A stretch of 34,710 nucleotides of DNA from Saprospiraceae bacterium. Lineage in GTDB: Bacteria > Bacteroidota > Bacteroidia > Chitinophagales > Saprospiraceae. Below, piece by piece: positions 1 to 34,710 of this stretch. The DNA is taken from positions 1 to 34,710 of the forward strand of contig JAHDCK010000009.1 in the NCBI GenBank assembly GCA_020629915.1. Direction: 5' to 3'. Position 1 is the first letter of the stretch, and the number at the start of each line of letters is the position of its first letter. The position numbers were made by a program, and so were the translations under genes. The notes beneath the pieces were generated by a model. The model did no database searches. It saw only the letters and a list, made by a program, of their open reading frames with translations, and was not told the origin of the DNA.

Positions 1-1281
1 CTATTCCCGATTCGCCCTACGAGCCAGCGCATTGATATCAATCGCTTCCTTTTCAATGCGGACGGAATCCATCGTTTTTTTCAGGTATTGCTGCAAGGCC
101 GTTTTGGAGTCTGAGTTGCTCAATGGAGCATAAACCAACAAAACATAGTCATTGCAAACCATCGAAACGTAGTGTTCTTCCTGTAAAGTTCGACCGGTGG
201 CGGTTTTCATATTTTTAAAAGGAGAGTCAAATGTCCAGTAGAGGAATTCCTGACCACTTGATGTTTTTTCGTATTTTTTTTGAATATTTTTTATTTCAAT
301 TCGTTTCTTTTCTTCAATGACTTTCTTTTCATGTTCTAAGTGCTGTTCTAAAATTGTTCTGGTAGAATTATCATTTTTTGTATAAAAATCTTTTAAAGGT
401 GTTACCAGTAATTGCACCACCCGATTATCGGAGAGATAGGTAAATTTATTGATGTGTTTAATGTCCTTTCCGGCTATTTTAACGGAGAAATTCGCCCCGC
501 TTTCATTAAACACCTGTCGGTAACCGCCCCGCACATTGACACTCGCACTTCGATAATTTTTCTTTTGAATCAATGATCCGTTTTCATAAATGCGTTGTTC
601 TATCAGCCGTCCCGTTCTATCCCAAAAACTTGCTTCTCCATCTTCTTTATCTGCTACAAATTTTCCCTCTGATTCTTTCTTCCCATTATCAAACCATTCC
701 CTTGAAATACCGTTTTTTTGCCCGGCTAAGTATTCTCCCTCAAATTTCAGTTTTCCATTTTCGTGGTATTTTTTGATCGTGCCTTCCGCCTTGCCATTCA
801 CGAAGGGAATTTCCTGTTCCAGATTGCCATTTTTATGCCACCACTTGTGGGAACCTTCCTCCATTCCATTGGTAAAAAGTCCTTCCGATTGTTTTTTTCC
901 ATCGGTATAAAATTCCTTGGCCATGCCTTCCAGTGTCCCGTCCACGTAAGAAACTTCCACCTTGACATTGCCATTGTTGTACCATTGGTATTCCGTTCCG
1001 ACCTGCATACCATTCTCGTATTCTGCCTGAAAAATTTTCTCTCCAAACTGATCCCACTCGAAGGCTTTGCCGTGCATTTTTCCATCTTTAAAAGAAATCT
1101 CCCGTTGCTTTTGACCATTGCGATACTTGGAAATCGCCTTGCCGGTAAACGGTGGAATCGTATTTCTCTGAAAATATAATCCTCGGATTTGATCTAATTC
1201 GGAGAGCGGGATTTTTTTATTTTTTTGTCCAAATGCAAAAATAGTAGTCAGGCAAAAAAGGAGAAGAAAGCAATTTTTCAT
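1..1281 (-). CDS. secreted MORN/YwqK-like repeat protein
   Basis: The 426-residue protein starts with a typical signal peptide (basic KN, hydrophobic FLLLFCLTTIFAF, cleavage near FGQ at residue 19), so it is probably exported. Residues about 46-240 are roughly eight copies of a 23-residue unit with the pattern Y-x-N/D-G-x-x-x-x-E-x-x-F-x-x-G-K-x-x-G, the MORN-like repeat seen in 'toxin-antitoxin system YwqK family antitoxin' entries. In Bacteroidota such proteins are usually solitary and the antitoxin name is only inherited annotation. Residues 250-426 form a non-repeat domain with a charged helical stretch near 305-345; I do not recognise it. The stop codon is the first three bases of the window, so the gene is complete. 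No partner toxin is visible. Function unknown. Confidence 0.75.
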   Translation of the reverse strand: MKNCFLLLFCLTTIFAFGQKNKKIPLSELDQIRGLYFQRNTIPPFTGKAISKYRNGQKQREISFKDGKMHGKAFEWDQFGEKIFQAEYENGMQVGTEYQWYNNGNVKVEVSYVDGTLEGMAKEFYTDGKKQSEGLFTNGMEEGSHKWWHKNGNLEQEIPFVNGKAEGTIKKYHENGKLKFEGEYLAGQKNGISREWFDNGKKESEGKFVADKEDGEASFWDRTGRLIEQRIYENGSLIQKKNYRSASVNVRGGYRQVFNESGANFSVKIAGKDIKHINKFTYLSDNRVVQLLVTPLKDFYTKNDNSTRTILEQHLEHEKKVIEEKKRIEIKNIQKKYEKTSSGQEFLYWTFDSPFKNMKTATGRTLQEEHYVSMVCNDYVLLVYAPLSNSDSKTALQQYLKKTMDSVRIEKEAIDINALARRANRE

Positions 1282-1370
1282 ATTGTAATTAGAATTTTCA
1301 GGAATTGAACGAAAGGGAATCTGATTTTAGTTTTGCGAAAATAGGGATTATTTCAAAACAAACCTTACAA

Positions 1371-1409
1371 GAAAAAAAGCCCCTCGTCCAAAAACTGAAC
1401 AAGAGGCTT
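1371..1409 (-). terminator. Rho-independent terminator of the sdhCAB operon
   Basis: Arms at 1377-1387 and 1399-1409 pair over 11 positions. Two pairs that mismatch when read on the plus strand become G-U wobbles in minus-strand RNA, so the hairpin is complete only in the sdh direction. It is followed in that direction by a T-run (complement of 1372-1378). It lies about 60 bases past the sdhB stop. Confidence 0.75.
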
Positions 1410-1467
1410 TCATTAGAAAAAGATAGTAACTTTAAAAATAAGGTGTTTTAGACAAAAAGTAAATGCC

Positions 1468-2223
1468 TTACCCCATTTTATCTGAAGAAATAGAAGCCTT
1501 TAAGTACTCCCGGTTCATCAAAGCGATATTTTCGATAGAAATTTCCTTGGGACATTCCGCCTCACAAGCTCCGGTGTTGGAGCATTTTCCAAAACCTTCC
1601 TGATCCATTTGGTTCACCATGCCGAGTACGCGCTTAGTAGATTCCACTTCCCCTTGTGGCAATTTAGCGAGGTGAGAAACTTTAGCTGAAGTGAACAGCA
1701 TTGCGGAGGCATTCGGGCAAGCTGCTACACAAGCTCCACAACCAATGCAAGTCGCCGAGTCGAATGCTGCTAAAGCGGTATCCTTCTCAATGGGTATGGC
1801 ATTTCCATCCTGAGCCTGACCGGTATTGACAGAAATATATCCACCTGCCTGGATGATGCGATCAAAAGCAGAGCGATCCACGACCAAGTCCCGGATGACC
1901 GGAAAAGCACGGGAGCGGAAAGGCTCAATCACAATCGTATCGCCATCATTGAAGGACCGCATGTGCAACTGGCAGGTCGTCGTCCCTTTCATCGGGCCGT
2001 GTGGCTGGCCATTGATGACCATGCTGCAAGCTCCGCAGATACCCTCGCGGCAGTCATGCTCAAAGGAAACAGGGAATTTCTTTTCAGTGACGAGTTGTTC
2101 ATTCAGCACGTCCAACATTTCTAAAAAAGACATATCTGTAGAAATGTTATCCAGATTATAGGTTTCAAAAGATCCTTTATCGTTAGCATTGGTTTGTCGC
2201 CAGATTTTTAATGTCAATTTCAT
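1468..2223 (-). CDS. sdhB: succinate dehydrogenase/fumarate reductase iron-sulfur subunit
   Basis: The electron-transfer subunit of complex II carries electrons from the flavoprotein through three Fe-S clusters to the membrane quinone site. The 251-residue length is normal. The plant-ferredoxin-type [2Fe-2S] ligands are C58, C63, C66 and C84 (CREGICGAC...C). The bacterial-ferredoxin part has C159, C162, C165 and C169 ([12 protein letters not shown]), and the second motif [12 protein letters not shown] gives C214, C220 and C224, consistent with [4Fe-4S] and [3Fe-4S] clusters. It is the last gene of a C-A-B operon, 71 bases after sdhA, and a terminator follows. The direction in vivo (succinate oxidation or fumarate reduction) cannot be told from sequence; an aerobic Bacteroidota would mainly use it as SQR. 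Confidence 0.95.
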
Positions 2224-2294
2224 GGTGTAAGTTATTTCTTATTTGAAATAATAAATTGTATTGCAGACTTTAGCCTGCGTTATAAATAAATATG

Positions 2295-4277
2295 CTACTT
2301 ATAACTTCTGGTCTTCAACTCTATATCATTAAATTCCAGATTTTCTTTATTCAGGGCTGGGTCAGCATCCATGCCTTTAAATTCCCAGGCGGCTACATAA
2401 GTATAATCCGCATCATTTCTTTCTGCTTCTCCTTCTGGGGATTTGTATTCTTCCCGGAAGTGACCGCCACAACTTTCATTTCGGTCGTGTGCATCTACGA
2501 TCATCAATTCTCCCAGTTCTAAAAAGTCCGCTACGCGCAATGCCTTTTCCAGTTCCGGATTGAATTCATCATTTGAACCCGGAACAAACACGTCACTATA
2601 AAATTCTTTGCGCAAATCCTGCACCATTTTTCGAGCTTCTTCCAATCCCTTCGCATTGCGGGACATCCCGCAGTAATCCCACATGATTTTACCCAGACGA
2701 CGGTGGAAACTCTCAACAGATTGATTTCCGCCGATATTCAGTAATTTATCAATGCGACTTTTTACATCCTGCTCCGCATCCATAAACTCTTTCGAGTCAT
2801 TTTGGATTTTTGGCGTTCGGATTTCCTTACTTAAAAATTGTCCGATAGTGTATGGAATAACAAAGTAGCCATCCGCTAGTCCCTGCATCAAAGCAGAAGC
2901 ACCCAGGCGATTCGCTCCGTGATCGGAGAAGTTCGCTTCTCCGAGTGCAAAGCAACCCGGAACAGTTGTTTCCAAATTATAATCCACCCAAAGTCCACCC
3001 ATTGTATAGTGAACTGCCGGGTAAATTTTCATCGGCGTGCGATAGGGATCTTCATCCGTAATTTTATTATACATGTGGAATAAATTCCCATATTTTGCTT
3101 TGACTTCTGCTCGTCCCAGCTCCTTGATTTTTTCAGCAGATGGATTGTGAATACCTTCTGCATGAGCCGCAGCTTTTCCGTACCGCTCAATCGCCGAAGC
3201 AAAATCCAGATAAACGGCCAGACCAGTTGCGCCAACACCACGACCTTCATCACAGACATTTTTGGCAGCGCGGGAAGCCACATCTCTCGGCACTAAGTTT
3301 CCAAAGGCCGGGTAAATGCGTTCTAAATAATAATCCCGATCCTCCTCAGCAATGCTCAAGGGATCTTTTTTACAATCTTCTTTTTTCTTTGGAACCCAAA
3401 CACGACCATCATTCCTGAGAGACTCTGACATCAGGGTCAGCTTGGATTGATAATGCCCGGAAACCGGGATGCAGGTCGGGTGGATTTGAGTATAACAGGG
3501 ATTCGCAAAGAAAGCTCCTCGACGGTAAGCTCTCCATGCTGCCGTTACATTAGAACCCATTGCATTGGTAGAAAGGTAGAATACGTTGCCGTACCCGCCA
3601 GTAGCGAGAACGACGCAGTGCGCAGCAAAGCGTTCCAGCTTTCCGGTCAATAAATTTCGGGCGATGATCCCTCTTGCTTTTCCATCCACTTTAACCAAAT
3701 CCAGCATTTCGTGGCGGTTGTACATTTCAACGCCTCCAGTTGCAATTTGACGGGAAAGTGCACTGTAAGCACCCAGCAATAATTGCTGTCCGGTTTGTCC
3801 TCGCGCATAAAATGTTCTGGACACCTGAACACCACCAAAAGAGCGGTTGGCCAACAGTCCGCCATATTCTCTTGCAAAGGGAACACCCTGGGCCACGCAT
3901 TGGTCGATGATGTTTCGGCTGACCTCGGCCAGACGATGCACGTTGGCTTCGCGGGAGCGGTAATCGCCTCCTTTCACCGTATCGTAGAACAGGCGATAGA
4001 CACTATCCCCATCATTTTGATAATTTTTGGCCGCATTGATTCCACCCTGAGCCGCTACACTATGCGCTCGCCTCGGACTATCGTGAAAGCAAAATACTTT
4101 TACATTGTAGCCCAGTTCTCCGAGAGTAGCCGCAGCAGAAGCTCCGGCCAAACCCGTTCCGACGACGATGATATCAATTCGCCTTTTATTATTAGGAGCA
4201 ACGAGGTTCATCGTTCCACGGTAATTTTCCCATTTTTCGGCTAATGGTCCTTTTGGTATTTTAGCATCGAGTTTCAT
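2295..4277 (-). CDS. sdhA: succinate dehydrogenase/fumarate reductase flavoprotein subunit
   Basis: The catalytic subunit of complex II interconverts succinate and fumarate. The dinucleotide-binding fold is at residues 35-60 ([10 protein letters not shown] at 40-49), and the HSVAAQGG block at 72-79 contains the His expected to carry covalent FAD. Further conserved blocks are [17 protein letters not shown], with active-site Arg, and the [10 protein letters not shown] and [19 protein letters not shown] segments. The 660-residue length fits the long form found with single-subunit cytochrome b anchors (type B), not the 590-residue proteobacterial form. It sits between sdhC (32 bases upstream) and sdhB (71 bases downstream). 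Short AT-rich palindromes lie in the A-B gap, but none looks like a terminator. Confidence 0.95.
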
Positions 4278-4309
4278 ATAATGGAATATATAGTATTTTT
4301 AATAAAATT

Positions 4310-4990
4310 TTAATTGAGATACATATAAATAGGTATAATCGCAAACCCCAGGGTAACGACTATCGTATAAATCATCCCCAATCCCTTTATCAAAGGAGTA
4401 TATTTTTTATGATTTAATCCAAGCGACTGGAAAGCCGACTGGAATCCGTGCCACAGGTGTAAACCAACAACTATCATGCTTATTACATATATTATAACAT
4501 AAACCGGATTGGAATAGATATGATCAACTACGGAGTACAAATCTTTTACGGCATAATCATAGCCGTGATAATTGATCATTTCCATCGTGCCAAAGTGCAT
4601 CTTGGCCCAGAATTGATATAAATGTAAAGCAAGGAAAATAGCGATAATGACGCCTAACCAACCCATGTTTCTGGAAGAGAAAGAGGCATCGCTGGCTTTT
4701 TTGACTTTATAACCCGTTCCTCTGGCTGCTACGTTTCTACGCCAAATCAAAATTCCCTGAATAGCATGGAGTAATATCCCAGTATATAACCCAATAGATG
4801 TAATTTTTATAAAAAGATTGGAAGTCATAAAATAGGCATAGGTATTAAATGCTTCGCCATTGTCATTGTATAATAATTGGAGGTTTCCGGTAAGGTGGAC
4901 AGCCAAAAAAACAATGAGAAATAACCCCGTCAGACTCATAATGAGCTTTTGACCGATGGAGGAGAGGAGAAAGTTAGTGAACCAACTCAT
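4310..4990 (-). CDS. sdhC: succinate dehydrogenase cytochrome b subunit (type B SQR)
   Basis: This membrane anchor of complex II is predicted to carry two b hemes and the quinone site. It has five hydrophobic segments. Histidines in FLAVHLTGN, LLHAIQG, LALHLYQF and VGLHLWHGFQ are in the positions used for the two hemes in the Bacillus/Wolinella type B family. I chose ATG 4990 (MSWFTNFLLSSIGQK). An in-frame ATG 13 codons upstream would add an extension (CYKFTAHKTAII) not expected in this family. It is the first gene of the sdhC-A-B operon, divergent from the dioxygenase gene. I found no convincing -7 box directly upstream. Confidence 0.9.
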   Translation of the reverse strand: MSWFTNFLLSSIGQKLIMSLTGLFLIVFLAVHLTGNLQLLYNDNGEAFNTYAYFMTSNLFIKITSIGLYTGILLHAIQGILIWRRNVAARGTGYKVKKASDASFSSRNMGWLGVIIAIFLALHLYQFWAKMHFGTMEMINYHGYDYAVKDLYSVVDHIYSNPVYVIIYVISMIVVGLHLWHGFQSAFQSLGLNHKKYTPLIKGLGMIYTIVVTLGFAIIPIYMYLN

Positions 4991-5167
4991 AATAATTGCT
5001 GTTTTGTGGGCTGTAAATTTATAGCACAAAAGGAAGAATTTACAATTTCGGAGGGACTTCCTTGTGTATTCTTGTTATTTAAAACAATTCTAAGCCCGGA
5101 AGGTTAAAATTTTTGCCTCGTTTTTGGTGATTCTTCTTATTTCTATTTTAAAAATTGATAAATTTAG

Positions 5168-5243
5168 TGCTTTGCCCCAGAGGGGCAAACTATTTATAGC
5201 GTCAATCAAGCAACAGCGCTGCGCCCCGGAGGGGCAGCCTATT
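5168..5243. repeat. pair of GC-rich palindromes in a divergent promoter region
   Basis: The 302-base gap between sdhC and the dioxygenase gene holds two related hairpins. The first has an eight-base perfect stem, TTTGCCCC-AGA-GGGGCAAA, near 5172-5190. The second is CGCCCC-GGA-GGGGC near 5222-5237. Both are followed by a similar ctattt/ctattc stretch and have purine loops, so they look like two copies of one repeat unit about 50 bases apart. They stand out against AT-rich flanks. Neither has a strong T-run. A dispersed REP-like element is the best guess. Confidence 0.5.
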
Positions 5244-5292
5244 CTTCTTTGAAAAAACCAATTTATCAATAGTATAAAATTCTAATATAAAA

Positions 5293-6318
5293 ATGAATGA
5301 CAAGAAACTAGGTCCGCATGACATGGATGAAATTATCGGGCAAGTCGAAAAACTACAACAAAAGTATGCCGGACTGGGACAGGATTTTCTGGCGTATATG
5401 GAAGGACTGCTGCATTCCAATGGGTTGAATTATTGGAATTATGTTCATCTGGATAGCTTGCTGGGGCTGCAAACACCCAGAACGAATTTTAAAGATGAAG
5501 TGATTTTTATTGTTTATCACCAGATAACGGAGTTGTATTTTAAATTGATAAAACAGGAAATCGAATTGCTCACGGAGACCAAAGAAAACGAAGAGGAATC
5601 CGAATATCGCAAGCTGGAAAACTGGTACAAGCGCATATCCAGATGCAATAATTATTTAAAACATCTGGCGAGTAGTTTTGACATTATGGTGAACGGCATG
5701 GACATGGAGGAATTTCGGAAATTCCGAATGGCCCTGCTCCCGGCCAGCGGATTCCAATCGGTGCAGTTTCGGCATATCGAGATCATGAGTACGCGCCTGA
5801 GTCACCTCATTCACCCGGACTGGAAAGGGGATTTGGATGATCCTTTTGAGCAGTTGTATGAACATGTGTATTGGAAAGGTGGCGGCATTGATTTACAAAC
5901 AAAATCCAAAACCATCACCTTGCAGCAGTTTGAAGAAAAGTATGACGTATCGCTAAAGTTGTTATTAAAAAAATACAGAAATCGAAATCTGGCTTATCGC
6001 TATGAGTGGCTGCCGAAGGAAATGCAAAAGGACGAGAAGCTCATTGCCCTGATGCGGGACTACGATACACATTTTAATATCTTCTGGCGGATGGGACACC
6101 TGGCGGCGGCTTCGCGTTACCTCGTCATGTCCGAAAAAGATGCCATCCAGGCGACGGGCGGAACGAACTGGCGAAAATACCTGCCACCAAAATTTCAAAA
6201 AATTATATTCTTTAAAACGGTATGGAATGGTGAGGAGAAAACGGATTGGGGCAAGGCCGGAGTGACAAGGATTTTTAGGGAAGTGATTGGGGAGCATTGG
6301 ATGAAGGCAACTTCGTAG
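5293..6318 (+). CDS. tryptophan 2,3-dioxygenase family protein
   Basis: Tryptophan 2,3-dioxygenase is a cytosolic heme enzyme that opens the indole ring of L-tryptophan to N-formylkynurenine, the first step of the kynurenine route. The 341-residue sequence carries the family landmarks: FIVYHQITELYFKL with H76 in the place of the distal His, GFQSVQFR with R160 in the place of the carboxylate-binding Arg, FWRMGHL with H269 in the place of the proximal heme ligand, and ATGGTNWRKYL (288-298) in the place of the GTGGSSG substrate loop. It is longer and more divergent than the roughly 280-residue proteobacterial enzymes. No other kynurenine gene is adjacent. The start ATG follows an AT-rich leader. 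Function is likely but substrate is unproven because the substrate loop is altered. Confidence 0.85.
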   Translation: MNDKKLGPHDMDEIIGQVEKLQQKYAGLGQDFLAYMEGLLHSNGLNYWNYVHLDSLLGLQTPRTNFKDEVIFIVYHQITELYFKLIKQEIELLTETKENEEESEYRKLENWYKRISRCNNYLKHLASSFDIMVNGMDMEEFRKFRMALLPASGFQSVQFRHIEIMSTRLSHLIHPDWKGDLDDPFEQLYEHVYWKGGGIDLQTKSKTITLQQFEEKYDVSLKLLLKKYRNRNLAYRYEWLPKEMQKDEKLIALMRDYDTHFNIFWRMGHLAAASRYLVMSEKDAIQATGGTNWRKYLPPKFQKIIFFKTVWNGEEKTDWGKAGVTRIFREVIGEHWMKATS

Positions 6319-6334
6319 TATTCCAATCGTGTCA

Positions 6335-6437
6335 GAACCATGATTTATTTGATTAAAGGATGACCAGAAAAAAAACATATAGGAATCTTTGATTCGTAGT
6401 AATCATAAAAATCTTTTAATCCCATAAATCATGGTTC
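6335..6437. repeat. imperfect palindromic element between convergent genes
   Basis: The outer 13 bases (GAACCATGATTTA, 6335-6347) recur exactly inverted at 6425-6437. Similarity continues inward for about 14 more bases on each arm (GATTAAAGGAT versus GATTAAAAGAT), giving arms near 27 bases around an AT-rich centre. It fills the gap between the convergent dioxygenase and M23 genes, where it could also stop transcription from both sides. From memory, similar 'CCATGATTTAT...GATTAAA' palindromes occur in many copies in Bacteroidota genomes; this could not be checked here. Confidence 0.6.
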
Positions 6438-6452
6438 AAAATCAGCCTCCCT

Positions 6453-8177
6453 CTACCGAGTAAAACTCCTGACATATTCCCCCACATTGCCGGCCTGATC
6501 TTCCACGGATAGTTTTAGCTCGTGCTTGCCTGGTTTTATAGTGTCATCAAATATATGATACATTAAATTATTTTTTTGGTCAAATTTGAGCAACACCCAT
6601 TCGCCGTCTATTTCCAATTTGTAGGATTTAAAATCAGTGAGCGGCTTGGTCGTTTTGATATTGTCCTTCACCTTCCAGGACATTTTGCTACGCCCGCGCA
6701 TATCCGCCCGGAAACTGACCGGCGTAATTTTTGGCGGCGTTTGATCCACCATGATGCAATAATTTCCAAGCACACGGGTTTGTGCCTTGAGTAAATCGCC
6801 CTCCCATTTTCCGCCAACGGTGTACACCTTATCTCCTTCGCAGTAGGCCACAAAAGCCCGATCCCGCAATTCCTCCGGCAATCCAACGGGCTGCAAAGCC
6901 ACATCAAAATAGGTATGAACAGGAACCGTGTAATCGCCCAACTGAAAAACTTTGGAATAGACATCCGCCGATTTTTCTTCTCCAATGTTTAAATTCAAAT
7001 ATAAGTTTTCATAGAATGAGTTCTTCGGAAAATGAAAATAAGCATCTTTTAAGGATATGTAACTTTCCTCTGCGTAAGGCAGAAGATAATTGTGAACAAA
7101 AGGCTTTGGCTCTGGAACATCTTTTCTTTTTATATAAAATTTTAAATTGGATTTATTTCCTGCGACATCTTTTACAATGAATTCTACTTTCTGCGCCTTG
7201 TATTTTGACAAGGTGATGATTCCATCATTTAATTTTTTATTATAAATAGAAAGATTATTTCCGGGCAATCGGAAGCAGCGATTGAAGTAGGCTTTCTTTA
7301 ATAACCGATCCCTAAAATCCATGTGTGCATTGATGTAACGCGTTTCGTCAAAGGAAAAAGTTTCCATTTTAAAATCAAAGGCCAGGGAATCATCCACAAA
7401 CATTTCCATAGAATAAACGCCGTTCCAGTTGCCAACGCCATTCATGTGATCGTAGGCTTTCAGGGCGAGGCCACAACGCCAGGCTCCGACGTAAAGCGTA
7501 TCTGACAAGCGATAACCATATTTTGTTTTTTTAAATTTAATAATTTTGCTATCTAAAGTTTCGTGTTTGTCGTTTAGGGAATATACTTTCAGCTCGTGGA
7601 GCTTGGGTGCGATATTGTCTTTTACCTTAAAACCAAAGAGCAAAGGGTTGATCGGTTTCTCGGTTTTCGTATCGCGAATTTCAAAATGTAAGTGCGCACC
7701 AAAAGAGCGACCACTCAATCCAAGCGTCCCAATGACTTCCCCCTTTTTGAAAGTAAACTCCTGCGGATTGGGATAAACCTCTATTTCAAATGATTTTTTT
7801 TCATATTGTTTCTGTTTTATATATTCTCTCAATTTTTTAGAAAACCGTCCGAGGTGTGCATAAACGGAAGTATACCCATTCGGATGGGAAATATACAAAG
7901 TATTACCATATCCGACAGAAGAAACTTTAATGCGTTCTACATGCCCATCCGCTACGGCGTAGAGAGACTGACCGGTTTTTCCAGGGGTGGATGGTTTGAC
8001 ATCGATGCCAGCGTGGAAGTGATTGGGACGCAGCTCGCCGAAGGTGCCGGAGAGCAACATGGTGTGACTCACGGGAGCTCGAAAATAATTTTTGGGATAA
8101 TTGAGCAATGGATTATCCGAATTGGTAAAAGCCGTGGCTACCAACATAAATAAAAAGAGGGGATAGAGTCGCTTCAT
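6453..8177 (-). CDS. M23 family (LytM-like) metallopeptidase
   Basis: A secreted protein with an N-terminal signal sequence (MKRLYPLFLFMLVATAF) and a peptidase domain at about residues 40-185. The zinc-site motifs are complete: HAGID (H55, D59) and HLHFE (H162, H164), with YAHLG at 106-110. M23 enzymes cut peptide cross-links of peptidoglycan, and this one should act in the periplasm. The remaining 390 residues look beta-rich and have no motif I recognise; such long C-terminal extensions are common in Bacteroidota M23 proteins and may be Ig-like or structural. The gene stands alone, convergent with the dioxygenase gene and separated from recQ by a repeat element. An active enzyme is likely since all zinc ligands are present. 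Confidence 0.9.
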   Translation of the reverse strand: MKRLYPLFLFMLVATAFTNSDNPLLNYPKNYFRAPVSHTMLLSGTFGELRPNHFHAGIDVKPSTPGKTGQSLYAVADGHVERIKVSSVGYGNTLYISHPNGYTSVYAHLGRFSKKLREYIKQKQYEKKSFEIEVYPNPQEFTFKKGEVIGTLGLSGRSFGAHLHFEIRDTKTEKPINPLLFGFKVKDNIAPKLHELKVYSLNDKHETLDSKIIKFKKTKYGYRLSDTLYVGAWRCGLALKAYDHMNGVGNWNGVYSMEMFVDDSLAFDFKMETFSFDETRYINAHMDFRDRLLKKAYFNRCFRLPGNNLSIYNKKLNDGIITLSKYKAQKVEFIVKDVAGNKSNLKFYIKRKDVPEPKPFVHNYLLPYAEESYISLKDAYFHFPKNSFYENLYLNLNIGEEKSADVYSKVFQLGDYTVPVHTYFDVALQPVGLPEELRDRAFVAYCEGDKVYTVGGKWEGDLLKAQTRVLGNYCIMVDQTPPKITPVSFRADMRGRSKMSWKVKDNIKTTKPLTDFKSYKLEIDGEWVLLKFDQKNNLMYHIFDDTIKPGKHELKLSVEDQAGNVGEYVRSFTR

Positions 8178-8250
8178 TTTTTTTCTTTCTTAAAAACTGT
8201 TTCTTATGAAAAGCAGTGATATTAAATTTTTATATTTTATATAAAAAATT

Positions 8251-8407
8251 TGTCATTTCGAGCCTGTGCTGACCTTGCGTCAGGGGCTTGCCGAGAATTC
8301 TTCTTCATGAAACGAAGAACAACTGTTCTCTGCAAGAAATGTAGTTGATAGTACAGGGATCAATTTCTATTTCACAGAGAAGATCTCTCACTTCGTTCGA
8401 GATGACA
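8251..8407. repeat. MITE-like element with TGTCAT termini
   Basis: This 157-base element begins TGTCATTTCGAGC and ends with the inverted form of TGTCATCTCGAACG, so the terminal inverted repeats match at about 11 of 13 bases. Inside are shorter palindromes (TTCTTC...GAAGAA; AGAACA-AC-TGTTCT). It has no coding potential and lies in the gap between the recQ stop and the M23 start. The GC-richer ends contrast with the AT-rich flanks, and the flanks themselves are loosely symmetric. I recall 'TGTCATTTCGA...' elements being abundant in Bacteroidota genomes. No transposase is in the window. Confidence 0.6.
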
Positions 8408-8423
8408 AGAATTTATATAAAAA

Positions 8424-10550
8424 TCAATTCTTCCCTCCAAAATGTCGCTTGTAATAAGACACCATCAAGCGGATTTTATGGTAGGGAATAGCTTCATTAA
8501 AATGCTCAAAAATAGTAGAAAGTTTTATGGGGTCTTCTTCTTGTTGTTTAATAGCTTCCAGGATTTGTTTGCCTTCCGTTTTACTAACAAATTGAGTTAA
8601 GTCTATAGCTTCGCCTTGTTCGTACAAGACGGCAAGGTGGGAATAAATGGTAGAAGATTTGAGTTCTCTCGCTGCCGCAATTTCATCTACCGTCAATCCC
8701 TGTTTAAAATAATTATACGTTATTTTTTGGGTGCTTCCTTTTGCCAGGTTGGATTTCTTACTTAAAAAATCAATAATAACATCCATGAAAATCTGTCCAT
8801 ACAACTCCATTTTCTTTTCTCCAATACCGGAAATATCCCTCATTTCCTCCGGCGTGACGGGTTTTTTCTGGGCCATTTCTGTCAGGGTGGCATCCGTCAA
8901 AACAAGGTAGGCCGGCATGTCCTTACTTCTGGCAATTTTAAGCCGTAAATCCCGAAGTGTTTCAAACAATTCATCACCCAGTTTCTGCCGCTTGGTCTTG
9001 GGTTTTTTCTTTCGTTCTGCCAGTCGTTCCCGTACGGAAGACATCTTTACGAGTTGTAGTTTTTTATTTCCAAATAAAATAATTTTCCCTTCCTCCGTTA
9101 TTTTTAAAACATTGTTTTCATCATAAGCAATATCCATCAGACCCGTATTCAACATCTGAATGATGAACTGCTGCCAGTCGGCAGCACTATGAGCGGCCCC
9201 GGCTCCATACGTTTTAATTTTATCAAAACCCCGCCGCAAAACCTCTGCCCGCCCGGAACCCCGTAACACGTCAATCAACATCGTAATCCCCACGCCTTCT
9301 TTTAGGCGAACCAAAGCAGAAAGAGCTTTTTGCGCCAGTACTGTTCCATCAAAATGCTGGGGCGGGTTTTTACAAACATCGCAGTTGCCGCAATCTTTTT
9401 CCAATGTTTCCCCGAAGTAACTCAGCAAAATTTTACGACGACAAATCAGTGCCTCTGCATACTGTTTAATGCGTTCCAGTTTGGCAAGTTTTACCTCGGC
9501 ATTATCGCCTTGGTTGAGCATGTCCCGCATCATCATTACATCGGCATAACTATAAAATAAAATGGTATCGCTAGGAACACCGTCCCGTCCGGCACGGCCA
9601 ATTTCCTGATAATAACTTTCGATATTTTTAGGTAAATTATAGTGCATCACCCAGCGCACATTAGACTTATCAATCCCCATTCCGAAGGCAATAGTCGCTA
9701 CGACAATCGGCAGGGCATCCGTGATGAATGCCTCCTGGATTTTGCTCCGCTGGTTGCTGCCCATTCCGGCGTGGTAGGCTTCGGCTTTGATATTATTCGC
9801 CTTGAGTCGCTGGGCGATTTTTTCCGTATTTTTTCTGCTCAAACAATAGATAATCCCCGATTGATTGGGGCGATCTTTTATAAAACGGACAATATGCTCG
9901 ATGCGTTTTTGAGCAGGTAGAACAGTGAGACTCAGGTTGGCCCGATTGAAGGAATCAATAAAAACACCAGCATCAGAAATTGCAAGTTGTTTACAAATGT
10001 CCCGGCGGGTTACTTTATCCGCCGTAGCGGTTAAGGCCAGGAGCGGTACATCGGGAAATTGTTTTTTTAGAAAACCAAGGCGGGTGTATTCCGGGCGGAA
10101 GTCGTGCCCCCAGGAAGAGATGCAATGCGCTTCATCTATAGCAAATAAATTTATATCAATACTGCGCATGAGTGGAAGAAACCCACCGGACACAATTTTT
10201 TCTGGAGAGACGTAGAGTAGTTTTATGCGTCCACCCAGCAGGTCGTCCTCCACGCGTCTTTGTTCGGAAGAGGACAAGCTGCTGTTTAAAAAAGCTGCAT
10301 CGATTCCATTCGCACGAAGACCTTCTACCTGATCCTTCATCAGAGCGATCAGTGGAGACAAGACAATACACACCCCTTTCATCGTTATCGCCGGGATTTG
10401 GAAACAGATGGATTTCCCTCCTCCGGTAGGCATGAGGACGAGAGCGTCTTTTTTATTAAAAACGGACTGAATGATTTCCGCCTGCATGGGGCGAAAAGAA
10501 TCATAACCAAAATATTGCTTGAGAGCCTGCTGCGCTATTTCCAAATTCAT
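8424..10550 (-). CDS. recQ: ATP-dependent DNA helicase RecQ
   Basis: RecQ is a 3'-5' DNA helicase acting in recombination and replication-fork repair. In the 708-residue protein, Walker A MPTGGGKS is at 40-47, DEAH at 139-142 is followed by the aromatic loop CISSWGHDFRPEY, and the motif VI region reads QEIGRAGRDG. A zinc-binding region with four Cys (C...CGNCDVC) lies near 370-395, then a winged helix, an HRDC domain (near 535-605, including GIGEKKMELYG) and a further C-terminal HTH-like tail (EIAAARELKSSTIYSHL), the layout of full-length bacterial RecQ. It is a single gene with its own likely promoter and is not in an operon with the permease gene upstream. Confidence 0.95.
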   Translation of the reverse strand: MNLEIAQQALKQYFGYDSFRPMQAEIIQSVFNKKDALVLMPTGGGKSICFQIPAITMKGVCIVLSPLIALMKDQVEGLRANGIDAAFLNSSLSSSEQRRVEDDLLGGRIKLLYVSPEKIVSGGFLPLMRSIDINLFAIDEAHCISSWGHDFRPEYTRLGFLKKQFPDVPLLALTATADKVTRRDICKQLAISDAGVFIDSFNRANLSLTVLPAQKRIEHIVRFIKDRPNQSGIIYCLSRKNTEKIAQRLKANNIKAEAYHAGMGSNQRSKIQEAFITDALPIVVATIAFGMGIDKSNVRWVMHYNLPKNIESYYQEIGRAGRDGVPSDTILFYSYADVMMMRDMLNQGDNAEVKLAKLERIKQYAEALICRRKILLSYFGETLEKDCGNCDVCKNPPQHFDGTVLAQKALSALVRLKEGVGITMLIDVLRGSGRAEVLRRGFDKIKTYGAGAAHSAADWQQFIIQMLNTGLMDIAYDENNVLKITEEGKIILFGNKKLQLVKMSSVRERLAERKKKPKTKRQKLGDELFETLRDLRLKIARSKDMPAYLVLTDATLTEMAQKKPVTPEEMRDISGIGEKKMELYGQIFMDVIIDFLSKKSNLAKGSTQKITYNYFKQGLTVDEIAAARELKSSTIYSHLAVLYEQGEAIDLTQFVSKTEGKQILEAIKQQEEDPIKLSTIFEHFNEAIPYHKIRLMVSYYKRHFGGKN

Positions 10551-10631
10551 AAGGTATAAAGTTACACATTTTAGAAATGGTTAAAAAAATACTTTCTCTG
10601 AAATATAGACGCAAAAAAGATTGGGATTCCA

Positions 10632-10639
10632 CAAAGTTA
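10632..10639 (-). promoter_or_regulatory. candidate -7 box for recQ
   Basis: The minus strand reads TAACTTTG, a perfect match to the Bacteroidota -7 consensus TAnnTTTG, about 82 bases upstream of the recQ ATG. No TTTG -33 element is visible at the usual spacing, so this is weak. Confidence 0.3.
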
Positions 10640-10708
10640 AGGGAAAGAAATATTTTTGAAAATGGAGGGAGCGTTTTATTTTATTAAAATATATAAAGAC
10701 CAGATTAA

Positions 10709-11935
10709 TTACTCCTCTCTCACCACCGCATTAATTCTGCTTGCCCGATAAGCAGGTAAAAGAGAAAATAGTAATCCAATGATCATCACGGTAAAAAATA
10801 TTTTAATAAAATCCCACAATCGAAGACTCACAGGATAAGCATCGACCACATAAGAACCATCTCCCTGCAACTGAATAATTCCAAAATATTTTTGTAATAA
10901 AAATATAATAATAGCAAGAATAAAACCAACAATTGCTCCCGTGAGGGTCAACATCGCCCCTTCGCTCAAAAAAATATTCCGGATCACCTCCGGGGTCGCT
11001 CCCATGGATTTTAAAATTTTAATATCTTTCTTTTTTTCAATCACCAGCATCCAAAGTGCACCAAACATATTGAAGGCGACGAGGAACAGCATAAAACTCA
11101 GGATAGCGTAACCCATCCACTTTTCCATATTCATCAATTTATAAAACGCCTCATCTTGCTGGTAACGATTTTTGACTTCAAAATCAGCACCAACAATGTC
11201 CTGTATTTTAGAAACGGCATCCTCCGGGTTGGTTCCGGGTTTTAATTTTAATTCTAAAAAGCTGACCTCGTCCCGATAACCCAGCAGCTCCTGAGCAAAT
11301 TCTAAATCCACTAAAACGTATTGCCCGTCAAATTCCTGTTGGATAGCAAACACCCCGGCGGGAGCGACAAACCGTTTTTTGAAAGGCTGACCAAATGCGC
11401 CCGGGCGTTGCTTGCGCTTGGGCATATAAATATTGAGCGTTTTAAAAACATCATCGATATTGACAGAGAGTTTGTATTCCATCCCAAGACCCAGGACGGC
11501 ATAATTTCGGGTAGAATCTTTTAGAAAATAAGAACCCCGAATGATAGTCGAATCAATGGAATTAACTTTGTGAAAATGATTATCCACCCCTTTGACAATT
11601 CCAAAATCCTGACTTTTATTATACTCAAAAAAAGCAATTTCTTCTAGTGTTTCAGAAACTTCTTCTACCTCATCCAATGCGCGTAGCTGGGTTATTTTTG
11701 CATCATCCGGACGGAATACCTTACCAGAAGCCGGGGCAATTTTCACATCTGGATTGAAGGAATTATAAAGGCTGGTGATGAGATCTTCAAACCCGTTAAA
11801 AACCGAAAGGACCAGAATGAGCGCAGCCGTACTGATGGTAATTCCCAACACCGCAATGCCGGAAATATAGTTGATGGCCGTACTCGATTTGGTAGAGAAA
11901 AAATACCGCCTTGCAATTTTAAAGGGTAAATACAT
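10709..11935 (-). CDS. FtsX-like/LolC-LolE type ABC transporter permease
   Basis: The 408-residue inner-membrane protein has the four-helix MacB/LolCE layout: one helix near residues 23-46, a periplasmic domain of about 220 residues, then helices near 272-298, 322-348 and 372-397. The opening (PFKIARRYFFSTKSSTAINYISGIAVLGI in meaning: basic start, then helix) and the DI-KILKSMGAT segment, which contacts the ATPase, are typical of lipoprotein-releasing LolC/LolE. In that role it would extract lipoproteins for transfer to the outer membrane with a LolD ATPase, which is not in this window. It starts 6 bases after the rbfA stop and is clearly co-transcribed with it. In Bacteroidota one LolC/E-like protein often replaces the proteobacterial pair, but which one this is cannot be decided. 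Confidence 0.85.
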   Translation of the reverse strand: MYLPFKIARRYFFSTKSSTAINYISGIAVLGITISTAALILVLSVFNGFEDLITSLYNSFNPDVKIAPASGKVFRPDDAKITQLRALDEVEEVSETLEEIAFFEYNKSQDFGIVKGVDNHFHKVNSIDSTIIRGSYFLKDSTRNYAVLGLGMEYKLSVNIDDVFKTLNIYMPKRKQRPGAFGQPFKKRFVAPAGVFAIQQEFDGQYVLVDLEFAQELLGYRDEVSFLELKLKPGTNPEDAVSKIQDIVGADFEVKNRYQQDEAFYKLMNMEKWMGYAILSFMLFLVAFNMFGALWMLVIEKKKDIKILKSMGATPEVIRNIFLSEGAMLTLTGAIVGFILAIIIFLLQKYFGIIQLQGDGSYVVDAYPVSLRLWDFIKIFFTVMIIGLLFSLLPAYRASRINAVVREE

Positions 11936-11941
11936 TCAGGG

Positions 11942-12343
11942 CTAGTTTTCTTCTTCGGGTTTTTCTTCCGATTGATTCTCTCCCATTTGATTGTCTTCGT
12001 GGAGTTTATCAAACAAAGCATTCAGCCGATACATTTCATCCAGCGTATCATCGAGGTATAATTCTAAATAAGGAATTTTACGAACCTTTTTCCGAATCCG
12101 TGCACCTAAAGATTGCCTCAATCTTTTTAACTCTGTTTCCAGCATAAGGATAACACTTTGCTTATCTTCTGTATTAAAAACACTCAAATAAATCCTGGCA
12201 ATCCCAAAATCCGGAGAGATTTTGACATTGGTAACGGTTATCAATGGCTTGACGCCATATATATTTGGCCCCTCGTTTTGTAAGACCATACTAAATTCGC
12301 GTTTGATGACGCTGGCGACCTGAAGTTGTCTTTTACTATCCAT
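11942..12343 (-). CDS. rbfA: 30S ribosome-binding factor A
   Basis: RbfA is a small KH-type protein that binds the immature 30S subunit and helps process the 5' end of 16S rRNA. The 133 residues show the family pattern: SKRQLQVASVIKREFSMVL at the start, VTNVKISPDFGIARIYLSVF in the centre and a KVRKIPYLELYLDD segment near residues 87-100. The acidic C-terminal tail (after NQMGENQS) is dispensable in the family. It is the first gene of a two-gene operon with the LolC/E-type permease, a pairing I recall as common in Bacteroidota but could not check. Confidence 0.93.
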   Translation of the reverse strand: MDSKRQLQVASVIKREFSMVLQNEGPNIYGVKPLITVTNVKISPDFGIARIYLSVFNTEDKQSVILMLETELKRLRQSLGARIRKKVRKIPYLELYLDDTLDEMYRLNALFDKLHEDNQMGENQSEEKPEEEN

Positions 12344-12384
12344 TTATTTAAAGGAAATTAAAATGAAATGAGTTTGTAGAAACC

Positions 12385-12392
12385 CAAAGATA
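12385..12392 (-). promoter_or_regulatory. -7 box for rbfA operon
   Basis: The minus strand reads TATCTTTG, a perfect TAnnTTTG match, placing transcription start about 35 bases before the rbfA ATG. No clear TTTG -33 box precedes it. Confidence 0.45.
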
Positions 12393-12493
12393 AGTAAATA
12401 ACGGGATCTGTTCCTTTCTTGTTCCCTTGAAAAAAATTGGTGGGTAAGTTTTGGTGTATTACTTTTACACAATAGTCCGGTAAAATTAAATGG

Positions 12494-12530
12494 CAATATT
12501 GCCCATATTCGCAAGTTCCGGGCAATATGG
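12494..12530. repeat. hairpin in rbfA/DUF3467 intergenic region
   Basis: CAATATTGCCC (12494-12504) pairs with GGGCAATATGG (12520-12530) at 10 of 11 positions, with a 15-base loop. It is the first of three strong palindromes in the 370-base divergent gap 12344-12713, which holds no convincing gene. Confidence 0.5.
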
Positions 12531-12577
12531 TTTATTTTTAAACAACTTTGGTTGAAGCTGAAAGTTGGAATAAAATT

Positions 12578-12652
12578 ATTGAGGTCGTGGCGGCCAGCCG
12601 CGACCTCAATACATATCATAGTCAAGTCGCGACTTGCAGTCACGACTTGACT
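12578..12652. repeat. two adjacent long hairpins (REP-like)
   Basis: Hairpin A: arms 12578-12591 and 12597-12610 (ATTGAGGTCGTGGC and its inverse) match at 13 of 14 positions around a five-base loop. Hairpin B: arms 12620-12634 and 12638-12652 (AGTCAAGTCGCGACT and its inverse) match at 14 of 15 positions around TGC, and its left arm contains the perfect palindrome AGTCGCGACT. They are only 9 bases apart, share the GTCGnGAC theme and are much more GC-rich than the surroundings. No T-run follows, so these are probably not terminators. A REP/BIME-type dispersed element is likely. Confidence 0.6.
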
Positions 12653-12713
12653 TGCCACCAGCACTACTTTTTACCGGAGTATTATTTACAAAAAGATTTT
12701 AAAAAAATAAATT

Positions 12714-13028
12714 ATGTCTCAAAAGAAAGAAGATAGCAAACAACTCAATATTGAACTGCCGGAAGAAATTGCAGAAGGGGTATATTCTAACCTTGCCATT
12801 ATTTCTCATTCCCAATCGGAGTTTGTGGTGGATTTTATTAGAATGATGCCCAATGTACCTAAGGCCAAGGTCAAATCCCGCGTCGTGCTTACGCCACAAC
12901 ACGCCAAGCGATTAATGCGGGCATTGGCGGATAATATCAAAAAATTTGAAGGACAATTCGGTCAAATTGACGAGCCGGAAGTTCCGCCTTTCCCGATGAA
13001 CTTCAATACGCCGAAAGCGCAAGCCTGA
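12714..13028 (+). CDS. DUF3467 domain-containing protein
   Basis: A 104-residue soluble protein. The central part (ELPEEIAEGVYSNLAIISHS, then EFVVDFIRMMPNVPKAKVKSRVVLTPQHAKRL) is the hallmark of DUF3467, a small family common in Bacteroidota and some other phyla and without known function. It is a single-domain protein of normal family length with a Pro-rich end (EPEVPPFPMNFNTP). The gene is monocistronic: hairpins lie upstream and a hairpin plus a strong terminator lie downstream. It is divergent from rbfA. No function can be assigned. Confidence 0.85.
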   Translation: MSQKKEDSKQLNIELPEEIAEGVYSNLAIISHSQSEFVVDFIRMMPNVPKAKVKSRVVLTPQHAKRLMRALADNIKKFEGQFGQIDEPEVPPFPMNFNTPKAQA

Positions 13029-13037
13029 TAAAAAGCC

Positions 13038-13091
13038 TTTTTGTGTCATTTTAGGAATAATCAAAAACGAGTTTTTTTGATGTCACAAAAA
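13038..13091. repeat. nested inverted repeat downstream of DUF3467 gene
   Basis: TTTTTGTGTCAT (13038-13049) is inverted at 13080-13091 with one mismatch, and inside it ATCAAAAAC faces GTTTTTTTGAT. The whole 54 bases can fold into one long, AT-rich stem starting 10 bases after the DUF3467 stop. It may act as a weak terminator or protect the 3' end of the mRNA. Confidence 0.45.
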
Positions 13092-13104
13092 TCTTTTAGA
13101 ATAA

Positions 13105-13209
13105 ATGATGAATAGTAGTTTTGGCTTGGTTTTGAGCCGAAAAGTCTGGTTATCAATGACTTTGGGATATTTTTCTTTCTATGTGGAGCAATTTTTCCTA
13201 ATAAAATAA
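13105..13209 (+). CDS. possible 34-residue hydrophobic small protein
   Basis: The reading frame encodes MMNSSFGLVLSRKVWLSMTL plus 14 more residues (GYFSFYVEQFFLIK). It lies between the DUF3467 inverted repeat and a strong terminator that begins 17 bases past its stop. It is mildly amphipathic with many aromatics. No ribosome-binding site or -7 box is visible, and a frame this short is expected by chance in AT-rich DNA. It is recorded only because the terminator otherwise sits about 200 bases from the nearest gene end. Confidence 0.15.
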   Translation: MMNSSFGLVLSRKVWLSMTLGYFSFYVEQFFLIK

Positions 13210-13225
13210 GTGGAAAAGATAACTG

Positions 13226-13267
13226 CCCTGCTCTTTTAAAATATAAAAAGAGCAGGGTTTTCGTTTT
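13226..13267 (+). terminator. strong Rho-independent terminator
   Basis: CCCTGCTCTTTT (13226-13237) pairs perfectly with AAAAGAGCAGGG (13246-13257), and TTTTCGTTTTTT follows. It ends transcription running rightward from DUF3467 or from an unannotated small transcript. The remaining stretch to 13430 is AT-rich and I see no gene in it. Confidence 0.85.
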
Positions 13268-13430
13268 TTGGAACAGTTTTTTCTTATAAAAACTAACATT
13301 CTCACCCTTTTAATTATTTCGAGATCATTATTCGATCTTAAACACCTCCCAATTATTCATTAATTAATTGTTTATAACAAATTTTTATTTGTTATGCCCT
13401 TTTTTTGTTAAACTCGAAAAATCGAAAAGC

Positions 13431-14027
13431 ATGAGTGGTTTCAAAGTACTAACTATTGGTCAACCCTCCCTCCCTAATTCTCTGTCCATTTCAATCAATG
13501 CCTTTTACAGCTTCCTCAAGCAGCAGGAAAAAGATGTTGATGAAGAAATTCGTCTGTGGGTAGTAGGAGATATACAAATGAAGCAACAGACACAAGAATT
13601 AGCAGAAAAATTAAAAATAGTGGATAAAGTAGATTTTCGCTTGTTTGAGCAGGTCGATATCAAAGGTTTACTTTCAAAAGTAGATGTTTTCCTTTTCCCG
13701 GCTCATGAAGGAGCAAATATTGCCGTGGCCGAGGCTTTATCCTTTGGCGTTCCTGTATTGTGTTTTGCCAATGAGAAGGCTGAGGAATTAGTTGATCACA
13801 GTTGTGGGTTTAAAATTCCCTACACAGAATATTACAGAAGTTCTACTCAATTTGCAGAATTTTTAAATATGATTTATGCCGATCCAATGGTATTGAATCT
13901 GTTATCCAAAGGAGCTAAAAAGCTCTTCCGCCGCAAATTTTTATGGAACAAAAAAGGAAAAGCGGTTATCCAGACTTTCTCCGAAATGTTCTATCAGGGT
14001 GCTGTTCCGGTATCTATCCGAGCATAA
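13431..14027 (+). CDS. stand-alone glycosyltransferase group 1 (GT4-type) C-terminal domain
   Basis: The protein contains only the nucleotide-sugar-binding half of a GT-B glycosyltransferase. It has a beta-alpha start (FKVLTIGQPS), the RLWVVGD strand, VDFRLFEQVDIKGLLSKVDVF and the donor-site motif HEGANIAVAEALSFGVPVL, corresponding to the GT4 E-x7-E signature (EG...AEA). The N-terminal acceptor domain is absent. I chose ATG 13431 (MSGFKVLT); the upstream extension to 13368 would be unlike the family. About 198 residues compare with 350-400 for complete enzymes. No neighbouring gene supplies the missing half, and the next gene is ileS. Either it is a decayed remnant with an intact frame or a half-enzyme that works with a partner encoded elsewhere. 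Substrate unknown. Confidence 0.7.
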   Translation: MSGFKVLTIGQPSLPNSLSISINAFYSFLKQQEKDVDEEIRLWVVGDIQMKQQTQELAEKLKIVDKVDFRLFEQVDIKGLLSKVDVFLFPAHEGANIAVAEALSFGVPVLCFANEKAEELVDHSCGFKIPYTEYYRSSTQFAEFLNMIYADPMVLNLLSKGAKKLFRRKFLWNKKGKAVIQTFSEMFYQGAVPVSIRA

Positions 14028-14178
14028 GGAACGAAAAAGTTGTGCGCATTGTTGACTTTTAATTCTAATTAGAATAACTTGACAACTCAACGATGAAACA
14101 TTTTAATAACATAATTATTAGCATTATCGCCATTCCGGATTTATGAATCTGTGAATAACACTTCGGTAATGTTATTTC

Positions 14179-14214
14179 AAAAGCTCTGGCAGATTCAATT
14201 TTGCCAGAGCTTTT
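14179..14214 (+). terminator. terminator or attenuator ahead of ileS
   Basis: AAAAGCTCTGGCA (14179-14191) pairs perfectly over 13 bases with 14202-14214, around a 10-base loop, and is followed by a moderately T-rich stretch (GTTATTTTTG). It is 150 bases past the glycosyltransferase stop and 46 bases before the ileS start. A perfect palindrome (ATTCTAATTAGAAT, 14062-14075) and a small UUCG-looped hairpin (about 14154-14176) precede it. Confidence 0.7.
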
Positions 14215-14216
14215 GT

Positions 14217-14224
14217 TATTTTTG
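14217..14224 (+). promoter_or_regulatory. candidate -7 box for ileS
   Basis: TATTTTTG is a perfect TAnnTTTG match directly after the hairpin, giving a predicted leader of about 30 bases before ATG 14261. The -33 region would lie within the terminator stem and has no clear TTTG at the normal spacing. If real, ileS is transcribed independently of the hairpin. Confidence 0.4.
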
Positions 14225-14260
14225 CACAACTTTTTTCAAACCCTTCAACTCGTTTGTAGA

Positions 14261-17200
14261 ATGGCCAATTTTAAGGAATACAAAACCCTCAATCTTCCCG
14301 AAATAGACAAGGAAATCCTTCAATTCTGGGAAACCCAAAAAATATTCGATAAAAGTGTGAACCAGCGTTCTCTGGATAACTCTTTCGTATTCTACGAAGG
14401 CCCGCCCTCTGCCAATGGCAAGCCGGGAATCCACCACGTCATGGCCCGAACGATCAAAGACGTGTTCTGCCGCTTCCAAACCCTCAAAGGCAAGCGGGTG
14501 GAACGGAAAGGAGGTTGGGATACTCACGGCCTTCCCATAGAATTGAGTGTGGAAAAAGAACTCGGTATCACAAAAGAAGATATAGGTAAAAAAATATCAG
14601 TTGATGATTATAACAAAGCCTGCAGAGAAACCGTATTGCGTTATAAAGACCTCTGGGATAACATCACCCAGCAAATGGGTTACTGGGTTGACTTAGAAAA
14701 TCCATATATTACTTTTGAAAATAATTATATAGAATCTGTCTGGAATTTATTAAAAAAATTATACGATAAAAATTTATTGTATAAAGGATATACCATTCAG
14801 CCGTACTCTCCGGCAGCAGGAACCGGTCTTAGCTCCCACGAGTTGAATCAGCCCGGTACGTATAAAGATGTCAAGGATACAACGATCGTTGCTCAGTTTA
14901 AAATGCTGAAAAATGAACAGTCAGCAGCTTACTTTAAGGGCGCAGAAGAAGGTGAAGTTCACTTCCTCGCATGGACAACTACGCCCTGGACATTGCCATC
15001 CAATACGGCACTCACCGTAGGACCAAAAATTGATTATGCCCTAGTGCAATCCTTCAATCAATATACCCATAAACCGATCCAGGTAATCCTTGCTAAAGGT
15101 TTGGTCGGCAAGCAATTTTCCGGCAAATACGAAGCTGCTGAAAACCAAAACGATTTAAATAATTATCAACCCGGAGATAAAAAAATACCATATTTCATCC
15201 TGAAAGAAATGAAGGGAAGTGAACTTGTTGGCATAAAGTACGAACAACTTATGCCTTTCGCGCTGCCCTATGAAAATGCAGATCAGGCCTTCCGAGTCAT
15301 CCCCGGAGATTTTGTAACGACGGAAGATGGGACGGGAATCGTACACACGGCTCCGACCTTTGGGGCAGATGATGCAATGGTCGCTAAGAAGGCCGGTGTT
15401 CCGGCAATGTTGGTTTTGGATAAAGATGACAATCCGGTTCCGCTAGTGGATAAGCAAGGGAAATTCCGCCCGGAGATGGGAGACTTTGCCGGGAAATACG
15501 TTAAAAATGAATATTATAAAAATCCACCCGAAAAAAGTGTGGATGTCGAATTAGCGATAAAACTCAAGGAGGAAAACAAGGCATTTAAAGTCGAAAAATA
15601 TGCGCACACTTACCCGCACTGTTGGCGGACGGACAAACCCGTGTTGTACTACCCGTTGGATAGCTGGTTTATCCGGGCGACAGCTTGTAAGGAGCGCATG
15701 TATGAATTGAATAAAACGATTAACTGGAAACCGGCATCTACCGGAGAAGGGCGTTTTGGGAAATGGTTAGAAAATCTTCAGGACTGGAACTTGTCCCGCT
15801 CTCGCTTCTGGGGCATCCCGCTCCCGATATGGAGAAATGAGGATGGAACAGAAGAAGTGTGTATCGGTTCTATAGAACAGTTGCAGCAGGAAGTAGAAAA
15901 AGCTAATGCTGCCCTCGGCTTAAATCAATCTGTTCCGGATGACTTGCACCGACCATATATTGATGATGTCGTTTTGGTTTCGCCTTCCGGCAAAGAGATG
16001 CGCCGGGAGTTGGACCTGATAGATGTTTGGTTTGATTCGGGTTCTATGCCTTATGCACAATGGCATTATCCATTTGAAAATGAGGAAAAATTCAAGCGTA
16101 ACTTCCCTGCGGATTTTATCGCAGAAGGAGTCGATCAGACGCGGGGTTGGTTTTATACCTTACATGCTATCGCTACAATGGTTCATGATAGTGTCGCCTT
16201 TAAAAATGTGGTATCCAATGGGTTGGTATTGGATAAGGATGGAAAAAAGATGTCTAAGCGACTGGGAAATGGTGTTGATCCATTTGCGACTTTAGATAAG
16301 TACGGGGCAGATGCGACACGCTGGTATATGATCAGCAATTCGCCGCCCTGGGATAATTTGAAATTTGACTTAGCAGGGCTGGATGAGGTGCGCCGTAAGT
16401 TTTTTGGAACATTGCACAATACCTATTCCTTCTTTGCCTTGTATGCCAATATAGATGGATACCAATATGGCGAAGAAAACATTCCGCTGGAAGAGCGTTC
16501 TGAATTGGATCGCTGGGTCATTTCTTTATTAAATACTTTAGTAAAAGAAACAGAAGGTCATTTTGCGGATTACGATGCGACTCCGGCCACCCGGAAGATC
16601 CAAAATTTTGTAAACGATCAATTGAGTAACTGGTATGTTCGCTTGAGTCGCCGCCGGTTTTGGAAAGGAGAATTTACAAAGGATAAAAAAGCAGCTTATC
16701 AAACCTTGTACGAGTGCTTGCTGACGGTTACCAAGTTAATGGCATCCGTAGCCCCATTTTACGCAGATTTTTTATATAAAAACTTAACTGATAAAGGAAG
16801 CGGCTTTAAGGAATCGGTTCATTTGGAGGATTTTCCAGAGGTAAATGATAATTATATCAATAAAAACCTGGAGCAACAGATGGATTATGCCCAACGGATA
16901 TCTTCCCTTGTGCTGTCTTTAAGGAAGAAGGAAAAAATACGGGTGCGTCAACCACTTGGTAAAATCCTATTGCCAGTATTGGATGAAGGATTTAAAAATC
17001 AGGTAGAAAAGGTGAAGGATTTGGTATTGGCGGAGGTGAATGTCAAGGAATTGGAATACATCACTGAAACGGAAGGCGTTATAAAAAAGAAAATCAAACC
17101 CAATTTCAGAACCCTTGGAAGACGCCTGGGGCCAAACATGAAATTGGCAGCTCAAACACTGGGTAAGTTTGGTCAAAATGAAATAGCTGAACTGGAAAAG

Positions 17201-17617
17201 GCAGGAGGATTTGATTTGAATTTGCCGGATGGTTCGGTAGAACGACTTGGGCTGGAAGATGTAGAAATCACATCGGAAGATATTCCTGGTTGGTTGGTAG
17301 CGAATGACGGGCCGTTAACGGTTGCCCTCGATGTAACAATGACGGATCAATTACTGGCAGAAGGCACGGCGAGAGAATTGATAAACCGCATCCAGAATAT
17401 CCGAAAGGAAAGCAATTTTAATGTAACAGACAGGATTGCCATTTCTATAGAAAAACACGAAGCAGTTGAATCGGCTGTGTCGTTATTTGGAAATTATATC
17501 TGCAATGAAACATTAGCAACAGATTTACAATTAATGGAAAATTTAACGGAAGGTCAAAATGTTTCTTTGGCGACAGACGTTGATATTAAAATGAATGTAG
17601 TCAGGAGAGAAGGGTAG
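14261..17617 (+). CDS. ileS: isoleucyl-tRNA synthetase, type 2 (IleRS2)
   Basis: IleRS charges tRNA-Ile with isoleucine in the cytosol. ATG 14261 (MANFKEYKTLNLPEIDKEIL) is chosen; the frame extends upstream only through the leader hairpin. The 1118 residues, without the C-terminal Cys zinc cluster of the E. coli-type enzyme, indicate the eukaryote-like type 2 form. Landmarks: EGPPSANGKPGIHHVMA (signature motif, G56-I57-H58-H59), GWDTHGLPIE near 85-95, the editing-domain TTTPWTLPSN near 241-250, DVWFDSGSMPYAQWH, and KKMSKR (M664). Class I enzymes normally have HxGH; here the first and third positions are swapped (GIHH). Type 2 enzymes tolerate mupirocin better than type 1, and I recall GxHH variants being reported as hyper-resistant. 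It stands alone, followed by a dksA-like gene. Confidence 0.96.
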   Translation: MANFKEYKTLNLPEIDKEILQFWETQKIFDKSVNQRSLDNSFVFYEGPPSANGKPGIHHVMARTIKDVFCRFQTLKGKRVERKGGWDTHGLPIELSVEKELGITKEDIGKKISVDDYNKACRETVLRYKDLWDNITQQMGYWVDLENPYITFENNYIESVWNLLKKLYDKNLLYKGYTIQPYSPAAGTGLSSHELNQPGTYKDVKDTTIVAQFKMLKNEQSAAYFKGAEEGEVHFLAWTTTPWTLPSNTALTVGPKIDYALVQSFNQYTHKPIQVILAKGLVGKQFSGKYEAAENQNDLNNYQPGDKKIPYFILKEMKGSELVGIKYEQLMPFALPYENADQAFRVIPGDFVTTEDGTGIVHTAPTFGADDAMVAKKAGVPAMLVLDKDDNPVPLVDKQGKFRPEMGDFAGKYVKNEYYKNPPEKSVDVELAIKLKEENKAFKVEKYAHTYPHCWRTDKPVLYYPLDSWFIRATACKERMYELNKTINWKPASTGEGRFGKWLENLQDWNLSRSRFWGIPLPIWRNEDGTEEVCIGSIEQLQQEVEKANAALGLNQSVPDDLHRPYIDDVVLVSPSGKEMRRELDLIDVWFDSGSMPYAQWHYPFENEEKFKRNFPADFIAEGVDQTRGWFYTLHAIATMVHDSVAFKNVVSNGLVLDKDGKKMSKRLGNGVDPFATLDKYGADATRWYMISNSPPWDNLKFDLAGLDEVRRKFFGTLHNTYSFFALYANIDGYQYGEENIPLEERSELDRWVISLLNTLVKETEGHFADYDATPATRKIQNFVNDQLSNWYVRLSRRRFWKGEFTKDKKAAYQTLYECLLTVTKLMASVAPFYADFLYKNLTDKGSGFKESVHLEDFPEVNDNYINKNLEQQMDYAQRISSLVLSLRKKEKIRVRQPLGKILLPVLDEGFKNQVEKVKDLVLAEVNVKELEYITETEGVIKKKIKPNFRTLGRRLGPNMKLAAQTLGKFGQNEIAELEKAGGFDLNLPDGSVERLGLEDVEITSEDIPGWLVANDGPLTVALDVTMTDQLLAEGTARELINRIQNIRKESNFNVTDRIAISIEKHEAVESAVSLFGNYICNETLATDLQLMENLTEGQNVSLATDVDIKMNVVRREG

Positions 17618-17673
17618 AGATTGCGAATTTGGGAAAAATAAAATTTGGCCTGTTTTTTATTTTTAAATATTTA

Positions 17674-17681
17674 TATCTTTG
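17674..17681 (+). promoter_or_regulatory. -7 box for dksA-like/lspA unit
   Basis: TATCTTTG is a perfect TAnnTTTG match. A partial -33 (CTG at 17650-17652) lies at plausible spacing. This predicts a leader of about 110 bases containing two AT-rich inverted repeats (AATTGTT/AACAATT and ATGTTTTT/AAAAACAT), the second ending just before the start codon at 17800, where it could influence initiation. Confidence 0.45.
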
Positions 17682-17799
17682 CAACACATTTCCCCCATGT
17701 AGTAATTGTTGTTTTTTATTAAAATAACAATTAAAATTCCCCTGCTAAGAAACCCCCACGCTAAGACACCATGTTTTTATTAATTAAAAAAACATTTTT

Positions 17800-18186
17800 A
17801 TGTCAGACAAAGCAAATGGCACGAAAACTCGTTATACAGACGAGGAATTACAGGAGTTCAAGGGACTAATTGAACAAAAATTAGAGGCTGCCCGGGCGGA
17901 ACTGGATTTTTACAGAAAGCAAATGTCAGGAATGGCAGACAGTGAAGATTCAAAAGTTAAAGGATTAGAGGACGGAACCTCTACCGCCGAAGCCGAAAGA
18001 ATTAGTACCTTAGCGGGCAGACAAGAGAAATATATCAAACATTTGGAAAATGCACTGATTCGCATCCAAAATAAGATGTATGGCGTCTGTCGGATTACCG
18101 GAAAATTAATTAATAAAGAACGCTTAAAGGCTGTCCCCCATGCAACGTTAAGCATAGAGGCGAAGGAGTCGATGAGCAAAAAATAG
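17800..18186 (+). CDS. TraR/DksA family protein with degenerate zinc finger
   Basis: The 128-residue protein has the DksA arrangement: a coiled-coil hairpin (about residues 15-95, rich in E/K/A/L with DGTSTAEAERISTLAGRQEKYIKHLENALIRI) followed by a globular end YGVCRITGKLINKERLKAVPHATLS. DksA proteins enter the RNA polymerase secondary channel and modulate initiation with ppGpp. Here only one of the four zinc-finger cysteines remains (C in YGVC); the others are T, S and A, so metal binding at this site is improbable. Cys-poor versions are known in Bacteroidota. lspA follows after 6 bases in the same frame, so they share an mRNA. Confidence 0.85.
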   Translation: MSDKANGTKTRYTDEELQEFKGLIEQKLEAARAELDFYRKQMSGMADSEDSKVKGLEDGTSTAEAERISTLAGRQEKYIKHLENALIRIQNKMYGVCRITGKLINKERLKAVPHATLSIEAKESMSKK

Positions 18187-18192
18187 ACCTTT

Positions 18193-18942
18193 TTGCAAAA
18201 AAGAACCACCTATGTTTTTATCCTGGTTGCGCTGATTCTTCTTATGGATCAGGTTCTAAAATTTTGGATAAAAACAAATATGACATTGGGTCAGGAAGAA
18301 TTTCTTCTTGGCTTTGAATGGGCACGTCTGCATTTTACTGAGAATAAAGGAATGGCCTTTGGCCTGGAGCTTGGCGGCAATTACGGAAAACTCATCCTGA
18401 GTTTATTCCGCATTTTTGCCGTCGGTATTCTCATTTATATTATTCGGGGCCTTATCAAAAATCCGAGGGTTCCACTGGCCTTCATTTTTAGTTTATCACT
18501 TATACTTGCCGGAGCTATTGGCAATATCGTGGATAGTGTATTTTACGGGATGATTTTTTCTGCTAGTGGGATTCATACCCCAGCGACACTTTTTCCGGAA
18601 GGAGGAGGGTATGCGCCCATTTTTTATGGGAAAGTTGTCGATATGTTTTACTTCCCTTTGTACGATGATTTATTACCAGACTGGGTTCCTTTCTGGGGTG
18701 GAGAGCGGTTTATCTTTTTTAGGCCGGTGTTTAACATTGCCGATTCTGCCATTACGGTTGGGGTGCTGACGATTATCTTTTTTCAGCAGCGTTTCTTTAG
18801 AGAATTTATAGGAAATAGCGAAGCAGAAGAGGTGGAGATTCAGGAAGTTGAACCAGCAAATACTCAAGAGGAGGAGGTAAAAGATGTATTCTTAGATGGA
18901 GGAATTGAAGATTCTGAAGAGGAACCAAAGCGAGAAGATTAA
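18193..18942 (+). CDS. lspA: lipoprotein signal peptidase (signal peptidase II)
   Basis: LspA cleaves prolipoprotein signal peptides in the inner membrane after lipid attachment to Cys. The family motifs are present: MDQVLKFWIK (18-27), ENKGMAFG (50-57), AGAIGNIVDS (106-115), KVVDMF with catalytic D150, and VFNIADSAI with catalytic D184. Four membrane helices fit the sequence. At 249 residues it is longer than the usual 160-200: the loops before D150 and between D150 and D184 are expanded by about 25 and 15 residues, and an acidic tail of about 40 residues follows the last helix. No ATG fits; TTG 18193 is the only start that keeps the first helix. The frame is the same as the dksA-like gene, separated by a single TAG. 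Confidence 0.92.
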   Translation: MQKRTTYVFILVALILLMDQVLKFWIKTNMTLGQEEFLLGFEWARLHFTENKGMAFGLELGGNYGKLILSLFRIFAVGILIYIIRGLIKNPRVPLAFIFSLSLILAGAIGNIVDSVFYGMIFSASGIHTPATLFPEGGGYAPIFYGKVVDMFYFPLYDDLLPDWVPFWGGERFIFFRPVFNIADSAITVGVLTIIFFQQRFFREFIGNSEAEEVEIQEVEPANTQEEEVKDVFLDGGIEDSEEEPKRED

Positions 18943-18960
18943 AATAATTCACATAAATAA

Positions 18961-18993
18961 AAAAGGGCTTTATTTTATAAATAAAGCCCTTTT
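18961..18993. terminator. bidirectional terminator, lspA/arsR convergence
   Basis: A perfect 15-base stem (AAAAGGGCTTTATTT, 18961-18975; inverse 18979-18993) with a three-base loop is flanked by A-rich and T-rich sequence on the two sides. It can stop lspA transcription from the left and arsR transcription from the right. Confidence 0.85.
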
Positions 18994-19021
18994 AGTTTTC
19001 TTAATAACTTTTTTACACTTT

Positions 19022-19327
19022 CTATTTGTCAAGGAAGTTTTTGATAGACTTGTTAGCCTGAGCAACTTTTCCGTAGTCAATAGAATAGTGGATAAACTTA
19101 CCTTCTCTTTTAGTATTTACTAAACCGGCAAGTCTTAAAATACGAAGATGCTGAGAAGTGATAGACTGCTCCAACTTCAAAGTGTTATAGATTTTATTTA
19201 CATTGATAGTTTTATTCTTGTCAATGAATTCTAAAATCTTCAAACGAAGTGGGTGAGCCAAAGCACGTAATACCTGAGATGCATTCTCAAGCTCTTTTGA
19301 GTTAATTTTGATTTTCGCCTTTCTCAT
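19022..19327 (-). CDS. ArsR-type winged-helix transcriptional regulator (copy 1)
   Basis: The 101-residue protein is a compact winged-helix repressor: ALAHPLRLKILEFI (helices 1-2), NVNKIYNTLKLEQSITSQHLRILRLAGLV (recognition region near 44-72) and the wing KREGKFIHYSI. It has no cysteine, and the usual metal-site segment ELCVCEL is replaced by NVNKIYNTLKLEQS, so it is unlikely to sense arsenic or other thiophilic metals through the classical site. It is about half identical to the next gene upstream, with LEQS-SQHL-ILR-AG-V and GKFI-Y shared, so the two arose by duplication. The operon target is unknown; a short inverted repeat sits upstream. Confidence 0.85.
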   Translation of the reverse strand: MRKAKIKINSKELENASQVLRALAHPLRLKILEFIDKNKTINVNKIYNTLKLEQSITSQHLRILRLAGLVNTKREGKFIHYSIDYGKVAQANKSIKNFLDK

Positions 19328-19375
19328 ATAACCTTTTATTTTTAAATAATGGTAAATAAAAAATAATTAAAAAAA

Positions 19376-19390
19376 TGTATCTACGATACA
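19376..19390. promoter_or_regulatory. candidate operator upstream of arsR copy 1
   Basis: TGTATC-TAC-GATACA is a perfect six-base inverted repeat with a three-base spacer, 49 bases upstream of the regulator start. The size and position suit a dimeric winged-helix repressor acting on its own promoter. Confidence 0.35.
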
Positions 19391-19478
19391 ATAATAAAAA
19401 AAGATATTACAAAAAACAAGAGATATGTATTTTCGTAATGCTTTTTTGTGATGTGGTTTTATTGAAAAAATAAAGGAA

Positions 19479-19814
19479 TTATTTATTCAAATCATCTACT
19501 AATCCCATGATTTGATCCAGGCGTTTGCCGTTCAGGGTGTAGTAGATAAACTTACCTTTTCTCTCAGTGTCCACAACTCCGGCTCTGCGGAGAATAGCCA
19601 AATGTTGAGATGCAACAGACTGCTCTAAACGCAATTTTACATATATATCTGTTACAGTCATGGTGTCATTTTTAGACAATAAGTCAACGATAGACTGACG
19701 TAATTTGTGATTTACAGCACGTAATGTTAAGACTGCCTGACGCAATTCGGCATAATCCAACTTGATGTCTTTTTTGCCTTTTTTTAGCGTCACTGATTCA
19801 TTTTTTTTAGCCAT
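19479..19814 (-). CDS. ArsR-type winged-helix transcriptional regulator (copy 2)
   Basis: A 111-residue paralogue of the downstream regulator. It contains AVNHKLRQSIVDLL, TVTDIYVKLRLEQSVASQHLAILRRAGVV (recognition helix) and the wing RKGKFIYYTL, and again lacks cysteine. A Lys-rich N-terminal extension (KKNESVTLKKGKKDIKLD) precedes the fold. It has its own well-formed promoter and a leader near 105 bases, and 151 AT-rich bases separate it from copy 1. Cys-less ArsR pairs with the LEQS-x-x-SQHL motif occur in Bacteroidota as general regulators, but the signal and targets are not known to me. Confidence 0.85.
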   Translation of the reverse strand: MAKKNESVTLKKGKKDIKLDYAELRQAVLTLRAVNHKLRQSIVDLLSKNDTMTVTDIYVKLRLEQSVASQHLAILRRAGVVDTERKGKFIYYTLNGKRLDQIMGLVDDLNK

Positions 19815-19925
19815 AATTTTTAAAGCTTTAAAAAAGTTAATAATAAAAAAAATTTGGAATTAAAAACGCATTAAGAAAACTTAAAAAGTATAAACGCTAT
19901 GATTAACAGCACTTATACAATGTAA

Positions 19926-19958
19926 CAAAGGTAATTAATTAAATAATTATTTTCCAAA
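19926..19958 (-). promoter_or_regulatory. Bacteroidota promoter for arsR copy 2
   Basis: On the minus strand TTTG (complement of 19955-19958) is followed after 21 bases by TACCTTTG (complement of 19926-19933). Both elements match the Bacteroidota consensus at normal spacing. Transcription would start near 19919. Confidence 0.6.
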
Positions 19959-19983
19959 TTTTATGCCGAAAATTTCACTATTT

Positions 19984-20673
19984 TTATATTAATCTTTTTT
20001 TGTTTTTGGTGATGTTTGGTTTTTTTAAATAAAAAGGTGCACTATATGGTAGCGAAAGGAAAGATTTATTTAAATATTCTTGATATGAAAGGAAAGTCAT
20101 ATTTGTAGAAGAGCAAACTTGAGAAGAGAAAAAAGCATAGTCACATTTTAATATATCTTTATATTTAAAGCTGCCGTTTCCGGAAAAAATGATAACCTGT
20201 TTTTTTTCAAAATATTCTTCAAAAGAATCTGTTTCAAGGATTAACGCATGTGGCTTTGTGATCATATCATTGCTGCCATTGTAAAGAGCCGTATACACTT
20301 CCATGCGCCGGGCATCAATCATAGGAGCAAATATTGCGGCTTGATTTTCGGTTTCTTTTTGGGTTTTCCAGGCCAATGCTTGTAGAGTAGAAACCGAAAT
20401 CAAAGGGATTTCAAGGGCATAACACAATCCCTTGGCCACGGACAGGCCAATTCGAAGTCCGGAGTAGGAGCCGGGACCAATACTCACCGCCACCGCATCC
20501 AAATCAGAATAGGATTTTCCGGCCTCTTTCAGACAGGCTTCAATCTGCAAGGTAAGAACAGAAGAGTGGGAATTTTTTATATTTGTTTCTTTTTCTTTTA
20601 ATACAATTCCATCTTTGGCAATACAGACAGAACAGATTTCAGTTGCAGTTTCAATATTTAAAATCAGCGCCAT
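19984..20673 (-). CDS. tsaB: tRNA threonylcarbamoyladenosine biosynthesis protein TsaB
   Basis: TsaB is the dimerisation partner of TsaD in making t6A at position 37 of ANN-decoding tRNAs. The 229-residue protein opens with the ASKHA phosphate-like loop ILNIETATEICSVCIAKDG and contains VSIGPGSYSGLRIGLSVAKGLCYAL, the most conserved TsaB block. Start ATG 20673 (MALILNIETATE) is preferred. A longer frame reaches 20778 but would run through a terminator stem and add a basic, low-complexity extension not known in the family. Later residues (SLPYSAPFYLKK) match the family's C-terminal end. The S41 peptidase gene upstream is separated by the terminator. Confidence 0.92.
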   Translation of the reverse strand: MALILNIETATEICSVCIAKDGIVLKEKETNIKNSHSSVLTLQIEACLKEAGKSYSDLDAVAVSIGPGSYSGLRIGLSVAKGLCYALEIPLISVSTLQALAWKTQKETENQAAIFAPMIDARRMEVYTALYNGSNDMITKPHALILETDSFEEYFEKKQVIIFSGNGSFKYKDILKCDYAFFSSQVCSSTNMTFLSYQEYLNKSFLSLPYSAPFYLKKPNITKNKKRLI

Positions 20674-20766
20674 AAGTGTGACAGTTTTTTGCTTCTGTTT
20701 TAGAACAAAATTTTTAAAATTCTTACAAAAACTCTTTGCTTTTGCGAAAATACTTTTTCTCCCAAT

Positions 20767-20798
20767 AAAAAAAGGCAAACTTGCGCCTGCCTTTTTTT
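20767..20798 (-). terminator. terminator after S41 peptidase pair
   Basis: An 11-base stem (AAAAAAAGGCA at 20767-20777 with its inverse at 20788-20798) around a 10-base loop has A and T runs, so it can work in both directions. It starts 19 bases past the S41 stop, and its position argues against the longer tsaB start. Confidence 0.75.
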
Positions 20799-20816
20799 AA
20801 ACTAAAAACTTTATAA

Positions 20817-22469
20817 TTATTTTTTTAGCATCGACTTATATTTGGCCTGATTTTTTAGAATTTTTACTGCTTCCTTGATTTCAGCATCATTTTTCAGCCC
20901 AACTTCAATTTTACCTTTTTGATAATAATATTGTGCAATAATATCCCTTTCCAGAATTTTTAATATTTGAGATTTATACTTGTTTAAGTCGTTGCGCTTA
21001 TCATTTTTCACTTTTTCCTCCATCGCTTTAAGCTGTCCTTCGATTGTACTGAGGTAACCTTCCTCCTCCGCTTTTTTGCGCATACTTTTCAGAGCAGCTT
21101 CTGTTTCTGTATCATAGGAATAATCCTTCGTACTGATGAACCGTCGGAAATCTTCAAAATCCTTATCCGTCAATTGAAACTTAGCTGCGGGTGGAATGCT
21201 ATTGTGTTTTTGGCGATAATCAATGGCAAAATCAAAAAATAAATGTGCTCTTGTTAGTCCACCAATTATTTTTCCATATCGTTCATTGTCAATCGCAATA
21301 TCTGGTTCTACTCCATGACCGTCATAAACCGTTCGACCATTTTGAGTTTTAAAAGCCGTTTTGATAGAATCTGGAATTTCTTCTGCTTTTCCTTCTTTAT
21401 AATTCACGGCTTGGATACATCGCCCACTTGGGATATAATACTTAGAAGTCGTCATTTTTATTTTAGAATTATAACCCACATCACGTGTATTTTGTACCAA
21501 TCCTTTTCCAAAGGAAGTCTGACCAATCAAAACACCCCGATCATAATCCTGCACAACACCGGAAACGATCTCCGAAGCCGAAGCCGAACTTCTGTTTATC
21601 AAAACAACCAGCGGAATATCCGTATCAGAGGCTTTATTCAATGTCTTGAACGTCTTGTCCCAATCCTTGATTTTTCCCTTTGTGCTCACTACTTTTTCTC
21701 CTCTCGGAATGAATATATTTGAAACATTGATCGCTTCCTTCAATAATCCTCCCGTATTTCCACGCAAATCCAGAATCACACTTTTGATATTTTTATCTTT
21801 CTTTAATTCTTTCAAGGCATTTTTTACATTTTTTCCGGCATCCTGGGTAAAAGTCGTCAGAATGATATAACCGACATCTCCCTCAATAGTCGTTTGGAAA
21901 GGCACATTAGGCACGCGAATTTCTGCCCGCTCCAATTTAATACTTACAGGCTTGGACGAGCCTGGGCGTTTGACCTTTACATTGACAGAAGTACCGGGAA
22001 CACCTTTCAGGACCTCAGTAACCTGATCCGTGGTTTTTCCTTTTACAGATTTTCCATCCACTTCCATGATTTGATCTCCGGCTTTCAAACCAGAAGTATG
22101 CGCCGGAAATCCTTCGTAAGGTTCCGTGATAGTGACGTAATCTCCAATTTTCCGAACCAGTGATCCTATCCCTCCATATTTTCCGGTAGTCATATATTTA
22201 AAATCTGCAATGTTTTCTTCCGGGATATAAGTGGTGTAGGGATCGAGGGAGCGAAGCATAGCCCGGATACCGGTCGTCATTAATTCTTCCGGATCGATAT
22301 CATCTACGTAGTAGGTGTTGATCTCTTTATAAAGATTGGTATAAATTTCTATGTTTTTAGCAATCTCAAAATACTTATTATCCTCTCTGTCAGCTGCAAT
22401 TCCAATACCCGCCACTAGAACAATGACCAGCATCCATTTGCATTTTTTTATTATAAAATTAGTATTCAT
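20817..22469 (-). CDS. S41 family C-terminal processing peptidase (copy A)
   Basis: Carboxy-terminal processing proteases (CtpA/Prc) cut proteins from their C-terminal end in the periplasm. The 550-residue protein has an N-terminal membrane/signal helix (about 11-26), the helical region with YYVDDIDPEEL, a PDZ domain near 98-185 (GYGGIGSLV..., GLKAGDQIMEVDG) and the peptidase core. SSASASE gives nucleophile S297, and SFGKG gives Lys base K322, the 25-residue spacing of the family. A helical tail of about 180 residues follows. It is a close paralogue of the gene 34 bases upstream and shares its mRNA. The natural substrate is unknown. Confidence 0.93.
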   Translation of the reverse strand: MNTNFIIKKCKWMLVIVLVAGIGIAADREDNKYFEIAKNIEIYTNLYKEINTYYVDDIDPEELMTTGIRAMLRSLDPYTTYIPEENIADFKYMTTGKYGGIGSLVRKIGDYVTITEPYEGFPAHTSGLKAGDQIMEVDGKSVKGKTTDQVTEVLKGVPGTSVNVKVKRPGSSKPVSIKLERAEIRVPNVPFQTTIEGDVGYIILTTFTQDAGKNVKNALKELKKDKNIKSVILDLRGNTGGLLKEAINVSNIFIPRGEKVVSTKGKIKDWDKTFKTLNKASDTDIPLVVLINRSSASASEIVSGVVQDYDRGVLIGQTSFGKGLVQNTRDVGYNSKIKMTTSKYYIPSGRCIQAVNYKEGKAEEIPDSIKTAFKTQNGRTVYDGHGVEPDIAIDNERYGKIIGGLTRAHLFFDFAIDYRQKHNSIPPAAKFQLTDKDFEDFRRFISTKDYSYDTETEAALKSMRKKAEEEGYLSTIEGQLKAMEEKVKNDKRNDLNKYKSQILKILERDIIAQYYYQKGKIEVGLKNDAEIKEAVKILKNQAKYKSMLKK

Positions 22470-22503
22470 GATATATTTTATTAAAAATAGTGTTTTGGGG
22501 AAA

Positions 22504-24159
22504 TTATTTACTGCCTTTTAAAATACCTTCATAACGAGGCTTATCATCAAAAATTTTCAAAGCTTCCTGGATTTCCGCATCGTTGCGCAACCCAATTTCA
22601 ATTTTACCTTTTTCATAATAATACATCGCAGCAATTTCCTTTTCCAGCAAATCGATAACAACTTCTTTCTGAGCGTTTAGTTCCTTCTCTTTTTCCTGAG
22701 CAATCAGGCGACGAGTGGTTTCCAGATCCGTCTTAATCGCATTATCGTAATTTTCCTTTTCGGCTTTCTTTTCCAATCGCTCCAAAACTTTCTCACTCTT
22801 GGAAGCATAATTATAGCCTTCTTTTTTAATATATGTTTTAAAATCCTGAAAATCTGCATCACTCAAAGTGAAATTCTTCGCATTCGTGATGCTGGCATTT
22901 TTCTCAGCATAATTGACGGCATACTTAAAAATCCAATGTCCCTTAATCAGATGATCAACTAGTTTATTTTCCGCCACATCTTTGACTTTGATATCCGGCA
23001 TCACACCACCGCCATCATAAACAGAACGACCATTTTTGGTTTTGAATTCCGTCCGCAGGGAATCGGAAATATCGGCAGGTTTGCCATCTCGGTAATTCAC
23101 GGATTGAATACACCGTCCACTTGGGATATAATATTTAGCCGTCGTCAGTTTTACCTTAGACTTAAATCCGACATCGCGAGTATTTTGTACCAGTCCTTTC
23201 CCAAAAGATTTTTGTCCAATTAAAACGCCGCGATCCAAATCCTGAATCACACCAGAAACAATCTCCGAAGCGGAAGCCGAATTTTTGTCTATCAAAACCA
23301 CGAGCGGAATCTCCTCATCAATAGGATCGTTCAGTGTCTTAAAATGCTTATCCCACTCCTTGACCTTCCCTCTGGTAGAAACGATCTCTTCGTTTTTAGG
23401 AACAAAAATATTACTGACATTGACAGCTTCTCTCAACAATCCACCCCCATTTCCACGCAGGTCAAAAACCAGTCCTTTCAGTTTGTTATCTTTTTTTAAA
23501 TCCTGGATGGCAGTAGCTACATTTTTCCCGGCATCCATCGTAAAAGTCGTCAGGGTAACGTAGCCAATATCCTCCCGAATCATCCCCTTGTAAGGAACAT
23601 TTGGAATCTTGACTTCTGCCCGATCAATGGTAAGCGATTCTTTTTTACCGTTATTTTTTTCAATTTTTAATTCTACGGAAGAACCCGGTGCCCCGTCAAT
23701 AAACTGCTTGACTTCATCTACCTTCTTTCCTTTGGTCGGCTTACCGTCTATAGATAAAATTTTATCACCCGGTTTCAAGCCAGCCTTTGCTGCCGGAAAT
23801 CCTTCAAGCAGAGAGGAGATAACCACCTCATCATCTTGCAGGTGATAATTCGCACCGATACCACCGAAGCGCCCCGTCATTTTTATGCGATATTCCTCTA
23901 TTTGAGATTCTGCGATATAATTCGTGTAGGGATCGAGTGTTTTGAGCATGGCATCCAGTCCGGTGCGCATGAGCTTACCCGGATCGACTTCATCCACGTA
24001 ATAATTATTCACGTCTTTATAAATCGTCGTGAAAATTTCGATGTTTTTACCAATTTCAAAAAAGCGATTGACAGGTTCTCTAAAAGCGAGGGTTCCCAAT
24101 ACCAGAAAGATGCCAAGGAAGAGCCATTTTCTTCTGGATAAAAATTTGATTTTTTTCAT
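22504..24159 (-). CDS. S41 family C-terminal processing peptidase (copy B)
   Basis: This is the first gene of the tandem pair. The 551 residues have the same order as copy A: N-terminal helix (KWLFLGIFLVLGTLAF), YYVDEVDPGKL, PDZ near 98-182 (GRFGGIGANYHLQDDEVV, GLKPGDKILSIDG), then NSASASE with S296 and SFGKG with K321. Both catalytic residues are intact in both copies, so neither is a dead pseudo-enzyme. The copies are about 60% identical by eye. They differ most in the PDZ ligand groove (SLVRKIGDYVTITEPYEG versus ANYHLQDDEVVISSLLEG), which suggests different C-terminal recognition. Confidence 0.93.
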   Translation of the reverse strand: MKKIKFLSRRKWLFLGIFLVLGTLAFREPVNRFFEIGKNIEIFTTIYKDVNNYYVDEVDPGKLMRTGLDAMLKTLDPYTNYIAESQIEEYRIKMTGRFGGIGANYHLQDDEVVISSLLEGFPAAKAGLKPGDKILSIDGKPTKGKKVDEVKQFIDGAPGSSVELKIEKNNGKKESLTIDRAEVKIPNVPYKGMIREDIGYVTLTTFTMDAGKNVATAIQDLKKDNKLKGLVFDLRGNGGGLLREAVNVSNIFVPKNEEIVSTRGKVKEWDKHFKTLNDPIDEEIPLVVLIDKNSASASEIVSGVIQDLDRGVLIGQKSFGKGLVQNTRDVGFKSKVKLTTAKYYIPSGRCIQSVNYRDGKPADISDSLRTEFKTKNGRSVYDGGGVMPDIKVKDVAENKLVDHLIKGHWIFKYAVNYAEKNASITNAKNFTLSDADFQDFKTYIKKEGYNYASKSEKVLERLEKKAEKENYDNAIKTDLETTRRLIAQEKEKELNAQKEVVIDLLEKEIAAMYYYEKGKIEIGLRNDAEIQEALKIFDDKPRYEGILKGSK

Positions 24160-24337
24160 ATTATAATAAAATAAAAAGTAAATTCTGAGTTTTCAGGAAG
24201 AGAAGAATTGTGTACAATATAAAGGGCTTCATGTATAAAATCAATTTCACCCTTATATTTTAACGCAACTTGTATCCTCAAAGTCACAATCATTGTGCCT
24301 TAAATCCCTTTCTGCTCAAATTAAACGGCAGATTGGC

Positions 24338-24766
24338 TTAATCTGTTTTGTCCTTTTCGGGACTTTGTCGCACATCGGGAGAGATTTTTTTGCTCAGCCT
24401 TTTCAAAAGTCCTTTCATTTTATATTCTAAAAAAAGAAAATCCGGTTCTTCACTTCCTGTAAAAAGAAACATAATAGCATAGGTTTCTTCCTGCTTTTTT
24501 ATAGTAGAATGAAGCGGCAATTTATTCAAACGATACACTTCCCGAAGCAGTCGCTTAATGCGATTGCGATCTGTTGCATTGGAAAACCGCTTTTTAGAAA
24601 CGCTAAAAGCCACCTTAGCAGGCATCTCAAAAGGCACAGGAGATTTGATCCAAACCACCCGAATAGGGAAATGGCTGAATGATTGACCTTTGTTAAATAA
24701 TGCTTGGATGATTTTCCGGCTTTTTAGGCGTTCTTCCTTGGAGAGCGTGTATCGGGGAGTATCCAA
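24338..24766 (-). CDS. rnpA: ribonuclease P protein component
   Basis: RnpA is the protein cofactor of RNase P, which matures tRNA 5' ends. Diagnostic segments are YTLSKEERLKSRKIIQALFNKGQSF at the start and FSVSKKRFSNATDRNRIKRLLREVYR, the RNR motif that contacts RNA. No ATG is available before an internal Met. The frame can be opened at TTG 24796, but that codon lies in the 3' arm of a strong hairpin, so TTG 24766 (giving LDTPRYTLSKEERL) is preferred and gives about 142 residues. It is directly downstream of rpmH, the near-universal rpmH-rnpA arrangement. Start choice is uncertain; identity is not. Confidence 0.9.
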   Translation of the reverse strand: MDTPRYTLSKEERLKSRKIIQALFNKGQSFSHFPIRVVWIKSPVPFEMPAKVAFSVSKKRFSNATDRNRIKRLLREVYRLNKLPLHSTIKKQEETYAIMFLFTGSEEPDFLFLEYKMKGLLKRLSKKISPDVRQSPEKDKTD

Positions 24767-24791
24767 ACCGGAAAAATAAATGTGAAGAAAG

Positions 24792-24824
24792 AACAACTAA
24801 CCGAACCAAGTTCGGTTAGTTGTT
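24792..24824 (-). terminator. hairpin between rpmH and rnpA
   Basis: A perfect 15-base stem (24792-24806 with 24810-24824) with a three-base loop starts 12 bases past the rpmH stop. In the direction of transcription it is followed by TGTTCTTTCTTCACATTT-like pyrimidine-rich sequence, not a clean T-run, so partial termination (attenuation) between L34 and RnpA is likelier than a full stop. Confidence 0.65.
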
Positions 24825-24835
24825 GAGGCAGGTTA

Positions 24836-24991
24836 TTATTTTACAGACCGCTCATCAGCAACGGTCAATTTTAATCTTCCTTTAGCACGTCTGCGCGCTA
24901 ATACTTTGCGACCACCCTTCGTAGCCATACGGGCACGAAAGCCATGTTTGTTGGCTCGCTTTCTTCTCGATGGTTGATAAGTTCTTTTCAT
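24836..24991 (-). CDS. rpmH: 50S ribosomal protein L34
   Basis: A 51-residue, highly basic protein. It begins [20 protein letters not shown] and continues [20 protein letters not shown], which is textbook L34, a late-assembling protein of the 50S subunit. The C-terminal [11 protein letters not shown] is slightly longer than in E. coli (46 residues). ATG 24991 is the only possible start and follows a leader of about 40 bases from a well-formed promoter. rnpA lies downstream. Confidence 0.97.
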
Positions 24992-25034
24992 GATAAAAAT
25001 TTTTCTTGCGGATTAACTCCTTTAAAAAGTTCGG

Positions 25035-25067
25035 CAAAGGTACAACGAAATAATGCACTTTACCAAA
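25035..25067 (-). promoter_or_regulatory. Bacteroidota promoter for rpmH-rnpA
   Basis: On the minus strand TTTG (complement of 25064-25067), 21 bases, then TACCTTTG (complement of 25035-25042). This is the same architecture and the same -7 octamer as the arsR copy 2 promoter. Transcription would start near 25028. Confidence 0.6.
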
Positions 25068-25085
25068 TTTCAAAAAGAATTAAAA

Positions 25086-26654
25086 TTATCCATTCATAGA
25101 AATCAGGAACTCCTCATTGCTGCGGGTTCCCTTCATATTTTGCATCATAAACTGCATCGCTTCCTCCGGTTTCATATCGGCAAGGTGACGACGCAGGACG
25201 ATCATGCGCTGCATGACATCCTTATCCAGTAACAGATCTTCCCGACGCGTACTGGATTTGGTAATGTCAATGGCTGGATAGATTCGCTTGTTGGATAAGC
25301 CTCGATCCAGTTGTAGCTCCATATTTCCTGTTCCTTTAAATTCCTCAAAAATCACCTCGTCCATTCTGGAACCGGTATCGATCAAGGCCGTAGCGAGGAT
25401 GGTCAGAGAACCACCTTTTTCAATGTTTCGGGCTGCTCCGAAGAATTGTTTTGGCTTGTGCAAAGCATTCGCTTCCACACCACCGGAAAGTACTTTTCCA
25501 CTAGCAGGAGCTACCGTATTGTAAGCTCTGGCCAATCGCGTAATGGAATCCAAAAGGATAACTACATCGTGACCACTTTCTACCATACGCTTGGCTTTCT
25601 CAAGCACAACGTTGGCTACGCGAACATGGCGTTCTGCTGGTTCGTCAAAAGTAGAAGCAACGACCTCTGCACGAACACTTCTCTTCATATCCGTCACCTC
25701 TTCCGGACGCTCATCGATCAGCAAAATGATCAAATAACACTCCGGGTGATTCGCTGCCACGGCATTGGCAATATCTTTCAATAAAAATGTTTTACCCGTT
25801 TTAGGTTGGGCAACGATTAATCCACGCTGTCCTTTTCCTATTGGGGTAAACAAATCTATCAATCGGGTAGAATACTGATTGGGTTTTCCCTGAAGGTTGA
25901 ATTTTTCATCCGGAAAAAGTGGTGTCAGGTAATCAAAAGGAACCCGATCTCTAATTTTGAGCGGTTCTACTCCATTGATTCTGGAAACCTTTAAAAGGGC
26001 AAAATATTTCTCGCCTTCCTTTGGCGGGCGGATAGCTCCCTGGATAGTATCTCCGGTTTTTAACCCAAATAATTTTATTTGAGAAGGAGAAACATAAATA
26101 TCATCGGGAGAAGTCAGGTAGTTAAAATCAGAAGAACGCAAAAATCCATATCCATCCGGCATCATTTCCAGGATACCTTCTCCTTCAATAACACCGTCGA
26201 GTTCAATATTAAAACGTGGAGGTTCTGGTTTAGATTCTGTTCGGGGTTCTGATCTGGTTTCTTCCCGATAATCTTCTTTTTCTTTGCGAGGTTTTCTGAT
26301 AGGTTTTTCTTCTTCTTGTTCTACTGGTTTTTCTCTTTTGCGACTACGGGGTTTAGGAGCTTCTTCTTCCTCTTTTTCAGGCTTCTCCTCCTCTTTTGGT
26401 GCTTCTTTTTCTTCCGAAGCATCTGAGGCGACCCGTTTGCGGCGCTTTCTTTTTGGTTTTTCCTCAGCCGCCTCTTTCTTTTTGGGCGCATCATCTGCTT
26501 CGGCAGCTTCTTTTCCTGCAATAGCTTGATAATCAAGGATTTTATATATTAAATCCTGCTTGTTGAGTTTTTTGTAACCTTTGATCTCGAGTTTGTCTGC
26601 GATTTCCTTTAGTTCAGGAACCAGCATCTCATTGAGTTGTAATATGTCGTACAT
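25086..26654 (-). CDS. rho: transcription termination factor Rho with charged N-terminal insertion
   Basis: Rho is the hexameric RNA translocase that ends transcription. Domains of the 522-residue protein: the Rho N-terminal helix bundle (1-45; [30 protein letters not shown]), a low-complexity K/E/P/R insertion at about 48-147, the cold-shock-type primary RNA site near 150-225 ([22 protein letters not shown]), Walker A QPKTGKTF (283-290), Walker [17 protein letters not shown], the Q-loop [23 protein letters not shown] and the R-loop/arginine finger region [11 protein letters not shown]. Normal Rho is near 420 residues, so the extra length is the insertion. Such charged insertions occur in Bacteroidota and Actinobacteria and can bind RNA or drive phase separation. 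A long leader precedes the gene. Confidence 0.97.
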
Positions 26655-27114
26655 TTTAAAAAGATGGTTAATTTTTTAATTAGGAATGTAATAAATGGTA
26701 GGCGTGATCGATTATGTGTGTTGTAATAATATTGTTTTTGAAAAAAGTCTCATTCTTTAACAAATTTGCCAAAGAACCCAAAATTCTGGTAATTGAAATA
26801 ACTAACAAGGAAGTTCCTGGGTATTACAGGAAATGAAAGTCATTTTTAACATTTAATCCCTCAAAAGTTTGGATTTATATCAAAAAGAGAGAAGGAAATA
26901 AAGACTAGCTTTCGATTTGATACCACAAAAATACATTATTTTTTCAATATTCAAATGGTATCTTTGAGCCAGGAATGGAATTTTTCTCAAAAATTATTGT
27001 TCTCTCTAAAATAATAAACCTAAAATGTAGCGAGAAGACAGATGGGTCTTGACCCAAGTAGCTCCTACAAATGTAAAAGCAAATTTGTTGATTCAAAAAA
27101 AATCTACCTAAAAA
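26655..27114. other. 460-base intergenic region between rho and serS
   Basis: The divergent gap holds no convincing gene. On the minus strand TTTG-N18-TATTTTTG (26926-26955) would give rho a leader of about 265 bases, and a second TTTG-N18-TACATTTG (27068-27097) lies further upstream. On the plus strand TATCTTTG at 26959-26966 could serve serS with a leader near 140 bases, but lacks a clear -33. Spacing of 18 is slightly short for the consensus, so these are tentative. Confidence 0.4.
26926..26955 (-). promoter_or_regulatory. candidate rho promoter
   Basis: TTTG (complement of 26952-26955), 18 bases, TATTTTTG (complement of 26926-26933). It implies a long untranslated leader on rho, as expected if rho is autoregulated by termination in its own leader, which is known in E. 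coli. Confidence 0.4.
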
Positions 27115-28389
27115 ATGTTGCAAGTAAACTTTATTCGGGAAAACAAAACGCTTGTTACCGAAGGATTGAAAAAGCGGAATTTTAATAATCCTGAAATATT
27201 GGATGAAATTCTGAAAACGGATGATCTCAGAAAACAAAGCCAACGTCAATTAGACGATATTCTGGCGCAAAGTAACAAAGCCGCCAAGGAAATCGGTGCC
27301 CTGATGCAGCAGGGAAAACGCGAAGAAGCGGAAAAGGCAAAAACTGCTGTCGCTGAACTCAAAGCGCAATCCAACCAACTCAAAGAACAACTCAACCAAG
27401 CTAATACAGATCTGGAGAACCTACTCTTTCAGGTTCCCAACCAACCAAATGCTCTGGTTCCGGCAGGAAATACGGATGAAGACAATGAAGTTTTCAAAGC
27501 CTGGGATAAACCCATGCCGACCTTGCCGGAGGGCAGCCAACCGCATTGGGAACTGACTAAAAAATACGACATCATTGATTTTGAATTGGGTGTAAAAATT
27601 ACAGGTGCGGGATTTCCGGTGTATAAAGGCCAGGGAGCGAGATTGCAACGGGCACTGATCCAGTTTTTCCTGGATGAAGCCATCGCTGCCGGATATGTGG
27701 AGTACATTCCGCCACTCATCGTCAACGAAGCTAGCGGACGTGGGACAGGTAGTTTGCCGGATAAGGAAGGGCAGATGTATTATATAGGTAAGGATGATTT
27801 TTATCTCATACCTACAGCGGAGGTTCCCGTGACGAATATTTACCGGGATGTTATTTTAGATACAAAAGATTTTCCTGTAAAAATGTGTAGCTACACGCCT
27901 TGTTTCCGAAGAGAAGCGGGTTCTTATGGCGCGCATGTACGCGGATTGAACCGCTTACACCAGTTTGATAAGGTGGAAATTGTCCGCTTAGAACACCCGG
28001 ATCGTTCTTATGCAGCTTTGGATGAAATGCTGGCACATGTAGAAATGCTCCTTGGCAAACTGGAATTGCCATTCCGCATCCTGCGCCTGTGTGGAGGCGA
28101 TTTGAGCTTTGCCTCTGCCCTGACGTATGATTTTGAAATCTATTCTGCGGCCCAGGAACGTTGGTTGGAAGTGAGCTCTGTTTCTAATTTTGAAACCTTC
28201 CAAAGCAATCGCATGAAGTGCCGTTATAAGGATGAAAACCGAAAAAATCACTTGGTTCATACGCTTAATGGTAGCGCACTAGCCTTGCCGAGAATCGTAG
28301 CTGGACTGTTGGAGAATCATCAAACGCCGGAAGGCATCGTCATTCCGAAAGCGTTGCGTCCTTATACTGGCTTTGATATGATAAAATAA
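27115..28389 (+). CDS. serS: seryl-tRNA synthetase
   Basis: SerRS charges tRNA-Ser and tRNA-Sec. The 424-residue class II enzyme has an N-terminal coiled-coil tRNA-binding arm (about 28-108, rich in K/E/Q/A), motif 1 around RALIQFFLDEAIAAGYVEYIPP, motif 2 CFRREAGSYGAHVRGLNRLHQFDKVE (near 263-290; Arg residues bind ATP) and motif 3 LNGSALALPRIVAGLLE. RGTGSLPDKEGQMY corresponds to the conserved RGTGQLP segment. Length and order are normal. The start ATG is the first in the frame, and the coding sequence begins MLQVNFIRENKTLVTEGL, as expected for SerRS. A small DUF1801 gene follows after 17 bases. Confidence 0.97.
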   Translation: MLQVNFIRENKTLVTEGLKKRNFNNPEILDEILKTDDLRKQSQRQLDDILAQSNKAAKEIGALMQQGKREEAEKAKTAVAELKAQSNQLKEQLNQANTDLENLLFQVPNQPNALVPAGNTDEDNEVFKAWDKPMPTLPEGSQPHWELTKKYDIIDFELGVKITGAGFPVYKGQGARLQRALIQFFLDEAIAAGYVEYIPPLIVNEASGRGTGSLPDKEGQMYYIGKDDFYLIPTAEVPVTNIYRDVILDTKDFPVKMCSYTPCFRREAGSYGAHVRGLNRLHQFDKVEIVRLEHPDRSYAALDEMLAHVEMLLGKLELPFRILRLCGGDLSFASALTYDFEIYSAAQERWLEVSSVSNFETFQSNRMKCRYKDENRKNHLVHTLNGSALALPRIVAGLLENHQTPEGIVIPKALRPYTGFDMIK

Positions 28390-28406
28390 AATATTATAAT
28401 AAAAGT

Positions 28407-28862
28407 ATGCGAATAGAGGCCAATACCATTAAAGAATACCTCGCTGCCGTTCCCGAAGAGCGGCAGCCTTATTTTAAGAAATTGTATAATACAATTAAAA
28501 AAAATATACCCAAGGGCTTTACCAATACTTTGCAGTACGGAATGATTGGGTGGGTCGTTTCCCACAAAACTTATCCGGCGGGTTATCACGTCAAGCCTTC
28601 CGAGCCTTTGCCCTTCGCCCACATCGCCTCCCAGAAAAATTTTATCGCTCTCTACCACTCCGGCATTTACGCCAATAAGGAATTGTACGATTGGTTTGTA
28701 GCTGAATGGTCCAAGCATTCCTCCCGCAAATTGGACATGGGAAAAAGTTGTATTCGTTTTAAAAAGGTGGAAGAGATTCCTTACGAGCTCATAGCAGAGC
28801 TGATGCAGAAAATGACAGTGGAAGATTGGATTGGGGTTTATGAAATTGGGCGGGGGAAGTAG
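28407..28862 (+). CDS. DUF1801 (YdhG-like) domain protein
   Basis: The 151-residue protein contains TIKEYLAAVPEERQPYFKKLYNTIKKNIP, TLQYGMIGWVVSHKTYP, PFAHIASQKNFIALYHSGIY and MGKSCIRFKKVEEIPYELIAELM, the successive blocks of the DUF1801/YdhG family (a SufE-independent small alpha/beta fold of unknown biochemical role). It is likely co-transcribed with serS, whose stop is 17 bases upstream. No catalytic residue is established for the family, so no activity is proposed. Confidence 0.85.
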   Translation: MRIEANTIKEYLAAVPEERQPYFKKLYNTIKKNIPKGFTNTLQYGMIGWVVSHKTYPAGYHVKPSEPLPFAHIASQKNFIALYHSGIYANKELYDWFVAEWSKHSSRKLDMGKSCIRFKKVEEIPYELIAELMQKMTVEDWIGVYEIGRGK

Positions 28863-29021
28863 TTGAATATCCCTCCTCCAAATAAGGCAACTGTCTCAAG
28901 GCACAATACATTAAAAAAAGTTTATGCATTGCTGTGTGTAAATAACTCCAAATTCCAATTCTTTTTTAAAGTAAAAATCCTTAGTAAAAAATTCTCAGGA
29001 ATTTAGTATTCTTAGATAAGC

Positions 29022-29558
29022 ATGCAGAATAAAATTGATGATTTAAAAGGATTTCCTCTGTGGTTAGCAATAGCCTGTGCTCTAATAACAATAGTCGGTC
29101 TTTTTAATGGGAAAAAGGAATTCCTCATAAAAAAAGGAACATTAGAATCCAAGCCTGTTTTTATATCCGCTCCAAAAAATAATCGGTTTGAATTCAGAAT
29201 TAAAGAAGAAAAAAATCAGGTTTTCACACTTAGGTATATTTACTCCGATTTATCCGTAGAACAAAAAAAAATAATAAGGGATAGTATAAAAGCCGGAGAT
29301 ACTGTTTCGCTAACTATGAAGGGGATAAGGTATAGAAAATCACATGAAATTTACGGGTTAAAGGTAAATGGCAATCATGTATATGAGATAAAACAGTATG
29401 AGGCTTTGTGTCAAAGAGAGTTGATAGGAAGTACAATATTATGTATAGTTTCCATGATTTGCTTTTTTATTTTGAAGTGGTATAATTTTAGAATGAAAGA
29501 GCCTTTGATTTATGTGTTTTTAATGTTGTGTTTATTCCTATTAATTTGGTATTTATAA
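29022..29558 (+). CDS. small membrane protein of unknown function
   Basis: I do not recognise a family. The 178 residues have a hydrophobic helix at about 11-29 (FPLWLAIACALITIVGLFNG), an approximately 100-residue soluble part with alternating beta-like segments (FEFRIKEEKNQVFTLRYIY, AGDTVSLTMKGIRYRK, IYGLKVNGNHVYEI) and two closely spaced helices at 134-153 and 161-178. The first helix probably places the soluble part outside the cytoplasm. Codon use is more AT-rich than in the neighbours, which would fit recent gain. The gene stands alone, with 159 bases before it and a tRNA on the other strand after it. Confidence 0.6.
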   Translation: MQNKIDDLKGFPLWLAIACALITIVGLFNGKKEFLIKKGTLESKPVFISAPKNNRFEFRIKEEKNQVFTLRYIYSDLSVEQKKIIRDSIKAGDTVSLTMKGIRYRKSHEIYGLKVNGNHVYEIKQYEALCQRELIGSTILCIVSMICFFILKWYNFRMKEPLIYVFLMLCLFLLIWYL

Positions 29559-29579
29559 CAATGGCTATTAGTAAACAAA

Positions 29580-29615
29580 AAAGTCCTTCAAACCCAAAAA
29601 GATTTAAAGGACTTT
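29580..29615 (-). terminator. terminator of tRNA-Cys
   Basis: AAAGTCCTT (minus-strand sense) pairs over nine bases (29580-29588 with 29607-29615), with T-run TTTTTTG following in the direction of tRNA transcription. It begins 7 bases after the tRNA 3' end. Confidence 0.75.
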
Positions 29616-29621
29616 CCTCAG

Positions 29622-29693
29622 AGGTCGGTAGCGGATTCGAACCGCTGTACCTGGTTTTGCAGACCAGTGCCTAAGCCACTCGGCCAACCGACC
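29622..29693 (-). tRNA. tRNA-Cys (anticodon GCA)
   Basis: The minus strand folds into a complete cloverleaf: acceptor GGTCGGT/ACCGACC, D arm GCC...GGC, anticodon stem CTGGT/ACCAG with loop CTGCAAA (anticodon GCA), and T arm AGCGG-TTCGAAT-CCGCT. The discriminator base is U73, the identity base of tRNA-Cys. CCA is not encoded. It lies alone between two protein genes with its own terminator, so it is transcribed as a single tRNA. Confidence 0.95.
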
Positions 29694-29709
29694 TTTTTAT
29701 AAAGGACTG

Positions 29710-29717
29710 CAAATTTA
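29710..29717 (-). promoter_or_regulatory. candidate -7 box for tRNA-Cys
   Basis: The minus strand reads TAAATTTG (TAnnTTTG) 17 bases before the mature 5' end of the tRNA. No -33 TTTG at the usual distance. Confidence 0.35.
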
Positions 29718-29882
29718 ATGCTAAAAAATGAAAGAACCGCATAAGGCTCCCATAAAAAATAACTCATTTTTTAATTTATTCGTTCCCTTTACAGCTAAAA
29801 AATCATTTTTTTGTAAAAACAGGCAGCAAATTTGTATTATAGAACGTATTACAGGTAAGCGACGACAGTACACGTCCCCATA

Positions 29883-29915
29883 TTGTGTCTGTTCAGAACA
29901 ATTTTTTTAACTTTG
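29883..29915 (+). promoter_or_regulatory. promoter of the ECF sigma operon
   Basis: TTG (29883-29885), 22 bases, then TAACTTTG (29908-29915), a perfect -7 match. It places transcription start near 29921 and makes the GTG at 29885 impossible as a translation start. It looks like a housekeeping-sigma promoter, not an ECF-specific one. Confidence 0.5.
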
Positions 29916-29953
29916 GAGGAATTTATTACCTCATAACTTCTTTCAAAATTAAT

Positions 29954-30532
29954 ATGAACTCTATGGATTTTGCTCTGAAACTGCGCAATCAGGAGCGAGA
30001 CTTGATAGCGGCCTGCATCCGAAAAGAACGTTCGGCTCAGAAGACCCTCTACGAAACTTACTACGGTAAGATGATGGGAGTCTGCCTGAGATATGCGAAC
30101 AACTCGGAAGATGCCCGGGATATTTTGCATGAAGGGTTTATTAAAATTTTTAATAACCTGCATAAATATAAACCGGACAACACTTCCATCGGTGCATGGA
30201 TTCATCGCATCATGGTCAATACCTGTATCGATTATTATCGAAAAAGCATCCGACGCAGAACAGAGAATATCGAAATGGTGGCCGAACGGCGAAGCACAGA
30301 AGCTGACGCCGTCAGTCAATACAGCGAAAAGGAAATCCTGCAAGCTGTTCAACAATTATCCCCGGCATACAGAGCTGTTTTTAATCTCTATGCCATCGAG
30401 GGATACCAACACAAAGAGATTGCTGAACAATTACAAATTACAGAAAGTACTTCTCGTTCTAATTTAGTTAAGGCCAGAACGAAACTTAAAGATATATTAG
30501 TGCGTAAATACGCTTATGGACAAGAATTATGA
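29954..30532 (+). CDS. RNA polymerase ECF-type sigma-70 factor
   Basis: An alternative sigma factor of 192 residues. Region 2 (about 28-100) contains LYETYYGKMMGVCLRYANNSEDARDILHEGFIKIF, NTSIGAWIHRIMVNTCIDYYRK. Region 4 (about 128-178) contains LSPAYRAVFNLYAIEGYQHKEIAEQLQITESTSRSNLVKARTKL, the helix-turn-helix that reads the -35 element. ATG 29954 (MNSMDFALKL) is used because the promoter lies just upstream; ATG 29963 is an equal alternative. The 3' end overlaps the next gene by 17 bases, a sign of translational coupling with its likely regulator. In Bacteroidota such sigma factors often answer to envelope or nutrient signals, but the target regulon cannot be predicted here. Confidence 0.93.
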   Translation: MNSMDFALKLRNQERDLIAACIRKERSAQKTLYETYYGKMMGVCLRYANNSEDARDILHEGFIKIFNNLHKYKPDNTSIGAWIHRIMVNTCIDYYRKSIRRRTENIEMVAERRSTEADAVSQYSEKEILQAVQQLSPAYRAVFNLYAIEGYQHKEIAEQLQITESTSRSNLVKARTKLKDILVRKYAYGQEL

Positions 30533-32354
30533 ACATATTGATCATCTAGCTAAGGAAGCGCTCTCCAATTTGGAAGTGCCGTTCAATCCGTCGGATTGGG
30601 CGAGCATGGAGGCTGCCCTTCACCAAGCCGAACTCATGGCAGGTGAGGAGATGGATAGTCTTGTTCGCAATTCTATTGGTCAGTCCGAACATCCGGAACT
30701 GGCTCCTGATTTTGCTGCACTCGAAGCAGACTTGTTTGCTGCGGAGGTGGAAGCAGGAGAAGGACTGGACAGTATGGTTAGAAATTCCATCGGACAATCG
30801 GAGCATCCCGAACTGGCTCCCGACTGGTCAGAGATGGAAGCAGCACTGGATAAAGCGGATGTCGCTGCCGGGGAGGAAATGGATGCGCTGGTTCGGAAAA
30901 CAATTGGTAAAATGGAGGTGGCAGAAGTGGCTGGTTGGGCTGCGTTGGCTGCTTCATTAGATAAAATAGATGCCTTAGAGCCTCAAAATATTGACGCAAC
31001 AGTCAAAGAGGCGATTGGTGATATGGAAGCTCCTTACAATGATGCCGAATGGCAGGCGATGGAGCAGGAGTTGACGGAAGATATGCTCGCTCGTCAGCGG
31101 ACATATTTTATAAAAGGAGTAGAAATACTTTTAGTCATATTGAGTATTTACACCTTGTTCCAGTTTGTTGATTTCAGAATGCCGGTTTCCAAGCCGAATC
31201 CGGTGACAAAACCTGCGACGACAGAACCTGTTGCCACACTTGAAAATACTACAACAAATTCTATTCTAAATAAGAAGGTAACAGAAGAAAATGCTTCTGT
31301 TGATACCGATAAAACAACCACTGTCCTTACGGAGAAGGAAAATCATTTAAATACGACAACAACAATCGCTTCTGCTGCTACAAAAGAGGAAGCATCTGTT
31401 GTACAAAATATCATTCCTCCTGCGCCACCGGCTTCGCAGACACTGAATGGAGAAAACTCCGATCAGGCGAAATTCATTCCGGTTGCAGTGAAAGAGGAAG
31501 CACCTGAAAAATCACCCACACCTGAAATTTTTATTCCGAAAGCTGAAAATAAAAAGGCGATAATCGCTGCTGTTCAGCAACCTAAAAATTTCTTCCCGAG
31601 TACATCTATTCCAAATTGGAACGCCCAGATTATTTCACCGGAAACAGGTTTAAACTTATTTAGCCTGATGACGGATAACCCTGAATCTAAACAGCATGTT
31701 GTGCGTAAGTTTTCGATCGGTATTCTGGCATCACCTGATTTTAATCGAGTGTCCAATCATGCATTTTCTGGCAGCACGGCTAGCCACAACGAAATAGGTT
31801 ATTCACTCGGATTGAATGCGGAGTATCAACTGAACTCCAAATTTGGATTGGGATTAGGTGCGCTATATTCCAAAAAGAATTATACTCCGCTCCTTTCCGA
31901 GGATATTTTAATAGAATCTGCGGGTGCTGAAATCGCAGGTTTTGGTAGAATTGTCAATGCAGCAGAACTGGAAATCATCGAAATTCCAGTATATGCAAAA
32001 ATGACGATGACTGAAACGCCGGGACTAAAAACATTTGCTGTCTTTGGGGGAAGTAGTCATTTTGTAATCAAATCAAACTACGACACCGAAACGGTAAACA
32101 CTCTTCCAGGTGCATCAGCAAGAGTTGTTTTCCGCGATTTGGTTGTCAATGACGAAGAAGGCTTACTGGAAGGTGGAAACTTTAATAGCAATCATTTTTA
32201 TACAGCAAATTTAGGTATCGGCATCGAGAAAAAACTCAATCGTGTGATTCTCTTTACACAGCCAACCTACCGCATAGGTTTTGGAAAAGTTGGGCCGAAT
32301 GATCATAATATCAGCACTTTCTCTATCCTTGGAGGATTTAGAATTGGATTTTAA
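30516..32354 (+). CDS. repeat/TM/beta-barrel protein coupled to ECF sigma (putative envelope-spanning anti-sigma)
   Basis: A 612-residue protein with a distinctive order. Residues 7-196 hold five copies of a roughly 38-residue acidic unit (D-x-x-V-R-x-x-I-G-x-x-E-x-P...D-W-x-x-M-E-A-x-L); the first and last are most divergent. One hydrophobic helix is at about 199-219 (GVEILLVILSIYTLFQFV). Residues 220-390 are a Thr/Pro/Glu-rich linker. Residues 397-612 alternate amphipathic strands and end SILGGFRIGF, an outer-membrane-barrel type C-terminus with final Phe. The repeats resemble the short W-x-x-M/I-x-x-x-L helix motif in anti-sigma proteins paired with Bacteroidota ECF factors. Start ATG 30516 overlaps the sigma gene. 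No signal peptide, so the N-terminal repeats should be cytoplasmic. Function is inferred from context. Confidence 0.7.
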   Translation: MDKNYEHIDHLAKEALSNLEVPFNPSDWASMEAALHQAELMAGEEMDSLVRNSIGQSEHPELAPDFAALEADLFAAEVEAGEGLDSMVRNSIGQSEHPELAPDWSEMEAALDKADVAAGEEMDALVRKTIGKMEVAEVAGWAALAASLDKIDALEPQNIDATVKEAIGDMEAPYNDAEWQAMEQELTEDMLARQRTYFIKGVEILLVILSIYTLFQFVDFRMPVSKPNPVTKPATTEPVATLENTTTNSILNKKVTEENASVDTDKTTTVLTEKENHLNTTTTIASAATKEEASVVQNIIPPAPPASQTLNGENSDQAKFIPVAVKEEAPEKSPTPEIFIPKAENKKAIIAAVQQPKNFFPSTSIPNWNAQIISPETGLNLFSLMTDNPESKQHVVRKFSIGILASPDFNRVSNHAFSGSTASHNEIGYSLGLNAEYQLNSKFGLGLGALYSKKNYTPLLSEDILIESAGAEIAGFGRIVNAAELEIIEIPVYAKMTMTETPGLKTFAVFGGSSHFVIKSNYDTETVNTLPGASARVVFRDLVVNDEEGLLEGGNFNSNHFYTANLGIGIEKKLNRVILFTQPTYRIGFGKVGPNDHNISTFSILGGFRIGF

Positions 32355-32387
32355 TATAAGATTATAATATAACCGTAAGAACAAACT

Positions 32388-32424
32388 AAAACAGCAAGGA
32401 ATTCGCCTTGCTGTTTTTTTATTT
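32388..32424 (+). terminator. terminator after the sigma operon
   Basis: AAAACAGCAAGG (32388-32399) pairs perfectly with 32406-32417 around a six-base loop, followed by TTTATTTT. It closes the two-gene sigma operon and separates it from the TPR gene. Confidence 0.85.
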
Positions 32425-32485
32425 TAAAAGCTAGTTTAAAATAAAAAAATCCTAATTTTAAGCCAAGAGAACAATCCTCATAACA

Positions 32486-34582
32486 ATGGCCAAGCAATCC
32501 AGAAAAAATCCTAAGAAACAACAAAGAAAACGGGAAACGACTTCCCCCAAATTTTCCATTCCTGCCGGACAGCCTGCGTTCCTGACGGATTCCAAAATGC
32601 ACGTTTTGATCATCGCGCTTTTGGGCTTTTTGTTATACGCCAATACGCTGACCCATGATTTTACACTGGATGATGCCATTGTCATTACGGATAATATGTT
32701 TACAAAAAAAGGGGTGGCAGGCATTCCGGATATTTTGAGTAAGGATACTTTTTTTGGCTTTTTTAAAGACCAGAAAAATCTCGTAGCCGGTGGTCGTTAC
32801 CGTCCTTTTACATTGGTGATGTTCGCTTTTGAGTATCAGCTTTTTGGTCAAACGCCTTTTATTTATCATTTGATAAATATTTTGTTGTATTGTCTTACGG
32901 GAATTGTATTGTATTTTTTATTATTAAAATTATTAAACCCTCAAAAAAACCCGGCCAATCTCTACGCATACTTCGTTGCCTTTGTTGCTGCACTTTTATA
33001 CGTGGCGCATCCTATCCATACAGAGGCCGTGGCCAATATCAAGGGACGGGATGAAATCATGACCTTGTTGTGTAGCTTGGGTGCCTTGTATTATTCGCTG
33101 AGAGCTTATTATGAAAAAGCCAATAAGTGGACGATTGTAGCAGCCGTTCTGTTTTTTATCGGGCTGATGTCCAAGGAGAATGCCATTACTTTTTTGGCGG
33201 TTGTTCCTCTGGCGTTTTATGTTTTTACTAACGCAAAGATGGGAGATATTATCAAACAGACGATTCCTTTTGTCGGAGTAGCTATTTTGTTTTTAATAAT
33301 TAGAACTGCTGTGATTGGCCTTGGAGGAAGTGTGGGAACAGAGGTGAAGGAATTGATGAATAATCCATATTTAAAAATTGTAGATGGAAAATACGTGGCT
33401 TATTCCGTTTCCGAACGCCTGGGGACGATTTTTTATACATTGGGAAAATATATACAACTATTAGTGTTCCCACATCCACTGACGAATGATTATTATCCCC
33501 GACAGATTGCGATGTATTCCCTGGGAAGTTGGCAGGTGGTTTTGATTGTTTTAGGTTATCTGGCAGCAGCGGGATATGCTATTTGGGGATTGCTCAAGAA
33601 GCAGCATATTGCTTTTGGAATCGCGTTTTATATTATAACACTTTCTATTGTTTCAAATATCGTGTTCCCGATTGGAACGAATATGTCGGAGCGATTTATG
33701 TTTATGCCTTCAGTTGGGTTTTGTTTTATAGTCGCTATTTTATTATATAAATTAGCGCAACTTATTTCTAAAAAGGAAAATTTAAATTTTAATGATATAA
33801 AAATTCCGCTTGGAATTTTGGGGGTTGTTTTGTTGCTTTTTGCAGGAAAAACCATTACCAGAAATTTCGTCTGGCAGGATAATAAAACGCTTTTCCTGAC
33901 GGACGTTCATGCCTCCACCAATAGTGCAAAAGCTCTAAATGCCGCAGGAGGAGAATCCGTCACCCAAGCCATAAAACCAGAGAATAGTGCGAATAAGGAA
34001 AAGATGTTACGGGATGGAATTGGGTATTTGGATAAGGCGATAAAAATTCATCCTACGTATAAAAATGCTTACTTGCTCCTTGGAAATGCGCACACCTATT
34101 TGGAAGAATACGACAAGGCTATTCCTCGTTTTGAACAAGCATTGCGGATTGATCCAAAATATAAAGATGCCCTTTTGAATATGGGTGTTGCCTGCCGGGG
34201 TGCAGAAAAATATGATGATGCAATAAAATATCATAAAAAGGCATACGAATTACATGGCACGAAATTTCCGGTAACAAAAAAGACGCTTTTGGAAACTTAT
34301 CGCTTTGCCGGGGAGTTCTTTGGTAAGAAGGGACAATTAGATAAATCGATCAATTTGCTTTTGGAAGCTTTAAAGCTGGCTCCGAATGATGCGCCAACCA
34401 TGCGAACGCTGGGTACGGCCTACGGAATCCGGCAAGAAACACAAAAGGCTATTGACATATTCGAAAAATCTTTGAAAATTGAACCCAATCACGCGCCTAC
34501 GTTTAAAAACCTGAGTATTGCTTACGGCGTCCTCGGCAATCAGGCCAAAGCCGCCGAATACGCTCAAAAAGCAAACCAATAA
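32486..34582 (+). CDS. TMTC-like multi-pass membrane protein with C-terminal TPRs
   Basis: A 698-residue protein. A basic N-terminus (AKQSRKNPKKQQRKRE) precedes about 10-11 membrane helices (residues ~36-455), including the GT-C-like first loop TLDDAIVITDN with adjacent Asp residues and the loop AHPIHTEAVANIKGRDE. The C-terminal about 200 residues are tetratricopeptide repeats (AYLLLGNAHTYLEEYDKAIPRFEQAL, ALLNMGVACRGAEKYDDAIKYHKKA and further copies). The layout matches the TMTC family, whose eukaryotic members O-mannosylate cadherins; bacterial members are annotated as TPR proteins and their acceptor is unknown to me. The TPR part should lie on the same side as the acceptor. It follows a terminator, so it is probably monocistronic. 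Confidence 0.75.
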   Translation: MAKQSRKNPKKQQRKRETTSPKFSIPAGQPAFLTDSKMHVLIIALLGFLLYANTLTHDFTLDDAIVITDNMFTKKGVAGIPDILSKDTFFGFFKDQKNLVAGGRYRPFTLVMFAFEYQLFGQTPFIYHLINILLYCLTGIVLYFLLLKLLNPQKNPANLYAYFVAFVAALLYVAHPIHTEAVANIKGRDEIMTLLCSLGALYYSLRAYYEKANKWTIVAAVLFFIGLMSKENAITFLAVVPLAFYVFTNAKMGDIIKQTIPFVGVAILFLIIRTAVIGLGGSVGTEVKELMNNPYLKIVDGKYVAYSVSERLGTIFYTLGKYIQLLVFPHPLTNDYYPRQIAMYSLGSWQVVLIVLGYLAAAGYAIWGLLKKQHIAFGIAFYIITLSIVSNIVFPIGTNMSERFMFMPSVGFCFIVAILLYKLAQLISKKENLNFNDIKIPLGILGVVLLLFAGKTITRNFVWQDNKTLFLTDVHASTNSAKALNAAGGESVTQAIKPENSANKEKMLRDGIGYLDKAIKIHPTYKNAYLLLGNAHTYLEEYDKAIPRFEQALRIDPKYKDALLNMGVACRGAEKYDDAIKYHKKAYELHGTKFPVTKKTLLETYRFAGEFFGKKGQLDKSINLLLEALKLAPNDAPTMRTLGTAYGIRQETQKAIDIFEKSLKIEPNHAPTFKNLSIAYGVLGNQAKAAEYAQKANQ

Positions 34583-34710
34583 GCCACGTTTAACCACGCA
34601 TTCTTGTTAAGTTTTTCCTAAAGCTGTTGTATAATAGACTTGTTCTACTAGGGGTTATTTTAGCGAAAGTGCGCAAATTTTATTTTGAACGAGGCAAATT
34701 TTGTAGTCGG
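34583..34710. other. 3' flank of the TPR gene; no gene seen
   Basis: 128 bases without a convincing frame. A near-repeated segment, GCGCAAATTTTATTTTGAACG followed by AGGCAAATTTTGTA, occupies about 34670-34704 and may be the edge of a dispersed repeat cut by the window end. No terminator is visible after the TPR gene. Confidence 0.3.

Follow-up and report, generated by a model that had tools for sequence, protein, structure and literature searches.

Gene layout

Can a single polypeptide report the state of the outer membrane to a cytoplasmic sigma factor? The question is raised by two overlapping genes in a stretch of 34,710 nucleotides from a Saprospiraceae bacterium (contig JAHDCK010000009.1, here called the window in its whole length), in which an initial annotation had noticed an ECF sigma factor gene ending 17 bases inside a gene whose product appeared to fuse an anti-sigma factor to an outer-membrane barrel. 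The coordinates of the two open reading frames agree with that overlap (30516-30532; Table 1). The sigma factor matches the Pfam models Sigma70_r2 (6e-17) and Sigma70_r4_2 (2e-16) and, because M4 is nearly invariant in the family alignment, the ATG at 29963 (MDFALKL) is an equally good start.

Given the promoter-like motif upstream of the sigma gene and the terminator-like hairpin that follows the second gene, the pair resembles a single small transcription unit; the region has 10 terminator-like sites, vs. 3.1 in shuffled sequence. Just past the terminator (32486-34582) is encoded a 698-aa membrane protein with a match to PMT_2 (mannosyltransferase) and C-terminal TPR repeats. Elsewhere in the window, on the minus strand, two PDZ/S41 peptidases, adjoining paralogues, stand in tandem (20817-24159), and a Rho factor (25086-26654) has a long Lys/Glu/Arg-rich insert that separates its N-terminal domain from the RNA-binding domain.

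Table 1. Features of the sigma/anti-sigma locus (positions in the window; residues of the anti-sigma protein).
Feature	Position	Residues	Strand	Basis
Predicted autoregulatory ECF promoter	29822..29848		+	GGCAGCA (29822-29828), 16-base spacer, CGTA (29845-29848)
ECF sigma factor, 192 aa	29954..30532		+	Sigma70_r2 / Sigma70_r4_2; ATG 29954, stop 30530-30532; start alternatively 29963
Anti-sigma/barrel gene, 612 codons	30516..32354		+	ATG 30516, stop 32352-32354; 17 bp overlap with sigma gene; Pfam, AlphaFold2, homologue neighbours
Anti-sigma unit 1	30534..30620	7-35	+	Strong, 37.4 bits to unit HMM
Anti-sigma unit 2	30648..30734	45-73	+	Degenerate (F replaces W), 3.9 bits; refined HMM <2 bits
Anti-sigma unit 3	30762..30848	83-111	+	Weak, 9.0 bits over 88-111
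Anti-sigma unit 4	30876..30959	121-148	+	Weak, 4.5 bits over 121-144 (refined HMM 5.2 bits)
Anti-sigma unit 5	30987..31073	158-186	+	Strong, membrane-proximal, 30.8 bits
Single inner-membrane helix	31119..31175	202-220	+	Hydropathy 1.92; AlphaFold2 helix 176-217
Disordered periplasmic tether (predicted)	31179..31703	222-396	+	234-393 nearly all pLDDT <50
C-terminal 8-stranded outer-membrane barrel (predicted)	31704..32351	397-612	+	PF13568, AlphaFold2, VIA-align
Hairpin and T run, intrinsic-terminator-like	32388..32417		+	12-pair stem, directly 3' of anti-sigma gene

Architecture of the anti-sigma protein

The N-terminal part was described with a profile HMM of the repeated unit, trained only on the N-termini of 36 single-unit homologues and with the window protein excluded. 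It finds five units of about 38 residues in the window protein, and its matches over 35 proteins amount to 76, as compared to 0.1 in shuffled N-termini. Units 2 and 3 are identical at 26 of 38 residues, residues 1-190 carry a net charge of -35, and W179 in unit 5 is invariant across 43 homologues. The five short acidic repeats of the initial annotation are thereby recovered, though as unequal copies, units 2-4 scoring 4-9 bits vs. 37 for unit 1 and 31 for unit 5. A refined HMM (window protein again excluded from training, threshold 2 bits) counts four units, and its loss of unit 2 marks the middle units as weak; their degeneracy makes five working sigma-binding sites doubtful, and in this protein units 1 and 5 have the best prospect of being functional. 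The absence of a signal peptide is judged solely from the acidic, hydrophilic N-terminus.

Two-helix units are predicted both in the AlphaFold2 model of the window protein, built on an alignment of 43 sequences, and in that of a homologue in which a single stop codon separates the sigma gene from an anti-sigma gene in the same frame. The read-through fold of the latter, comprising the sigma factor and two units, has a pTM of 0.51 and an uneven confidence in the units, with pLDDT of about 80-89 for unit 1 and 63-86 for unit 2. A sequence search of solved structures with the anti-sigma profile gave nothing relevant.

Beyond the units, the protein has one hydrophobic segment, which lies within a long predicted helix and matches the central membrane helix of the initial annotation. 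E203, at its start, is nearly invariant in 21 homologues, and the flanking charges, +1 on the N-terminal side and +3 on the C-terminal side, are insufficient on their own to settle the topology. The tether that follows, 175 residues in the window protein, measures 169 +/- 21 residues (119-212) across 43 homologues at 10.7% identity; its length is thus kept while its sequence is free, as expected of a tether.

For the C-terminal part, which had been noted as rich in strands, the evidence converges on a barrel. PF13568 (OMP_b-brl_2) matches residues 393-550 above cut-off (E 2.3e-6), and 34 of the 43 aligned homologues match the model too. AlphaFold2, which places helices in the N-terminal part, builds eight long strands over 399-611, most at pLDDT 90-98, and VIA-align relates residues 394-612 to the barrels of OmpA, NspA, OmpW and OprF with Z of 16-19. 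The domain is therefore confidently predicted as an 8-stranded barrel of the OmpA/OmpW type, and the 612-residue protein modelled alone, a check proposed with the initial annotation, has it in residues 397-612. A TonB-dependent receptor was discarded as a reading, the barrel having 8 strands and 216 residues within the same polypeptide, and so was FecR, no such domains appearing in the Pfam search.

Conservation beside the sigma gene

Among the homologues retrieved by anti-sigma sequence, all 63 distinct ones have a sigma gene immediately upstream, many of them overlapping, so that sequence, homologues and confident fold agree on the fusion of anti-sigma and barrel beside a sigma gene that had been suspected from the window. 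The sigma factor is well conserved and the anti-sigma is not, mean pairwise identity being 21% for the anti-sigma and about 60% for the sigma factor (n = 19 family members). A match to the anti-sigma occurs in 188 of the 190 near-complete genomes drawn from the window's family and in 73 of the 247 drawn from the phylum as a whole; near-universal in the family and present in about one third of the phylum sample, the protein looks like a widespread reporter of outer-membrane state to RNA polymerase. Loci from named genomes were retrieved through the sigma factor, and in one of them, from a Saprospiraceae assembly (L106), the anti-sigma has the same length and start as in family genome G137, which makes Saprospiraceae the probable family of the sampled genomes.

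The full-length protein might nonetheless be short-lived, its tether being cleaved soon after synthesis to leave two proteins, a conventional anti-sigma and a small barrel of the outer membrane. A disordered and unconserved tether would be accessible to proteases, and a short anti-sigma with the same units and helix and no barrel is encoded in the same genome. Yet a protein that does not span the envelope would not need a tether held at 119-212 residues in 43 homologues, and the fusion is retained in 63 of 63 loci, which makes such processing improbable.

Predicted promoter

The motif GCAGCR-N16-CGT stands 5' of the sigma gene at 26 of the 34 family loci. The full scan of 61 loci brings the count to 27 with one further locus, L081, and the motif was not found in the more distant relatives scanned. 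The spacing is always 16, though 14-18 was permitted, and chance would give 0.27 of 61 loci. From this recurrence in the sequences, the motif is probably the autoregulatory promoter of the sigma genes; its conservation offers a direct read-out of the system and a handle on its signal.

Across the bacterium's own genome the pattern has 12 matches, that of the sigma gene among them, vs. 13 for a reversed control, and besides the sigma gene two are intergenic and upstream of a sizeable ORF (C32:2907 and C48:3819). Since there is no genome-wide excess over the control, the reading of a regulon from the pattern was dropped and autoregulation alone is claimed. In genomes of relatives the pattern is often commoner than its reversed control; the same excess is seen in genomes of the same order, from other families, that lack any strong anti-sigma match, and the genome-wide counts in relatives are therefore uninformative.

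Comparison with known pairs and proposed mechanism

In the FecI-FecR-FecA system the state of the outer membrane reaches a cytoplasmic sigma factor through an inner-membrane anti-sigma, a route that we would also assign to the window pair. The FecA barrel, however, is a separate TonB-dependent receptor, 22-stranded and plugged, whereas that of the window is 8-stranded and fused to the anti-sigma. The short class II anti-sigma CnrY has no barrel and differs in this from the window protein. In the CnrY-CnrH pair of Cupriavidus, the two anti-sigma helices hold sigma4 and sigma2, one each (PMC7406223). The very short two-helix units of the window protein resemble CnrY in size and predicted helices alone.

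A fused anti-sigma and barrel next to a sigma gene is already known from gut Bacteroides, where Reo and Dma1-3 were described in 2022-2024. Dma1 was reportedly named in a 2024 paper. The EcfO-Reo pairs of Bacteroides fragilis and Phocaeicola vulgatus consist of a sigma gene followed by the gene of an anti-sigma that reaches from the cytoplasm to the outer surface and ends in a C-terminal barrel, and in P. vulgatus loss of the anti-sigma turns on the sigma regulon (PMC9308784; PMC13114119). The pairs Dma1/Das1 and Dma2/Das2 are described as governing vesiculation in B. thetaiotaomicron, and Dma1-3 as having an anti-sigma part at the N-terminus and a barrel at the C-terminus, with one helix and a tether between them (PMC13088901). 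For this layout in general, the sigma factor was shown to be set free once the anti-sigma is lost (PMC9308784; PMC13114119; PMC13088901). Compared by description, the window pair shares with EcfO-Reo the order of sigma gene and barrel-ended anti-sigma, and with Dma1-3 the anti-sigma domain, single helix, long disordered tether, C-terminal barrel, adjoining ECF sigma gene and membership in Bacteroidota. It departs from Reo, as far as that is described, by its N-terminal repeats, and from the available Dma descriptions by its tandem units (five in the window, 1-5 in the family); the sigma group given there for Dma is ECF21.

We consider it very probable (about 0.85) that the locus encodes an autoregulated ECF sigma factor and a dual membrane-spanning anti-sigma of the Reo/Dma type, from which sigma is released when the outer membrane is disturbed. 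From the position of the units, their helix pattern and their exclusive company with sigma genes we infer that they bind the sigma factor. The anti-sigma would insert in the inner membrane by its single helix with the N-terminus in the cytoplasm, where the two-helix units would hold the sigma factor much as CnrY and other class II anti-sigmas do, while the disordered tether would span the periplasm and the 8-stranded barrel would sit in the outer membrane. With an assembled barrel and an unbroken chain, sigma would be kept at the inner membrane; if the outer membrane were disturbed, or the assembly of the barrel, the chain would change state or be cut, and the freed sigma would then use the promoter GGCAGCA-N16-CGT to transcribe the operon that encodes it.

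A sharper form of this mechanism, and compatible with it, takes the barrel as a sentinel client of BAM that, if left unassembled, exposes the tether to a periplasmic protease and so frees sigma. We regard it, together with its corollary that barrel assembly is sensed and no external ligand, as tentative, at slightly less than even odds. The barrel is small and 8-stranded, as would suit such a client, and two antibacterial toxins, of which one is a bacteriocin that binds BamA, strongly induce the related P. vulgatus pair (PMC9308784; PMC13114119), which favours sensing of assembly or integrity. The window sequence, however, fits assembly sensing and ligand sensing alike, and for Dma2 its authors propose glycan sensing (PMC13088901).

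Copy number of the anti-sigma unit

Tandem anti-sigma domains in Bacteroidota were not described in the literature searched, and what is new here is a countable N-terminal module that, as judged by profile matches, is single outside the family and present in 1-5 copies within it. With the refined HMM, which counts the window protein as four, 36, 19, 10, 3 and 3 of 71 proteins have 1, 2, 3, 4 and 5 units, respectively, and the relatives from outside the family have one each. On the sigma tree, with the window taken as five, the number changes at least 16 times. This count is rough, the tree having little resolution (stars on 5 of its 38 inner branches). Two sister rows, L077 and L078, have 5 and 3 units despite close sigma factors, which indicates that repeat number changes quickly.

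The extra units may bind extra sigma, raise avidity or be relics; within the mechanism proposed above they would probably add to the number or avidity of the sites that hold sigma. It is possible, at somewhat less than even odds, that they are neutral spacers or decayed duplicates and that sigma is bound by the membrane-proximal unit alone; this would accord with the 4-9 bits of units 2-4, with the invariance of W179 in the last unit of 43 homologues and with the fact that all relatives scanned outside the family manage with one unit. Decay is harder to reconcile with two relatives (L061 and L063) that retain five strong units of 24-42 bits each, or with unit 1 of the window protein, which is as strong as unit 5. 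That tandem copies let one membrane-anchored molecule hold several sigma factors, or one with high avidity, is a more doubtful proposition, and the degenerate middle units of the window protein speak against five equal sites. If it were true, sigma could be released by degrees or at a threshold as the outer membrane changes state, with unit copy number as an evolving set-point. One to five copies beside an otherwise conserved sigma factor offer a natural series for asking whether anti-sigma valency sets the response threshold of an ECF system.

Related pairs in the same genome

The bacterium's own genome has 35 sigma-70/ECF matches above the family cut-off. Units are borne by 6 of 140 ORFs of at least 100 aa at 30 ECF loci, all directly 3' of a sigma gene, and in 6 of the 28 loci examined that have a sigma ORF a unit-carrying gene comes next. 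One of these loci (L185 on another contig, C520; 2744-3998) is a second sigma pair, whose anti-sigma of 230 aa has two units and the helix and no room for a barrel. Units and helix thus appear as the part that these anti-sigmas share, to which the barrel is joined as one among several ends.

Other ECF genes are followed by putative anti-sigmas of 460-490 aa, some of them cut by the end of the locus (L200, L201, L205, L211, L214, L215 and L218). L201 matches the Pfam barrel model above cut-off and L218 falls just under it, and judging from such sequences several Dma-like proteins are probably encoded in the genome.
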